Shown here: piece after piece, positions 1 to 64,000 of the stretch
Layout: every line of letters begins with the position of its first letter
How positions within the stretch are numbered: the stretch's first letter is position 1
Assembly (NCBI GenBank): GCA_003225295.1
Contig: QHYZ01000061.1
Span: 1-64,000, forward strand
Reading direction: 5' to 3'
Source of the DNA: Acidobacteriota bacterium
Lineage (GTDB): Bacteria; Acidobacteriota; Terriglobia; Acidiferrales; UBA7541
DNA: 64,000 bases
Notes under the pieces: model-generated
What the model was told of the DNA's origin: nothing
Database searches by the model: none
What the model saw: the letters and a program-made list of their open reading frames with translations, nothing else
Position numbers and translations under genes: made by a program

Positions 1-189
1 CCTGGGTTGGCTCATACCCGCCTATGTATTCAGCGGGCTGTAGCGAGAGTTCATCTCGCCGGGTTTCCCCATTCGGAAATCCTCGGATCAAAGCCTGCTT
101 GCGGCTCCCCGAGGCTTATCGCAGCTTGCCACGTCCTTCTTCGCCTTCTGGCGCCAAGGCATCCACCGTACGCCCTTAGTAGCTTAATC
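1..189 (-). rRNA. rrl: 23S rRNA, 5' end (partial)
   Basis: The reverse complement reads as the universally conserved 23S 5' end: a GATTAAGCTACTAAGGGCG start, then CGGTGGATGCCTTGGC and the following domain I helices up to the CCGAATGGGGAAACCC segment. The mature 5' end is placed at about 189 by alignment with the usual GGTTAAG start. Only about 190 nt lie in the window; the rest runs off the left edge. No 16S or spacer tRNA gene is found upstream within the window. Confidence 0.97.
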
Positions 190-560
190 ATAAAACTTAC
201 TCAAGCCGTCTGGAGCTGTTTCTAATGGCCGGACTTTCGTCCGGTCGCTATCGAACATCTTCGACGTTTTGACTTTCGTAGCTCCATACATCCTTACAAC
301 CGAACTTCCCCCAACCCGGGCATGGGTCAAGAGAGAAGGCTGCGCGACACGATTAAAAGTCACGCAGATATCGGCTGCAGGCTTTCGTTTCTACGATCCT
401 CAAACGATTGAATAAGCCGCCTTTTCTTCCACAGTTTTGCTCGACTCGAGCAAACTTGTAAGTAATCCACACCATGGCACCCCGCCCGACCGTAATCGGG
501 TCACAGGGTTATCGGCGTGGACTTGCCAGCCTTTCTGTTGTCAAAGAACTTTTATTCCGA
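190..560 (-). promoter_or_regulatory. 23S rRNA leader with processing-type hairpins
   Basis: This stretch lies directly upstream of the 23S gene and is unlikely to code. On the transcribed strand it can form a CCGGAC-GAAA-GTCCGG tetraloop hairpin (229-244) and a nearly perfect palindrome, TTTGCTCGA/TCGAGCAAA with one central base (436-454), plus the boxA at 537-551. Such stems are typical of pre-rRNA leaders and could serve RNase III processing. No tRNA-Ile or tRNA-Ala gene is present. I could not find a convincing promoter; by position it must lie between about 560 and 790. Confidence 0.6.
537..551 (-). promoter_or_regulatory. boxA-like rRNA antitermination site
   Basis: The minus strand reads AAGTTCTTTGACAAC, which matches the boxA class of rRNA antitermination sequences (core TTCTTTGA). 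It sits about 350 nt upstream of the 23S 5' end. In known rRNA operons boxA recruits the Nus factors. Its presence so close to a 23S gene, with no 16S between, suggests this 23S is transcribed as its own unit. Confidence 0.6.
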
Positions 561-674
561 GTCCATCGGAATGTCCCTAGCAGCCACATGGCGGCTGCCG
601 CAAATGATGGCATGGGGACTTTGTCTGGTGGGACTTATCCGGCCGCGTTGCGCGGCCTCGCCTGCCAGCTCTGC

Positions 675-782
675 TTACCTCAGCTTTCGCTGAGTTTTTG
701 CTTTGGTGTTTAAGAGCTTTGCGACTTGCTTCGGAAATTCCTCGCGGAACTTCTCAAAAACCAGCCACTCGCCAGTAATCAC
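675..782 (-). CDS. possible 35-residue small ORF upstream of 23S
   Basis: A GTG-started reading frame of 35 codons follows the ncRNA terminator directly. The peptide begins VITGEWLVFEKFREEF and ends in a basic tail (KAKTQRKLR); the middle looks amphipathic and protein-like rather than random. There is no clear Shine-Dalgarno sequence and no ATG. The 3' end overlaps a CTCAGC-GAAA-GCTGAG hairpin. It could equally be untranslated rRNA leader. I do not recognise a family. Confidence 0.2.
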   Translation of the reverse strand: MITGEWLVFEKFREEFPKQVAKLLNTKAKTQRKLR

Positions 783-790
783 TGTTGCAA

Positions 791-820
791 AATAAAAAAC
801 CCGGCGTCGAGCGCCGGGTA
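791..820 (-). terminator. intrinsic terminator of the upstream ncRNA
   Basis: On the minus strand ACCCGGCG-CTCGA-CGCCGGGT forms an 8-bp GC-rich stem followed by TTTTTTATTTT, a textbook Rho-independent terminator. It is preceded by a second hairpin, GCCACCT/AGGTGGC (822-841). It separates the 23S leader from whatever is transcribed upstream. Confidence 0.85.
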
Positions 821-1000
821 CAGCCACCTCGATTTAGGTGGCTCCACGCGAAGCTCGACTTCTTTCTAGCCTGTGCTCGTAAGAAACCTCACTATAGGAT
901 CTACTACTTGCCTTCGCTTGATCTTACGCTGGGAAGACTTCCTTCGACCCGACTGTGATGCCCCTCATCACTCCCGGCGATTCAGCGAACCCCCGGGCCA
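795..1000 (-). ncRNA. putative free-standing structured ncRNA, about 205 nt
   Basis: A strong promoter at 1007-1034 predicts a start near 1000 and the terminator at 791-820 predicts the end, giving an RNA of about 205 nt. No plausible ORF fills it. Predicted local structures include CCCGG/CCGGG near the 5' end, GTGATG-AGGGG-CATCAC, a CGTAAGA/TCTTACG stem that closes a purine-rich internal region of about 40 nt, and the two 3' hairpins. Size and position would fit 6S RNA, but I could not build the single long hairpin with central bubble that defines 6S, and it lacks tmRNA, RNase P and SRP signatures. Function unknown. Confidence 0.5.
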
Positions 1001-1006
1001 TCTGTA

Positions 1007-1034
1007 ACTATACCAGCTTTTCTAATCCCGTCAA
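1007..1034 (-). promoter_or_regulatory. sigma70-type promoter of the ncRNA
   Basis: The minus strand carries TTGACG (1029-1034), a 16-bp spacer and TATAGT (1007-1012), close to the consensus at both elements. The predicted start near 1000 leads into the structured region ending at the 791-820 terminator. Confidence 0.65.
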
Positions 1035-1367
1035 GTCCCGGTAACAATAATTTTTGCCTATTTTCCTCAGCCCTGTGGACCCTGTGCAAAAGCCGCCGGC
1101 AGAGGCACTCTAGCACCCTTTTCTCTCGAGCTTTAGACTTACGACAACCGGCCACCTCCTGACCCTTACGCTCTCTGCGCCTTTCATGGGTGTTTTCCAC
1201 TACGCCGCGGCCCGTGCCAGCTCCTGAAGACCCTTGTGCTTGAGGTCAGCAGCGGTTCGCAATTTCCCATGGCCAAGACACCTCTAGAAATGCAGGCGCG
1301 AGGAGACGGTCTTTCGGATTTTTTCAATTCGAGCGAGCAAGGCAAATGGCAGGTTGCGGACGCCCCC
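1035..1367. other. intergenic, no gene recognised
   Basis: Roughly 330 nt between the ncRNA promoter and the amidohydrolase stop codon. Both strands were read for tRNA arms, terminators and conserved small genes, and nothing convincing was seen. The short ORFs here lack ribosome binding sites. Confidence 0.5.
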
Positions 1368-2549
1368 TTAGTCTGGAAACGCCTTGGCGTCAATTCCCGG
1401 TACCAGTCTTATGGCATTTTTGTAATACACCTTTTTCAAGACTTCATCCGGCACTTCGAAACCGTATATCCGCCAGAATGCATGGCGCTTGCGATAATAT
1501 TCAAAATATTCGTCGCGTGTCTCCAGCGCGCGGAAATACCATTTGTATTCGTTCACTTCGTAGATGTCCTTGCCCATCAGCACGCGATCCTGATACTTGA
1601 CCAGGAAGTCGTGTGCCGAATACGGCTGCCGGCCCAGTTCCGCAAGCACCGCGGCAATGTCCACGTACACATTGGGATTGGCATCAAACAGTTTTCCGAG
1701 CCGCTCCAGGTCATTCCCGTGAAACCCCAAATGCGCGGCGATGAAATTTGTCTGGGGGTGCTTGGCAAACAGGTGATTGCGCTCCGTCATTAGCGTTTCG
1801 AACGGTGGATATTTCGCGGGCGGCCGCGCGCGTCCCGGAAATTCCTGCAACTCCTGCCAGCGCTCGTTGTGATAGTCCCACGGATCGAAAAATGCCGAAG
1901 GCTCAGCCACATGAATCAGCACAGGAATCTTCAGCTCCGCGCACTTCTCAAATACGGCATCAAACTCCGGATCGTCCACGTGCACGCGTTCTCCGCTCGA
2001 GTATTTCAGGTCCATGCCGAAATTCTTAAAGATTTTCAGCCCTTGCGCGCCGTTCTTGACGTCCTCCTGTAGCCGCGCCGCGACACGCTTCCCAAATCCC
2101 GGTGTGTTCAAATCGTCGTAACTCATGTTTGCGAATACCACAAACCGGTCGGGATAGCGGCCCTTCATCACCGCCACCGTCTTCTTTAGTTCTTCTCCCG
2201 TTCCTCCGCTCAGGTTTACCATGACGCGCAGATTGATGGTGTCCATCTCTTTGACGAGCCGGTCCACTTCCTCCCCCGTGGGATTCCAGTGATGGCTGTG
2301 AATATCAATGAACGGAAATTTCGCCCGCTCGATCTTGTGTTCCTTGGTGACCAGTGTGGACTTCGGCTGGTACTCGTCAATCGTGGGCATCTGTTGGTTT
2401 TGCCGGGCCTGGTCTTGCCGGGTCATCACGGCGCGCGGCCAAACGATGAGCGCAGCAAGTATGGCCACGAGAATGACAAAGAAAAAGGTGATGGTTCGCC
2501 GGGAATTCATAGTGCCCCTTGGATTCTTGGACGTTCGGCCCATTTTCAC
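1368..2549 (-). CDS. membrane-anchored amidohydrolase (amidohydrolase_2 type)
   Basis: This 393-residue protein is a metal-dependent TIM-barrel hydrolase. After one N-terminal hydrophobic segment (about residues 19-37) comes IDIHSHHW, giving the HxH metal pair at H84/H86; further likely ligands are H213 (LIHVAEP), H273 (AAHLGFH) and D328 (MGKDI). The fold and motif order match the amidohydrolase_2 family of decarboxylases and lactonases. The N-terminal segment suggests anchoring with the catalytic domain outside the cytoplasm. Met14 (codon at 2510) is an alternative start that keeps the whole membrane segment. The substrate cannot be read from sequence. It appears monocistronic. Confidence 0.85.
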   Translation of the reverse strand: MKMGRTSKNPRGTMNSRRTITFFFVILVAILAALIVWPRAVMTRQDQARQNQQMPTIDEYQPKSTLVTKEHKIERAKFPFIDIHSHHWNPTGEEVDRLVKEMDTINLRVMVNLSGGTGEELKKTVAVMKGRYPDRFVVFANMSYDDLNTPGFGKRVAARLQEDVKNGAQGLKIFKNFGMDLKYSSGERVHVDDPEFDAVFEKCAELKIPVLIHVAEPSAFFDPWDYHNERWQELQEFPGRARPPAKYPPFETLMTERNHLFAKHPQTNFIAAHLGFHGNDLERLGKLFDANPNVYVDIAAVLAELGRQPYSAHDFLVKYQDRVLMGKDIYEVNEYKWYFRALETRDEYFEYYRKRHAFWRIYGFEVPDEVLKKVYYKNAIRLVPGIDAKAFPD

Positions 2550-3029
2550 ACAGGAAGGCGAAGCAGCGCTCCGGAATCCTCTCGAGAGAATCAGCGGCGC
2601 TACCGCATTGTTCCGTTCCTCCGGAATGGCGGTAAGGTCCTGGTGTCCGGCTCCGCCGAGTGGTGGGGAAGATAGATCGTAGGGGAGTGGCCAGGCGGCG
2701 CGCCGGGTAGCGTACCGCCTAGAGCGTCATCTACCGATGCCCGCAACATTATTTCGAGGGCCCGCAGCGCGCCTCCGGCGGCTGGCTGGAGATGGACGGA
2801 ATTCGAATGACGGGAAGGGAGGAGCGCCGGGCAAACAGCACTGGCAGGGAGGGAGCACAACTCTCCCAAGAGTGCCCCCACCCGTCAACAACCAGTCAAA
2901 GGGAACAAACAGCCGCACGGCACAATGTCAAGTGGATGCGGCCCCTTGTTCCGATTGGGCTTGGTCTCGGCAGGTAGTGTCGACACCCGCCAAATCGTTT
3001 CACGCCGGGCCCCGGTTTTTGTCTCGTTT
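2550..3029. other. intergenic, no gene recognised
   Basis: About 480 nt between the stop of the secreted HEFGH protein and the start of the amidohydrolase, both on the minus strand. Overlapping short frames exist on both strands but none has a credible start, codon pattern or recognisable domain. No clear terminator was seen. Confidence 0.45.
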
Positions 3030-3941
3030 TTAGTCGCTTGGCCTCAGCGCGCTGCTCCAGAGCGCGCCCCGTTTGGCTTTGGATTCGATTTCCGCTCGGC
3101 AGAACCGCAGAACTTCGTTGGTATTCTCTACGGACTTTCCTTCGACGTTATTCCCATCTGCGGGGAGGAGATCGAGCACATGCCCGAACTCATGAAGGAG
3201 GACCAGAACTTGAGCTTTCCTGGTATCGCCAGGGTAAGGCCCCACGTTTGTCGGGCGCGGACCACGATGGCTCACAACCACGCCTTCTTTCCAGACTTGA
3301 ACCACCACCGACATGGGATAAAAAAACGCTCCGTTGGTGTTGATGGTGATGGTAGCGTACCGTCCGTCGCCCTGGAAAACTTTGGCGACATACGGATTCC
3401 GGAAAATGGTCGCGTTGTCGACGGGGTCCGTCGATTCCTGGACAAATTCTTCCCCGTGGCGGTCTACCTCAAAACTGAGCGTTCGAAACGTGTCAGCTGG
3501 ATGGGAATCTTTTTCCCGGAACCACGCCGAACAAGCGTTTTCGGTTTGTAGGATTTCGAGAACCCTATCGCGCGCCCGCAGAATCTTTTGCCCGGTTTTC
3601 CCCATGGTCGTCAATTCCTCCTGCACCAGGTCTCTGGGCGTGGGACACCCGATTTCGGTCAAGCTCGCGAGATGGCACGGATTCACCGATGGCCCACGCA
3701 CCGGCGGGGTATCGCAGGGTGAGCGGACATCGCCCGTAGCCGGGGTAGCCGCGTAGGAAGCGGGGACGGCACTCCCCGAGTCTCCTGTGCAAGGCGCCCG
3801 GCCAAGGGGCCGGTTAGCGAGCGGCAGAGGATCAGCAGCGTGCCGGATGAATTTGACGGCTTGCGGGAACGCTACCGTTGCGGACAGGCACGACATCAAA
3901 AAAAGAGCGACGGCCGGAATGCTCCTCGAGGCGGAGTACAT
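3030..3941 (-). CDS. secreted HEFGH metalloprotease-like protein
   Basis: The frame extends to 4013, but Met at 3941 begins an obvious signal peptide (MYSASRSIPAVALFLMSC, then SATVAFPQA), so that start is chosen, giving 303 residues. Near residue 250 the sequence LLHEFGHVLDLL contains the HExxH zinc-binding motif of gluzincin and metzincin-type peptidases. No clear third ligand family pattern follows; a nearby Glu-rich helix could supply one. The rest matches no family I recognise. Four or more cysteines suggest disulfides in an exported protein. Protease activity is an inference from HExxH alone. Confidence 0.7.
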   Translation of the reverse strand: MYSASRSIPAVALFLMSCLSATVAFPQAVKFIRHAADPLPLANRPLGRAPCTGDSGSAVPASYAATPATGDVRSPCDTPPVRGPSVNPCHLASLTEIGCPTPRDLVQEELTTMGKTGQKILRARDRVLEILQTENACSAWFREKDSHPADTFRTLSFEVDRHGEEFVQESTDPVDNATIFRNPYVAKVFQGDGRYATITINTNGAFFYPMSVVVQVWKEGVVVSHRGPRPTNVGPYPGDTRKAQVLVLLHEFGHVLDLLPADGNNVEGKSVENTNEVLRFCRAEIESKAKRGALWSSALRPSD

Positions 3942-4375
3942 CTTTCTCTCCCGCCCGAACCTGTAACTCACCACAGACCGTCCTCGGCGGCTCGCTTCCT
4001 GATGGGCCGTCAACCGGAAGCTGCCGGAAGGAACGGTGGAACCTCGATCCGGGACTACTGTGAAAGACGAATCTTGGGGAGCAAACCCACCTCAAACGTT
4101 TCTGAAATGCTTCTGGAGCGCGACGCCAAGTTCTGAATTGTGGTGTGGCGAGCGGTCACCCGCGTGAAAGTTCGGATGTAACATCGCTAAATTTAGACCG
4201 CCGGGAGGTCCCCGCGGATGCTCCAAGGGATTCCTGTTGGCCTACTGCTGAGGCAGGCAAGGCGAGCGCGTTGGCCCGTCGATGGCCGTACTACCGCTCC
4301 ATACTTGTTGTGAGGCGGAATCGCTCAACCAGTTGGCGTGAAAGAAGGCGGGAGTCTCCGGCACAACCAGAACGA
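3942..4375. other. intergenic, no gene recognised
   Basis: About 430 nt between the transporter stop and the signal-peptide start of the HEFGH protein. The extended reading frames here are antisense or upstream extensions without ribosome binding sites. No tRNA or terminator hairpin was identified. Confidence 0.45.
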
Positions 4376-6274
4376 TTAAATGATTGGCTTCATTTTGGCG
4401 GCCTGTCCGGAGATGTAGTATGGCGCGCTGACGGTGAAAATGCGCTGGTTGCCGCGGACCAGGAGCGTCCATTCCAGGAGGCGTGCACGCTGATTGTGCA
4501 GGAAATACTCGTACCAGCGATCTTCGACCAGTTCGGGAATGACCACAACAATATGACGATCGGGGTGCTTTTCCGAGAGCTCGAGAATGTATTGAACCAA
4601 GGGAACAATAATGAAGCGGTAGGGAGACGGCAGCGTGGTGAGCGTAGGCGGCACGGTCCCGGCGGCTCGAAACGGCTGTTCGACGTAGCGCTCCCATTCC
4701 TCGTGCAAAAGCCGGGAATGCTCGCCGGGCTCCACGTGAATGGCGATGATTTCTGGCGACAGCCGTGAGGCAAATTCTATGGCTTGCTTGCAGATGGAAT
4801 TCCAGTGGTCCACGGGCACGACGGCGATTGGCGGCGCGTTGTGGCTGGCGGGGACCACCGGAACAATCGAAGTTGTAGCCACGCTGATCAGGTGATAGTG
4901 GCGCCGCACCAGGCGAAAGAAAAGGATCAAAACAGGGATGAAGATGACGGTAATCCAGGCGCCTTCGGCAAATTTCGCGACAAGCACGACGATGACCGTG
5001 ACGCCGGTAACCATTCCTCCGAGGCCATTCACGAGCGCGCTTTTCCGCCAGTGCGGGCCGCGTTTTTTTTCCCAGTGCACGACCATGCCGAATTGCGAGA
5101 GCGTAAAGGCCAAGAAGGCGCCGACGGCGTAGAGCGGGATCAACTTGTCCGTGACGCCACCGAAAAGAACCAGCAGGAGGCAGGTCAGGGCCGCGAGAAC
5201 AACGATGCCGTAGGTGTACACCAGACGGCGGCCGCGATAGACAAAAGCATGCGGCAAGTAATCGTTCTGCGCGATGGCGCGACAGAGACGCGGGAAATCG
5301 GCGAACGCGGTGTTCGCGGAAAGAGAAAGAACGAAGAGGATGGAGACGATAGTGAGGTAATAAAAGACCCCTTTGCCGAAAACCGCGGCGATCAGCATGG
5401 AGAGAAGGCTCTGGTAGCCGGGCCTGCCCGGGGCGTTCGCCGCGATGCCGTAGACGGTGACGAGATAGGAAATCCCCGCCAGCAAAAGGCCCAGGAGAAA
5501 AATGATCACCGTCAGGGTGCGCTGGGCATTCTTCACGGCAGGCTCGCGAAAGGCCTTCACGCCATTGCTGACGGCCTCGACGCCGGTCAGCGCGGTGCAG
5601 CCACTGGCGAAAACTTTCAGCAAGAGCCACCCGGTGACCGCCTCGGTCATGGGCGGCGGAGGAGGCGGCGGGGTCACCGCGAGCGGATGACCACCGCTGA
5701 GGGCCACGCGCACCATCCCGCCGGCGATGGTGATCAGCAGCGTGCCGACGAAGAGATAAGTCGGCACCATGAAGGCTACCCCCGCGTCGCGGACGCCGCG
5801 CAGATTCAGAATGGTGATCACCGTAAGAATCCCGACGCACAGAGCCACGGTGTGCGGCTGGAGCGAGGGAACGGCGGAGACCAGCGCGCCGACGCCAGCG
5901 GAAATGCCCACTGCTGCCGTGAGAATGTAGTCCGTCAGTAAAGCCGCGGCGGCGAGTAGGCCGGGAAAGGCCCCCAGATTGAAACGCGCCACGGTATAGG
6001 AGCCGCCACCGCCTGGATAGGCAGCGATCGTCTGGCGATAAGAAAAGTACACGATCACGAGCAGCGTGATGATGGCCGCGCTGATGGGAACGATGTACTG
6101 CACGCCCAGGAGGCCGAGTGGAATCAACAAGCTGAGGGCGGCTTCCGGACCATAGGCGGCGGAACTGAGTGCGTCCAGGCCAAAGATGGGGATGCCTTCC
6201 TGGATGCCGATCTGTTCGGCGCGCTCGTCGCTGGTCTTGAGAGGCTTGCCGACGATGAGGTCGAAGATGTTCAT
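4376..6274 (-). CDS. KimA-like APC-superfamily potassium transporter
   Basis: This 632-residue protein has about 12 membrane segments followed by a cytoplasmic C-terminal region of roughly 170 residues. The N-terminal FGLDALSSAAYGPEAAL (about 32-47) and AAYPGGGGSYTVAR (about 84-97) match the KimA/YdaO branch of the APC superfamily, proton-coupled high-affinity K+ importers. The C-terminal part, starting near VPASHNAPPIAVVPVDHW, looks like the USP-like domain that regulates KimA. In Firmicutes these genes are often under a ydaO c-di-AMP riboswitch; I saw none in the 260 nt upstream. Low-affinity amino acid transport is the alternative. Confidence 0.82.
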   Translation of the reverse strand: MNIFDLIVGKPLKTSDERAEQIGIQEGIPIFGLDALSSAAYGPEAALSLLIPLGLLGVQYIVPISAAIITLLVIVYFSYRQTIAAYPGGGGSYTVARFNLGAFPGLLAAAALLTDYILTAAVGISAGVGALVSAVPSLQPHTVALCVGILTVITILNLRGVRDAGVAFMVPTYLFVGTLLITIAGGMVRVALSGGHPLAVTPPPPPPPMTEAVTGWLLLKVFASGCTALTGVEAVSNGVKAFREPAVKNAQRTLTVIIFLLGLLLAGISYLVTVYGIAANAPGRPGYQSLLSMLIAAVFGKGVFYYLTIVSILFVLSLSANTAFADFPRLCRAIAQNDYLPHAFVYRGRRLVYTYGIVVLAALTCLLLVLFGGVTDKLIPLYAVGAFLAFTLSQFGMVVHWEKKRGPHWRKSALVNGLGGMVTGVTVIVVLVAKFAEGAWITVIFIPVLILFFRLVRRHYHLISVATTSIVPVVPASHNAPPIAVVPVDHWNSICKQAIEFASRLSPEIIAIHVEPGEHSRLLHEEWERYVEQPFRAAGTVPPTLTTLPSPYRFIIVPLVQYILELSEKHPDRHIVVVIPELVEDRWYEYFLHNQRARLLEWTLLVRGNQRIFTVSAPYYISGQAAKMKPII

Positions 6275-6470
6275 TCTTGATGCGCTGCCAAGAAGTGCCC
6301 TCTTCGGAAACGTCCATTTGCAACGAGAAGGGTGCTAAAGTCAACCATCGGAAACGAAGAGTGCTTCGGAAAAGAACATCTGCTCTTCATTAGCATGCCT
6401 AACTTGTTGGCCAGAACCTAATCTAGCGAAGAGGCATACTCCGGAAGGGCCGTCGCGGGGCCGTCGCGCC

Positions 6471-6499
6471 TTGACAGTGGGGCGGACTCATCCTAGGCT
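6471..6499 (+). promoter_or_regulatory. putative sigma70 promoter of the CocE-type hydrolase
   Basis: TTGACA (6471-6476), a 17-bp spacer and TAGGCT (6494-6499). The -35 is perfect and the -10 weak. The predicted start lies about 40 nt before the coding start. Confidence 0.5.
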
Positions 6500-6549
6500 C
6501 CAGCACTCGTAGCGAACCGCTCGGAGTAGATCAGGAAGGAGGCATGTTC

Positions 6550-8346
6550 ATGCAAGAGAATCGGCAAGAAAGCTTGAAGCTGTTTTTTGCCGCTTTCGCG
6601 CTGACTTTGGGGCTGCTGGGGCCATCCGTGATGGCCGCGGAAAACTACCAAGTGACGGTGGAGCACAACGTGACCGCGAAGATGCGCGATGGGGTGACGC
6701 TGCGCGCCGATATTTACCGGCCGAAGGCGGATGGAAAATACCCCGTCCTGCTGGTGCGCACGCCATACGACAAGCAGGGGGTCAGCGGCTTTGGCCATCG
6801 GGGGGCGGCGCGGGGATATGTGGTGGTCGCACAGGACGTGCGCGGGCGGTTTGAGTCGGAAGGCGAATGGTACACCTTCCGGCATGAGTCGCAGGACGGA
6901 TATGACACCGTGGAATGGGCGGCGGGACTTCCCTATTCCAATGGGAAGGTGGGGATGTTTGGCGGATCGTACGTGGGGGCCACGCAGTTCCTGGCGGCGA
7001 TCGCGAAACCGCCGCACCTGGTAGGAATTTGTCCGAACGTGACGGCCTCGAATTATCATGACGGCTGGACGTATCAGGGCGGGGCGTTCGAGCAGTGGTT
7101 CAACGAATCGTGGACGACGGGACTGGCGGAAAACACCATGCGGCGGCGCGTTGAAAAAAACGCCGATGCCCTGAGCGGGATCAAAGTGCTGCCGCTGGTC
7201 TCCTACCCAGTGCTTGAATCGCCGTCCGCGGAAGGGCTGGCGCCGTATTTCAAGGATTGGCTGGCACATCCGAATTTTGATGAATACTGGAAGCAGATTT
7301 CCATCGAGGAGCACTACCCGCAGATCCAGGTGCCGGTTTACGGCATGGGCGCGTGGTACGACATTTTTCTGGGTGGCACGCTGAAAAATTATGTGCGGCT
7401 GAAGGCGGAGGCGGGCACGGAAGCGGCGCGGCACGGGCAGCGGCTGCTGGTGTACATCGGGGGCCACGCGGGAGGATCGGAAGACAGGAAAATCGGCGCG
7501 CTCGATTTCGGAGAGCATGCCCCCTTCGACCTCGACGAGTTGACGCTGCGGTGGTACGACTGGTTGCTGAAAGGAGAGGCCAACGGGGTCGAGAAAGAAA
7601 AGCCGGTGAAGATTTTCGTGATGGGCAAAAACGAGTGGCGCGAAGAAGACGACTGGCCGCTGACGCGCGCGAAAAATACGAAGTATTACCTGCACTCGGC
7701 GGGTGCGGCGAACGGAATCGCCCCGAGCGGTCCGGGGCGGGCGGGCGGCGGTTCGCTGAGCCCCGTGGCTCCGGCCGAGGAGAAGGCCGACCAGTACGTT
7801 TACGATCCGAACGACGCGACGCCGACGATTGGCGGGCCGCTGTGCTGCGGGGCGTTGCCGACGGGGATTGGACCGCAAGACCAGCGGACCGCGGAGACGC
7901 GCGACGACGTGCTGGTGTACACCACGCCGGCGTTTGCGAAGGACACGGAAGTGACCGGACCGGTGTCGCTGGATCTATACGTGAGCAGCTCGGCGGTGGA
8001 TACGGACTTCACCGGGATGCTCGTGGACGTTTGGCCGAACGGGTTTGCACAGAACTTGACGAGCGGAATCCTGCGGCTGCGTTACCGGAATTCGCAGGAG
8101 AAACCGGAACTGGCGAATCCGGGAGAGACGTATCACCTTCTGGTGGATTTGTGGGCCACGAGCAATGTGTTTCTCGCCGGGCACAAGCTCCGGCTGGAAG
8201 TTTCCAGCAGCAATTTTCCGCGGTTCGACCGCAACTTGAACACCGGCGAAGCGCAGGCGCGCGCGACGCGGATGGTCAAAGCGACGAATGTGATTTATCA
8301 CGATCAGGCGCATCCATCGGCACTGCTCTTGCCGATCGTACCGTAG
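6550..8346 (+). CDS. exported CocE/NonD family alpha/beta-hydrolase
   Basis: The protein starts with a signal peptide (about 25 residues, ending near VMAA) and continues with the S15/CocE fold: MRDGVTLRADIYRPK, PVLLVRTPYDKQG, and the nucleophile elbow GGSYVG at about residues 138-143. The C-terminal jelly-roll domain typical of this family (TGPVSLDLYVSSSAVDTDF) is present. It should hydrolyse esters or act as an acyl-peptide/dipeptidyl hydrolase outside the cytoplasm. Two in-frame ATGs occur at 6544 and 6550; the GGAGG at 6538-6542 is 7 nt from the second, so that start is preferred. Substrate unknown. Confidence 0.9.
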   Translation: MQENRQESLKLFFAAFALTLGLLGPSVMAAENYQVTVEHNVTAKMRDGVTLRADIYRPKADGKYPVLLVRTPYDKQGVSGFGHRGAARGYVVVAQDVRGRFESEGEWYTFRHESQDGYDTVEWAAGLPYSNGKVGMFGGSYVGATQFLAAIAKPPHLVGICPNVTASNYHDGWTYQGGAFEQWFNESWTTGLAENTMRRRVEKNADALSGIKVLPLVSYPVLESPSAEGLAPYFKDWLAHPNFDEYWKQISIEEHYPQIQVPVYGMGAWYDIFLGGTLKNYVRLKAEAGTEAARHGQRLLVYIGGHAGGSEDRKIGALDFGEHAPFDLDELTLRWYDWLLKGEANGVEKEKPVKIFVMGKNEWREEDDWPLTRAKNTKYYLHSAGAANGIAPSGPGRAGGGSLSPVAPAEEKADQYVYDPNDATPTIGGPLCCGALPTGIGPQDQRTAETRDDVLVYTTPAFAKDTEVTGPVSLDLYVSSSAVDTDFTGMLVDVWPNGFAQNLTSGILRLRYRNSQEKPELANPGETYHLLVDLWATSNVFLAGHKLRLEVSSSNFPRFDRNLNTGEAQARATRMVKATNVIYHDQAHPSALLLPIVP

Positions 8347-8390
8347 CCAGGAAGCGACGCTCGTGACCGGCTCTACACCCGGTCTTGAGA

Positions 8391-8420
8391 TTGACAGCAG
8401 AGGGGCGGCGGCCCTATGGT
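8391..8420 (+). promoter_or_regulatory. promoter with overlapping dyad before sugar-binding lipoprotein
   Basis: TTGACA (8391-8396), 18-bp spacer, TATGGT (8415-8420). A short dyad CTATG-GTTTCG-CATAG overlaps the -10 element and could bind a repressor; the dyad function is a guess. Confidence 0.5.
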
Positions 8421-8606
8421 TTCGCATAGTGATAACGTTGAAATTCGATCCATGTGGATCAGCAGTAAGCGAAAACGAAGAAGCCGTGGAAGTGGGGGTG
8501 ACCTCGCCCTTTCGTCGAGATTTTCCCAACCAGGTAGATGGCCGAATTTTCCCAAGGCGCGAGCAAACGCCCCGTAGGCGAGACTGAGTGCGAAAGGAGC
8601 ATTCCC

Positions 8607-9605
8607 ATGAGGAGACAAGGGGCCAAACTGGTAGCTGTTACTATTTTCGCTGGGGCCGCGCTGATTGCGTCGTGCGCCAAGCCCTACCACGAGGAAACCG
8701 AACGTTACGTGTTCCTGGCCACGAATATTAACCTGCCGTACTGGCGGGAGGCCCAGGCGGGGTTTTTGGATGCGGCCAAAACGCTGGGGGTAAAAGGCGA
8801 ACTGACCGGTCCGACCACGTACGACCCGAACGGAGAGGTAGGAATGTTCCGCCAGATCGTGGAACAGCACCCCGCGGGAATCTGCGTGTCCGCGGCGCGA
8901 CCCGAGATTTTCCAGGCGGACATTGACAAGGCGGTGGCCGAGGGCATCCCGGTGATCTGTGTGGATGCGGATGTGCCGAATTCGAAGCGCTTGCTGTACA
9001 TCGGAACGGATAACTTTAAGGCCGGCAGAGAGAGCCTGAAGCGCATGGCGGCGCTCGTTCCTGGACAAGGCAGTATCGTGGTGATCACCATTCCGGGACA
9101 GCACAACCTCGACGATCGAGTGACCGGCGTGGCGGACGCGCTGAAGAATTTTCCTGGCCTGAAGCTAACCAAGATCCTGGATAACAAAGGCGACGCGGGA
9201 ACGGCCTTTGACCAAATCTCCGACCTGATTCAGAAGAAAGAAAAAGTGGACGGAATCATTTGCCTGGAGGCGTCCGGGGGTTCCGGCGCCGCCGGAGCGC
9301 TGCACCGCTTCAGCATGGAGGGCAAGCTGCCGATCGTAGCCTTCGACAACGATCCGGGGACACTGGATTGGATCGAGCGCGGCGCCATTACGGCCACCAT
9401 CACGCAAAAGCCGTACGTCATGAGTTACTACGGGCTGAAGTTCCTCGACGACTTGCACCACAACGCCGTACACCAATTCAAAGACTGGCGGAGCGCCCTG
9501 GCGACGCCCATGCCTACGAACGTGGATACCGGCACCGTGGTTGTGGACAAGAACAATATCAAGGTCTATCGCGAGGCGCTGGCCGCCCACCCCGAGCCGT
9601 TGTAG
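8607..9605 (+). CDS. sugar-type periplasmic binding lipoprotein
   Basis: The frame is open from 8538 but ATG 8607 is preceded by AAAGGAG and starts a lipoprotein signal (MRRQGAKLVAVTIFAG, then AALIASC lipobox), giving 332 residues. The mature part is a type I periplasmic-binding fold like RbsB: FLATNINLPYWREAQAGFLDAAK, a QHPAGICVSAARP strand, DADVPNSKRLLYIGTDNFKAG and a DGIICLEASGGSG segment. Such proteins deliver sugars to ABC importers or to sensors. No permease or ATPase gene is adjacent, so it is an orphan here and may partner with a distant system or a receptor. Confidence 0.88.
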   Translation: MRRQGAKLVAVTIFAGAALIASCAKPYHEETERYVFLATNINLPYWREAQAGFLDAAKTLGVKGELTGPTTYDPNGEVGMFRQIVEQHPAGICVSAARPEIFQADIDKAVAEGIPVICVDADVPNSKRLLYIGTDNFKAGRESLKRMAALVPGQGSIVVITIPGQHNLDDRVTGVADALKNFPGLKLTKILDNKGDAGTAFDQISDLIQKKEKVDGIICLEASGGSGAAGALHRFSMEGKLPIVAFDNDPGTLDWIERGAITATITQKPYVMSYYGLKFLDDLHHNAVHQFKDWRSALATPMPTNVDTGTVVVDKNNIKVYREALAAHPEPL

Positions 9606-9754
9606 AGATTGCCCATCGGGTACGGACCGCCACGCCATTCGAATTGCCAAGGGCGGTATTTTCGTTGCGCAGAAGTTTGTCCGCTAGCGCACATCCGCTA
9701 GCCCCCACGGAATCTTAAAAAGCGGGCCAAGATAGGAAAAGGCGCCGCTTTGCC

Positions 9755-9783
9755 TTGACACGGCTGCTGACGCGGCCTACACT
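9755..9783 (+). promoter_or_regulatory. sigma70 promoter of the DksA/TraR-type gene
   Basis: TTGACA (9755-9760), 17-bp spacer, TACACT (9778-9783). The predicted start near 9790 leaves only 7 nt before the upstream ATG at 9797 but about 64 nt before ATG 9854, which supports the downstream start. Confidence 0.65.
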
Positions 9784-9853
9784 ATGTAGTTTTTAGATGG
9801 CCCCGGAAAGCTCACTGAGGGTAGGGGCGTTCTCAAACAAGGGTCAGGCAGGC

Positions 9854-10210
9854 ATGGACAAGAAAAGGCTGGAGTATTACAAGAAGAAATTGCTGACGCG
9901 AAGGGAAGAGTTGACCAAGACCATCGCGCGGACGCAGGAAGAGGGCCGCACGGCGGACGAAGATCCGACGGTGGACCTGGCGGACAAGGCCGCGAACTCC
10001 TATACCAAGGAGTTTCTGTTTGGGATGACCAATACGGACCGCACCGTCCTGAATATGATCGATGCGGCGCTGAAACGCATGCAGACCGACGATTTCGGGG
10101 TCTGCGCGAATTGCCAGGAGGAGATGCAGCAGAAGCGGCTCGAAGCCGTGCCGTGGGCCAAACATTGCTTGGCATGCCAGGAAAAAATGGAGCAGGGATT
10201 GCTGCATTGA
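9854..10210 (+). CDS. DksA/TraR family C4 zinc-finger protein
   Basis: This 118-residue protein has an N-terminal coiled coil (MDKKRLEYYKKKLLTRREEL), an acidic EDPTVDLADKA region and a C-terminal C4 finger with CxxC pairs at C84/C87 and C105/C108. That is the layout of DksA/TraR proteins, which reach into the RNA polymerase secondary channel or act as general stress regulators. The coiled-coil tip has DEDPTVDLAD, close to the DxxDxA tip of DksA. Short size fits the TraR/DksA-like class rather than full DksA of about 150. Monocistronic from a near-consensus promoter. Confidence 0.88.
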   Translation: MDKKRLEYYKKKLLTRREELTKTIARTQEEGRTADEDPTVDLADKAANSYTKEFLFGMTNTDRTVLNMIDAALKRMQTDDFGVCANCQEEMQQKRLEAVPWAKHCLACQEKMEQGLLH

Positions 10211-10811
10211 TGGCTAAAGGAACAGCTGGGCCTTCTTCGGCTGCGCCGAGGAGAGCTTCAGACTCGCCGCTGCCGCTCGATTCGGAGAGAGCTTGATTCC
10301 TCTGCGGTGTATTTCCGGTCTAAGTAAGATAAAAACAAGCGTTGGATCGGGTGAGTAGCGGGCGGACGCTCGTCCTGCGACATGGCGGGGGTCAGGTGTG
10401 TACTCGATTGCCTTTCGTCCTTTGAACGGGTGCCCAGGGCATCAGGGCAGGGTAAGCGATTGTTTTGCTCTGCGAAATGGTCTATATTCCCTTCGTCCAA
10501 AAGACCTACCGCGGGGCACGCGGAAAGTAACGCCTCGGGAGATACGAGCCGCGCAATAAGGCGCTCGGCCCAGGAACCCACCGAAGAGATTCCCGAAAAA
10601 CCACCGGGAACTCCGCAGGAATCTTGGGCCTCGAAGCCCAGGAGGATGTCAATGGTAGTTCGCGCCGCCGCGCCGCGGCGGCGCTAAATGCTTGCGCACG
10701 AGCACCCGCGCGAGGTGAGCGTCAAGGCCCTGACCGGGCTCACCGTGGCGGGCCGTCACAAACCCCCCCGCCCAGCACGAGAGAGTGGTAAGATAACCCG
10801 AGGAAGTCGCC
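10211..10811. other. 600-nt intergenic region without a recognised gene
   Basis: No frame has a credible start, codon pattern or domain, and no tRNA was found. The region does hold a perfect GC palindrome at 10662-10684, a small TGGGC/GCCCA hairpin near 10624-10640 and several GC-rich inverted segments. Its size and structure leave room for a ncRNA, but no promoter-terminator pair as clear as that at 791-1034 was found. Confidence 0.4.
10662..10684. repeat. perfect 23-nt GC palindrome
   Basis: GCGCCGCCGCG, one central C, then its exact reverse complement CGCGGCGGCGC. No T-tract follows, so it is not an intrinsic terminator for either strand. It lies 128 nt before the HNH gene. Confidence 0.8.
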
Positions 10812-11459
10812 ATGGGCGCAAACCGGCACATGTCGGTCGACTCCCGGGGGCGCTATACCCCCGAAGCGGCAGGCGAGGTTATGCCCGGTGCCGAAGGGCC
10901 CGCAGGCAGTAGACCCCACAACTTGCTTTCGACGCGCCGCGCATCCCTGATGCAGGAGCCGGTGCTGGTGCTAAACGCGACGTACGAGCCGATCAACGTG
11001 ACGGCGGTGCGGCGAGCCATGGTGTTGATGCTGAAGGGTGTGGCGCAAGCCGAAGAAATGCACAACACGGAAGTGCATTCAGCGGCGCAGGCCCACAGAG
11101 TGCCGTCGGTGATCCGCCTGCTGGCGTACCGGCATATACCGCAGCAAAGCCGGGCGCTTTCGAGGAAAAATATATTGTTACGGGACCGCAACACTTGCCA
11201 GTTCTGCGTGCGGGTATTTCCGAGTTCGGAGTTGACCCTGGACCACGTAGTACCGCGCTCGCGCGGCGGGCGGTCCAGCTGGGAAAACCTGGTGGCCTGC
11301 TGCTACCGGTGCAATAACACCAAGGGCGACCGCACGCCGGAGGAGGCGGGGCTAAAACTGGCGCGAAGACCACGGCCGTTTACGCTGCACACCTCCAGAC
11401 AGCTGATGCGGCTGATCGGGCACCGCGACGAACGCTGGCGTAAGTATTTGTTTTACTGA
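10812..11459 (+). CDS. HNH endonuclease family protein
   Basis: The core from Met47 ([17 protein letters not shown]) is a widespread HNH family protein. A treble-clef zinc site is formed by C129/C132 (CQFC) and C164/C167 (CYRC); the catalytic set is D144-H145 ([11 protein letters not shown]), N159 and N168 (CNNTKGDR). It is a probable DNA-nicking or cutting enzyme of unknown role. ATG 10812 has AGGAAG at good spacing and is annotated; Met47 (codon 10950) begins the conserved domain but has no Shine-Dalgarno. The first 46 residues are low in conservation and Gly/Ala/Arg rich, so the start is uncertain. Confidence 0.85.
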
Positions 11460-11568
11460 GATTTACGCTGCTAAATCGATTTTTTTGAAATTTTTAAGTC
11501 AACAGGAAACCTTTTTTGTTGGCGGCCATCTAACTTATCAATACCACTTCGAGGACACACCCCGGGAG

Positions 11569-11605
11569 GCGGTTAGGGCAATGCCCTAACCGCTTCTCTC
11601 CTTTC
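11569..11605 (+). terminator. probable terminator between convergent genes
   Basis: GCGGTTAGGGC-AAT-GCCCTAACCGC is a perfect 11-bp stem with a three-base loop, followed on the plus strand by TTCTCTCCTTTC. It lies 110 nt after the HNH stop and 107 nt before the stop of the convergent metallophosphoesterase. The pyrimidine tract is imperfect, so termination efficiency is uncertain. Confidence 0.6.
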
Positions 11606-11711
11606 AGTACCAGTTTCGGAGCTAACCGTTTTAGCCGTAGGTTCGATCTCGAATGGCCGGAGCACAGGCGCCTGAGGATAAACCGCTCCGGTCACCCAGG
11701 CGGCAGCGACT

Positions 11712-12455
11712 CTAGCGGCCTACACTGAGCCGCTGGATGAGCTGTTCGGGAAGGTGGGCGGCACGCATGCGCCCCTGGACGACAGAAACATCGTAAGGCA
11801 CGCGCCAAAACTCGATGATCTGGTGCTCCAGGTCGGCGATGGCAAACGCCGCCCGCGGATCACCGTCACGCGGTTGTCCGATCGAACCGGGATTCAGGAG
11901 ATAGCGACGAGGGGGTTCCACTCTCAGCGCTGCAAAACGCTCGCTGGGGCGAGGTCGAATTTGCAGGACCTCCAGGTGCGAGTCCAGATAGGAAAAACCG
12001 CCCTGGTGATGTGTGTGCCCGAAGAAAGTCACTGGGGCGGTCGACTCCAGGAGGCCGTCCAGGGCTTGCTCGGGAGTGAAGACGTATTCGTCTTCATCCT
12101 CAAAGGCGCCGTGAACAAGTACGATGCCGTCTGTCGCAAGAGGCCCGGGAGGCAAAGTCGATAGCCACGCGAGGTGATCCGGCTGGAGCTGCCCGCGCGT
12201 CCAATCCACCGCGGATTTCGCAACCGGGTTGAAATCATCCGTGGGCATCAATCCGGCGACCGCTTTGTCATGATTTCCGCGAATGGTCTGTGTGCCCAGC
12301 TCGCGCAAGCGCGCCGTGACTTCGTTGGGATCGGGGCCATAGCCGACGACATCACCCAGGCAGACGGAAAGATCCCAGCGACCCTGAGCGGCATCGAGAA
12401 CGGCGTCGAGTGCAGTGGCGTTCGAGTGCAGGTCGCTGAGAATGAGGATCCGCAT
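11712..12455 (-). CDS. calcineurin-like metallophosphoesterase
   Basis: From Met at 12455 the protein (247 residues) opens with MRILILSDLHSN, the first metal-binding motif, followed by GDVVGYGPDPN, GNHDKAV and FFGHTHHQG, the standard order of the YfcE-like metallophosphatase family. It is a cytoplasmic phosphodiesterase or phosphatase of unknown substrate. The frame is open to 12521, but a TATACT element at 12481-12486 would place transcription start near 12474, inside the longer frame, and the domain begins at residue 1 of the shorter form. Confidence 0.9.
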   Translation of the reverse strand: MRILILSDLHSNATALDAVLDAAQGRWDLSVCLGDVVGYGPDPNEVTARLRELGTQTIRGNHDKAVAGLMPTDDFNPVAKSAVDWTRGQLQPDHLAWLSTLPPGPLATDGIVLVHGAFEDEDEYVFTPEQALDGLLESTAPVTFFGHTHHQGGFSYLDSHLEVLQIRPRPSERFAALRVEPPRRYLLNPGSIGQPRDGDPRAAFAIADLEHQIIEFWRVPYDVSVVQGRMRAAHLPEQLIQRLSVGR

Positions 12456-12943
12456 TCTTAATGTCCGAAAAGTGACCCCGAGTATAAATGAACCAGCGAG
12501 CCGATGCACGGCGGGATACACGCCGGCGCGACGCCAGAGAAGGCCAAAGGTTGGCAGCCAGAAGGTATTTCTTTATTAACATTATAAACATTTGAGAACG
12601 GAGAGATGCGGCGTTCGAGAATCGAGCGAAACGAAATTACCGCTACTTCAGGGTGTGCCGACGGGGGGCAAGATTTTACGACCAGATGACGAAACATTCG
12701 CCCCCAGTGATTCGTCTATACGCATGCAGCTCGTTACGCGGCTGTTCTTGACGAGATCCAGAAAAAACCCCGCGGTGGCAGCCGCGGGGTCACGACACGC
12801 AATCTTTCCGGCCGTTAGTCCAGGAAGAAGAGGTGTCTTCACGGGCGAGAGTACTCGCCCGCCGCTTGCGTGTCAACTCCCTCGAGCCAAGGGCAGCTGG
12901 CTGTGTAGCTGACTCGATCCTGTTCGAAAGGAAACTGACACGC
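12456..12943. other. intergenic with a minus-strand terminator
   Basis: About 490 nt between divergent genes. It contains an AT-rich patch (12570-12595, with TATAAT on the minus strand), and the minus-strand terminator at 12762-12790 that is not explained by any annotated gene. No coding frame is convincing. Confidence 0.5.
12762..12790 (-). terminator. intrinsic terminator, minus strand, no obvious gene
   Basis: Minus strand: CCCCGCGG-CTGCCA-CCGCGGGG followed by TTTTTT, an 8-bp pure GC stem with a good U-tract. On the plus strand it lacks a T-run. The only minus-strand gene upstream is queA, whose stop is 630 nt away, beyond a plus-strand gene. Confidence 0.75.
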
Positions 12944-13276
12944 ATGAAAACGAATTCATTTGTCCGCAGTATGGCTTTGCTGGCCGCTATGGCACTGGCA
13001 GTATCGGCATTTGCAAAACCGTTTGCAAAGACCATCAACATTTCGCAGACCGCCAAACTCGGCAAGTCCGAATTGAAGGCCGGGGAATACCGTTTGGAGA
13101 TCGATGGAAACAAGGCCGTCGTCCAGAAGGGCAGACAGGTTGTTGCCGAATCCGAAGGCCGATGGGAAGAGCGCAACGCCAAGTCCGTCTATGATTCTCT
13201 GCTGCTCGGAGAGAACGGACAGGTAAGGGAAGTTCGGTTTGCGGGCCAGACTCGTGTTTTCGTCTTCAGCGAGTAA
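12944..13276 (+). CDS. small secreted protein of unknown function
   Basis: ATG 12944, with AAAGGAAA about 9 nt upstream, starts a clear signal peptide (MKTNSFVRSMALLAAMALAV, cleavage near AFA-KP). The 110-residue product then has SQTAKLGKSELKAGEYRLEI, a GNKAVVQKGRQVV strand pair and a final VREVRFAGQTRVFVF, suggesting a small all-beta domain. Similar proteins with a 'G-ELKAG-Y-' core are, to my knowledge, frequent in Acidobacteriota, but I know no function. The longer frame from 12833 overlaps no signal and is rejected. Confidence 0.8.
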   Translation: MKTNSFVRSMALLAAMALAVSAFAKPFAKTINISQTAKLGKSELKAGEYRLEIDGNKAVVQKGRQVVAESEGRWEERNAKSVYDSLLLGENGQVREVRFAGQTRVFVFSE

Positions 13277-13312
13277 ACGGGGAGAGTCGCTGACCCTTTT
13301 CCGAGGGACGGG

Positions 13313-13348
13313 AGGCTGCACTCCGGTGTGGCCTCTCGGCCTGTTTTT
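13313..13348 (+). terminator. intrinsic terminator of the small secreted protein gene
   Basis: AGGCTGCAC-TCCG-GTGTGGCCT forms a 9-bp stem with two G-U pairs, then CTCGGCCTGTTTTT. It starts 37 nt after the stop codon. Confidence 0.6.
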
Positions 13349-13422
13349 CGCAGCGGCGCAAGTTCTGGCAGATCCGGCAAGCGGGTGGCTAGAATTCCTT
13401 GCCGGCGGGTAGACATCTTGAA

Positions 13423-14532
13423 TCAGCAAACCTCCCTTCCGCAAGAACGAACCAGCGAGCAGTCTCCGTAACTGTAGAAACGGTAGCCCGCGTTGACGGC
13501 GTGTTGGTAGGCCGCCAGCACCTGCTCTCGGCCAGCAAAGGCGCAAACCAGCGCCAGCAATGTGGAACGCGGCAGATGAAAGTTTGTGAGCAGCCCTTCG
13601 ACCACGCGAAACCGGAATCCGGGAACGATAAACAAGCGCGCCTCGGCCTTGCCGGGAAGCACGAGATGGGCAGCGCCTGACGCGGCAGCGCGCCAGGCGG
13701 CGTCTTCCAGCGCGCGAACTACCGTTGTGCCGATGGCCAGGATGGGACGTCCGGCGTGGTGTGCCGCCTGGATGCGCTCCGCGGTTTCGACCGGGATTTC
13801 GTAACTTTCCGAATGCATCACATGGCTCTCGAGTGTCTCACCATGAATGGGTTGGAACGTGCCAAGACCCACATGCAACGTAAGTTCGCAGATTTCCACT
13901 CCTCGCGCGCGAATGCTGTTGAGAATTTCAGTTGAGAAATGAAGACCGGCGGTGGGAGCGGCAACCGCTCCGGGCCGCTTGGCGAAAACGGTTTGATAGC
14001 GCTCACGGTCAGAAGCTTCATCGGGACGCTCGATGTATGGTGGAAGAGGAACATGGCCGAGGCGCTCGAAATGCTGGCTGATGTTGTTCTGGTCGCGGGC
14101 AATAAAATGCAGAGTGCGCAAGCCAAGCTCACCGCGTGAGAGCACCTCGGCTTCCAGCTCCCCCTCGCCAAACAGAATCCGCTCTCCGACTTGTATTTTG
14201 CGGCCGGGACGCACCAGGACCTCCCAAGTCCCGGAATCGAGCTCGTGGGTAAGAAAGATTTCGACTTTTCCCGTCAGGCGTTCCGATCGCCAGGGCGGCT
14301 CGGAAGGCACGCCGGCACGTCTCCCAAAGAGGCGCGCCGGGATGACCCGCGCATTGTTTAAGACCAGCAGTTCATCGCCTCGGAGGAGGCTGGGAAGTTC
14401 CGCAAACAGCCGGTCTTCGAGCTTCCCTGAGGAGCGATCCTGGAGCAGGAGACGGGAGGCTTCGCGACGGACGAGGGGCCGCTGCGCGATTTGCTCGCGG
14501 GGGAGAACATAGTCGAGTTCATCCAAACGCAT
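13423..14532 (-). CDS. queA: tRNA preQ1(34) S-adenosylmethionine ribosyltransferase-isomerase
   Basis: QueA transfers and isomerises the ribosyl group of SAM onto preQ1 in tRNA to make epoxyqueuosine. From ATG 14532 the 369-residue product begins MRLDELDYVLPREQIAQRPL and shows the family landmarks: DRSSGKLEDRLFAELPSLL, LVLNNARVIPARLFGRR, PLPPYIERPDE, the KRPGAVAAPTAGLHFS core and the C-terminal NAGYRFYSYGDCSL. The frame is open to 14682 but the extra 50 residues have no homology to the family. It stands alone; no other queuosine genes are in the window. Confidence 0.95.
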   Translation of the reverse strand: MRLDELDYVLPREQIAQRPLVRREASRLLLQDRSSGKLEDRLFAELPSLLRGDELLVLNNARVIPARLFGRRAGVPSEPPWRSERLTGKVEIFLTHELDSGTWEVLVRPGRKIQVGERILFGEGELEAEVLSRGELGLRTLHFIARDQNNISQHFERLGHVPLPPYIERPDEASDRERYQTVFAKRPGAVAAPTAGLHFSTEILNSIRARGVEICELTLHVGLGTFQPIHGETLESHVMHSESYEIPVETAERIQAAHHAGRPILAIGTTVVRALEDAAWRAAASGAAHLVLPGKAEARLFIVPGFRFRVVEGLLTNFHLPRSTLLALVCAFAGREQVLAAYQHAVNAGYRFYSYGDCSLVRSCGREVC

Positions 14533-14705
14533 GGGAAGCGGCAGTCTACCAGCAAACCGCCTCCGACAAACAAAACAACCCAAAAGGGGAGTATTTCTCC
14601 CCCGCACTAGGCTGGATGGGCGGACTCCTATAATTAGACTCGCGCGGCTGTAAACTACTAAACCATAATGACTTATTAGCATTCAAGAGAATCGTAATTT
14701 TTGAC

Positions 14706-14734
14706 TTGACAGATGAGCACTCATATTTTATTAT
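14706..14734 (+). promoter_or_regulatory. hsp20 promoter with a dyad in the spacer
   Basis: TTGACA (14706-14711), 17-bp spacer, TATTAT (14729-14734), near consensus. The spacer contains the perfect dyad ATGAG-CA-CTCAT (14713-14724), placed where a bound repressor would block polymerase. It resembles neither a full CIRCE (TTAGCACTC-N9-GAGTGCTAA) nor a HAIR site, though AGCACTC matches half of CIRCE. Confidence 0.7.
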
Positions 14735-14767
14735 CCTCCTACAGTCACTTAAGGAGGTGGCCAAAAC

Positions 14768-15244
14768 ATGAGAACACTTACTCGTTGGGAACCTTTCCGC
14801 GGGGCTACGGCCCTTCAGGATCAAGTCAATCGGTTGTTTAATGATGTCTTCGAGCGGACGGGCGAGGAATCTAGCCTTACCGCCTGGGCGCCAGCCGTGG
14901 ACATCTACGAGACCGAGCATGCACTGATGGTGAAGGCCGATCTGCCGGAAGTCGATCCGAAAGATCTAGACATCCGCGTGGAGAACAACATCCTGACGAT
15001 TCGCGGCGAGCGCAAGTTCGAAAAGAATGTGCAGCAGGAGAATTACCTGCGTGTGGAGCGCGCCTACGGCTCCTTCGCCCGCAGCTTCACGCTGGCGAAC
15101 ACCGTGAATTCGGAAGCCATCAAGGCCGACTATCAGAACGGCGTGCTGACGCTGAGCATCCCCAAGAAAGAGGAAGCCAAGCCCAAGCAGATCAAGGTCA
15201 ACATCGAGACCGCGCCGATGGCCGCGTCTGCCGCCGGAAGGTAA
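14768..15244 (+). CDS. Hsp20/alpha-crystallin small heat shock protein
   Basis: ATP-independent holdase that binds unfolding proteins, 158 residues. The N-terminal arm MRTLTRWEPFRG leads to an alpha-crystallin domain at about 38-140 (DIYETEHALMVKADLPEVD, NNILTIRGERKFEK, the YGSFARSFTLANTV stretch and the GVLTLSIPKKEEAKPK end). A strong AAGGAGGTG site lies at 14751-14759. It is 82 nt upstream of clpB with a terminator between, so stress induction of the pair may be partly coupled by read-through. Confidence 0.95.
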   Translation: MRTLTRWEPFRGATALQDQVNRLFNDVFERTGEESSLTAWAPAVDIYETEHALMVKADLPEVDPKDLDIRVENNILTIRGERKFEKNVQQENYLRVERAYGSFARSFTLANTVNSEAIKADYQNGVLTLSIPKKEEAKPKQIKVNIETAPMAASAAGR

Positions 15245-15267
15245 TTCTGGCCGAGCGGGGTAATTGA

Positions 15268-15300
15268 GGGGGCTGGCCAGGGCGCCGGCCCCCTTTCTAT
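15268..15300 (+). terminator. terminator or attenuator between hsp20 and clpB
   Basis: GGGGGCTGGC-CAGGGC-GCCGGCCCCC is a 10-bp stem with one G-U pair, followed by TTTCTAT. The short U-run suggests partial termination. Confidence 0.6.
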
Positions 15301-15326
15301 AGTACGCGCTCCGAAACGAGGTCCCC

Positions 15327-17951
15327 ATGTTGCGATTTGAAAAAATGACCGTGAAAGCGCAGCAAGCCGTGCAAAGCGCGCAGGAAATCGCCGCGCGCCA
15401 CGAAAATCAGCAGATCGAGCCCGTGCACCTGCTGGCCTCTCTGGCTGCCCAGCCCGACGGCGTGGTGTCGCCGCTCCTGGCGCGTCTGGGGATCCGCAGC
15501 GAAGGGTTAGCGCAAGAGATTGAGCGGGAGATCGGCCGGCTCCCGAAAGTGCAGGGGTTTGCCCAGCAGCACATGGGAAGGCCGCTGAATGACGTCCTGG
15601 AGCGCGCCTTCCACGAAGCGGACGGCTTCAAAGACGAATATGTTTCGACGGAGCATTTGTTTCTGGCCATTGCCGGGCTGGACCGCGACCCCGCGGGTCA
15701 ATTGTTGCAACGCCAGGGCGCTTCCCACCAAGCCATCCTGCAGGCCTTGACCGGAGTGCGCGGAACACAGCGCGTCACTTCGCAGAATCCCGAGGCCACC
15801 TACGCCTCGCTGGAAAAATATGCGCGCGACCTCACGGAATTGGCGCGCCGGCAAAAACTCGATCCGGTGATCGGGCGCGACGAAGAGATCCGCCGCGTGA
15901 TGCAGATTCTCGCGCGGCGCACAAAAAACAACCCGGTGCTGATCGGCGAGCCCGGCGTCGGGAAGACCGCCATTGTGGAAGGCTTAGCCCAGCGCATCGT
16001 TTCCGGCGACGTGCCGGACGTGCTGAAGACCAAGCGCATCGTGGCCCTGGACCTGGCCGCCCTGGTGGCGGGAGCGAAATACCGCGGTGAATTTGAAGAC
16101 CGTCTGAAAGCTGTCCTGAAGGAGATCACCGAGGCCCAAGGCCAGATCATTCTCTTCATCGACGAACTGCACACCCTGGTGGGCGCCGGCGCCGCCGAAG
16201 GCGCGATGGACGCCTCCAACATGCTCAAGCCGGCGCTGGCACGGGGCGAGTTGCGCGCCATCGGCGCAACCACGCTCAACGAGTACAAGAAACACATCGA
16301 AAAAGACCCCGCCTTGGAGCGCCGATTCCAGCCGGTGCTGGTCAGCGAGCCGACGGTAGAAGATACCATCGCCATTCTGCGCGGGTTGAAGGAACGCTAT
16401 GAAGTGCATCACGGCGTGCGCATCAAGGATGCCGCCATTCTCGCGGCGGCCACACTTTCCAACCGTTACATCTCGGACCGCTTCCTGCCCGACAAGGCCA
16501 TCGACCTGATTGACGAGGCCGCGGCCAGCCTGCGCATGCAGATCGATTCCTTGCCCGTGGAAATTGACGAGATCGAGCGACGCATCATGCAACTCGAAAT
16601 TGAGCGCCAAGCGCTGCTGAAAGAAAACGATGCGCACTCCAAGGAACGCCGCAAGCAGATCGAGAAGGAACTGGCGGCGCTGAAGGAGGATTCCAGCGGG
16701 CGCAAGGCGCGGTGGCAAGCGGAAAAGGAAGCGATCGGAAAGATCCGCAAGCTGAAGGAACAGATCGAACAACTAAGGGCGGAAGAACAAAAGTATGAAC
16801 GCACCGGCGAGTTCGCGAAAGTGGCGGAGATCCGCTACGGAAAGATAGCCGCGGCGGAGCGTGACCTGCAGCAGGCGCAGGAAAGGTTCGCTGCGGTGCA
16901 GAAGGACGCGCCCATGCTGAAGGAAGAAGTCGATGAGGAAGACATCGCGAAACTGGTGAGCAAGTGGACGGGCATTCCCACGGGCCGATTGCTGGAAGCC
17001 GAAGCCGAGAAGCTCGTGCACATGGAAGAGCGGCTGCGGCTGCGGGTGGTCGGCCAGGACGACGCACTCGAGCGCGTGTCGAACGCCGTGCGGCGCAGCC
17101 GCGCAGGACTCTCCGACGCCAAGCGGCCCATCGGTTCGTTCATTTTCCTCGGCCCCACCGGCGTGGGGAAAACCGAACTGGCGCGAGCGCTCGCGGAGTT
17201 TCTCTTCGACGATGAGAAGTTGATGATCCGCATCGACATGAGCGAATACATGGAGAAACACAGCGTGTCGCGGCTCATCGGCGCACCCCCTGGCTACGTG
17301 GGATACGAGGAAGGCGGGCAGCTCACCGAGCAGGTCCGGCGTCATCCTTACTCGGTTATTTTGTTTGACGAGATTGAGAAGGCCCACCCGGAGGTATTCA
17401 ATGTGTTGCTGCAGATTCTCGAGGACGGGCGCCTCACCGACGGCAAAGGCCGCACCGTGGACTTCCGGAACACCGTGCTGGTGATGACCAGCAACGTGGG
17501 GTCGGCCGCCATCTTCGAATTGTCGAACAAAGATGCGGAGCTGACGCGCAGAGAAGCGACGGAAGCATTGCGTGCTTCGTTCCGGCCGGAGTTCATCAAC
17601 CGCATCGACGAGATCGTGACCTTTAACCCGCTCGGGAAAGAGCATTTGGAGCGCATCGTGGGCTTGCTGCTGAAGAATGTAGAGAAGCTGCTTGCCGACC
17701 GGCAGATTACCTTGGAGCTGACGCCCGCGGCGAAAGAGTTGTTGCTGCAGCAAGGCTACGAGCCGGCCTATGGGGCACGGCCGCTGCGCCGAACCATTCA
17801 GCGCTTGCTCCAGGATCCTCTGGCCTTGCAGATCCTTGAAGGAGCTATATTGCCCGGAGATCATGTGCGCGTGGACCGCCATGGGCAAAAGGACGCGATG
17901 CGCTTTGAGCGCGCGCCATCGAAACAACCCGCAGCTGCCGCGGGAATCTAA
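15327..17951 (+). CDS. clpB: ClpB protein disaggregase
   Basis: Hexameric AAA+ chaperone that works with DnaK to pull polypeptides out of aggregates. All domains are present in 874 residues: Clp-N repeats (1-145), NBD1 with GEPGVGKT (about 205-212) and [13 protein letters not shown], the coiled-coil middle domain (about 400-530) that separates ClpB from ClpA/ClpC, NBD2 with GPTGVGKT (about 607-614) and [14 protein letters not shown], and a C-terminal AAA lid. The length matches the family (about 860). It sits in a proteostasis island between hsp20 and htpX. Confidence 0.97.
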
Positions 17952-18001
17952 GGGAGGGTACGCTTTTACATTTCGGCACCGCGGACGGAGGTGAGGGACA
18001 C

Positions 18002-18874
18002 ATGAAGATTCTGAGAACCGGCGTACTGCTCGTTCTACTGAGCGTGTTGCTGGTTGTCGTGGGAGGAGCGATCGGCGGGCCTAGCGGGCTGAAAATCGCT
18101 CTGGCCATGGCAGTTTTGTTGAACGGCATTTCCTACTTTTTCTCGGACAAGATCGCGCTAGCCTCCAGCGGCGCCGAGCGAGTCTCGCCGGACGAGGTGC
18201 CCCGACTTTACCAAGTGATGGAACGTCTGGCCGGGAAGGCTCGCCTGCCCATGCCCAAGCTCTATGTCATCCCCGAAGCGGCGCCGAATGCTTTCGCCAC
18301 CGGACGCAATCCGCAGCATGCTTCCGTGGCGGTAACCCGAGGATTGCTGGAGTTGATGAACGATGAGGAACTCGAAGGGGTGATTGCCCACGAGCTTTCG
18401 CACGTCCGAAATTACGACATCCTGACCAGCTCGATTGCCGCTACGATTGCGGGAGCCATTACCTATCTCGCCCAAATGGCACGGTGGGGCATGCTGTTGG
18501 GCGGCTTCGGAAGAGACCGGGACGATGACCGCGAGGGTGGCGGGTTCGCGGCGCTGTTGATGATTTTCCTGGCGCCGGTGGCCGCCTTACTGCTGCAGCT
18601 CTTTGTTTCGCGCGCGCGGGAGTATTCCGCCGACGAGACCGGTGCACGGATGGTGGGCCAGCCTTATGGCTTGATCAGCGCACTAGAAAAGTTGGGAGCC
18701 TACAACCAACGCCTTCCGACGACCTCGCTTTCCCCGTCCACCTCGGCGTTGTGTATCGTAAAACCGCTCTTCGGCGGGGGCGCTTGGTCCTCGCTGTTCA
18801 GCACCCATCCCCCGCTGGAGAAGCGCATCCAGGCTCTGCGGGAGATGACCGTTACCCCACAGCGAGACGAATGA
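18002..18874 (+). CDS. htpX: HtpX family membrane zinc metalloprotease (M48)
   Basis: Membrane quality-control protease, 290 residues. Two N-terminal hydrophobic segments (about 7-45) are followed by the catalytic VIAHELSHVRNYD (HExxH near 129), two further membrane segments and the third zinc ligand in SRAREYSADETGA (about 203-215). The FSTHPPLEKRIQALREM tail is typical of HtpX. It follows clpB by 50 nt with a GGAGGTGAG ribosome binding site, so the two are probably co-transcribed. Confidence 0.94.
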   Translation: MKILRTGVLLVLLSVLLVVVGGAIGGPSGLKIALAMAVLLNGISYFFSDKIALASSGAERVSPDEVPRLYQVMERLAGKARLPMPKLYVIPEAAPNAFATGRNPQHASVAVTRGLLELMNDEELEGVIAHELSHVRNYDILTSSIAATIAGAITYLAQMARWGMLLGGFGRDRDDDREGGGFAALLMIFLAPVAALLLQLFVSRAREYSADETGARMVGQPYGLISALEKLGAYNQRLPTTSLSPSTSALCIVKPLFGGGAWSSLFSTHPPLEKRIQALREMTVTPQRDE

Positions 18875-18975
18875 GACCAGATTCTGCACACTTCGGCTAT
18901 TCGACGTGTAATCTTTTCGGAGAAATCGTCCCTAGCGACCGCATCGACAATCTGTAATCGCCCCTAAGTCCATGA

Positions 18976-18991
18976 ATTATCGGCAGATAAT
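18976..18991. repeat. perfect 6-bp dyad upstream of zinc-finger gene
   Basis: ATTATC-GGCA-GATAAT, 93 nt before the start codon at 19084, in an AT-rich patch that could also supply a -10 element. Confidence 0.6.
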
Positions 18992-19027
18992 ATTTTCGAT
19001 TGGCCACTGGCTGTTTGGCGCTGGAAA

Positions 19028-19050
19028 TGCAACCTGAGGGTCAGGTTGCA
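19028..19050. repeat. perfect 10-bp dyad 34 nt before zinc-finger gene
   Basis: TGCAACCTGA-GGG-TCAGGTTGCA, an exact inverted repeat. No T-run follows, so a terminator role is unlikely; position fits an operator or a leader hairpin. Confidence 0.75.
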
Positions 19051-19083
19051 GCGGTGCAATGGGGCACCTGAGGGACGGGGGAT

Positions 19084-19284
19084 ATGAGCTGTAAAGACAC
19101 CATCCATTTGATTTGCTGGTACTTAGAGGGGCGACTCTCCGCGTCCGTCGAAGGCGAGATAAAGAACCATCTGGCCACTTGCCCGGATTGCCACTTGGTT
19201 CTGGACGCAGCCATCAACACGCTGGACCGCTATTTCAACTCCGAGCGCGCGGCCGGTACCGAAGCGGGTTCTCGCGCCGCCTGA
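19084..19284 (+). CDS. small zf-HC2-like zinc-finger protein
   Basis: A 66-residue protein with MSCKDTIHLICWYLEGRLS, then HLATCPDC, matching the H-x3-C-x2-C core of the zf-HC2 anti-sigma zinc-finger domain; C3 may be a fourth ligand. Full anti-sigma factors continue into a membrane segment, but this one stops after a short Ala/Glu tail, so it is only the cytoplasmic finger. No sigma factor gene is adjacent. It may act as a stand-alone anti-sigma-like or redox-sensing module. Two perfect dyads lie upstream. Confidence 0.7.
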   Translation: MSCKDTIHLICWYLEGRLSASVEGEIKNHLATCPDCHLVLDAAINTLDRYFNSERAAGTEAGSRAA

Positions 19285-19614
19285 TTCATTCCTACGCCAC
19301 CGCATTCACCGTCTTAGCCGTAAATCCCCGGCGTTCCGTACGACGATATAAGGCTGCTTCATAGCTTGCTGGTGTGTTCTGGTTCGCAGTGATGTTCCTA
19401 ACAGTACTGACAGCAAATTATACGATTTTCGAGAGAACAGCGTAATCTTTACCTTCTCTAGTAATTATAAAACTAGCGTGCCTGGCTCCCCTGATAGCTC
19501 TCAATCGACTGATTTTACATAACTTACCTCGTAAGGAGGGTGAAAAAAACCTTTGGCGAGGCGGATGCTCATTCCCATGCTACAGGGCGAAAAGCCAAAG
19601 GAGAAACGAAGTAT

Positions 19615-20448
19615 ATGAGCGAATTTCAAGAATCAGCCAATACCACGGCGACACCACGTTGGGTTGGATTGGCAGTAGCGCTGTTGGGCGGTATTTCGCT
19701 GCTCGGCCTGGGGGTAAGCTGGAGCGCCCTGAATCAGACCAAGAGCATCGAGCAATCGACACAGGCCGTGAGGCAGGCCAACGAAGCGCTGACCCAGAGG
19801 GTGGCCAAGGCCGACGAGATCAACCAGCAACTGCAGAGTGACGTGAGAGTGGTCACCGACAAGCTCAAAGTAACTCAAACCGTACTCATCGCCGCACGCA
19901 AACAGAACAAGAACGCCACCACCGCGGTGGACCAAAAGGTAACCAACCTGGCGACCTCCGTGAAGGCCGAATTGGCCACTAAGGCCAATACTGATGACGT
20001 GAACAAGCTGAACGGGGACGTCACTGGTGTGAGGACCGACCTGGACGCCGCCAAGAACAGCATTCAGATGGCGCGCAGCGAGATGGGCACGCTTATCGCG
20101 CGGAACCACGATGAAATCGATCAGCTCCGTCGCATGGGGCAGCGCGATTACTTCGAGTTCACCGTGCAGCGCAAGAGCGGGGCCACTAAGGTCGGCACCA
20201 TTCAGATCCAATTGAAGGACACCAACACCAGGAAGAACCGCTATACCATCAACGTCCTGGCGGATGACAATAGCTTTGAAAAGAAGGATCGTTCGGTGAA
20301 CGAACCGATCTTCTTCTACACCGGCGGCACTCGCCAGGCCATCGAGCTGGTGGTCAACAAGGTGACCAAGTCGACCGCCACGGGCTACCTGAGCGTGCCC
20401 AAGGCGACCGGAGCAACTTCGGCGAGCACCGCGACACCCGGGCAGTAA
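19615..20448 (+). CDS. membrane-anchored coiled-coil protein, unknown function
   Basis: From ATG 19615 (AAAGGAGAAAC upstream) the product has 277 residues. A single transmembrane segment (about 17-37, GLAVALLGGISLLGLGVSW) is followed by a long heptad-rich helix (about 45-165, Gln/Asn/Lys rich) and a C-terminal beta-type domain (RDYFEFTVQRKSGATKVGTI to the TATGYLSVPK end). The layout suggests a periplasmic coiled-coil rod with a globular tip. GTG 19540 abuts an AAGGAGG site with no spacing and is rejected as the start. I do not recognise a family. Confidence 0.75.
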   Translation: MSEFQESANTTATPRWVGLAVALLGGISLLGLGVSWSALNQTKSIEQSTQAVRQANEALTQRVAKADEINQQLQSDVRVVTDKLKVTQTVLIAARKQNKNATTAVDQKVTNLATSVKAELATKANTDDVNKLNGDVTGVRTDLDAAKNSIQMARSEMGTLIARNHDEIDQLRRMGQRDYFEFTVQRKSGATKVGTIQIQLKDTNTRKNRYTINVLADDNSFEKKDRSVNEPIFFYTGGTRQAIELVVNKVTKSTATGYLSVPKATGATSASTATPGQ

Positions 20449-20494
20449 GCGAGTTCCGTTAGCAGGGCACCGATTCCTTGCACACAGAAAGAAA

Positions 20495-20529
20495 GGGGAG
20501 GATTGCAGAGAGAATCCTCCCCTTTTTTT
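20495..20529 (+). terminator. intrinsic terminator after the coiled-coil gene
   Basis: GGGGAGGATT-GCAGAGAG-AATCCTCCCC, a perfect 10-bp stem, followed by seven T residues. Confidence 0.9.
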
Positions 20530-20674
20530 GTTGCTGTTCAACCGGGAATAAAAACACTCCGCAGCAGGTCTTAGACAAGAGTAGGAAGGGTCTGGACACT
20601 GGAGCGCTCCTGTGACAAGCTAATAGGCGGCCCAGGGGATCAAAAACCGCAATGGAGTTCTGGAGGGGGAAATC

Positions 20675-21004
20675 ATGAAAGTACGATTTGCAGTGGCAAT
20701 GGCAGCAACGCTTCTCGCCGGGGCAGTCGGGATGGCGGCCGAGGGCTCATGGACCGGCTGGATTTCGGACAGCCAGTGCGGAGTAAAGGGCGCAAACGAC
20801 AAGGCCGGTGAGTGCACGACCAAGTGCGTCAAGGAACATGGCGCCAAGTACGTGTTCGTGAACGACGCCGACAAGAAGGTGTACGTCGTTGATGCGCAGG
20901 ACAAGGTGGCGGCCCATGCCGGCCATCACGTGGCCGTAAAGGGCACAGTAGATGGCGAAACGCTAAAGCTGGACAGTATCGACATGGCCCCGGCAACCAA
21001 GTAA
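20675..21004 (+). CDS. small secreted protein, DUF5818-like
   Basis: The 109-residue product has a signal peptide (MKVRFAVAMAATLLAGAVGM, cleavage near AAA) and a small domain with SDSQCGVKGAND, CTTKCVKEHGAKYVFVND and HHVAVKGTVDGETLKLDSI. The three conserved cysteines and beta-strand pattern resemble small secreted proteins common in Acidobacteriota that I know as DUF5818-like. Function unknown. A GGAGGGGG site precedes ATG 20675, and a near-palindrome around GGAGCGCTCC (20601-20610) lies upstream. A strong terminator follows. Confidence 0.8.
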   Translation: MKVRFAVAMAATLLAGAVGMAAEGSWTGWISDSQCGVKGANDKAGECTTKCVKEHGAKYVFVNDADKKVYVVDAQDKVAAHAGHHVAVKGTVDGETLKLDSIDMAPATK

Positions 21005-21022
21005 GTCTTGGTCAGTTTTTTC

Positions 21023-21058
21023 AAAACGGGCGTCCCGACGGGGACGCCCGTTTTGTTT
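21023..21058 (+). terminator. strong intrinsic terminator
   Basis: A perfect stem of about 14 bp, AAAACGGGCGTCCC-GACG-GGGACGCCCGTTTT, followed by GTTTTG. The A-tract on the other side means it could act in both directions. Confidence 0.9.
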
Positions 21059-21096
21059 TGTGCTGCGAAGTATTTCCGCTACGATGTTGTGCTGCG

Positions 21097-22263
21097 ATGC
21101 TGACGATTCTCATTCACGCCGGGCGTGCGCTAACCCCCACCACAGAAATCAACGACGCGGGCATCCTGGTTCGCGAAGATACCATTGCGGCCATCGGACC
21201 ACGCTCGGGGATGACCTTGCCCGCGGGGGCGCTGGAAATCCGGGCCACCGACCAGACCGCCATTCCCGGCTTCATCGACCTGCACATCCACGGGGCCGGC
21301 GGCCACGACGTCATGGAGGGAACCGGCCCCGCGTTGCGCTCCATCACCCGCAAAGTCTCGGAACATGGCACGACTTCCCTGGTCGCCACTACGGTAACCG
21401 CCAGTACGGAGGAAACCCTGCGGGCCATCGAGGGAATCACCGGCTACATCGGGCAGCAACATCAGACGGATGAACCCCGCGCGGAGATCCTGGGAATCCA
21501 TTTCGAGGGGCCCTTCATCAGCAAGGAGCGTCGCGGCGTTCATCCCTCGGAATGGATTCAGCTGCCGTCGGCCGCGACGCTCGGCCGCTTCCTCAAGGCC
21601 GCAGCGGGAAATGCCCGGATTCTGACCATCGCTCCGGAAGTGCTGGGGGCCGCCCCGTGCATCGACGCTGCGCGAGAAGCCGGCCTGGTCGTTTCGATGG
21701 GGCATACCGACGCAACTTACGAGCAGGCTCGTGCGGCCATGGCCCGGGGGGCGCGCAGCGCTACTCACGTCTACAACGCCATGCGACCGTTTTCGCATCG
21801 CGATCCGGGCGTCATCGGCGCCGTGCTGACTGCGCCGGAAGTCAATGCCGAGCTGATCGCCGACGGCGTGCATGTCGAGGAAGGCGCCATGAAACTGCTT
21901 CTGCTAGCCAAAGGAGCCGCACACGTCACTCTGGTGAGCGACGGCCTCTCCGCCACCGGGATGCCGGATGGCAAGTACTCTCTCGGCGGCTTCGAAGTGA
22001 CCGTCAGCGGCGGCGTCTGCCGGAATGCCGAAGGTATCCTGGCGGGCAGCACGCTGACGCTGGACCGCGCGCTGCGAAATATCGTGGCGCTGGGGGCCTC
22101 TTTGCCAGACGCCGTGCGCATGCTGACGCTAAATCCCGCCGCCTTGCTGGGGATAGAATTCAAAAAAGGTTCACTGCGCGTGGGGGCGGATGCGGATATT
22201 TTGTTGCTCGATCGAGACTTGCATCTAGCAAGAGTCTGGGCCCGAGGTGTTGCGCTGAACTAG
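21097..22263 (+). CDS. nagA: N-acetylglucosamine-6-phosphate deacetylase
   Basis: NagA removes the acetyl group from GlcNAc-6-P in amino sugar catabolism and peptidoglycan recycling. The 388-residue protein has the amidohydrolase metal motif DLHIHGAGGHD (H63/H65), GIHFEGPFIS with the metal-binding Glu near 143, VSMGHTDA (H203), ATHVYNAM (H224) and the catalytic Asp of LVSDGLSATG (about 282). ATG 21097 begins the conserved MLTILIHAGRALTP; upstream codons run into the preceding terminator. No nagB or transporter is adjacent. Its stop overlaps that of the convergent glutaredoxin gene. Confidence 0.93.
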   Translation: MLTILIHAGRALTPTTEINDAGILVREDTIAAIGPRSGMTLPAGALEIRATDQTAIPGFIDLHIHGAGGHDVMEGTGPALRSITRKVSEHGTTSLVATTVTASTEETLRAIEGITGYIGQQHQTDEPRAEILGIHFEGPFISKERRGVHPSEWIQLPSAATLGRFLKAAAGNARILTIAPEVLGAAPCIDAAREAGLVVSMGHTDATYEQARAAMARGARSATHVYNAMRPFSHRDPGVIGAVLTAPEVNAELIADGVHVEEGAMKLLLLAKGAAHVTLVSDGLSATGMPDGKYSLGGFEVTVSGGVCRNAEGILAGSTLTLDRALRNIVALGASLPDAVRMLTLNPAALLGIEFKKGSLRVGADADILLLDRDLHLARVWARGVALN

Positions 22264-22514
22264 GGATTCAGCGGAATGTTGAGTTCCTCGGCGAGTTGCT
22301 GGGCATCGAAAGGGCTGCAGGTGAAATAGCGCCCGCCGACTTCCAGCGTGGGAACGGTGCGCTTGCCGTGATTGGCCTGGATGACGATGGCTTCCCCCGA
22401 CGGATCTTCTTCGATATCCACCTCGCGGAAATCGACGCCGCGCTCCTTCAAGAAGGATTTTGCGCGGCGGCAATCGGGGCACCAAGTGGTGCTGTAAATG
22501 GTGATAGCTTCCAT
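22260..22514 (-). CDS. glutaredoxin / NrdH-like redoxin
   Basis: A compact 84-residue thioredoxin-fold protein: ITIYSTTWCPDC puts the active-site CPDC at 12-15, and KRTVPTLEVGG carries the cis-proline that contacts substrate. CPDC is closer to mycoredoxin/NrdH-type proteins than to CPYC glutaredoxins. It probably reduces disulfides or mixed thiols in the cytoplasm. It lies 73 nt downstream of atpC on the same strand, so it may be the last gene of the ATP synthase transcript. Its stop codon shares bases with that of nagA. Confidence 0.9.
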   Translation of the reverse strand: MEAITIYSTTWCPDCRRAKSFLKERGVDFREVDIEEDPSGEAIVIQANHGKRTVPTLEVGGRYFTCSPFDAQQLAEELNIPLNP

Positions 22515-22587
22515 GTTCTCGTCACTTGCAGCTGATTAGATGCGGGCCGCAGCGCGAAGTCGCACCGAGCGCGGTCGGCGAAGCGGC

Positions 22588-23025
22588 TCAAGAGCCGGCC
22601 ACCAGAGCGCTGCGCTGCTTGGTGGCAACCTGGATGCGGATCAAGGCACGCTGCAGCGCAACGTTGGCGCGGTCCCAATCGATATTTGGATCGTTCGAGG
22701 CCAGGCGCTTCTCGGCACGAGCCAGCGCATCTTTGGCGCGCTGCAAATCGATTTCTTCGGCGCGCTCGGCGGTTTCGGCGAGAACCGTTAAGCGATCCGC
22801 AAGAACCTCGGCAAATCCCTGAACAACCGCGAGATGCGCACTCTCCTTGCCGCCAAGATGGTGATAGCGGAGTTCGCCGATCCCCAGTTCGGTGATGAGC
22901 GGTGCGTGCCCGGGGAGGACGCCGAGATAGCCGTTCTCCCCCGGAAGCTGCACTTCCACGACTTTCTCGCGGAGCAATTGCTTCTCCGGGGTGACGATCA
23001 CCAGTTCGATGGCGTCGGGCAGCAT
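22588..23025 (-). CDS. atpC: F0F1 ATP synthase subunit epsilon
   Basis: The central stalk subunit, 145 residues. The N-terminal beta-sandwich is recognisable in IELVIVTPEKQLLREKVVEV and LPGENGYLGVLPGHAPLIT, followed by the helical hairpin AEEIDLQRAKDALARAEKRL. It begins 8 nt after atpD and is the last ATP synthase gene of the cluster. Confidence 0.95.
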   Translation of the reverse strand: MLPDAIELVIVTPEKQLLREKVVEVQLPGENGYLGVLPGHAPLITELGIGELRYHHLGGKESAHLAVVQGFAEVLADRLTVLAETAERAEEIDLQRAKDALARAEKRLASNDPNIDWDRANVALQRALIRIQVATKQRSALVAGS

Positions 23026-23033
23026 TTTTCGTT

Positions 23034-25366
<2,333 letters not shown>

Positions 25367-25375
25367 GGTTATCCG

Positions 25376-26917
25376 TTAAGCGCCGGTCCTCACTTCGGCG
25401 ACCGCAGCCGTGAATCGTTCCTTGAAGGCGTCCACTGCCGTCTTGACTTCCGCCCGGATGGCGTCGTCAAGAGCCTTTTTCGCCGCGATGTTCTTGAGGA
25501 TGGAGGGATAGTTGGTTTCGACGAACTGCAGGAACTCGCTCTCAAAGCGGCGAACTTCCCCTACCGGCACAGCGTCCAGCGAGCCACTGGCCGCAACGTA
25601 GAGACTGAGCACCTGTTTTTCCACCAGCAGCGGCACGTACTGATCCTGCTTCAGGATTTCCGTGAGCCGCTGGCCGCGGGCCAGCTGACCCTGGGTCACC
25701 TTATCAAGCTGGTCGGAGCCAAACTGCGCGAAGGCCGCGAGCTCGCGATACTGGGCCATGTCGAGACGCAGCGAACCAGCCACCTGCCGCATGGCTTTGA
25801 TCTGCGCGTTGCCCCCGACCCGGCTGACCGAGATACCGACGTTAATGGCGGGACGAATCCCGGCATTGAAAAGGTCCGCCTCAAGATAAATCTGCCCGTC
25901 GGTAATGGAAATCACGTTGGTGGGAATGTAGGCGGAGACGTCGCCGGCCTGCGTCTCAATGACCGGCAGCGAAGTGAGCGAGCCGCCTCCGAGCTTGTCA
26001 TTCAGTTTTGCGGCGCGTTCCAGTAAGCGGGAGTGCAGATAGAACACGTCGCCAGGGAAGGCCTCGCGTCCCGGAGGGCGCCGCAGCAGCAAGGAAATTT
26101 CGCGGTAGGCCTGCGCGTGCTTGGAAAGATCGTCGTAGAAGGTCACGGCATGCCGCTTGGTGTCGCGGAAGAATTCGCCCATGGCGCACGCGGCGTAAGG
26201 CGCGATGTACTGAAGCGAAGCCGGCTCGGCTGCCGAGGAAGTAACGACAATGGTGTAGTCCATCGCTCCGGCGTCGGTAAGGGTCTTCACCACCTGCGCA
26301 ATCGTCGAGCGCTTCTGCCCGATGCCGCAATAAATGCAAATTATGTCGCCGCCCTTTTGATTGATGATGGTGTCGAGAATGACCGCGGTTTTTCCGGTCT
26401 GGCGGTCTCCGATGATCAGCTCGCGCTGTCCACGGCCGATCGGAATCATGCTGTCGATGGCCTTGATGCCGGTCTGCAACGGCTCACGGACTGGCTGGCG
26501 ATCCAGCACGCCCGGTGCGATGCGCTCCAGCGCGTTGCGCTGCTTGGTGGCGATCCCGCCCTTGCCGTCCACCGGCTGCCCCAGCGGATTGACCACCCGG
26601 CCGACCAGCGCTTCGCCCACCGGGACGGACATAATCGTGTTGGTGCGCTTGACGACGTCGCCTTCCTTCAGCTCCTGCGATTCTCCGAGCAGCACCACAC
26701 CGACTTCTTCCTCTTCAAGGTTGAGCGCGATGCCGAAAACGTTATGCGGGAAAGCGAGCATTTCGCCGGCCATGACCTTCTCCAAGCCATGCACGCGCGC
26801 AATACCGTCGCCGACGCTGATGACCGCGCCGACTTCATCGACCGAGACGGTCTGTTCGTAGTTCTCAATCTGCTCACGCAGAATCTTGCTGATTTCGTCG
26901 GCCTTGATATTCGCCAT
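25376..26917 (-). CDS. atpA: F0F1 ATP synthase subunit alpha
   Basis: Non-catalytic nucleotide-binding subunit, 513 residues from ATG 26917 ([20 protein letters not shown]). Walker A is [15 protein letters not shown], and the signature [17 protein letters not shown] is intact. The frame stays open to 27106, but the additional 63 residues overlap atpH and have no homology to AtpA, so the shorter start is used. It lies 73 nt downstream of atpH. Confidence 0.98.
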
Positions 26918-26990
26918 GCCCGCTCCGTTCGCTGAACCCTCTGAATCTTTCGCCGGGGACGCGGCACCGCCCTCCCCGGAAAAACCTGGC

Positions 26991-27527
26991 TTACTCGGCC
27001 GCCAGGCGCGCGCGCATCTCCTGCAGCCGGCTGCGCAACGAGCCATCGTAAATGGTGTCCCCGATTCGTACCACCGCGCCTCCCAGTAAGGCCGGATCAA
27101 GCGCATACTTTGTTTCCACCTGTTTGCCCGTCATCCGCGCCAACGTGGCGGCTATCTCTTTCTTTTGCCCCGCGCTCAATTCGACGGCGGAAGAAACCTG
27201 CGCTTCGGCAACTCCCTGCCGCTGCCGCATCACTTGATGAAACGCGGCGATAGCCTCGGGAATCAGCTGCGTGCGCCGGTGGTCCGTGAGCACCAAGAGA
27301 AAATTGCGAATGATCTTGCTGGCGCCCAGCCGGGCCACGATCTTTTCGATGACCGCGTGCTTGGCTTCCATGCTCACCGCCGGGCTGGCCAGAAAGGTGC
27401 GCAGCTCGGCGGATTGCGCGTAGGCAGCGGCAAACTCGTGAAGCTGCCTGGCCGCCGGCTCGCCGGCGCCCTGAGCCAGGGCGATGTCCGCCATGGCATT
27501 GGCGTACTGCAGGCTCGCGGATTTCAA
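26991..27527 (-). CDS. atpH: F0F1 ATP synthase subunit delta
   Basis: Peripheral stalk connector, 178 residues. The N-terminal [15 protein letters not shown] helix and the C-terminal motif [29 protein letters not shown] are characteristic of OSCP/delta. The start codon overlaps the atpF stop by 4 nt, which indicates translational coupling. Confidence 0.96.
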
Positions 27528-28108
27528 TTGGGCCTGCCTTCCAGACTGTTCACAAAGTTGCTGATGAGCGATTCCTGCGTCTTGGGAGTGAGCTGCATGG
27601 CAAGGAGTGTTTCCGCGCCATCGACGGCGAGATGTGCGGCCAGCGCTTTCAGCTCCAGGCGCGCAGCGCGTTCCGCAGCTTCGATTTCAGTCTTTGCGGC
27701 AGCGGCGATTTTCTGTGCGTCGGTCTCGGTAGCGGCGCGCAGGCGCTGCAGTTCGGCGGCGGATTCGCGTTCGAGGGAAGCGCGGAGTTCCGCGACTTCC
27801 TTCTCTAGATTCGCGAGCTTGGCTTCCGCTTCGCGTAGCTCGGCGTCAGCGGCGGCTTTGGCGCTGGCGGCATTTTTGATTGCCGAGCTAATGGCATCCG
27901 CTTTTTTTCGGAATACCGGCGGAAGCAATTTTCCGAAGACCCAAACAATCACGCCGGCAACGATCGAAAAGTTGATCCACTTGAAGATTTCCGTGGCGCG
28001 CCCGACAGCCGCGTGGTCGGCTTCGTCAGCGGCACGCAAGCACACCGCCAGAAAGAGCGACACCACGACAACACCTGCGGAAACCAGAACAAAGCGATTT
28101 CGCGTCAT
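27524..28108 (-). CDS. atpF: F0F1 ATP synthase subunit b
   Basis: Peripheral stalk subunit, 194 residues. It is longer than the usual 155-165 because of an N-terminal hydrophobic extension (MTRNRFVLVSAGVVVVSLF, then ending near LRAADEA) that looks like a signal peptide. The usual membrane anchor FKWINFSIVAGVIVWVFGKL follows, then a long Ala/Glu/Lys helix. The extended N-terminus is seen in b subunits of several phyla. It overlaps the upstream b-type gene by 4 nt. Confidence 0.93.
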   Translation of the reverse strand: MTRNRFVLVSAGVVVVSLFLAVCLRAADEADHAAVGRATEIFKWINFSIVAGVIVWVFGKLLPPVFRKKADAISSAIKNAASAKAAADAELREAEAKLANLEKEVAELRASLERESAAELQRLRAATETDAQKIAAAAKTEIEAAERAARLELKALAAHLAVDGAETLLAMQLTPKTQESLISNFVNSLEGRPN

Positions 28109-28581
28109 CGAGCCTCTCTCGCGGGAGCGCCGGGACGCGGTGGAGCTTCGAGGATGCGGCGCGCGATTTCGGCGGAAAGCTGAGCGACGGTGGCTTGGAC
28201 GTCGCGGCGAGCAGCGGCAAGTTCGGCCGCCACGCGCACTTTAGCGGCGCTGACCTCGCCCGCGGCTTTGCGGCGCGCCTCCTTGATCTCGGCAGCGCGC
28301 TCCTCAAGAACTCTCCGGCGTGCAGCCTCCTGCTCGGCATACACCCCTCCGCGCGCCTGCTCGAGGGCCTGTTGATACTGCTTGACCTTCCTGTTAGCAG
28401 CCGCTTGGGCAGCTACACTAGACTGGTCGGCGCCCACCGTGCGGGAATCGCGCTCGGCCATCACCTGGAGCAAGGGTTTGAAAAAAAGTGCCCGTAAGAT
28501 GAAGTAAAAAAGGAGGATAGTCAGGACCGTGGGCACAGCCTGAAGGAACAGTTCGCCTAGCTGGTGAACAATCGCTTGCAT
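28105..28581 (-). CDS. atpF': F0F1 ATP synthase subunit b (b' type)
   Basis: First gene of the cluster, 158 residues: a membrane segment at about 13-32 (QAVPTVLTILLFYFILRALF) followed by KPLLQVMAERD and a long charged helix rich in Ala, Glu and Arg. The presence of two different b-type genes in tandem suggests a b/b' heterodimer stalk, as in cyanobacteria and alphaproteobacteria. No atpI, atpB (a) or atpE (c) gene precedes it; the promoter lies directly upstream. Confidence 0.9.
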   Translation of the reverse strand: MQAIVHQLGELFLQAVPTVLTILLFYFILRALFFKPLLQVMAERDSRTVGADQSSVAAQAAANRKVKQYQQALEQARGGVYAEQEAARRRVLEERAAEIKEARRKAAGEVSAAKVRVAAELAAARRDVQATVAQLSAEIARRILEAPPRPGAPAREAR

Positions 28582-28682
28582 TTAGAAATGGTGTCGCCTA
28601 AATCTCAGGTTGGCAGCCGCGCCGCGCCTCCCACCCCTTGGGGGCCTACGGCGGGCCTAACGCTGCCGTCTAGAAACAATAT

Positions 28683-28712
28683 TTTATAGCACCCACAGCG
28701 GCTTTCCGTCAA
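28683..28712 (-). promoter_or_regulatory. sigma70 promoter of the atp cluster
   Basis: Minus strand TTGACG (28707-28712), 18-bp spacer, TATAAA (28683-28688). The predicted start near 28676 gives a leader of about 95 nt before the atpF' start. This shows the cluster begins at atpF' and is not a continuation of an a/c gene unit. Confidence 0.7.
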
Positions 28713-28735
28713 CGTGACACCGGGCACAAATGTCG

Positions 28736-29545
28736 TCAACTGGCCAGACGGCGGTTCCGGCCGTCTTCGCTTTCCAAGTATCGCTTCGGCGTTGTCCCCA
28801 GTTGTTTGCGAAACATCGCTATGAACGCACTAGGGCTGTTATATCCAGCCTCGAGAGCGGCGGCGGTCACTTTTTCCCCGGAGGCCAGCAGCTGCAAAGC
28901 ATGCAGCAGACGAAGCTGCTGCCGCCATTGGCCGAAATGCATTCCTGTTTCCTCAAGGAATACGCGCTGTATCGTTCTCTTACTCGCGCCGCAGTCCGCG
29001 CACAGCTTTTCCAGCGTTCGGTGGTCCGCAGGATCGGCAAGCAGAGTTCTTACCACCCGCATGGCCCGGGAATCCGACGGATGCGGCAACTGGAGCGGAA
29101 CGGACTCCACGGACTTTAATTGCTCGACAATGATTCCGACAATGCGTCGCTCCCCCGCAGTTCTCTTCTGCAATTTCTTAAGCTTGCAGGCATAGAGAAT
29201 TAGCTCCCTGAGGAGCGACGATACATTCATGACCAAACATTTCCCGCGAAACGCCCGACAGAGCTTCGGCAGGAAGTACAGAGTTCTCATGGAAACCTGC
29301 CCCGACATGGCCACCGAGTGCGGGGTATTCGCGGGAATCCAGACCGCGCGCAGCGGCGGCACTACCCAAACGCCCTGCTTGGTCGACAGGGTCATCACCC
29401 CTTCTGACGCGAAGAGCAGTTGGTCTTCCGGATGGGAGTGCTCCGGGATCACCTGGCCGTCGTCGAAGTCGGCAGACACACTGGCAATTTCCGCGCGGGG
29501 ACGACCGTTTGCATCGCACAGGACGCTCTGACACTTATGCGACAT
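28736..29545 (-). CDS. AraC family transcriptional regulator with cupin domain
   Basis: The 269-residue protein has an N-terminal cupin sensor (PEHSHPEDQLLFASEGVMTL and VVPPLRAVWIPANTPHSVAM) and a C-terminal pair of helix-turn-helix motifs (LEKLCADCGASKRTIQRVFLEETG and the second AALEAGYNSPSAFIAMFRKQ). This is the NimR/YdaE-like layout of AraC regulators that often control an adjacent gene. It is divergent from the VOC gene at 29629. A promoter at 29554-29582 places the start within about 2 nt of the ATG, so the mRNA may be leaderless. Confidence 0.92.
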   Translation of the reverse strand: MSHKCQSVLCDANGRPRAEIASVSADFDDGQVIPEHSHPEDQLLFASEGVMTLSTKQGVWVVPPLRAVWIPANTPHSVAMSGQVSMRTLYFLPKLCRAFRGKCLVMNVSSLLRELILYACKLKKLQKRTAGERRIVGIIVEQLKSVESVPLQLPHPSDSRAMRVVRTLLADPADHRTLEKLCADCGASKRTIQRVFLEETGMHFGQWRQQLRLLHALQLLASGEKVTAAALEAGYNSPSAFIAMFRKQLGTTPKRYLESEDGRNRRLAS

Positions 29546-29553
29546 TTCTTGTC

Positions 29554-29582
29554 ACAATAACGAGAGAAATTGGAGCTGACAA
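29554..29582 (-). promoter_or_regulatory. araC-type gene promoter with flanking dyad
   Basis: Minus strand TTGTCA (29577-29582), 17-bp spacer, TATTGT (29554-29559). The perfect 7-bp inverted repeat CTTGTCA-N22-TGACAAG (29548-29583) brackets the whole promoter. Predicted start about 29547, against a start codon at 29545. Confidence 0.6.
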
Positions 29583-29628
29583 GTGCTATTCCTGAAAACC
29601 GAAGCAAGCCTTCAAGGGGAGGTGGATG

Positions 29629-30003
29629 ATGCTGGCCTCAGGGAAGATGGTTGGCTTTGTACCCACAACGGATTACCACCAGGCGCGGGCCTTCTATGAA
29701 GGCAAGTTGGAATTCGATTTTGTGAGCCTCGATCAATACGCGCTGGTGGTGAGCGTCGGCGGTCACCGCATTCGCATTGCAAAAGTACCGAATTTCACGC
29801 CACTCGAGGGCACCATCCTGGGATGGGAAGTTAACAACATTCGCTCCATCGTCACTTGGCTCCGGGAGCGAAGCGTTTCCCTGGAAAAATATCCCTTCGT
29901 CGAAGATCGCCAAGGCATTTGGACCACTCCCACTGGTGACCAGGTGGCTTGGTTCAAAGATCCAGACGGCAACATCCTCTCCGTTAGCCAGCATCATTCG
30001 TGA
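29629..30003 (+). CDS. VOC superfamily (glyoxalase/bleomycin resistance-like) protein
   Basis: A 124-residue single-domain protein with two beta-alpha-beta-beta-beta halves: MVGFVPTTDYHQARAFYEGK at the start, the LEFDFVSLDQYALVV strand, and GDQVAWFKDPDGNILSVSQ at the end, the classic 'F-DPDGN-' VOC close. These are metal-dependent lyases, dioxygenases or binding proteins; the substrate is unknown. Two adjacent ATGs at 29626 and 29629 both follow GGAGG (29618-29622); the second has the better 6-nt spacing. Likely a target of the divergent AraC regulator. Confidence 0.88.
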   Translation: MLASGKMVGFVPTTDYHQARAFYEGKLEFDFVSLDQYALVVSVGGHRIRIAKVPNFTPLEGTILGWEVNNIRSIVTWLRERSVSLEKYPFVEDRQGIWTTPTGDQVAWFKDPDGNILSVSQHHS

Positions 30004-30125
30004 AACGAAAATGCGCTAAACGGGAACGGCCCAAAAGAGGTTCAGACCAGACGCGCACTAGCTCCCAGAAGATCGCAACTGACTGGCTACCCGCCCTATC
30101 ACAGAAAGACCCCCTTGGATCGCTT

Positions 30126-30836
30126 TTACTGACGAGTTTCGGCGGGGCTGGGGACGTCGTACACGTAGCGGATGACCAGCGGCGTGTTGTTGCGGCCGGT
30201 GGTCATGTGCAGCGTTTCGTAAAGTTGTCGGCCATCATAGGACAATTCGAAGGTGCGGCTCATTTTGCCCCCGCGGGGATTCTTTTCGTCGGTGACCAGG
30301 CGGTTGCCGTCCCATTTGGCGGCCATCTCCTGATAGTTTTCATCTTTGGATTTCTGCAATTTCCGCCCGTCGGTCAGGAACGCCCGTTTGCGGTCCCGCT
30401 CATCCACTAGATCGACCTCCGCGCCGGTCATCGAGAGCGTGATCGCTTTCGCCGGCGTGAAGAGTTCGTGCATCTTCTGCCGCTCTTCATCACTTTCTCC
30501 GCCGCGCCCGCCATAGCCTCCGCGACCTCCGCCAGGATATCCACCGCCCATGCCGCGCCCACTACCTCGGCCTGCGCCGCTCGAATCTGGTCTCCTCTTG
30601 CGCGGGTCGTCGCTATCGTCGGGATTGAGCTTCCAGGCGCCCAGAATCGTTGTGCGCGGCGGCGGCTCCTGGGGCTTCTTGGCTGCGGAAGCGGTACCAG
30701 GCTGAGGCTGCGCTGCGGGGAGCGGCCCAGGGGGCGCTTGTCGGTATACCGCGACAGGAACCACCAGGATGAGTCCAGCGAAAACGGTCCAGGATGGCAG
30801 CTTAGAGAAGAACATGGCTTTGCTACTCAAATCCAA
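30126..30836 (-). CDS. secreted Gly/Arg-rich protein of unknown function
   Basis: The 236-residue product has an N-terminal hydrophobic signal (SWTVFAGLILVVPVAVY), a Pro/Ala linker, the statement-like ILGAWKLNPDDSDDPRKRRP seen in several Acidobacteriota proteins, then a Gly/Arg-rich low-complexity tract (about 88-112), and a C-terminal beta-rich part (MTGAEVDLVDERDRKRAFLT, then a GRQLYETLHMTTG segment). Met8 (codon 30815) may be the true start. I do not recognise the family; the last part resembles a lipocalin-like 'GTWKLN' fold, which is a weak guess. Confidence 0.7.
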   Translation of the reverse strand: MDLSSKAMFFSKLPSWTVFAGLILVVPVAVYRQAPPGPLPAAQPQPGTASAAKKPQEPPPRTTILGAWKLNPDDSDDPRKRRPDSSGAGRGSGRGMGGGYPGGGRGGYGGRGGESDEERQKMHELFTPAKAITLSMTGAEVDLVDERDRKRAFLTDGRKLQKSKDENYQEMAAKWDGNRLVTDEKNPRGGKMSRTFELSYDGRQLYETLHMTTGRNNTPLVIRYVYDVPSPAETRQ

Positions 30837-30980
30837 GACTCCTCGAACAACGTCCTACTATATTCCCCGCCCGGGAGAAAAGAGTTCCCACAACCTCTAG
30901 CGGGTGTGGCTGGCTCAGTTTTGCCGAAATGGCAGTATGCTGTTCTCTTGAGAGAGTCACTCCCACGGCTCGGTCCACCA

Positions 30981-32114
30981 ATGTCCATTCCCCGGATCGC
31001 GTCCGATGCCCAACTACGAGCCAGATTCCACGGCTGCCTGGTGGGCGGAGCGGTCGGTGATGCCCTTGGCGCTCCTGTCGAATTCCTGGACCTCGAGGAG
31101 ATTGAAAAGGCCTATGGCCAACAAGGGATCCGCGACTATGCCCCGGCGTTCGGAAAGCTAGGGTCCATCACCGACGATACCCAGATGACGCTCTTTACCG
31201 GGGAGGGCATGCTCTGTGCTCAACTGGCGTCGGCTCTCGGCGGTCAGGCCCCTGATTTTTTTCGCGCGGCAACGGCTTCGTACGCGCGCTGGCTGACTAC
31301 TCAGGAAATCTCTCAACGTGGTCTGTCCGCCACCAGCAAGTCAGGCTGGCTTCTGCAGCAACGGAAACTCTTTAGCCGGCGCTCACCGGGAACGACTTGC
31401 CTTTCCGCCTTACATTCCAATCGCGGCAAAGTCACGCGGGCCGCAAACGACAGCAAGGGATGCGGCGGCGTAATGCGCATCGCACCGGTGGGCATGTATT
31501 TCGCGCATGCGCTGAGCCGCGAGCGCCACCAGGACCGGCTGATTCCCCGCATCTTCTCGACCGGCAGCGATCTGGCGGCCATCACACATGGACATCCTAG
31601 CGGCTGCCTGAGCGCGGGGGTGCTCGCCGTCATCGTCGGTTTGGTCCTGGCGGGCAGCCCCCTCAAGAAAGCCATGGACGCGGCGAAGGAGGAGCTCCGC
31701 AACCACAAATCCCACGCGGAAACACTGGCGGCCATCGAGCAAGCCGAAGCGCTCGCAGAAGCTCGACCGCGGGAACGCCGCGTCTTGCGCATGATGGGAA
31801 AGGGATTCGTGGCTGAAGAGGCCCTCGCGATAGGGCTCTATTGCGCGCTCTCCGCGCACGATTTTGAAGACGGCATCATTCTGGCCGTGAATCACAGTGG
31901 GGACAGCGACTCGACAGGCTCGATTACCGGGAATCTCCTCGGGGCAGCGGCGGGAGTCCAAGCGATTCCGGAACGATGGCTTTTAAACCTCGAGCTGCGA
32001 ACCACCATCGAAGCACTGGCAGACGATCTTGCTGCCTTTCCCGAGTGGCGGCTGGGCGGCGAAAGCGACCGAGAGGAACGGGCGTTTTATACCAGCCGCT
32101 ATCCCCTCGCTTAG
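30981..32114 (+). CDS. ADP-ribosylglycohydrolase family protein
   Basis: The 377-residue protein matches the DraG/ARH fold: ARFHGCLVGGAVGDALGAPVEF near the N-terminus, the ITDDTQMTLFTGEG motif that binds one magnesium, and NHSGDSDSTGSITGNLLGA near the C-terminus that supplies the other ligands. These enzymes remove ADP-ribose from arginine or other residues of modified proteins or from nucleic acids. The frame extends to 30468 but the domain starts at ATG 30981. No partner ADP-ribosyltransferase gene is adjacent. Confidence 0.92.
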   Translation: MSIPRIASDAQLRARFHGCLVGGAVGDALGAPVEFLDLEEIEKAYGQQGIRDYAPAFGKLGSITDDTQMTLFTGEGMLCAQLASALGGQAPDFFRAATASYARWLTTQEISQRGLSATSKSGWLLQQRKLFSRRSPGTTCLSALHSNRGKVTRAANDSKGCGGVMRIAPVGMYFAHALSRERHQDRLIPRIFSTGSDLAAITHGHPSGCLSAGVLAVIVGLVLAGSPLKKAMDAAKEELRNHKSHAETLAAIEQAEALAEARPRERRVLRMMGKGFVAEEALAIGLYCALSAHDFEDGIILAVNHSGDSDSTGSITGNLLGAAAGVQAIPERWLLNLELRTTIEALADDLAAFPEWRLGGESDREERAFYTSRYPLA

Positions 32115-32139
32115 CGGAACCGCGCCGCCAAGAGGGCCG

Positions 32140-32838
32140 CTAGTCTGCTTTTTTCAGGTAGCCAAACAATTCCTTTACGCGCGGAAGAAGGGCCAGGGCG
32201 CCGAGTTCGCGGAAACGCGCGGCACGCTGGCGGTAGCCGTATTCGCCCGGGGCGATGATGGCCATGAAGGGCACGCCTGCGTCACGGGCGGCCAGCGCAT
32301 CGTCAATGTTGTCGCCGAGGTACAGGGCGGTCGAGGGGTCACGCTGGCCAAGGATTTTGTGCAAACCTTCCGGATGCGGCTTTTTCTTCGCGTCGTCCAT
32401 GGTGACGATGGTGCGGAAATGTTTGGTGGCCGGCCAGCGTTCGAACGTGAATGAGAATTCCTGCCGGGTGCGTCCCGTGAAGAGATTCAGCTCGAAGCTC
32501 TGTGCCCACTCTTCAATCTGCCGCGCGCTGACCATCAGTTTTTCGTTTCGAACGTTCCCCGGCTTGCCGTCGCTGCCCCAATAAAACCTTTCAAACGCCG
32601 CGCGCGCTGCTTCGTACGAAGTGGGGTGGCCAAGTGAACTTACCCACGCGGAAACCATGCTCCAGTCATCGTTGAATCCCGGCTTGCTTTTCCATTGGTG
32701 CAGTTCCGCAAATGTTACCCGCTTGCCGGTCAAGTAGCGCACCGTATCCAGCGCCGAACGCCAGTAAGTGCCGCGTACATCGACGAGAACGCCATCGACA
32801 TCGAAGACCAGGATTTGAGGCCGTAGCGTCTTTTTCAT
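32140..32838 (-). CDS. HAD superfamily phosphatase
   Basis: From ATG 32838 (MKKTLRPQILVFDVDGVLVD) the protein has 232 residues. DVDGVLVDV holds the nucleophile and acid/base Asp pair, the NLFTGRTRQEF region is motif II, KKKPHPEGLHKIL supplies the Lys, and LGDNIDDALAARDAGVPFM the metal-binding acids. The helical cap between motifs I and II places it in HAD subfamily IA, near phosphoglycolate phosphatases. The substrate is not evident. The longer frame to 32883 adds 15 residues upstream of the domain and is rejected. Confidence 0.9.
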   Translation of the reverse strand: MKKTLRPQILVFDVDGVLVDVRGTYWRSALDTVRYLTGKRVTFAELHQWKSKPGFNDDWSMVSAWVSSLGHPTSYEAARAAFERFYWGSDGKPGNVRNEKLMVSARQIEEWAQSFELNLFTGRTRQEFSFTFERWPATKHFRTIVTMDDAKKKPHPEGLHKILGQRDPSTALYLGDNIDDALAARDAGVPFMAIIAPGEYGYRQRAARFRELGALALLPRVKELFGYLKKAD

Positions 32839-33082
32839 GGTCTTCCAAAAGATGCACCTGGAATTTGGGGGGCTTCCCGCCAACGCGGAAGGAAGGCACG
32901 CGGGAGCCGGAGAAAAATATAAAACGTAAGGATATCACGGTGGCCAAAGTTCCCGAGTTACGGGAAGCTCATGGGGATGGCCATGAAAGCAAAAAAAGCA
33001 CGCCACTGGAGAACGCGCGCTTGGCTCGCTCGGAATCCGGCGGTACTAAGCCTGGTGCACCCGTCTTCGGCGGAATCCCGCC

Positions 33083-34609
33083 TCAGTAGATCAGCTCACG
33101 CTGCGCCACGATCCTATAAGGAAACGACTGGTTGACGGCATTGATCCAGCAGCTGTCGTATTGAATGTTGGCCGTGCCACCACCGTTCCAGGCGACCGTC
33201 GGTATGCCCGGGGGACTGTAAGCACCCAAGGGAATGGGGTGGGTATAGGTAGGCGGGGTGTCACTGTACAAGTTGGCTACGAACAACGAACCGTTCAGCG
33301 TGCCATTGCCTCCGCCGTTCTTTTGAACGTTACCTTTCCCGATTACCAAAATGAGTCCGTTGTAGCTAGGAGTGCCATTAAAGGTCAGCGTACCGGTGAC
33401 CACCAGAATCCCTGCCCCCGGCCCGCCAAACGTATAGTCTCCTTGGACAACATTGATCACCGGCGCGCCATCGGTGCCCAGGTTCAGGGTGGAAGGATTG
33501 GGCAGCGGACTGAGTCCGTAGACGTTGGGACCCGCCGCCGTGGTGATGGAGTTAACCAGGTTTGTCAAACCATCCACGGTGGACAAGGGGCCTAAATTGG
33601 AACTTTCGTCAGCTATGCCAGCAGGGGTGCCCGTGTAACTACCGGGGCGGTGGACTTGCGTCCCCAAACTGGTTGTCGACGCGGCGTTATAGCCGGCGAG
33701 CCCGGGAACGTTGGCGGCCGCGGGACATCCCGTGCCAGTCGGCCCATGATGGGCGTCGGTTCCGCTGACACCGAACGCAGCTGAGTTTGGATTAGTACCA
33801 TAGTCCGGATTGGGACCGTCAAAAATCATCGCCCCGGGCATGGGCGGGAAGGAGGTTTGGCTGACTTCGTATTGCGTCATTCGGCGTGAACCGCTGCTGG
33901 TGACTGCCAGCGCCGTCAGTTCATATACCGGAAGGTAAGTGTTACTGGCCGCGGAACAGCCTGTGTAAGTGATGTTGCTTATGGCCACTTCATTCGTCCC
34001 GTTCCAACAGACACGATAGCCGGCCGTGGTGTCGCTGCCAGACGACCCATTAACGGGCATGAGCTTTGAAGTTGTCGATGGTTTATTGATCATGGCCATC
34101 ACGCGGACCCACTTCCAGGGGAGTATCGGAGTGGCGGCATAGCTCGTGCTCTTGGAAGCAGCAGGCGTCACATACCAAGATCCCGTCGGCACGCCGCTCA
34201 CACAAACGACTTCCTTGCAGATTTCCGTATCCGGATAAGTAGTGGGGGCGCCCAGAGGGAGCCAGGGAGTAATGGTCTCTCCTGCCGCAGGGTTGGTAAT
34301 GTAAAGAACACCGTTGGCCAGGCCGGGTAGCGGGAACGGAGGAACATTGGTGGAACTGAAAAGAGCGCTGCCGCCCAAGCTGTCCGTAGCGCCGGAGCGC
34401 AAGCGGTCGCGCACTTCTTCAATGCCCCCCTTGGACGAAAAAAACGCCGTCTGTTCGTCGCGAAAATTCGCGCTGATATTCGTCTCCGTGTTGGACATCA
34501 TGATCATGCCCATCAGGGCCGCGCTGATAAGCATTAGCATCAGCAGTGCAACTACCAGAGCAACCCCGCGTTCCGAGGTCCTGAGGTTCTTGCCGTGAAA
34601 AACGATCAT
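33083..34609 (-). CDS. PilX-like type IV pilus assembly protein
   Basis: The 508-residue product starts GVALVVALLMLMLISAALMG after a short basic leader and continues SNTETNISANFRDEQTAFFSSKGGIEE, the PilX N-terminal domain (minor pilin K-like). The body is Gly/Ser/Thr/Asn rich with many likely surface loops, much longer than PilX of Neisseria or Pseudomonas (about 160-200). It is the last gene of a four-gene minor pilin cassette. GGAGAAC precedes ATG 34609. The large C-terminal part matches no family I recognise and may be an adhesive domain. Confidence 0.85.
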   Translation of the reverse strand: MIVFHGKNLRTSERGVALVVALLMLMLISAALMGMIMMSNTETNISANFRDEQTAFFSSKGGIEEVRDRLRSGATDSLGGSALFSSTNVPPFPLPGLANGVLYITNPAAGETITPWLPLGAPTTYPDTEICKEVVCVSGVPTGSWYVTPAASKSTSYAATPILPWKWVRVMAMINKPSTTSKLMPVNGSSGSDTTAGYRVCWNGTNEVAISNITYTGCSAASNTYLPVYELTALAVTSSGSRRMTQYEVSQTSFPPMPGAMIFDGPNPDYGTNPNSAAFGVSGTDAHHGPTGTGCPAAANVPGLAGYNAASTTSLGTQVHRPGSYTGTPAGIADESSNLGPLSTVDGLTNLVNSITTAAGPNVYGLSPLPNPSTLNLGTDGAPVINVVQGDYTFGGPGAGILVVTGTLTFNGTPSYNGLILVIGKGNVQKNGGGNGTLNGSLFVANLYSDTPPTYTHPIPLGAYSPPGIPTVAWNGGGTANIQYDSCWINAVNQSFPYRIVAQRELIY

Positions 34610-34619
34610 CGTAGTTCTC

Positions 34620-35375
34620 CTACCTGCACGACATCACCGCGCCTGAGGCCGCCATCGAGCAGTTGTTCAGAGACACTTCTCCCTGAAAGGTGGTCTCGAT
34701 CGGCTGCTTCGTTTTGGGATCCAGCACGGCATTGTTGCGGATCAGCAAGCTCACCTGAATGGTCTTGATGGACGCGATTATCTGGGCGCCTCCGACAGTA
34801 CTAATGTCCTGCGGCAGCGTCGTAACTTGAGTTCCGTCAGCCTTAAAGTAGGAAAAGATGGGATTGCTGAGCACGTCGTTCACTTCCGTTCCCCAGTTTG
34901 GCGGCGACTGGCCGGTCAGCGGATCGGCGCTAACCTTGTCCACCTGGCTGCGTTGCAAGCACCAGGCACAGCTACCCGAGCCGTTGGAGGCCATGTAGAT
35001 GACGCTTTGCACCACGCCGTCGCCATTCATATCGCCTTCGAAACGGATCTCGTTCGCGTCTATTTTCACCAACCCGATAGCCATGCGGTTGTCATTGATG
35101 AGCGGAGCGGCCAGCGCCGGCGACCACAAAGCGCTGGCGGTATCCACCATCCGCGAATTTGGATATCCGATCTGGTTGACGTCACGAAAGAACTGGTCGA
35201 CGAAATCGCGCGCTTCCTGGAAATTGTCGAGCTTGACCTGCTCGCTGAAGGCCCGCTGTTGAGCCATGTCAAGCTGCACAAAGATTCCGGCACTGATGAT
35301 GCCCAGAATCAACACCACCACCATCATCTCGATCAAGGAGAACCCTTTTTGACCATGGCCGGCTTCGCGGTTCAT
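34620..35375 (-). CDS. PilW-like minor pilin
   Basis: The 251-residue protein has the type III prepilin signal KGFSLIEMMVVVLILGIISA with cleavage after Gly and the Glu5 of mature pilins. The rest resembles PilW/PilJ minor pilins (DFVDQFFRDVNQIGYPNSRM). Its ribosome binding site GGAGGAAAC lies inside the 3' end of the upstream pilV-type gene, so translation is coupled. It is probably part of the pseudopilus tip that primes type IV pilus assembly. Confidence 0.88.
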   Translation of the reverse strand: MNREAGHGQKGFSLIEMMVVVLILGIISAGIFVQLDMAQQRAFSEQVKLDNFQEARDFVDQFFRDVNQIGYPNSRMVDTASALWSPALAAPLINDNRMAIGLVKIDANEIRFEGDMNGDGVVQSVIYMASNGSGSCAWCLQRSQVDKVSADPLTGQSPPNWGTEVNDVLSNPIFSYFKADGTQVTTLPQDISTVGGAQIIASIKTIQVSLLIRNNAVLDPKTKQPIETTFQGEVSLNNCSMAASGAVMSCR

Positions 35376-35376
35376 G

Positions 35377-35928
35377 CTAGTTTCCTCCGACCAGTGAGCG
35401 AATTGTCACCGGGAGCGAGAACAAAATCTGGTTGGTGCCCGAACCCTTCATCTTTGCGGAAACCGTCACCAGGCTCACGTAGCTCGAGGGCGTCTGAATG
35501 TTCCACCGCACGTCGTACGTTGATTGCCGGCCGGAGGTGCCACACGAGGTGAAGGACATGTAATAACCCGCCGGCGCGCCCGAGCTTCCCTGGGCTAGGG
35601 AGAAGTCGATGGAACCCGAAGACAGCACCGTCGCTCCGGTTCCCGCCGTCGATCCGGTGATGTTGATGGTATGTGCTGCGCCGGCGCAGTCCGTAATCGT
35701 GAGGGTTGCCGCTCCGCCTGCAGAAGCGCTGGTTATTTTTTCGATGGCCATTTGCGCGATGACCGTGGAATTGCTCTGCTGCCGGTTCTTGGAATTCGTT
35801 CCAATGGCGATAGGAATCAAGACCGCGCATCCGAGCACCCCGACGGTCAGCACAAAACTCGCCATCATGAGCTCGATCAGAGACGTGCCGGTCTGACCGG
35901 TGTATCTGATCTTTCTTTTCAATTCCAT
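35377..35928 (-). CDS. PilV-like minor pilin
   Basis: From ATG 35928 the product is 183 residues with prepilin signal TGTSLIELMMASFVLTVGVL, Glu at mature position 5, typical of PilV. A ten-base overlap with the 3' end of the FimT-type gene indicates coupling. The remainder (TNSKNRQQSNSTVIAQMAIE, then Gly/Ser/Thr-rich strands) is variable, as is usual for PilV. Confidence 0.87.
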   Translation of the reverse strand: MELKRKIRYTGQTGTSLIELMMASFVLTVGVLGCAVLIPIAIGTNSKNRQQSNSTVIAQMAIEKITSASAGGAATLTITDCAGAAHTINITGSTAGTGATVLSSGSIDFSLAQGSSGAPAGYYMSFTSCGTSGRQSTYDVRWNIQTPSSYVSLVTVSAKMKGSGTNQILFSLPVTIRSLVGGN

Positions 35929-36545
35929 GCGGCACCGTTCCACGTCACCATTTTTGTGCGACCACCTTTGGTTACCACGACCGCTGCCCAACCCGCTCTG
36001 CCCACCCGGGTATCCGTCAGGTAATAGACAAAATACCCCGCCGCCGGAGTGCTACAGGTCGCAGGGGTTGTTGTGGTGTCGTAGTTACAGGGCAGACCTC
36101 GCCCGGTGTAGCCGAGAGTGCTGGTATTATCGTATGAGCTGGATCCCGAATCTCCCACCAGGACATACGCAGTTGGTTGTCCGCTGCCGCTGGGAGTCCC
36201 GGAGGCCGGAACGGTAGTCCCGCTGAACTCCATCATCGGTTCACCGGCGTCGAAGCTCGAATTGCCATTCAGATCGACATAGGCGATGCGCGCTCCGTTG
36301 CGGGTCCCGTAACGAATCTCGTACGTGGTGTTGTTCTTCGCTGCCAGGATTCTGGCCTGTTGCATGAGTCCGGAAAGATCGCCCGCCGAGGCGCGCAACC
36401 GTAGGTTGGAAACGGCCAAGAAGATGTTCGGAACGGCGATCGCTGCCGCAATCATCACCACCAGCACAACAATCAAGATTTCTATGAGGCTGAATCCGCG
36501 CTGGCCAGGGCACCTCATCCCGCTCTTCCTCGAATCAATTCTCAT
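35919..36545 (-). CDS. FimT/GspH-like pseudopilin
   Basis: First gene of the cassette, 208 residues from ATG 36545 (AAGGAAG upstream; Met at 36518 is an alternative). The prepilin signal QRGFSLIEILIVVLVVMIAA is clear, followed by ASAGDLSGLMQQARILAAKN as in GspH/FimT minor pilins. The C-terminal half has strands with several Thr/Ser-rich loops. In known systems FimT, PilV, PilW and PilX co-assemble to initiate the fibre and, in competence systems, FimT binds DNA. Confidence 0.88.
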   Translation of the reverse strand: MRIDSRKSGMRCPGQRGFSLIEILIVVLVVMIAAAIAVPNIFLAVSNLRLRASAGDLSGLMQQARILAAKNNTTYEIRYGTRNGARIAYVDLNGNSSFDAGEPMMEFSGTTVPASGTPSGSGQPTAYVLVGDSGSSSYDNTSTLGYTGRGLPCNYDTTTTPATCSTPAAGYFVYYLTDTRVGRAGWAAVVVTKGGRTKMVTWNGAAWN

Positions 36546-36857
36546 TAATGACTTCCTTCTGGGGCACTGGCTGCCAGGGGCTTGGGCAGCGAACAGCAAC
36601 GTTCCCAGAACAAATTTAGCACTTTGAGCGCCATTTTCGAACGCTGGTAAGTTATTCTGCTACTGACACTTAGAGGAGCCAAAAGCGCCGATTCGGTTTT
36701 GGGAAGAATTGGCTTGGGTAGAAAGGTAACAGGCCTGGTACCTGGAGCCAGGTGCCGACCGGGCGATCAAAGGCACCGCTTTCTCTACGCGCCCAGCAGA
36801 AAGTGCCGGTGTTCGGGGCGTCCCCGGCGAAAGGCGGCCAACCGGTCGTTCGCCTGG

Positions 36858-36887
36858 TTGCCGCCTCTTTCGGGCTCTTGCTATACT
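36858..36887 (+). promoter_or_regulatory. sigma70-type promoter before the acyl-CoA dehydrogenase
   Basis: TTGCCG (36858-36863), 18-bp spacer, TATACT (36882-36887). Predicted leader about 160 nt. The rest of 36546-37051 shows no gene; an imperfect dyad GGTACCTGG/CCAGGTGCC lies near 36735-36755. Confidence 0.5.
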
Positions 36888-37051
36888 CGGGGGCGTCAGA
36901 GCCGCGGCCGGGCGAAAGGCATCCTCCGGAACGGCGCCCGCAGCAGATCATTTCCCTGCGAACTTACGACCGAGTGGCTGCAAAGGATAGCGCGCCATGC
37001 ACGTCTGCGCGCGCCGGCCGCCTTGCGGCCGCCAGAAACGAGGAGAGAACT

Positions 37052-38224
37052 ATGGCTGGATATGGCGGTGTCGATTACATCGATTTTGATTCGCAACTGA
37101 ACGACGAAGAGCGGCTGGTGCGGCAAACGGCGCGGCAATTCGTCGAAAACGAAATCATCCCGATCATTGAAAAACACAACCGCGAAGGCGTTTTCCCTAA
37201 GCATCTGGTGCCGCAACTCGGCGAGCTGGGATTTTTCGGCGCGAATCTGCACGGCTACGGCTGCGCGGGAATGTCCAACGTGGCGTACGGATTGATGACC
37301 CAGGAACTGGAGCGCGGGGATTCCGGGTTGCGCAGCTTTGTTTCCGTGCAGGGCGCGCTGGTGATGTATCCGATCTACACTTTCGGCAGCGACGCGCAGA
37401 AAAACAAGTGGCTGCCGCTCCTGCAGCAAGGCAAAGCCATCGGCTGCTTTGGCCTGACCGAACCGCAATTCGGATCGAATCCGGGCGGCATGCTGACGCG
37501 CGCGGTGAAGCAGGGCAACAGCTACATCTTAAACGGCGAAAAAATGTGGATCACCAGCGGGTCGATCGCGGACCTGGCGGTGGTGTGGGCCAAGACCGAG
37601 GACGACCAGATCCGCGGATTCCTGGTGGAAAAAGGCGCGCCTGGATTCAAGACCTGGGAGGTGCACGGGAAATGGTCGCTGCGCGCCTCGGTGACGTCCG
37701 GATTAGCATTCGTCGACTGCCAAATCCCGGAAGAAAACTTGCTGCCCGGAGTTGTTGGGTTGAAGGGGCCACTAAGTTGCCTGAACCAGGCGCGCTATGG
37801 AATCGGATGGGGCGCGCTGGGGGCGGCCATGGCGTGTTACCACGAGGCACTCGAATACGCCAAGACGCGCAAACAGTTCGCCAACAAACCCATTGCTTCG
37901 CACCAGCTGGTGCAGGAAAAACTGGCGTGGATGATCACGGAGATCGTAAAGGGGCAATTGCTGGCGCTGCACGTTGGCCGCCTGAAGGACAACGGAAGGG
38001 TTGACCCGGCGCATATTTCGATGCTGAAGATGAACAACGTGGCCATTGCGCTGGAAACGGCGCGCAAGGCCCGTGACATTCTCGGCGCCAACGGCATCGT
38101 GGACGATTACTGCATCATGCGGCACATGAACAATCTCGAGAGCGTGTACACCTACGAAGGAACAAACGACATTCATAAGCTGGTGATCGGCGAGCGCATC
38201 ACCGGCATTGCCGCATTCGTGTAA
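37052..38224 (+). CDS. acyl-CoA dehydrogenase, glutaryl-CoA dehydrogenase type
   Basis: The 390-residue flavoenzyme has the three-domain acyl-CoA dehydrogenase layout. GCFGLTEPQFGSNPGGMLTRA and ARYGIGWGALGAAMACYHEAL are close to glutaryl-CoA dehydrogenases, and YTYEGTNDIHKLVIGERITG near the C-terminus carries the catalytic Glu and FAD-binding residues. The reaction would be oxidation (and decarboxylation) of glutaryl-CoA to crotonyl-CoA in lysine or aromatic catabolism. GAGGAGAG precedes ATG 37052; the longer frame from 36752 spans the promoter and is rejected. No CoA transferase is adjacent. Confidence 0.88.
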   Translation: MAGYGGVDYIDFDSQLNDEERLVRQTARQFVENEIIPIIEKHNREGVFPKHLVPQLGELGFFGANLHGYGCAGMSNVAYGLMTQELERGDSGLRSFVSVQGALVMYPIYTFGSDAQKNKWLPLLQQGKAIGCFGLTEPQFGSNPGGMLTRAVKQGNSYILNGEKMWITSGSIADLAVVWAKTEDDQIRGFLVEKGAPGFKTWEVHGKWSLRASVTSGLAFVDCQIPEENLLPGVVGLKGPLSCLNQARYGIGWGALGAAMACYHEALEYAKTRKQFANKPIASHQLVQEKLAWMITEIVKGQLLALHVGRLKDNGRVDPAHISMLKMNNVAIALETARKARDILGANGIVDDYCIMRHMNNLESVYTYEGTNDIHKLVIGERITGIAAFV

Positions 38225-38350
38225 TGTCTGAAAGCGCGGACTGACCTCTGCCTCCACGCTTTCCATCCAACCCATCTCCAAGCCGGCCGAATCTTGTATG
38301 CTGTGGGGCAGGCCCGCCGCGGCGGGCGCCTCTAGGAGGAGCTACGTTCT

Positions 38351-39640
38351 ATGTGTTCATGTGCCACTCGGGTGATTCGATTCCTCCGCTATGCAGTTGC
38401 CGTACTGCTCATAGCTCTCGCTGGCCAATGCGGAATTGTTCGCGGGCAGCAGAAAACTGCACCGGCAGAAGAGAAGCCGAAGATTCGGGCGATCACCGCG
38501 TTCATCAACCTGGATCGGGCGCAGTACCAGGAGCAGGTGGCGGATGCGTTGAAGATGCTGAAGCGCGGGCAGACCATTCTTGAATCGCGCGGATACCAGG
38601 TCCAAACGATCCGCATCGCCACGCAGCCCTTTCCGGAGTACACCCAGGGGCTGACCGCCGAGCAGACCGTCGCGTTTTTCAAGGACTACGACGCCTTAGC
38701 AACGAGAGAAAAGTTTGCGGCGTCCATCGGCCCGGCCATGCTGAATGCCGGGGACAGCGATTCGCAAGCGAAATTGCTTGCGGAGATCCTCAGCAACACC
38801 AAGACGCTGAATGCTAGCGTGGTGGTTGCGGGCGAGGACGGCGTGCGCTGGGGCGCCGTAGGTGCCGCGGCTCGCGTGATGAAAAAACTCGAGGAGACGG
38901 AGCACAGCCAGGGTAATTTCCGTTTTGCGGCAATAGCCATGGTGCCGCCGTTGACGCCATTCTTTCCGGCCGCTTATCACACCGGTTTCGGACACCAGTT
39001 CGCGATCGCGCTGGAATCGGCAAACGTGGTGATGGCGACGTTGAAGGATGCCCCGGACCTGGCGACGGCCAAGCAGCGGCTGACGGATAGATTGGCAACC
39101 AGCGCCTTCGATATCGAGCGCAATGCGGGACGCATCGATCAGGACACCGGGTGGACCTACATGGGAATCGATCTTTCTCCAGCGCCGTCGCCACCGGAGA
39201 ATGCTTCGATCGGTGCGGCCATCGAGAATTTGACCACCCAACCCGTGGGCATGAGTGGAACGCTCACGGCGGCGGCCACGATTACCGCGGCGGTCAAAGA
39301 CGTCAAAGTCAAACAAACCGGGTATAGCGGTTTAATGCTGCCCATCTTGGAAGATAGGCGACTGGCCCAGCGGTGGAGCGAAGGACACATTTCCATTGAC
39401 GCCCTGCTCAGTTATTCGGCGGTGTGTGGCACAGGCCTGGACACCGTTCCGCTCCCCGGGGACATCACCGCCGAGCAGCTTTCCCTCATTATCGGCGACA
39501 TGGCCAGCCTGGCATTCAAGTGGCACAAACCACTTTCTGCGAGACTGCTCCCTGTTCTTGGCAAGGGCTGGGGCGAAATGACGGAGTTCGACAATCCGTT
39601 CCTGGTAAATGCGAAGCTGCAGCCGTTCGACAGCAAGTAG
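38351..39640 (+). CDS. exported DUF711 (UPF0210-like) protein
   Basis: The 429-residue protein ends with the hallmark DUF711 sequence: TGYSGLMLPILEDRRLAQRW, LLSYSAVCGTGLDTVPLPGD and KPLSARLLPVLGKGWGEMTE. These proteins form a large alpha/beta fold with a conserved CGTGLDTVPLPGD site and unknown activity. Unlike the usual cytoplasmic versions it begins with a hydrophobic segment (RFLRYAVAVLLIALAGQCGIV) and a Pro/Ala/Glu linker, so it is probably exported or a lipoprotein-like anchored form. AGGAGGAGC lies 9 nt before ATG 38351. A tentative hairpin with TTTTTTT follows at about 39662-39730. Confidence 0.85.
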   Translation: MCSCATRVIRFLRYAVAVLLIALAGQCGIVRGQQKTAPAEEKPKIRAITAFINLDRAQYQEQVADALKMLKRGQTILESRGYQVQTIRIATQPFPEYTQGLTAEQTVAFFKDYDALATREKFAASIGPAMLNAGDSDSQAKLLAEILSNTKTLNASVVVAGEDGVRWGAVGAAARVMKKLEETEHSQGNFRFAAIAMVPPLTPFFPAAYHTGFGHQFAIALESANVVMATLKDAPDLATAKQRLTDRLATSAFDIERNAGRIDQDTGWTYMGIDLSPAPSPPENASIGAAIENLTTQPVGMSGTLTAAATITAAVKDVKVKQTGYSGLMLPILEDRRLAQRWSEGHISIDALLSYSAVCGTGLDTVPLPGDITAEQLSLIIGDMASLAFKWHKPLSARLLPVLGKGWGEMTEFDNPFLVNAKLQPFDSK

Positions 39641-39726
39641 CGTTTCGAGTCGCCCGTTTTCAGGAGGCCCGAACTTATGGAGTGCCAGCAGTATGTGCTC
39701 CCGACGCCTCCGGTATCTTCCTTTTT

Positions 39727-41274
39727 TTATATTGACCAGCCTTGGCGGTACTCTCGCCGCAAATAGTCGTTGGCCGCGAGCACGTTGGTGATACGCATGT
39801 TGGGGCCGTCGTAGTAGATCTTCTTTCCGGCACGCAGCGCCACAATGCCGAGGAGCATGACCTCGGTGAGACGGGCGGCGTACTCGAACGGACAGGAGGC
39901 TTCCAGCTTTCCTTTGGCGGCGTCCACCCAATTCATTTCGTGGGCTTCGCCGGCGATGCGCGGGAGCTTCTCGGGTGGCTTGCCAAAGGAATCGTGGAGC
40001 GAGCTGGGCAAGAGCCGGGGCTTGAAGCCGTAAGTGTCGTGAAGGAGCTTGCCTTTGCTGCCAATGAGCAGCGCGCCGCCTTCTTTGTTCAACTCTTCGT
40101 CGCCGAGCTCTTCTGGCTTGTTGGGCTTGAGCCCGCCGTCGTACCACGTCAGCTTCACCGGAGGCATCGGCCCGCGCGCGGGGAACTCGTAGAACGTCAG
40201 TGTGGCATTCGGGTAAGAGGCGCCGTTGAAAGGAGTGGAGACGGTTTCAACGCTGGTCGGCAAGCCCAGGTTGAGCGACCACAGGGAGTGGTCGATCAAG
40301 TGAGCGCCCATATCGCCGATCGCGCCGACGCCCCAGTCGGTCCAGCCGCGCCAGTTGAAGGGGTGGTAGATGGGGTGGTAGTCCACGTTTGCGGCGGCCG
40401 TGCCAAGAAACAGATCCCATGCCAGTCCGGGTGGAACGGGGTAGTCCCCGCAAAGGGCGGCAGCAAGCCGCGCGTTGACGTCCCGACCACTCCAGCGAAG
40501 AGGTTCGGGCCCCGCCTTCAGCAGCTCCGGGCGCGGCACGCCCTGGGGCCAAAAGCCCAGAGGCCGGTTGGTCCAGATATGTACCTCGCGCACGTCGCCG
40601 ATCGCCCCAGCCCACACATACTCGACGGCGGTCCGTCCATCGTTTGAGGAGTGTCCCTGGTTGCCCATCTGCGTGGCGACTTTGGTTTCTTTGGCGCGCC
40701 GTGAAAGTTTTCGAGCTTCCTCGATCGACCAGCAGAGCGGCTTCTGGACGTACACATGTTTGCCAAGATCCATGGCCGCCAAGGCAATGGAAGCGTGCAT
40801 GTGGTCGGGCGTCGCGACCATGACGGCATCGATGTCCTTCTGGTGTTCGAGCATGTCACGATAGTCGGTGTAACGCTTGGCTCTGGGCAGATGTTCGGTC
40901 TTGAGCTTGACCATCCTGTCGAGGCGCGCCTGCGCTCTTATGGGATCAAAGGGCACCGGCGCCTCACCCGGCGGGGGCGGGGCCGGCAGTTCGATGCGCT
41001 TCTTCAGCCTCTCAATGTCCAGGTCGAGCCGGTCGAATCCTTTATCGGCATAACGCCAGTCCACATCGCACAGCGCCACGATGTTCTGGCTTGCGAGGTT
41101 GATCAGATTGGTGCGGCCCATGCCGCCGACCCCCACGCCGGCGACGTTCAGCGTGTCGCTCGGCGAAGTGAATCCACGACCGAGGACGTGCCTAGGAACA
41201 ATGGCACACGCGGCACTACTGGCGGCGACTTTAGTCAGGAACGTGCGGCGCGAGATCTCTTTCTTTTTGCTCAT
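39727..41274 (-). CDS. Tat-exported Gfo/Idh/MocA family oxidoreductase
   Basis: The 515-residue protein starts with a twin-arginine signal ([20 protein letters not shown]), then an NAD(P)-binding Rossmann segment [28 protein letters not shown] and the EKP-like sequence [20 protein letters not shown], which holds the catalytic-site Lys. Tat export with cofactor bound is typical of glucose-fructose oxidoreductase-like and glycosidase-like members. Substrate is probably a sugar or sugar derivative. It ends 87 nt from the convergent DUF711 gene and follows the amidase gene by 116 nt. Confidence 0.9.
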
Positions 41275-41390
41275 GATTATCTCTCCAGGACAAGCTGCAT
41301 TATCGCGCGCACCAGGCGCCTTTGTGAAGGGCAGCTTTGCGCCTGGCGAGTTCGGGCGAGTCCGATCGCTTTGGCCTCGCGTAGCGGCGA

Positions 41391-43193
41391 TCAGAAAGAG
41401 GGCGGGCGCTGGTTGGCGACCGCGAAACCGCGCTCCAGAGCGATGCCCACGCGACCTAGCGTGCCTTCTTCGAAGAGCCGGCCGATCAGGGTTATGCCGT
41501 GAGGAACGCGACGCGGCGGTGAGAATTTTGGCAGCGGATTTTTCGGATCGGGCGCCCAGTCCGAACGTGCTTCGGAGACTTCCACGAATCCGGCGCGCAA
41601 TGTGAGCGAGGGATGCCCGGTCTGGTTGCTGATGGTCAGCATTTCGTCGCGCAGCGAAGGCACCAGCAAGAGGTCCACCTGCGAGAAGATGCGCGCCATC
41701 TCCGCAGCGACTTTGCGGCGGAAGCGGTCGGCCTGGACGAAATCCACGGCGGAGAGGAAGCGCGCCTGGCGGAAAAGGTTGGGCCAGGCGTCCGCGGTCT
41801 GCACTTTAAGCTGGTCGACGCCGTGGCTGAGGGTGAGTTCCTCGAAAGCGGCGGCGCCTTCGGCGAACAGAATCAGGTTGAGCGAGTCGTACGGCCAATT
41901 GGGAAGCTCTACCTCGACGGGAACCAAGCCGAGCTTTGGAAGGGTGTCCAGCGCGGCGCGGTCCACATCGGTGGCGGGGTCCTCTTTCATCCAAGCGGGG
42001 AAATAGCCAACGCGTAGGCCCTTGATGCTCGCGTTCGAATCAAAATCCAGCCGGCTGGGCACACTGGAAATATCGCCAGCATCCGGGCCGGAGATGGCTG
42101 CTAACACCAGCAGGGCATCTTCAACGGTGCGGGTCATGGGGCCGAGCTTATCGAGGGACCAGCAGAGGGTCATGGCACCGGTGCGCGGCACGCGGCCGTA
42201 AGTGGGGCGCAGGCCGGTGATTCCGCAACGCATGCTGGGGCTGATGATGCTGCCGCCGGTCTCGCTGCCAATCGAGAAGCCGACCAGGCCCGCCGCAGTA
42301 GCGGCGCCCGGACCGGCGCTGGAGCCCGACGCGCCTTCCTCCGGGAGCCACGGGTTCACCGTTTGCCCGCCGAACCAAATATCGTTGAGCGCCAGGGCGC
42401 CGAGACTGAGCTTTGCTAGGAGCACCCCACCCGCGGCGTGAAGACGCTTGACGACCGCGGCGTCCTCTTTGGGAATGCGGTTGCGGAAAGGCTCGGCTCC
42501 ATAGGTGGTCGGAATTCCGGCGGTGTCGAGAAGATCCTTGCCGCCCCACGGAATGCCGTGAAGCGCGCCGCGGTACTTGCCTGCGGCGATTTCCTCGTCG
42601 GCCTTCTTGGCTTCGGCAAGGGCCAGATCGCGCAAGAGAGTGATGACCGAACGAAGCTGGGGATCAAATTGCTCGATGCGCCGCAGGTAGATCTCGGTGA
42701 GACGCTCGGAGGTGAGCTGGCGCTGTTCGATCCAGCGGGAGAGTTGGGTTACCGGGGCGAAGGCGATGTCACGATCGCTCGCAGGCAGCGGGCCGGGGTC
42801 GGATTTGCTGCGGATGAATTGATCGCGCTGTGGGCCGGAGGGCTGGCCGGGGAGGACGGAATGGTAGCGTGAAAAAGGTGCGAGCAGAGGTTCGAGAGCG
42901 ACGGTGCGGGGACCGGTGCGGCGCTCGTAGAGAGAGGCCAGATTAGCGCGCCAGGATTGTGCCGCCAGGGCGCGGTCGGCGGTTGTCAATTGCACCTGCA
43001 CGAGTTTTTCTGCTTCGGCAAACGTGGTGGGTGACACCTGGGGTCCGACGGCTGGTCCGGTGCCGAATGCGGGCGGCGCCCCAGGTGGGAGTTGCGGGGA
43101 CTCTTCGACGAGTTCGGTGCTGCTCGAGGCTAGCGCTGCGCCCAGGAGACCGAGCGAAGTCTCGGTTAAGAAGTGCCTGCGTGATTTTGGCAT
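41391..43193 (-). CDS. Tat-exported amidase signature family enzyme
   Basis: The 600-residue enzyme has an N-terminal [18 protein letters not shown] twin-arginine signal. The amidase signature is intact: catalytic Lys in [13 protein letters not shown] (K219), [10 protein letters not shown] around 287-296 for the cis-Ser and [12 protein letters not shown] with the nucleophile near S315. It would cut amide bonds in the periplasm or outside. GGAGGACCC lies inside the 15-nt gap after the M14 carboxypeptidase stop, so the two are an operon. The long N-terminal part before the domain (about 35-200) is unusual for the family. Confidence 0.92.
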
Positions 43194-43208
43194 GGGTCCT
43201 CCGGGCAG

Positions 43209-46200
43209 CTATTTGCTCTTGACGGCAGCGGTGCCGACGTCGAGATGGTCAAAGTTGAGCATGGCATTGAAGACCAGGAAATAACTGCCCATGGTTTCAC
43301 CGCGCCACATGGGGTTGTTGGCAAAGAGAACCACGTGACCCCTGCCGTGGGGCACATCGACGACGGCGGGCTTTTCGGCGATTTCATTGCCGCCGGTGAT
43401 CATGCCGCTGAGGAGCAAATCTTTTTCCGCGGCAAAGCGCAGAACCACGCGAGGTTGCTGGTCCTTCGGAGGAATGGCAAAGCGGACAAAATCCGGCAAA
43501 TCTTCGGGGACGTAGAGCTCCTGTTCGTGCGGGGAACGCTTGACGGGCTTTTCGGGAGGTTCGTAGGGGCGACCCTGGATGATGTCCGGATCGCTGGCGG
43601 TGCCACGTCCGCTGGATCGCGAAGGGCTGCCAGCGCTTTCCTCGGCCTCCGGGCCACCGAAATTGCCGCCCACGGTGATGACCGGACCCTGCCGAAAATA
43701 GACGTAGAGCTTGTCGTCGTAGCCGTAGGTGATGGGGCTTTTCTTGTCGTCAATGGTGGACAGGACGACGCTGCCGGGCGCTTGCATGGCGCGCGCGTCG
43801 GCTACGTTCACCATTTCCGTCATACCCCCGGCGACGGGCAGCGAAGCGCTGGTTTGCACGGCCATGAGCAAGCCGCCTTCGCGGACAAAGCGCTCGAGAT
43901 TGGCCAGGCCCTGATAGCCGAGGCCGCCGCGGATATCATCGGTGGAGTCCAGACCGGGAGCCACAAAGTTGGGAGTTTCGCTCGTGTTTTTCCAAGGTCG
44001 CGGATCACCGCGCATCGGCAAGCCGCGCAGCGCCGCGCTCAGCCCGGCGGGGCCGCCGCCACCCATAGGCGGGAGGATGATGACGTCAAATTTCTCGCGC
44101 AGGAGTGTGGTTTCCCTCAGCCAGGTATCAGCGACGTAAGTGTAGGGAACTTTTAATTCCTCCATCGGAATTCTGAACCAGCCATCATTTTGCGTGTTCT
44201 GCCAATTGTGGACTAGAGCGAGGCGGGGAACGGCAAGGGGATGAGTAGAGACGCTCGGCGTGGCGCTGGTGGCGTGCAGTTTGATGCCCAGATCTCTGGC
44301 GGCCTTTTCGAGTTGGGGGCGATCCGCATTGCGAATGATGAATGATCCGGCTTTGAACCTTATGCCGTCGGCTTCGAAAGAATCTTCGGCGGCTTCCATC
44401 GGGACGCTAGGGAGACGGAAGCGGAGCGTGGCCAGCGTATTGTCAGTGTTGTGCTGAATGAGCAAGGTCTTGCCCTGACCTTCGATGCCTCCCGGGGGAT
44501 CGATCCTGCCCATTTTTTGCATCGCGGCATTGAGGATCGCGAGATCGGTAACGCGCGTGGTTTTGACGTTGCGCAGCGCACCGAGGGACCAGCCGGTGTC
44601 GTCATAGGAGCGAGGATCGCGCGGGCTGTAATACTGGGTGTCCAGGGTCATATCGGCGAGGCGGCTGTAGGGCTGGTCCATGCGCACGACGTAGCTGCCC
44701 GCAGGGATGATGGTCTCGGCGGGTTTCTTTGCTTCTTTGGATTTGGCCGGGGCGTCGGGCTTTTCGGCTGTTTTTTCCTGGTCTGTACCCGGCTCACCAA
44801 GGGATTCCTGGGCTGCCGGGATGCGCCATTCCTTTTCGAGACGGTGAACTTCAACACCCTGGAGCTCGAAGAGATTCAAGAGGCTGGCCTGTTCGGCAGG
44901 ACGCGCGTCGTCGGCGGGAAAGACCCAGGCGGCAGGGCCTTCGGCGCGGGCTTTTTCGACGGAACGCTTGCTCTTCAAATAAAAGTTGTTGAGGAATTTC
45001 TCGCCGCTGGAGGCGACATTGTTCATGCCCAAGAGAATGGCGCTCTCTTGCATGTTGATGTTGTCGCGCGCCGACCATTTCACTTTGGGGAGGGGAGGAT
45101 TGGGACGATACCACTCGCGACGGGTGTCGGGCGGGCGAAGCGTGCGGACGCGGGTATCGGCACCGCCATTGCCAAAGGTCTCGTAGAAACGGCCAATGGA
45201 GTTGTGATTGTTGGCGATGGAAAGCAGATAGTTGGGGGCCCAGCCGTCATAGAAGCCGTGCGTCCACACGCCGATGACGCCGCGCTTGGTCATTTCCTCA
45301 ATTTCGTGATGGGCCATCTCCTGCCACTCGCTGATGACGATGGGATCCAGCCAGGCATTGTAGGGGCCGGTGCCGGTCATGATGTAAAGATAAGGGACGG
45401 ACTCGTGGAGATCGTGCATGACCGTGGGATGCCAGTCGAAGAAAGTCTTGAGCATGTTGCGGGAGAGGGCCAGGCTGACGCCAAGATTGTCGCGGTTATT
45501 GTCGTGGGAAACGTAGTGACCCCACCAGATGAGGGGATAGGGAGGCTGGTCGGGGTGCTTTTTGTGCTGCGTGTAGATGTCCACCATACGGTCGTGGCCA
45601 TCGGTTTCGACGATGGGAGTAATCAGCACGATTGCATCGCGGCGGATTTTCTGGATGAAGGATGTGTCTTCCACAGCGAGACGGTAGGCGAGTTCCATGA
45701 GCATCTCTGGAGCGCCGGTTTCGGGAGAGTGGATGCTGCCGTCAGCCCAGTAAATGGGCTTGCCTTCGGCGATGAGCTTTTGCGCTTCCGCATCACTGAG
45801 GCCACGGGGATCTGCGAGGCGCGCGGTAATTTCCTTGTAGCGATCGAGTCTAGCGAGATTGGTTTCGTCGGAGACCGCGGCGACGAGCATCTCGCGGCCT
45901 TCCTCGGACGCGCCGATGCTCCAGACTTTGACCCTGGGGCTCCTGCTAGCGAGCAGGCGGAAATAGGCGTTGATGTCCTTGGTGTAATCGAGAACGTCGG
46001 GCTCTCCCACGATGTGATGAAGAGAGACATCTGGCGGGGGAACACAAGAACTAATGGGAAGATGGTCGACGAGTTCGGTGCTGAAGTAGGATGCCGTAGT
46101 GAATTCTTTGATTTTCTTGGTGTACTCGGTGTGGTCGCTGAGGACACAGGGGCCGGACTGGGCCAAGCTGGCTGCTCGGAAAAAACAGAGAAAGAGTATC

Positions 46201-46223
46201 ACGCCGAGAAATCTGCGGATCAT
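43209..46223 (-). CDS. secreted M14 family zinc carboxypeptidase with C-terminal extension
   Basis: From ATG 46223 the product is 1004 residues with a signal peptide ([20 protein letters not shown]). The M14 domain occupies about 75-400, with the zinc pair in [12 protein letters not shown] (H165, E168), HDNNRDN near 240-246 for substrate binding and a third ligand in VMHDLHES (H273). A Lys/Pro/Glu-rich linker (about 520-560) leads to a second half resembling a glutamine-amidotransferase-like domain ([19 protein letters not shown] region). Similar large proteins are common in Acidobacteriota. GAGGTG precedes the ATG; -10 TATAAT at 46255-46260. The frame is open to 47261 antisense to glpX and the extension is rejected. 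Confidence 0.9.
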
Positions 46224-46254
46224 CGAACACCTCAGGGCAAATCGATCGCGGGTG

Positions 46255-46313
46255 ATTATATAAGCTGTTTGGTACTGAGGCGCAACCCCATCGCCGGAGT
46301 GTCGACGATGGGG
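46255..46313. promoter_or_regulatory. divergent promoter region of M14 gene and glpX
   Basis: On the minus strand 46255-46260 reads TATAAT, a perfect -10 for the carboxypeptidase gene; only a weak TTGCGC lies 19 bp upstream. The dyad CCCCATCG-N12-CGATGGGG (46286-46313) sits next to it. No good plus-strand promoter was seen. Confidence 0.45.
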
Positions 46314-46488
46314 GGCCTCTTGACCTATGATTGGCCGCCGGCGCAGGCTGTCGGAGTCCTTCTGCAAAAGAGCAAGAAGAAGGACGTTCCGGAACGGCGG
46401 CTGCGTGTCGAGGAACGGGATCGCCGCACGGTCAAGGAAAAGCACCGACGTGGATGCCCGCGCTGCTGAGGGTTGAGGTGCAAGAGGG

Positions 46489-47475
46489 ATGGAAGAACAA
46501 CTGAGCCTGGATTTTCTGCGCGTGGTGGAAAACGCCGCGATTGCGGCGGCGCGCACGATGGGATTCGGCGATCGACACCATGCCGATGAAGTGGCCGTGG
46601 AAGCCATGCGCAAGACCATGGACTCAGTGGAGATTGACGGAACGATTGTGATTGGCGAAGGGGAGCGTGATGAAGCACCGATGCTGTATATCGGCGAAAA
46701 GGTGGGACTGGCGACGCACGCTCCGAAAGCATTGTTTCCCCAAGTGGACATCGCCGTGGATCCGCTGGAAGGAACAAACCTTTGCGCCACGGGCGCGGCC
46801 AACGCCATTGCCGTGCTAGCGGCGAGCGAGCGCGGCGGGTTGCTGCACGCGCCCGACCTGTACATGGAAAAACTCGTTGTGGGGCCGTCATGCAAAGGCG
46901 CGGTGGACCTGGATGCACCGGTGGCCGACAACTTGAAATCGATTGCCAAGCGGCTGGACCGCGACGTCGAGGATCTCGTAGTGATCGTGCTGGACCGGCC
47001 GCGCCACGAAAAGCTCATTGAAGAGATACGCACCGCGGGTGCGCGCATCCGCCTGATTGGCGATGGCGATCTTTCGGCGGGGATTTCCGCTGCGGTGATT
47101 GGGACCGGTGTGCACGCCGTGATGGGCACGGGCGGCGCGCCGGAAGGCGTGCTGACGGCCGCGGCGCTGCGCTGCTTAAATGGGCAGATTCTTGCGCGGC
47201 TGGTGGTCAGCAAACCGGAGCACGCTGAACGCCTGGCAAAAATGGGCGTGAAGGATATCAAGCGCGTTTACGACACCGAGGATCTGGCGCCGGGCAAGAA
47301 AATGATTTTTGCGTGCACCGGCGTGACGGACGGGAACCTGCTCAAGGGCGTACGGTTTTTTGGGGAGGGCGTGCGCACCAGCTCCATGATTCTGACGCTG
47401 GATGAGCGCCATGTGCGCTTCATCGATTCGGTACACCTGGAGAAGCGCCCGGATATCAAAGTGCGGTTCTACTGA
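46489..47475 (+). CDS. glpX: class II fructose-1,6-bisphosphatase
   Basis: GlpX hydrolyses fructose-1,6-bisphosphate in gluconeogenesis. The 328-residue protein shows the class II signatures: [20 protein letters not shown] with the first metal acids, [29 protein letters not shown], and [20 protein letters not shown] in the substrate loop. Length matches E. coli GlpX (about 336). Some members also act on sedoheptulose bisphosphate. It is transcribed alone, divergent from the carboxypeptidase. Confidence 0.96.
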
Positions 47476-47573
47476 GCGCGCTTTGAACTCAGCCGCTACG
47501 GGTTCACTGATCAGGGCACCGGGCTCGGCAATTTTTTTACAGGCGGAGCACGCCCTCTTCTCAGAGGCCAAGC

Positions 47574-49100
47574 TCACTCTTGCTGATTCGCGATGGCCAG
47601 GAAGATGCGATCATCCACGGCCACCGAGCGCGTGAAAAGAGTGGCGCCGTTCGCGCCCACGATGGCCACGTGTCTGGCCTGGCCGCTCATCGACGGACCG
47701 GCGAGCTTTGCGCCGGGTCCTGACCCATCACCTGCCAGCAGCGAAATCCGCGTCGTCTTCGGCGTACAGTTGGTGGCACGGAGACAAGTATCGCGGATAA
47801 ATATCTGGCGGTGGCCGCTGTTGTTGCCGCTCGCGGCCAGGTCGGAAACCTGATTCGAGGAATGGCTGGGAGTGACCGCCAGAAACGCGACAAAGCGTCC
47901 CGAAGAGCTGACGGAAGGCAGAATGCTTTCCGTTCCCACCAATGCTCCGTTCTCATCGGTGGAGATGAGATGCGTCGATGGCTTGCAGGAATCTCCTGCC
48001 CCCGCGCACGTATCGAGCAAATAGACCTGCCGCCCGGGCGGGGAATGTTCCACCAAATTCGTGGCCGCCGAGCTGAAGGCTACATAGCGCGCATCGGAGC
48101 TCATCGAAGGCGAGTGGCTTTCCTCGTTTGCCGGAGAGCCATCGGCTGCCGCCGAGAGCAGGGCGGTATGCGGCCGGCAGTCTGCGCCAGCGCCTTCGCA
48201 GGTATCCCGCAGAAAGACCTGCGCGCGATCATTCTCGACCGCGGTGTAGGCAACATAGCGACCGTCCAGACTGAGCGCCGGCGTCTCCTCGGCGACCAGC
48301 GCCGTCGCCGCCGTGCCAGCCGCAGTGCCTGGCGGACACCCACTCGAGGGGCAAATCGTGAAGGTTGCGGGTGCCGTCGATCCCCCGCCGCCACCACCAG
48401 TGCACACCGTGGTGCAGCCCACCGGAGCGGGAGACGGTGGATTAAAAACCGTCACACTGGCCGTCAAATTAGTCGTGCCGGGGTTCACCAGCAGATCGGC
48501 GGTGACACTAGCTTGAATCTGATTCGAAGATGTCCCCGAAAGGACGGTTAATTTTCTTTGCGTCCCGGCAATGCTCCAATTTACCTGGGATCCGCCGGAG
48601 AGATCCGTGGTGGGAAGAAAGTTTGAACCATTGAGCATCAACGTGAATTGCGCGCCGCCCGCTGGCGCACTGGCGGGAGCGATGCTCGTGAGTCCCGGCA
48701 AAGGATTCGGCGGCGGATTGATGATGAAGGCCAGGGGATTGGAGAGGCCATTGTTTCCCGCGCCCGAGGCAGGATTGACAGTGATGACGGTAGCTACGCC
48801 GGGCTTGGCGATAAGCGCTGCGGGAACAGTAGCAGTTTCATTCAAGATGTTTCCACCGCTATCGAGTGTGGGGGCGGTTTTGAGGGGTTTTCCATTCCAT
48901 TCGACGACAGTTTTTGTCACGAACCCGCCGCCATTCACGGTCATGACAAAGTCAGCACCGCCGGCGCTCGTTTGGCCCGGTGAAAGAAAGGAAATCGAGG
49001 CGCCGGTGTTGTTTTGAAAGGTGTTGCCGTAGTCGTTGCAGCCGGCTACAGCAAAAATCGCCGCCAGTGCGACAGCTAGTGCTGTCCAAGACCGCTTCAT
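47574..49100 (-). CDS. lipoprotein with TIG domains and PD40-type repeats
   Basis: ATG 49100 (AAGGAG upstream) starts a lipoprotein signal with lipobox VAGC (Cys near 20), giving 508 residues. Two IPT/TIG immunoglobulin-like domains follow (ISFLSPGQTSAGGADFVMTV and LTSIAPASAPAGGAQFTLML). The C-terminal half has repeated blades such as TPALSLDGRYVAYTAVENDR, SPSMSSDARYVAFSSAATNL and SILPSVSSSGRFVAFLAVTP, the PD40/TolB-type beta-propeller pattern. Each blade region is followed by a conserved 'FLRDTCEGA'-like stretch. It is likely a cell-surface protein; no function can be assigned. Confidence 0.85.
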   Translation of the reverse strand: MKRSWTALAVALAAIFAVAGCNDYGNTFQNNTGASISFLSPGQTSAGGADFVMTVNGGGFVTKTVVEWNGKPLKTAPTLDSGGNILNETATVPAALIAKPGVATVITVNPASGAGNNGLSNPLAFIINPPPNPLPGLTSIAPASAPAGGAQFTLMLNGSNFLPTTDLSGGSQVNWSIAGTQRKLTVLSGTSSNQIQASVTADLLVNPGTTNLTASVTVFNPPSPAPVGCTTVCTGGGGGGSTAPATFTICPSSGCPPGTAAGTAATALVAEETPALSLDGRYVAYTAVENDRAQVFLRDTCEGAGADCRPHTALLSAAADGSPANEESHSPSMSSDARYVAFSSAATNLVEHSPPGRQVYLLDTCAGAGDSCKPSTHLISTDENGALVGTESILPSVSSSGRFVAFLAVTPSHSSNQVSDLAASGNNSGHRQIFIRDTCLRATNCTPKTTRISLLAGDGSGPGAKLAGPSMSGQARHVAIVGANGATLFTRSVAVDDRIFLAIANQQE

Positions 49101-49437
49101 TCGAGACTCCTTCATCTTTTCTGACGGCCCCAGCCTTGCCGGGGCAGCTTGCCTCGCGCCAACGGGGGGAGCCCGTGGCGCCAGCGCAGTTTGCGGGTGA
49201 GATGCCAAATTCGTGCCGCGCGTTGACCCCGCGGGATGCGGGGAACGCCGCCCAGCCTCTATCCACCGCAGCGCGTGAGGCCGCACTTTGCCACGAATCT
49301 CGGCCAACCCTACTTGATTATCATCTGGATGGCGACGAGGTCAAAGCGGATTCGCGGGGCGAATCCGAGAAGAGAGGTAAGCATAGCCGCTAGAATATCG
49401 TCCCGTCCTGCGACTGAACACCGTGGAAGCGATTCAC
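49101..49437. other. intergenic, no gene recognised
   Basis: About 340 nt between the TPR gene stop and the lipoprotein start. The longer frame of the lipoprotein gene runs through it but has no signal or start support. No terminator or RNA gene was seen. Confidence 0.4.
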
Positions 49438-50391
49438 TTATTCCGCGCCCAGCGCGGCAACCGATGCGCGCACCAGCTCCTGGATATGGCTCCGACACTC
49501 TCCGTCCTGGACTGGCAAGGCGCTTGCGGCGCGATAACAGGCCGAGGCTTGCTGCTTTCGGCCAAGTTTTGCATAGAGGTCGCCGCGCGCCAGTTGAAAT
49601 AGCGGATTCCCCGGGTACCTTTCGGCCAGAGGGCCGAGGATCTGAAGCGCCTTTTCATACTGTTGATCATAACGATGTAGATTCAGCGCCAGATAGAAGC
49701 GCGCAATGTTGGTGGTGAGAATGCCCTGGGTGATGGCCTGTTCGAGCAGGCGCACGCCTTCTTGCTTCGAGCCGCCGGGAATGCCCATGAAGAAGCGCAG
49801 GATCCTGGCGATGCTACTGAGCGTGTCCACGTAATAGTTGTAAAGACCCAGGCCCAGATTGGCGTCGGCGAGATCCGCATCCAGAGCTTTGGCGCGCAGG
49901 AGATGTTCGCGCCCGCGCACTCCGGAGCGAGCCGCGTTGCGATTCTCGGCGCGCAGGGCGTAAAGCCGCGCCGACGACGCTTCAGCCATGCCGGCATAAA
50001 ATTGCATTTCCGCGGACTCACCCTGTTTGGTCTGCGCTTCTGCCAGCGACAGGGCCCGGGCAGCCAATTCAAAATAGTGGCGGTCCGCTTCGACCTTGGG
50101 CCGACGCCGGGCATCGCTCATTCCATACTTGAAATCGGCAGAAGTGCACCAGATCCGCCACCACCATGCTTCCGCTTCCAGCAGATATCCGAGCGGGTGA
50201 TTGGGCCGTTCCTGTTCCAGACGTTTTGCGGCTTCTATCCCTCCAGGGAGGTCGAAAGAATAGATTTTGTCGAGGATGGCGGGTGTCTCCGGCGGCAAAT
50301 TGAGGTGGGAGGCGCGCCCGGGGACGCTTAGAAGGGCCAGGAGTAGCACGAAAGCCAGGCCAACCCGGCGAGCTAGCCGCGATATATTCAT
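49438..50391 (-). CDS. exported TPR-like helical repeat protein
   Basis: From ATG 50391 the product is 317 residues with a signal peptide (RRVGLAFVLLLALLSVPGRA). The rest is all-alpha with TPR-like pairs, clearest at the end (ALQILGPLAERYPGNPLFQL, ARGDLYAKLGRKQQASACYR). The middle, ADANLGLGLYNYYVDTLSSI and RILRFFMGIPGGSKQEGVRL, recalls tetratricopeptide proteins annotated in Acidobacteriota. It may be a periplasmic scaffold. The upstream frame to 50487 adds 32 residues before the signal and is rejected. Confidence 0.8.
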   Translation of the reverse strand: MNISRLARRVGLAFVLLLALLSVPGRASHLNLPPETPAILDKIYSFDLPGGIEAAKRLEQERPNHPLGYLLEAEAWWWRIWCTSADFKYGMSDARRRPKVEADRHYFELAARALSLAEAQTKQGESAEMQFYAGMAEASSARLYALRAENRNAARSGVRGREHLLRAKALDADLADANLGLGLYNYYVDTLSSIARILRFFMGIPGGSKQEGVRLLEQAITQGILTTNIARFYLALNLHRYDQQYEKALQILGPLAERYPGNPLFQLARGDLYAKLGRKQQASACYRAASALPVQDGECRSHIQELVRASVAALGAE

Positions 50392-50533
50392 CGTCTCCGT
50401 CCGAGAAAGCGATTTTGCAGGTTCAGGATTGCGCCGAACGAGTTTAAGCTGTTCAAGAAGAGTACGAAATGATTTTTGCGGCAACAATCTGGATTAGGAG
50501 GCGCGGGGGGCATTTGTTATTCTCGGCGAACCG

Positions 50534-51913
50534 GTGACCGCGGGAAACAAAACGGAGCCCTCCCTACTAGAGCGTGGCCTGGGGCTGAAAGAGGCCGTCG
50601 CGCTGAACATGATCGAGATCGTGGGCATCGGCCCGTTCGTGGTGAGCTCCCTGGTGATTCGGGCGATGGGTGGGCCACAGGCTTTGATCGCTTGGCTGGC
50701 GGGCGCGCTGCTGGCGACGCTGGACGGCTTCGTGTGGTCGGAGCTGGGCGCGGCCATGCCCAAAGCCGGCGGCACGTATGTCTTTCTACGCGAGGCTTAT
50801 GGCCCGGAACGGTGGGGCCGATTGATGTCGTTTCTTTTCGTGTGGCAGACTTTCGTGCAGGCGCCGCTGTCGGTGGCCTCGGCTTCGATCGGATTTGCGC
50901 GATACGCGGGATATCTTCATCCGCTCTCAACACTGCAGGCGAAAACAATTTCCGGGAGTCTGGTCATTTTCCTGGTGATTTTACTTTACCGGCGAATCAC
51001 CACCATCGGAAAAATCTCCGTGCTGCTGTGGGCGGGTGTGGTGGGAACGATGCTGTGGCTGATTTGGGGAGGCATCCGCCATTTCGATGCCAAGATGGCG
51101 TTCGATTTTCCGCCGGGAGCATTTAACCTGTCGTGGGTGTGGCTGGCGGGCCTGGGGTCGGCAATGGTGAACACGGTGTACAGCTACTGGGGCTATTACA
51201 ACATCTGTCACTTGGGAGGAGAAATCCGAGATCCGGAACGGAATATTCCACGCGGGATTTTTCTTTCGATTTTGGGGATTGCGGTGCTTTATCTGGCGAT
51301 GCAGACGAGCCTTCTCGGTGTGGTACCGTGGCGGGAGGCGCAGCATTCTCCGTTCATCGTGAGCATGTTCGTGGAAAAACTCTATGGGCCTGGTTCGGCG
51401 CGATTTGTCACCTGGATGGTCTTGTGGATCGCCATGGCATCGGTGTTTTCGCTGCTGCTGGGTTATTCGCGGGTGCCTTATTCGGCGGCGCTAGATGGGA
51501 ATTTCTTTCCGGTATTTGCGCGCCTGCATCCCAGCAAACATTTTCCGCACGTGTCGCTGCTGGTTCTCGGGGGGCTGGCGTTTCTCTTCAGCGTTTCACT
51601 GAAGCTGGAGACGGCCATTGCCGGAATTCTTTCCATGCGGCTGCTGGTGCAGTTCATTGGACAGGCAGTGGGAGTGATGTTGCTGCGGCGGCGCTGGGGT
51701 ACGGAGCGGTTGCCGTTCAAGATGTGGCTGTATCCGCTGCCAGCGGTGCTGACCATTTTCGGGTGGGCGTGGCTGTTCTGGCAGACCGGGGCGACACGGA
51801 AATGGGGGCTGGCGGAGATCGCGCTGGGAGCCCTGGCGTTTCTCATTCGCGCGCGGAAGGTGCGACAATGGCCGTTTGGAACGTCGCCGTCGATGGTTAG
51901 TGGTTCACAGTGA
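50534..51913 (+). CDS. APC family amino acid permease
   Basis: A 459-residue membrane protein with about 12 helices. GLGLKEAVALNMIEIVGIGPF and the second helix SELGAAMPKAGGTYVFLREA are typical of the APC superfamily (amino acid/polyamine/organocation), with the IGPF/GGTY segments that shape the substrate site. It starts at GTG 50534; a Shine-Dalgarno is weak. The PIG-L deacetylase starts 22 nt after the stop, so the two are one operon. Substrate may be an amino acid or amine. Confidence 0.9.
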   Translation: MTAGNKTEPSLLERGLGLKEAVALNMIEIVGIGPFVVSSLVIRAMGGPQALIAWLAGALLATLDGFVWSELGAAMPKAGGTYVFLREAYGPERWGRLMSFLFVWQTFVQAPLSVASASIGFARYAGYLHPLSTLQAKTISGSLVIFLVILLYRRITTIGKISVLLWAGVVGTMLWLIWGGIRHFDAKMAFDFPPGAFNLSWVWLAGLGSAMVNTVYSYWGYYNICHLGGEIRDPERNIPRGIFLSILGIAVLYLAMQTSLLGVVPWREAQHSPFIVSMFVEKLYGPGSARFVTWMVLWIAMASVFSLLLGYSRVPYSAALDGNFFPVFARLHPSKHFPHVSLLVLGGLAFLFSVSLKLETAIAGILSMRLLVQFIGQAVGVMLLRRRWGTERLPFKMWLYPLPAVLTIFGWAWLFWQTGATRKWGLAEIALGALAFLIRARKVRQWPFGTSPSMVSGSQ

Positions 51914-51935
51914 GCATTCTCGGAGTGGAGGTTGC

Positions 51936-54575
51936 GTGAATTTCTATTTTCAACGTTTGGCGCTCCTTGCGGTAATGGCTTGCGGGGTGACGGCGTTCTT
52001 GCTCGCTCCGGTGTGGGCACAATTTCCTCCAGCGCCGGGGACAGGACTCGGCTTGCCGGAAACCATCGAGGCCATCGAGAGGGCTCGGATTACCACGCGG
52101 ATCCTGTACGTGACGGCTCATCCGGACGACGAGAGCGCTGCGGTGCTTACCTATGTGGCTCGCGGGCTCCATGCGGATGTCGCGCTACTCTCCCTCACAC
52201 GCGGCGAAGGCGGGCAGAACGACCTCGGCCCCGAACAAGCACCGCAGCTGGGATTGATCAGGACCGAGGAATTGCTAGCGGCGACACGGGGCTATGGCGT
52301 GAGGCTGTACTTTACACGAGCCAAAGATTTTGGCTATTCGAAGACTCCGGAAGAAACGGAGCGGATCTGGGGCGACCAGGTCCTGGAAGACATGGTCGCG
52401 GTGATCCGCGGATTTCGCCCCAACCTGGTGATTAACGGCTGGGGAGGCGTGCACACGGGCCACGGACATCATCAAGCCGCGGGGTTGCTCACGCCGAAGG
52501 CGGTCGCGCTCGCCGCGGATCCTTCCTTCAAGCTGCGCGGCTCATCGCCGGAAGCACAGGACTCGACGCCCTGGGGTGACCGCAAGCCTGTAATCCTGCT
52601 GGATCTCGACCGCAGCGAGGCTCCCAAGGGTTACTTGTTCCCTGTCGATGAGATTGCGCCGCTCTACGGAAAATCATGGCGCGAAATGGGACTCGATGCT
52701 TTCGCAAATCATCGCTCCCAGGGAATCACCGGGTTTCTAGCCTCGCCGTTTCTGCGCCGCGCTGTCGCGCTGCTACGCGAGGACGGCGGCGAATTCGATC
52801 CCGCCTCGCTGGCCCAGCCACTTGGTCCCCTGGACGAAGACTTTGAAGCCGGGAATATGGGCGCTGACCCGCTCATGCGAACCGTGGATGGCGCCCTGGT
52901 GGCGGCCCGGGATGCCGCGCTGCGACTCGATTGGAAGTCGGCCGCCAGTTCCCTGGTTGCCGCAGGTAGGAAAATCAATGAAGTGCCCGTGCCCTCGATT
53001 TCCTACCAAGTTCCCGCCCCGGTCGTATCCCTGTCGCGAAGTCTAAAACGGAAACGGGAAAAAATAGACGCGGCTCTGGCTCTGGTCGCCGGGCTGCGAC
53101 TAGATGCGCTCGCCGATCGCAGCGAGATCGTCCCCGGAGAGACCTTCACGGTTCGCGTGGACTCTCGTCATCGTGGAGAAATTGCCGGAGATTTCAAGAA
53201 GCCCGTACTGTTGCTTCCCTCTGATTGGAACGTCACCAAAGAAGAGGCCGAAACCAGTGGGTCCGTTCGGTTTACCGTTTCTGCAGGGCAGAATCCCCAG
53301 CGCACGCCGGCCTCCGTTACGGCGATATTGCCGGAACCTCCGCCCCTTGTGGTGGTCAGCCAGGAAGCGGTGGTGGATGGCTATTCGTTTACGGTTAGCT
53401 CGCCGGTGACGCAGCTTCGCGCGAGTTCCGCGCGAGCAGATCGAATGCCGCTGCGAATCGTTCCGGCCTACGCGCCGGCGGTCGAGCCAAAACAAGTGAT
53501 CGAGATTGCCGCCAGACAGGGCAAGCCGTTCGATGTACTGCTTCGGGTGCATTCCTATACAACGCAGGCGAGTGAGGTTCGCGCCGGGCTGACGGTGCCG
53601 CGTGGTTGGAAAACCGGCGCAGCCGTGCCATTGAAATTTGAGGGCGTGGGCGACCGCTATGCGCGACTGACAGTGACCCCACCACTAAAGATGGCCAAGG
53701 GGCGCTTCAAGATTTCGGCGTACGCGGAACGCCTGGCCGACCGCGCGCGTGGCGACAAGGCGGAGAAGTTCACCACTTCGCTGGAACCTTTGCCGACACT
53801 GCCGACGCAGCTTTGGAGCGAACCTGCCCAGTGCGTCCTGCACGCGTTTGACGTGCTGGTGCCGACGAATCTCCGCGTGGGCTACGTTACGGCGGAGAGC
53901 GAACCGGTGCCGGAAGCGCTCGAGCGCCTAGGCATTCGTGTGGAGATGCTGAACGCGGCGGCGCTGGCCTTCCAGGATCTATCCCCCTTCAATGCCATCG
54001 TGATCGGGGTGCGCGCGTACGAACTCCGGCCGGAATTGTCTGGAGCGAATCAGCGGCTGCTGGATTATGTATCGAAGGGTGGAACACTCGTCGTGCAATA
54101 CCAGCGGGAGTTCGCCTGGGACAAATTCCACTATGCACCATATCCGGCCCTGATCTCGCCGCCGCTGCCGCCCGCAAAAGAGGGTGCAGGGCAGGTGAAT
54201 CGTCCGCTTCCGCGCATCACGGACGAGAACTCTTCGGTGAAACTCCTGAAGCCGAATGATCCGTTGCTCACCCATCCCAATAAAATCACGCCAGACGACT
54301 TCCGTGGCTGGGTGCAAGAGCGTGGCCTGTATTTCTGGACGGAATTCGACCCCCAATACACGCCGCTCCTGGCCATGAACGATCCCGGCGAGCCTGACCT
54401 CACAGGCGGCCTGGTCTACACTCCTTACGGCAAGGGCACTTACATTTACACGGGCCTGGCCTTCTTTCGTCAGTTTCCCGAAGGCGTCCCAGGCGCTTAC
54501 CGGCTTTTCGTCAACTTACTCAGTGCGTCCGAGAGTCGCTCCGCCCGGTCCGCAGCGAAAAGACCTCGGCGCTGA
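51936..54575 (+). CDS. secreted PIG-L family deacetylase, multidomain
   Basis: GTG 51936, with GGAGTGGAGG at good spacing, starts a signal peptide (LLAVMACGVTAFLLAPVWAQ), giving 879 residues. The PIG-L (LmbE-like) zinc motif is YVTAHPDDES (H62, D64, D65) and the second His site is HTGHGHHQAAG (about 170-178). These enzymes deacetylate N-acetylglucosamine derivatives such as GlcNAc-inositol. The middle region is beta-rich; the end (VISKGGTLVVQYQ-type segment around 700-760) resembles a ThuA/GATase-like domain. Co-transcribed with the APC permease. Substrate unknown. Confidence 0.9.
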   Translation: MNFYFQRLALLAVMACGVTAFLLAPVWAQFPPAPGTGLGLPETIEAIERARITTRILYVTAHPDDESAAVLTYVARGLHADVALLSLTRGEGGQNDLGPEQAPQLGLIRTEELLAATRGYGVRLYFTRAKDFGYSKTPEETERIWGDQVLEDMVAVIRGFRPNLVINGWGGVHTGHGHHQAAGLLTPKAVALAADPSFKLRGSSPEAQDSTPWGDRKPVILLDLDRSEAPKGYLFPVDEIAPLYGKSWREMGLDAFANHRSQGITGFLASPFLRRAVALLREDGGEFDPASLAQPLGPLDEDFEAGNMGADPLMRTVDGALVAARDAALRLDWKSAASSLVAAGRKINEVPVPSISYQVPAPVVSLSRSLKRKREKIDAALALVAGLRLDALADRSEIVPGETFTVRVDSRHRGEIAGDFKKPVLLLPSDWNVTKEEAETSGSVRFTVSAGQNPQRTPASVTAILPEPPPLVVVSQEAVVDGYSFTVSSPVTQLRASSARADRMPLRIVPAYAPAVEPKQVIEIAARQGKPFDVLLRVHSYTTQASEVRAGLTVPRGWKTGAAVPLKFEGVGDRYARLTVTPPLKMAKGRFKISAYAERLADRARGDKAEKFTTSLEPLPTLPTQLWSEPAQCVLHAFDVLVPTNLRVGYVTAESEPVPEALERLGIRVEMLNAAALAFQDLSPFNAIVIGVRAYELRPELSGANQRLLDYVSKGGTLVVQYQREFAWDKFHYAPYPALISPPLPPAKEGAGQVNRPLPRITDENSSVKLLKPNDPLLTHPNKITPDDFRGWVQERGLYFWTEFDPQYTPLLAMNDPGEPDLTGGLVYTPYGKGTYIYTGLAFFRQFPEGVPGAYRLFVNLLSASESRSARSAAKRPRR

Positions 54576-54860
54576 ACCACGACCAAGGCAAACAATTGAC
54601 GTCCTCCTGTCCCCAGAAGGAAAGGATTTCTACGGTCTTCCGCTGGTTTTTTCTGAGACGGCTTGCTTCGGTGTGTAACGGACCGCACTTCAGGCGAAAA
54701 CACCACCGCAGGGCCGAGGACCATGCGCCGCAGAAATCAACAGGGCCTTATATCCCGGTCAAGAACGCCGAGGCCTTACGGCCCACATGGTAAACCACAT
54801 GGGCACATCGCCGCGCCCAGCTCAGCGTGCTATTCTCTTCAACCGAGGGGTAAAACGCGA

Positions 54861-55484
54861 ATGAAAAAGCACCTTCGAACCCGCTTTGCCAGCCGCACGA
54901 CTCAAAGGGTCATTTTCTTGTTGCTGGTAGCCGCACTTTCTCTCAGTTGCGTTTCTCTGGCTGCGGCACAGAAGGAAAAGAAAAAGAAGACCGACCCGGC
55001 TTCGTCCACGGAGAGCTCCAAGATGCTGATTCCCTTGACCGACGAACAGCAGATTGATTACGCGCTGTCGGAAATGCTGGGCGCATGGCAACTCGGGGAT
55101 AGCGAAAAGCTCCGCCAGGACTACGCCGACGATGTTGCCATTGTGAACGGCTCGTGGGCGCCGCCGATTCTCGGCTGGACCAACTATCTTGCCGTTTACC
55201 AGCAGCAGCGTGCGCGCATGCAGCAGGTGCGCATGGATCGCACAAATACCTATATCAAAGTGAATGGTATGGTGGGTTGGGCGTGCTACCAGTGGGATTT
55301 CGCAGCAGTTGTGGATGGCCAGCAGACAGAATCCCAAGGCCAGACTACCGTGGTACTCGAGAAGCGCAACAACCACTGGGTCATCGTGCTTAACCACACC
55401 TCGCTCGCGCCGAGGGTCCCCCAGGCCACTCCAGCCAACGCGCCTTCAGGGCAGCAACCACCTGCCAAGCCGTCGCCGCGCTGA
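54861..55484 (+). CDS. secreted NTF2-like (DUF4440/SnoaL-type) protein
   Basis: ATG 54861 starts a signal peptide (QRVIFLLLVAALSLSCVSLA) and a Lys/Pro-rich linker, then an NTF2-like cone fold: LTDEQQIDYALSEMLGAWQL, DSEKLRQDYADDVAIVNGSW, VNGMVGWACYQWDFAAV and TTVVLEKRNNHWVIVLNHTS. Total 207 residues. The fold binds small ligands or acts as a ketosteroid-isomerase-like enzyme; no catalytic set can be assigned. The longer frame from 54663 has no signal. About 285 nt of upstream intergenic DNA show no gene. Confidence 0.82.
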   Translation: MKKHLRTRFASRTTQRVIFLLLVAALSLSCVSLAAAQKEKKKKTDPASSTESSKMLIPLTDEQQIDYALSEMLGAWQLGDSEKLRQDYADDVAIVNGSWAPPILGWTNYLAVYQQQRARMQQVRMDRTNTYIKVNGMVGWACYQWDFAAVVDGQQTESQGQTTVVLEKRNNHWVIVLNHTSLAPRVPQATPANAPSGQQPPAKPSPR

Positions 55485-55508
55485 AACTCGCCGGCAAACT
55501 ATGGAGAC

Positions 55509-55799
55509 CTAGAAAAGACCTTTTAGCCCTTCCTTGAGCCACATTCCAGCAATCAACAGCAGCAGAACGCCTGCCAGGATGCCGGTCCCCATGATGGGCC
55601 GCGAGAGCGCGTTGATTTTCTCAACCAGCTCCCGCTGCTCTTTGGCGATATGCTCTTCAGCCGCGTCGAGAAAGATTTGATCATCTTCGTGGCTTGCGAG
55701 CAGGCTCCGTCGAAGCAACAGAACGAGGAACACAGCGGTAACGACTCCCCAGACGATCAGCAGGTAAAGCAATGGGCCCGTCAGCGTTTGTGGTTCCAT
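55509..55799 (-). CDS. small two-TM membrane protein, unknown function
   Basis: From ATG 55799 (GGAGGTTCACC upstream) the product is 96 residues with two membrane helices (about 9-30, LLYLLIVWGVVTAVFLVLLL, and 72-89, TGILAGVLLLLIAGMWLKEG) joined by a charged helix (ASHEDDQIFLDAAEEHIAKE). The frame is open to 55934, but the extra N-terminal part has no start support. I do not recognise the family; the arrangement suits a small regulatory or sensor membrane protein. Confidence 0.7.
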   Translation of the reverse strand: MEPQTLTGPLLYLLIVWGVVTAVFLVLLLRRSLLASHEDDQIFLDAAEEHIAKEQRELVEKINALSRPIMGTGILAGVLLLLIAGMWLKEGLKGLF

Positions 55800-56157
55800 G
55801 GTGAACCTCCCGTTGGACCGATCCGCGGTGCCGGCCCGGCCGGCAAGGGGTTTACTTGTCTTGATGGGGCGAGTATAGCACTCTGGATTAGAAATTCTAG
55901 TGCCGAGAATTATCAAAACAGATGCTCTTCCCATGAGCTCGCTTGCCTTGGGACCTGGCCGAAAGGCGGCTGGATACCGTCCGGCGAACTGGCAGACGTG
56001 CTAGCTTCAGGGGCTGGTAACCCAGGAGAAATTTCGCTTTCGCAGACCTCTACTCCCAGCAGAAAACCCCTTTAGCAGCAAGGGATTACGGGTTGTGAAC
56101 ATTTTTCGCTGCTGCGCTACGATTTCCACTTACTGCGACGCCCCGACGCGGGATTCG

Positions 56158-56186
56158 TTGCCGAAAGAAATCCGGCAATGTAGAAT
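56158..56186 (+). promoter_or_regulatory. tRNA-Leu promoter
   Basis: TTGCCG (56158-56163), 17-bp spacer, TAGAAT (56181-56186). Predicted start near 56193, three bases before the mature tRNA. A dyad TTGCCG/CGGCAA spans the spacer. The rest of 55800-56157 shows no gene. Confidence 0.7.
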
Positions 56187-56195
56187 GACGCCTGT

Positions 56196-56282
56196 GCCCG
56201 AATGGCGGAATTGGCAGACGCGCTGCGTTCAGGTCGCAGTTCTCGCAAGGGAGTGGAGGTTCGAGTCCTCTTTCGGGCACCA
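56196..56282 (+). tRNA. tRNA-Leu(CAG)
   Basis: An 87-nt tRNA with 3' CCA encoded. Acceptor stem GCCCGAA/TTCGGGC, D-arm with AATTGGCAGACGC, anticodon stem CTGCG/CGCAG with loop TTCAGGT giving anticodon CAG, a long variable arm (TTCTCGCAAGGGAG region) and T-loop GGTTCGAGTCC. The long variable arm and anticodon identify leucine, reading CUG. Confidence 0.97.
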
Positions 56283-56358
56283 ATTGATTCGATGGTGAAG
56301 CAGAACGCACGCGACTCCGCACCCTCATACTTCCTCCGGCTTGTTTCGCAGAATTCCA

Positions 56359-59076
56359 TCACTCGTACCTCAGCGCCACCATCGGATCGACCTTCGTCGC
56401 GCGGCGGGCCGGGAAATAAGTTGCAGATAGCGCTACCAGGATGAGCAACGACAGCGCGCCAAGAAAAGTCAGCGGGTCGGTATTCGTCACGCCGAACAGC
56501 ATCCGCTTGATCAGCCATGCCGACCAAAGCGCCAGCACTAATCCGACGGCGAGTCCAACGCCAGCAAACCGCATGGCGCGTCGCATGAAGAGCGAAACAA
56601 TATCTTTGCCGCAAGCACCAAAAGCCATCCGTACGCCAATTTCAGGAATGCGCTGGGTGACGAAGTAATGCATCACCCCGTACACACCGACCGCCGCGAG
56701 CAGCAGCGCAAGCGCCGAAAATAGTCCCATCAGCCAAGCCTGAAAACGCCTCGCCGCGGTTTGCTCACGCAGCACGTCCTGCATGGTGGTGATACCGGAA
56801 AGGATGACGCTCTTATCGAGCGAACGGAGGGTGCTGCGGATGGTCGGCGCCAGTTGCATCGGGTCAGCGGAGATTCGCACTATCAAGTTAGGCGTGGCTT
56901 CTCCCCTTTGCGCCTGAACCTCGTAAATCTCTGCCAGGGGCACCCGTTCGAGACCATGGCTGCGCATATCCGCGACGAGCCCCACAACCGTCACCCACTC
57001 GTCATTGCGGCCCCGCGGATCGAATCCCTTTAACCGCTTGCCGATACTGTCTTCGCCGGGCCAATACCGTTTCGCCAACGTCTGATTGATGATTGCCACT
57101 GGAGGGGATTCCGGCCCATCCTGTGGCGTGAAGTATCTGCCTTGAAGCAGGGGGATTGCCATGGCGCGAAAATAATCGCCACTAACCTGCGTCCAAACCA
57201 GCGGCGTCCAACTGCCGATGGGCTCGGGGGCATGTCCTTCGACCTGGCGCAGCGCGTGATTCTGGTTCTCCTCGAGAAAGAAGATGTTGCCGACGGTGCC
57301 CACGGCTTCGACCCCGGGTATTTTGTGCAGTCGCTCCCAGGCCCGCTGGTAATAATCAGCCATGCGGGCAGGAGGAGTGGCGTCCGGATTGGCAAATTGC
57401 ACTTTCATCGTGAGTAGGTGATCGGGTTGGAAGCCGGGATCGAGTGCCAGCACTTCGACAAAGCTGCGGATCAGCAGGCCGGCACTGGCCAGTAAGACTA
57501 GCGAGAGCGCAAACTGAGCTCCCACCAGCAGTCCCTGTAGTCCAAGTGTGCTGCTTGCGGTGCTTTGCTGGCCGGTCTTCAGCAACTCATGGGGACCGGC
57601 GGCGGAAAATCGGCGCGCCGGCGCCAAACCAAAACCGAGGCCACAAAGCAGCGCGAGCAAAAAACTGAAGACCAGCACAGCGGTATCAATCCGGGTTTCA
57701 TCAAGACGCGGAACGGTGAGCGGGGACAGTGCCACGAGCAGATGGAGTGCAGGACCTGTGAGTAGCACGCCTGCGCCGCCGGCGATGATCCCCAGTAACA
57801 CGGATTCCGTCAGGAGCTGCCGAATGACCCGCCAGCGAGTGGCGCCCATGGCCACCCGCACCGCCAACTCCCGCGCACGCGCGACGCCGCGTGCGAGAAA
57901 GAGAGTTGTGAGATTGGTGCAGGTCAGGAGCAGCAGCAGTAGGACGCAGAGTGAAAGCAACAACAGCGGCCGGCGCATTTCGCCAGCGATATACTCATTG
58001 AGTCGGCGCACTTCGACACCCAGCGTCTTGTCGGAATCAGGGTACTGAAGCGCCAGGCGTGCCGCGATCGTGTTCATCTCTGCCTGTGCGGCTTCGAGCG
58101 GCATCTTCGGACTCAACCGTGCGATGACTTGGAATCTGGCAACGCCTTGCGGACGCGTCTGGCTGAATGGATCGCTGGACGAAGGCTCTTCGTATGGGTT
58201 CGTTGTCAGGGGCGCCCAGAGTTGCACCTCGCCCTCAACGCGGTTCTCCCAGTGGCCCGCGAGAAAGGGAAAGCGGAACTGAGGCGGCATCACGCCCACC
58301 ACCCGCCAAGGCTGGCCGTCAATATTGATATCGTGGCCTAGGGCTTCAAGCGAGCCGCCGAAGCGCGACTGCCAGAGTCCATGACTCAGAATGACCACCC
58401 GTTCGCGGTGCTGCAAATCCTCATCGCTAAAGGCGTGACCGAGGAGCGGTTGAACGCCCATGAGCGCGAAGAGATTTGCCGAGACGAAGGCCCCTTGGAC
58501 CTTCTCTGGCTCCTCGCCGGTCAGGGTAACTACCGACCAGCCTCGCTTGTAGAAGATAGCCAGATCCTCAAAGGTATGTGCCTGACGGCGCCATTCGAGA
58601 AAGTCGCGATAACTCGTGCTTCCGTCGGTAACGGCCCAACCGCGGGGGCGCGAGTCCGTAACCCAGAGCATCGTTAATTGTTCAGGGTTCCTATAGGGTA
58701 GCGGACGAAGGAGTACGGCGTGCACGACACTGAAGACCGCAGCGTTGGCACCGATACCGAGCCCGAGGATCAGTACCGCAAGAGCAGCGAAGCCAGGATT
58801 CTTCTCTAGCGTGCGCATGCCATAACGCAAATCCTGGAGGAAGCCTTCGACGTGGTTCACGCCGCGCGCGTCGCGGCACTCCTCCTTGGCGCGCTCGAAT
58901 CCGCCAAAGTCCATCCGCGCTCGCCGCAGCGCCTCCTGGCGCGGCACGCCGCTGCGCACCAAATCCTCCGCGACTGCCTCGATGTGAAATCGCAGCTCCG
59001 TATCCATCTCGCTTTCCATGCGAGAGCGCCCCACCAGGGCGGGCCACCAGGAGCGAAAGCGACTCAACAAAGTCAT
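56359..59076 (-). CDS. ADOP-type FtsX/MacB-like permease
   Basis: The 905-residue protein has an N-terminal cytoplasmic helical region (MESEMDTELRFHIEAVAEDL, DFGGFERAKEECRDARGVNH), then the MacB-PCD/FtsX pattern twice: GANAAVFSVVHAVLLRPLPY, the extracytoplasmic domain with SGDYFRAMAIPLLQGRYFTP, and the last helices with LLAAVGVYGVMHYFVTQRIP. This duplicated layout without an ATPase is the 'acidobacterial duplicated orphan permease' class. Met20 at 59076 (MTLLSRFRSWWPALVGRSRM) is the start. Its start codon lies in the last codons of the padR gene, so the two are translationally coupled. Transport substrate unknown. Confidence 0.88.
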   Translation of the reverse strand: MTLLSRFRSWWPALVGRSRMESEMDTELRFHIEAVAEDLVRSGVPRQEALRRARMDFGGFERAKEECRDARGVNHVEGFLQDLRYGMRTLEKNPGFAALAVLILGLGIGANAAVFSVVHAVLLRPLPYRNPEQLTMLWVTDSRPRGWAVTDGSTSYRDFLEWRRQAHTFEDLAIFYKRGWSVVTLTGEEPEKVQGAFVSANLFALMGVQPLLGHAFSDEDLQHRERVVILSHGLWQSRFGGSLEALGHDINIDGQPWRVVGVMPPQFRFPFLAGHWENRVEGEVQLWAPLTTNPYEEPSSSDPFSQTRPQGVARFQVIARLSPKMPLEAAQAEMNTIAARLALQYPDSDKTLGVEVRRLNEYIAGEMRRPLLLLSLCVLLLLLLTCTNLTTLFLARGVARARELAVRVAMGATRWRVIRQLLTESVLLGIIAGGAGVLLTGPALHLLVALSPLTVPRLDETRIDTAVLVFSFLLALLCGLGFGLAPARRFSAAGPHELLKTGQQSTASSTLGLQGLLVGAQFALSLVLLASAGLLIRSFVEVLALDPGFQPDHLLTMKVQFANPDATPPARMADYYQRAWERLHKIPGVEAVGTVGNIFFLEENQNHALRQVEGHAPEPIGSWTPLVWTQVSGDYFRAMAIPLLQGRYFTPQDGPESPPVAIINQTLAKRYWPGEDSIGKRLKGFDPRGRNDEWVTVVGLVADMRSHGLERVPLAEIYEVQAQRGEATPNLIVRISADPMQLAPTIRSTLRSLDKSVILSGITTMQDVLREQTAARRFQAWLMGLFSALALLLAAVGVYGVMHYFVTQRIPEIGVRMAFGACGKDIVSLFMRRAMRFAGVGLAVGLVLALWSAWLIKRMLFGVTNTDPLTFLGALSLLILVALSATYFPARRATKVDPMVALRYE

Positions 59077-59414
59077 ACTTCCGCTGGTGTCGTGTGCAGG
59101 ATTCCAGCGATGACCTCTGCCATGCGGTTCCACTTTTCGGTTTCGCTTTGCAGCCTGCGCTTTCCGGCCGCGGTGAGGCGGTAATACTTCGCCTTTCGAT
59201 TGTTGTCCGACTCACCCCATTCACTCGCAATCCAACCCTGATGTTCAAGGCGATACCGGGCGGGATACACAGAGCCTTGCTGAATCTCCAGACGATCTTT
59301 TGAGCTCTGTTGAATGCAGAGCAGAATGCCGTAGCCGTCGAACGACCCGAGGGAAACGGCCTGGAGGATCAGCATGTCCAGCGTGCCCTGCAGAAGTTCG
59401 AGTTGCTGATCCAC
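59073..59414 (-). CDS. PadR family transcriptional regulator (ADOP-linked)
   Basis: A 113-residue PadR: DQQLELLQGTLDMLILQAVS, LEIQQGSVYPARYRLEHQGW (the winged-helix recognition region) and SDNNRKAKYYRLTAAGKRRL. The ATG at 59453 lies inside the spacer of the promoter (59443-59471), so translation must start later: GTG 59414, with AGGAGAGACC upstream. It overlaps the ADOP permease start by 4 nt and so probably represses its own operon through the half-sites in the promoter. Confidence 0.85.
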   Translation of the reverse strand: MDQQLELLQGTLDMLILQAVSLGSFDGYGILLCIQQSSKDRLEIQQGSVYPARYRLEHQGWIASEWGESDNNRKAKYYRLTAAGKRRLQSETEKWNRMAEVIAGILHTTPAEV

Positions 59415-59426
59415 GAAAGCGGTCTC

Positions 59427-59471
59427 TCCTAGAAGGACTAGGAATATAATCATAGTCTCCTAGATTGTCAA
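59427..59471 (-). promoter_or_regulatory. padR-ADOP promoter with three half-sites
   Basis: Minus strand: TTGACA (59466-59471), 17-bp spacer, TATATT (59443-59448), near-perfect. On the plus strand the hexamers TCCTAG (59427-59432), CTAGGA (59438-59443) and TCCTAG (59458-59463) lie in alternating orientation, forming one dyad with a 5-nt gap near the transcription start and one with a 14-nt gap across the -10 and spacer. This is a probable operator for the PadR regulator. Confidence 0.7.
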
Positions 59472-59968
59472 GGAGAGAGACAAGCTGCTCATCTCGCCGC
59501 CCCTGCGGCCTAATCGCTCCGCCTGCGGCGTCCGAGGCCTTCGTTTCCCTAGAAAAAGCTTTCGAAGCCGCGAAGGTTAGGCTTCAGGCAGTGATGGTCA
59601 AGGTTTAACGCCGCGCCACAACGCAGCTAAGATTTTCTTCAGCGCTTGCTGGGCATACAGCCAGCGGAATCACTGGAGGCTGCTCGGGTGGACGGGAATG
59701 ATGCCGTTTGGCCTCTACGGAATCATCAAGATTCAAGATTCTCCCGAGCGGTTCAATTTTTTCCGTGCTACAGAAGCGCCCAAGACCGGCTCTTTCAAAG
59801 CGCCCAAGACCTGACAGAAAACGAAGTGCGCGCTCAACTAGAAGTGGCGGGCCTACCGCAAGCTGGAATGGATTCACGGATTTAAGAAGCGCGAAGCGCG
59901 TACGAGAGAACGAGGAACAGCTTTCAGCCCCCACTCATTCCTGAGCAGGCGCGGTTGCGACTCTCCCC
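59472..59968. other. intergenic between two divergent PadR-ADOP modules
   Basis: About 500 nt. It contains a direct repeat of AAGCGCCCAAGACC (59774-59787 and 59798-59811). The short frames here lack start signals or domains. Possibly a remnant of an earlier gene: a region around 59700-59850 has Arg/Lys-rich coding-like frames but nothing recognisable. Confidence 0.4.
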
Positions 59969-60008
59969 TTGCGCTTCTACAAGAGAAGCGCTATCTTCCC
60001 TGTAGAAG
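59969..60008 (+). promoter_or_regulatory. padR2-ADOP2 promoter and dyad
   Basis: TTGCGC (59969-59974), 17-bp spacer, TATCTT (59992-59997). The perfect 8-bp dyad CTTCTACA-N19-TGTAGAAG (59974-60008) brackets the -10 element. TCTACA/TGTAGA-type arms fit a PadR operator. The promoter elements themselves are weak. Confidence 0.55.
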
Positions 60009-60022
60009 TGATAGGGGAACGA

Positions 60023-60355
60023 ATGGCGGACCGCCGAATCGATCTCCCTCAAGGCACTCTGGACCTCCTGATTCTCCGCACCGTCGCTTTGGAGCCCCTG
60101 CACGGCTGGGCGATTTCTGAGCGCATCCACCAGATTTCCAGCAAAGTTCTGTTTGTGCAGCAGGGCTCGCTGTATCCCGCGCTCCATCGCCTGGAGCGCA
60201 AGGACTGGATCACCGCGCGCTGGGGAGTATCGGAGAACAATCGCCGCGCCAAGTTTTATGAATTGACTCGGCTGGGGCGCAAACAACTGGAACTTCAAGA
60301 AAGCACTTGGCGCACCCTCGCCGCCGCCGTGGCGCAAATCCTCGAGACCACTTAG
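60023..60355 (+). CDS. PadR family transcriptional regulator (second ADOP module)
   Basis: A 110-residue PadR from ATG 60023 with AGGGGAAC upstream: MADRRIDLPQGTLDLLILRT, VLFVQQGSLYPALHRLERKD and SENNRRAKFYELTRLGRKQL. It parallels the regulator at 59073-59414 and lies 9 nt before the permease gene at 60365. The upstream in-frame ATG at 59969 lies inside the promoter and dyad and is rejected. Confidence 0.9.
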   Translation: MADRRIDLPQGTLDLLILRTVALEPLHGWAISERIHQISSKVLFVQQGSLYPALHRLERKDWITARWGVSENNRRAKFYELTRLGRKQLELQESTWRTLAAAVAQILETT

Positions 60356-60364
60356 GAGACGCTC

Positions 60365-63073
60365 ATGCTGAATGACTTGCGGTTGCGTTTGCGCGCCCTC
60401 TTTCGCAGGAAAGCCGTGGAAGTGGAAATGGACGAGGAACTCCGCTTTCACTTCGAGAATCAGGTCGCCAAGCTCATGCGGTCCGGTTGGACGCCGGCAG
60501 AAGCCCAGCGCCGCGCCCGGTTGGAGTTTGGCGGCATGGAACAGATCAAAGAGGAATATCGCGAGGCCCGCGGCGTGAGTTTCATCGGAACATTCGTCCA
60601 GGACATCCGCTTCGGTCTCCGCATCCTCGGCCGGACACCGGTGATTACCTGCGTTGCCGTTGTGTCACTCGCTCTGGGAATCGGAGCCCATACCGCCATC
60701 TTCAGCCTCATAGACACGGTCATGCTCCGGCTGCTCCCGGTCCAGAAACCCGAAGAGTTAGTGCTGCTAGCCAGAACCCATGCGCTGCTGGAAAGTGATC
60801 CCACTCCCTCCTTTACCAACGCTCTGTGGGAAGAAGTCCGCGACCATCAGGACGTTTTTTCGGGTGTCTTTTCCTGGAGCGACAGCAAGTTCGACCTCTC
60901 CCGTGGTAGGGCGGTCCGCCAGGCCAATGGAATCTTTACGAGCGGCAACTATTTCAGAACGCTGGGTGTCCCACCGGCTGCCGGGCGCTTAATGGCAGCG
61001 GCCGACGATCAACCTGGCTGCCCGGGTGTTGCGGTATTGAGCTACGGATTCTGGCAGGATCATTTTGGCGCGGCAGAAGGCGCGGTCGGCGGCACGATTT
61101 CACTGGACCATCACATTTTTCAAATCGTGGGGGTCAGCGCACCAGGCTTTTACGGCGTGGAGATCGGCCAGAATTTCGACGTGGCGGTCCCGGTTTGCGC
61201 GGCGGCTATTTTCGACGGCAAAGAATCGCGCCTCGAACATCGTTCTTGGTGGTGGCTGAGGATCATAGGCCGCCGAAAGCCCGCAATCAGTGTGGAGCAG
61301 ATCAACGCGCGGCTCGGCGTGATCTCGCCGGAGGTTTTTGCCGGCGCCTTGCCGCCAGACTGGGATCCGCAGGGAAAGAAAGATTTCCTCAAGCTAAGGC
61401 TGGTCAGCTCTCCGGCGGCGACCGGAACGTCATATCTTCGCAGGCGCTTCGGAGAGCCGCTCCACATCCTGATGGCCGTGGTCGGACTGGTGCTGCTCAT
61501 CGCCTGCGCCAATATCGCCAGTCTGATGCTGGCCCGCGGCGCCGCGAGAAACAAAGAAATCGCCGTGCGCAAAGCTCTTGGAGCAACCCGAGCCCGCCTG
61601 ATTCGCCAACTGCTGACGGAATGCATCTTGCTTTCCTCGGCGGGAGCCGTCTTGGGAATTCTTTTCGCTCGCTGGGGAAATGCCCTATTGGTACATTACA
61701 TCTCGACCGGAAGAAATCCGGTGTTCTTGGACCTGTCGCTGGATGGCCGCGTGCTGGCCTTCACCGCCTCGGTCGCCGTTCTCACCGGCACACTGTTCGG
61801 CGTACTTCCCGCACTACGCTCGACGAAGGTTTCGTTATCAGCGGCGATGAAAGGCCAGCAGGCCGAAGAGAGCGAGCGCCGGGTCCGATTCCGTCCCGGG
61901 AGGTGCATCGTAGCCTTCCAAGTGGCGCTTTCGCTGGTCCTGCTGGTCACTGCCGGCTTGTTTCTGCGCAGCTTCGTGAAGCTGGTAACGCTCGACATCG
62001 GCTTCGACCGCAACAACGTCCTAGTCGTAAATGCTAATCTGAAAACCGCGAAGGTGCCGCGGGAGCGGCGTCTCGCCGTCTACCAGGACATCGAGAACCG
62101 TTTGCGTGCTCTTTCCGGAGTCGTCGCGGCGGGGCGGTCGGTTATGACGCCCATCAGCGGTTATGAGTGGAACGACCGTATCCATGTAGATTCGCCAAAC
62201 GCCCCGACCGGGGAAGCCTCGCTGTGCTATTTCAACTACGTCTCGCCGGGATACTTCGGAACCATGCGCAGCCCCATCCTGACTGGCCGTGGCTTCGACG
62301 CCCGTGACACCAGCACGGCGACAAGTGTTGCGATCATCAACCAAACTTTGGCGCGCAAGTTTTTCGCAGGTGTCAATCCGACCGGAAAATATTTCCGCCT
62401 CGATCCCGCGAAGCCCGGACAGCCTGCCCCAACTATCCAAATCGTCGGAGTCATCAAGGATGCGAAGTACGAGTCTCTCAGGGAAGAGACTTACGCCACG
62501 GCGTTCTTCCCAATTGCACAGATCCCGGAAAATGATGAAGAGGAAAATTTCGAGATCCGCTCAACCGCGCCGCCAACGGCCCTGATTTCGGCCGTTCAGG
62601 AGAGCATTGCCATGGTCAACAAAGAGATTCCCTTGGAGTTCCACACCCTTCGACAGCAGGTGGATGATTCTCTCGTTCAGGAGCGCTTGCTGGCCACGCT
62701 CTCGGGATTCTTCGGCGGCCTGGCACTGCTTCTGGCGATGATCGGCCTATACGGCGCCCTTAGCTACCTGGTGACCTTGCGGCGACGAGAATTCGGGATA
62801 CGCATGGCTCTCGGAGCGCTGCCGCAATCGATTCTCGGCCTGGTGATGCGAGACCTCGCCGTGGTTCTCATCGGCGGAGTGGGCGCCGGTGCAGGCCTGT
62901 CCTTCCTTACCGTTCGCCTGCTCCAGAAAATGCTCTTTGGCCTGAGTCCTCACGATCCGGCAACGATCGCGGCAGCCATTGGCCTGTTATCCGCGGTTGC
63001 GCTTCTGGCGGGTTATCTTCCGGCACGCCGCGCCATGCGCGTAGATCCCATCGTCGCGCTGCGGTACGAATAA
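60365..63073 (+). CDS. ADOP-type FtsX/MacB-like permease (second module)
   Basis: The 902-residue protein repeats the architecture of the 56359-59076 permease: cytoplasmic N-terminus (MDEELRFHFENQVAKLMRSG, EFGGMEQIKEEYREARGVSF), then the two FtsX-like halves (GAHTAIFSLIDTVMLRLLPV; VALSLVLLVTAGLFLRSFVK; LLLAMIGLYGALSYLVTLRR; LPARRAMRVDPIVALRYE). The two permeases are recognisably related but diverged. No ABC ATPase is nearby, as expected for the orphan class. The 9-nt gap from padR2 implies one operon. Possible roles are export of toxic compounds or lipid handling, not shown by the sequence. Confidence 0.88.
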   Translation: MLNDLRLRLRALFRRKAVEVEMDEELRFHFENQVAKLMRSGWTPAEAQRRARLEFGGMEQIKEEYREARGVSFIGTFVQDIRFGLRILGRTPVITCVAVVSLALGIGAHTAIFSLIDTVMLRLLPVQKPEELVLLARTHALLESDPTPSFTNALWEEVRDHQDVFSGVFSWSDSKFDLSRGRAVRQANGIFTSGNYFRTLGVPPAAGRLMAAADDQPGCPGVAVLSYGFWQDHFGAAEGAVGGTISLDHHIFQIVGVSAPGFYGVEIGQNFDVAVPVCAAAIFDGKESRLEHRSWWWLRIIGRRKPAISVEQINARLGVISPEVFAGALPPDWDPQGKKDFLKLRLVSSPAATGTSYLRRRFGEPLHILMAVVGLVLLIACANIASLMLARGAARNKEIAVRKALGATRARLIRQLLTECILLSSAGAVLGILFARWGNALLVHYISTGRNPVFLDLSLDGRVLAFTASVAVLTGTLFGVLPALRSTKVSLSAAMKGQQAEESERRVRFRPGRCIVAFQVALSLVLLVTAGLFLRSFVKLVTLDIGFDRNNVLVVNANLKTAKVPRERRLAVYQDIENRLRALSGVVAAGRSVMTPISGYEWNDRIHVDSPNAPTGEASLCYFNYVSPGYFGTMRSPILTGRGFDARDTSTATSVAIINQTLARKFFAGVNPTGKYFRLDPAKPGQPAPTIQIVGVIKDAKYESLREETYATAFFPIAQIPENDEEENFEIRSTAPPTALISAVQESIAMVNKEIPLEFHTLRQQVDDSLVQERLLATLSGFFGGLALLLAMIGLYGALSYLVTLRRREFGIRMALGALPQSILGLVMRDLAVVLIGGVGAGAGLSFLTVRLLQKMLFGLSPHDPATIAAAIGLLSAVALLAGYLPARRAMRVDPIVALRYE

Positions 63074-63234
63074 ATCATGCCGCCTTGGGCGCCTAGGGAT
63101 AGCACCTCCGACCGCGGGGAACTTTTTTTGCCATCATTGATTAGCTGCTTGCCAGATTGCTTGATTGACGATGCGCCGCGCAATCCGTTACGGTGTTCGA
63201 CGAGACCGATCCGCTCTACAACCGAGGTGCTCCA

Positions 63235-64000
63235 ATGATCTTCTATCTCCTGACGTTTTCATTTCCCGAGTGGCGGCCGCACTTCGCCTTCCTCGACACG
63301 GCCCACGCGAACGAGATGATGGCCTTGCGGTGGCTGCACCTCATTTTCGGCATCATCTGGATAGGCCTGCTGTATTTCTTCAATCTGGTCCTGACGCCGG
63401 CGATGAAAAAGTGTGATCCCCAGCTGCGCATCAAGATCTATCCCCAGCTGATGCCCGGCGCCATGGGTTGGTTTCGCTCGTCGGCGCTGGTAACAGTGCT
63501 CGTGGGAATGCGCTACTTCAGCATCCATCTGGCCGCGGATGCGAAACTTGCGGGCGATCCCTCGCTGACTGGCAAGTGGTTCGCGTGGTGGCTGCTGGTG
63601 TGGCTCGCCGCCTATGTGTTCCTTTACGCGCTGCAGCTTCCGGCGAAAGGAATTCTCGATAGAGCGTGGGTACGGATGATTGGAATTTCCGTAGTGGTGG
63701 TGGCAGCGTCCTGGCTGGTGCTCGCTTTGAATGGCGGGCCCAATGTTTCCAACGCGCACCTGGCCATCAGCGTGGGCGGAGGACTCGGTTTCATCATGCT
63801 GCTGAACACTTGGGGAGTCATCTGGCGGGTGCAGAAGCGTCTCATCGCCTGGGCGCGCACCAGCGGAGAACAAGGTGTGCCGATGCCGCCGGAAGCCGAG
63901 CGGCTGATGCGTTGGAACTATCTCACCGCGCGCACCTCGTTCTGGCTGTCCTTCCCCATGCTCTTCTTCATGGGCGCCGCCGGCCATTACCCGTTCCTGA
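63235..64000 (+). CDS. PuuD/urate-oxidase-N type membrane protein (partial)
   Basis: The frame from ATG 63235 is open to the window edge (about 255 residues seen). MMALRWLHLIFGIIWIGLLY, the NLVLTPAMKKCDPQLRIKIY loop, MGWFRSSALVTVLVGMRYFS and NTWGVIWRVQKRLIAWARTS match the membrane domain found at the N-terminus of PuuD-type urate oxidases (often followed by a cytochrome c domain). At least five membrane helices are visible. Whether a c-type haem domain follows cannot be seen. In other bacteria this domain occurs without urate activity. Confidence 0.75.
   Translation, partial: MIFYLLTFSFPEWRPHFAFLDTAHANEMMALRWLHLIFGIIWIGLLYFFNLVLTPAMKKCDPQLRIKIYPQLMPGAMGWFRSSALVTVLVGMRYFSIHLAADAKLAGDPSLTGKWFAWWLLVWLAAYVFLYALQLPAKGILDRAWVRMIGISVVVVAASWLVLALNGGPNVSNAHLAISVGGGLGFIMLLNTWGVIWRVQKRLIAWARTSGEQGVPMPPEAERLMRWNYLTARTSFWLSFPMLFFMGAAGHYPFL

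Follow-up and report, generated by a model that had tools for sequence, protein, structure and literature searches.

A putative operator, the padR gene behind it and the N-terminal prefix (first ~70 residues) of the ADOP permease encoded next very probably behave, as judged from sequence comparisons, as a cassette that became attached to a wide range of permease bodies. Two modules of this kind were analysed in the window, i.e. the whole 64,000-nucleotide stretch of DNA from an Acidobacteriota bacterium, and were compared with related modules of the same and other genomes. On balance we favour a reading in which PadR-ADOP modules are autorepressed operons with an exchangeable regulatory cassette and a contact between prefix and PadR; its parts are held with different confidence and are graded separately below. 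The cassette behaviour is new here: among the matches listed in a search of open-licence papers, and within the text portions available from these, neither the operators nor a cassette exchange were described.

The earlier note on this DNA had described two back-to-back modules, each with a padR gene directly before an orphan permease, and this was confirmed by gene order and family scores (Table 1), both PadRs exceeding the curated cut-off of TIGR03433 (padR_acidobact, 101.8) and both permeases that of TIGR03434 (ADOP, 622.3). In both modules a standalone padR adjoins the ADOP gene; the start of ADOP1 overlaps the stop of padR1 as ATGA, and nine bases separate the padR2 stop from the ADOP2 start. 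Helices were predicted in a model of the ADOP2 prefix (mean pLDDT 73.5, pTM 0.53, from an alignment of two sequences). Downstream of ADOP2, the beginning of a Urate_ox_N-matching protein (63193-63999) ends at the window edge.

Table 1. Features of the two divergent PadR-ADOP modules; positions refer to the window.
Feature	Position	Strand	Description
ADOP1	56359..59076	-	duplicated MacB/FtsX-type permease without ATPase domain; TIGR03434 904.4 bits; MacB_PCD and FtsX matches
Prefix domain of ADOP1	58873..59037	-	NF038403 perm_prefix_1, E 1.3e-14
padR1	59073..59417	-	GTG start; TIGR03433 138.6 bits; probably relaxed or decaying
padR1 promoter/operator	59427..59471	-	-35 59466-59471; -10 59443-59448; half-sites 59456-59464, 59438-59443, 59427-59432
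padR2 promoter/operator	59965..60017	+	inner arms 59974-59981, 60001-60008; outer arms 59965-59968, 60014-60017; -35 59969-59974; -10 59992-59997
padR2	60023..60355	+	ATG start; TIGR03433 148.9 bits; constrained
ADOP2	60365..63073	+	duplicated MacB/FtsX-type permease without ATPase domain; TIGR03434 879.7 bits
Prefix domain of ADOP2	60386..60562	+	NF038403, E 8.7e-18

The window corresponds to contig C287 in an assembly of 8.13 Mb with 385 contigs and 69 PadR matches, 54 of which are followed by an ADOP. The back-to-back arrangement is not unique to the window, since divergent PadR matches were also found at C58, C367 and C259. At least 67 ADOPs over the TIGR03434 cut-off are encoded in this genome (67 of 236 candidates scored), a lower bound, and all ADOP counts for it refer to these 67; at least 67 were found in each of two genomes. 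As orphan permeases, ADOPs have an ATPase domain neither within the protein nor beside it; the MacB tripartite efflux pump has an ATPase domain. This domain is absent from both window ADOPs, ABC_tran giving no match at E<=0.001 in either of them and none on their contig. An ABC ATPase match within 3 kb was found for five of the 67 scored ADOPs, all five without prefix and without a PadR within 900 bases, and for none of the 43 prefix-bearing ones, so that the description as permeases lacking an ATPase holds for the PadR-linked prefix type. Of the scored ADOPs, 27 have a PadR no more than 900 bases away, and 26 of these carry the prefix; among the 40 others it was detected in 17, the HMM used having been trained on PadR-linked ADOPs and being biased toward those. 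A departure from the PadR-linked type is seen at G000:C69:10458-21967, where four prefix-less ADOPs alternate with two genes for ABC ATPases. No experimental function of ADOPs was found among the matches listed in the search of open-licence papers, as far as their text was available.

In the padR1 promoter the three half-sites that had been noticed earlier are indeed present: TCCTAG-N5-CTAGGA occurs once in the window, at 59427-59443 (0 in 100 shuffles), and the third half-site, TCTAGGAGA, lies on the minus strand at 59456-59464. The hexamers TTGACA-N17-TATATT at 59471-59443 (minus strand) are an 11/12 promoter match, with 0.1 expected in the promoter scan. TCTAGGAGA stands right after the -35 and TCCTAG right after the -10; the Shine-Dalgarno position is occupied by CTAGGA. 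Since the ATG at 59453 falls into the spacer between -35 and -10, upstream of any transcript from this promoter, padR1 starts at the GTG at 59417, where its relatives have ATG, GTG or (one) TTG; the earlier rejection of the ATG as padR start is thereby upheld. Among 41 genomes, the padR1 operator pattern was found at 14 places in seven genomes (reversed control 0), 12 of them before a padR1-type gene followed by a prefix-bearing ADOP frame and two (C84:15506 and G006:C22:2675) before an ADOP that has lost its padR or retains a broken one. Six places belong to this genome: a padR1-type padR accompanies five of them, that of the window among these, and at the sixth the padR is broken. In 15 of 18 padR1-type promoters the spacer has 17 bases, and in those 15 the half-sites and hexamers show little or no variation and seven spacer columns are freely variable. 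From G000:C84:15506 to about 24000 (L098, L227, L247, L258), three ADOPs stand in a row behind one padR1-type operator with a broken padR, and the prefixes of all three are closest to padR1-type ones.

The padR1 gene itself looks relaxed from its substitutions and may no longer encode a working repressor. Compared with its closest relative, dN/dS was 1.74 (dN 0.085, dS 0.049), a value resting on 106 codons with few changes, and padR2 gave 0.065 against G013. It is rather probable that the padR1 module is decaying, with padR1 function lost and ADOP1 either released from repression or under the control of sibling PadRs in trans, which is compatible with the main reading. Consistent with decay are the ratio of padR1, that of the sibling padR pair C160/G015 (1.26, with 0.00 for C110/G015), the residue changes HGY -> DGY (shared with the closest relative) and YPAL -> YPAR, and the persistence of operators at C84 and G006:C22. 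The dN/dS of ADOP1 (0.34, inflated as the relative's N-terminal stretch reads in another frame) also counts for decay of padR1. Against it counts that ADOP1 is itself less constrained than the C110 ADOP (0.20 for C110/G015; 0.23 for C160/G015); the intact open frame of padR1 and the small number of codons and changes also weigh against decay.

The evidence for the exchangeable cassette comes from modules in which closely related PadRs stand before different bodies. The PadRs of padR1 and C58 are 86% identical and their ADOPs 43%; for padR2 and G013 the values are 85% and 39%. In five pairs compared along the DNA, a stretch of high identity begins near the operator and spans padR and prefix; beyond the prefix, at roughly +500 to +700 from the start of the padR domain, identity falls off. 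With the prefix located by HMM, 112 of 127 modules were usable (54 of 127 with motif anchoring), and these gave 280 pairs with PadR identity >=0.7, which are not independent; 21 of the 112 modules are one subfamily. Across identity bins of these pairs, prefix medians were 0.61-0.74 and body medians 0.36-0.37, against backgrounds of 0.35 for both. Bodies were below 0.6 in 253 of the 280 pairs, and in 13 of these 253 the prefixes were below 0.45; conversely, ten pairs with bodies >=0.6 and PadRs <0.6 have prefixes of only 0.24-0.53. Twenty PadR subfamilies have at least two members, and 17 of them occur on two or more bodies (counted at 0.55 identity).

Linkage alone would explain why a prefix travels with the padR that it adjoins, and the identity edge could equally result from a crossover within the conserved first membrane stretch. 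Therein lies the case for ordinary autoregulated PadR-transporter operons like LmrR-LmrCD, in which PadR would bind a small molecule, the ADOP would export it and the prefix, an N-terminal appendage, would hitch-hike with padR; LmrR (PMC4534193) and LftR (PMC6457526), in the portions of these papers that were available, possess ligand pockets and recognise operators of the genes that encode them. Tandem arrays bear on this explanation, as their downstream ADOPs are at least one permease gene away from padR. Twelve arrays in which a PadR heads two or more ADOPs were chosen, four in this genome and eight in G018 (arrays without such a head were left out: C84, C237 and C259, and C128, C232, C45 and C9 of G018), and the prefixes of their 22 downstream ADOPs were matched against all 52-54 PadR-linked prefixes found in the same genome. 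For 16 of these 22 the best prefix match was the first ADOP of their own array, and for 20 of 22 it was the own array or its PadR subfamily; the remaining two (G018 C85) matched best a PadR-linked prefix whose PadR is 0.65 identical to theirs. The background prefix identity in this comparison was 0.34 (95th percentile 0.46). Over the initial 100 residues of the body, the median identity to the array's first ADOP was 0.44 (19 of 22 measurable; background 0.37). For a third ADOP, of G018 C173, a short stretch gave 0.88. Outside this count, the two downstream ADOPs of C84 matched best padR1-type prefixes (0.73 and 0.76), and prefix-bearing ADOPs without PadR at C31, C35, C53 and C364 had no PadR-linked match above 0.54.

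The longest case is G018:C136:585-20212, where one PadR heads seven tandem ADOPs with prefixes 0.89-1.00 identical to the first and bodies, in the four compared, 0.33-0.38 identical over 578-642 residues. The synonymous distances of the prefixes (0.28-0.91) are far below those of the bodies (1.95-3.39), which argues that exchange or conversion was involved and not selection alone. Matching prefixes on near-background bodies, together with the lack of neighbouring ATPase genes among prefix-bearing ADOPs, count against the ordinary-operon explanation, which keeps a real if minority chance. The matching could also have arisen by tandem duplication with later body exchange, or by gene conversion without contact, and the 13 pairs with divergent prefixes, the two downstream ADOPs of G018 C85 and the four PadR-less prefixes speak against a strict coupling of prefix and PadR. 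Cassette exchange and prefix matching within arrays nevertheless lend support to a contact between the two, which is put forward tentatively, at somewhat less than even chances.

For the autorepression part of the favoured reading, the second promoter provides a perfect dyad, as had been stated before: CTTCTACA-N19-TGTAGAAG occurs once in the window, at 59974-60008 (0 in 100 shuffles). The hexamers TTGCGC-N17-TATCTT are too weak for the promoter scan and were therefore placed by their position in relatives; an automatic choice of -35 and -10 was rejected as misplaced by this measure. CTTCTACA begins at the last base of the -35, TGTAGAAG comes after the -10, and CCCC and GGGG flank them outside; the dyads of both modules bracket the -10 of sigma-70-like promoters. 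In the 41 genomes the padR2 dyad was found at four places, all directly before padR and two of them in one genome from another family of the class; the reversed pattern had five places, and therefore only position, not number, speaks for the dyad. Among seven aligned padR2 relatives, three have T-A at one arm position, three have G-C there and one has a mismatch; 97.6% of the dyad cells pair (43-52% when slid). Only one inner pair is variable, and 53 of 500 column shuffles matched this score, so that the paired change is no more than suggestive. A blind best-dyad search of the padR2 promoter picked GCGCTTCT-N5-AGAAGCGC (59972-59992, p=0.03) instead, which is not kept in the aligned relatives, whereas the arms of the reported site are; in the padR1 promoter the best hit was an outer repeat (p=0.15) and not the reported site. 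Support for both window dyads as candidate operators that differ between the two PadR types thus comes from conservation, not from the single sequence.

A wider promoter sample comprised 94 padR genes, chosen from 181 distinct ones at <=80% identity and with enough upstream DNA, and 93 control windows placed 130 bases further upstream. This test was used because that on this genome alone was weak per sequence (best single dyad at p<=0.05 in 16 of 68, 60 shuffles). A best inverted repeat at p<=0.05 was found in 40 of 94 promoters and in 8 of 93 controls (Fisher sums of 469, with 188 degrees of freedom, and 173, with 186, respectively), which agrees with the expectation that other such promoters carry dyads too. 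In some promoters the arms take in the -35 hexamer, as at locus L171 with 15 of 15 bases paired. Against the operator reading stand the 54 of 94 promoters without a dyad at p<=0.05, the single variable inner pair and shuffle matches of padR2, and its more frequent reversed pattern. It is very improbable that these repeats represent mRNA hairpins or arose by chance: the downstream arm partly overlaps the Shine-Dalgarno region and the blind searches missed both window sites, but across many promoters dyads are in excess of both shuffles and control windows, their positions are fixed, and the upstream arm, starting at the -35, lies outside the transcript. Separately, L010, L163, L204 and relatives have operators with only 4-10 bases between the arms, near the start codon and with almost no leader; their messages are possibly leaderless.

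The proposal that each PadR has its own operator was not supported in that form, the padR1 operator being common to five other places of this genome. Promoter windows of two PadRs are alike only above about 0.7 PadR identity, with a steep rise there, so that operators are specific to PadR subfamilies and not to individual PadRs; confidence in such sharing within subfamilies is high. Since several modules of one genome share an operator, control in trans could occur, and the control unit would be the PadR subfamily with its operator, not the single gene.

In the mechanism that we propose, a PadR dimer would bind the dyad bracketing the -10 of its own promoter and block polymerase, and once repression is lifted, repressor and permease would be made together; such autorepression is highly likely for PadR-ADOP modules. 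The prefix, presumably cytoplasmic, might then be the contact between ADOP and PadR, with the permease body as an exchangeable membrane sensor or sink holding or releasing its PadR. A further-reaching version, in which prefix-bearing ADOPs are not transporters but a large group of exchangeable membrane receptors, the subfamily-specific prefix binding the PadR of its own array and the variable MacB-like bodies sensing outside signals, appears rather unlikely at present; in it, recombination after the prefix would plug new sensor bodies onto old regulatory heads, and a single PadR could respond to as many as seven different bodies in one array.

The NCBIfam families TIGR03433 and TIGR03434 presumably go together, and the window modules resemble them in that PadRs and permeases both score over the curated cut-offs. 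For these families, operators, a shared regulon or cassette exchange were not described among the matches listed, as far as the sources were available. The closest precedent is the HAAS-PadR dyad, in which, according to the available part of PMC11237479, PadR adjoins a membrane protein with an N-terminal helical domain, fusions to FtsX-like/MacB-PCD permeases occur, and signalling from domain to PadR is proposed as an alternative to two-component systems. A standalone PadR beside a membrane partner with an N-terminal domain is common to both, and a contact of the prefix-PadR kind has thus already been proposed there in general form; that proposal argues, in the part available, from gene neighbourhood, and the cassette exchange and the prefix matching in arrays provide evidence of a different kind. 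Identity of the prefix with HAAS is unproven, because the Pfam HAAS model (PF22564) had no match up to E 10 in the two window prefixes and five weak matches in this genome, none over the cut-off, and a fold search of the prefix model against the PDB gave no match at E<=0.001. Two of the five weak matches fall within long reading frames: one, of 902 residues, immediately follows a PadR, and the other, of 917 residues, is an ADOP belonging to the C200 array.

For other systems, autorepression of PadR operons is well established (PMC6624303, PMC4534193, as far as available). In the accessible text of PMC6624303, the PadR of the Listeria LltR/lmo0600 operon represses this operon, which includes a DUF1700 membrane protein; a PadR encoded together with a membrane protein is shared with our modules, where autorepression is likely, and the MacB-type body is lacking there. 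LmrR and LftR, of the PadR-2 subfamily, are in the portions available PadRs of ~110 residues that bind a palindrome in their own promoter; size and promoter palindrome are similar here, and the partner transporters differ. The available part of the Solibacter paper PMC3174227 does not mention PadR-ADOP.

Conserved operators would tell which PadR type controls a set of ADOPs, and the prefix rule would predict the PadR partner of each permease. As operators and prefix rule together name the controlling PadR, a possible role of ATPase-less permeases as PadR receptors becomes directly testable. The diverged operators also form a natural collection of PadR-operator pairs for learning recognition. 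The comparisons suggest that these ATPase-less permeases may work partly as membrane receptors.
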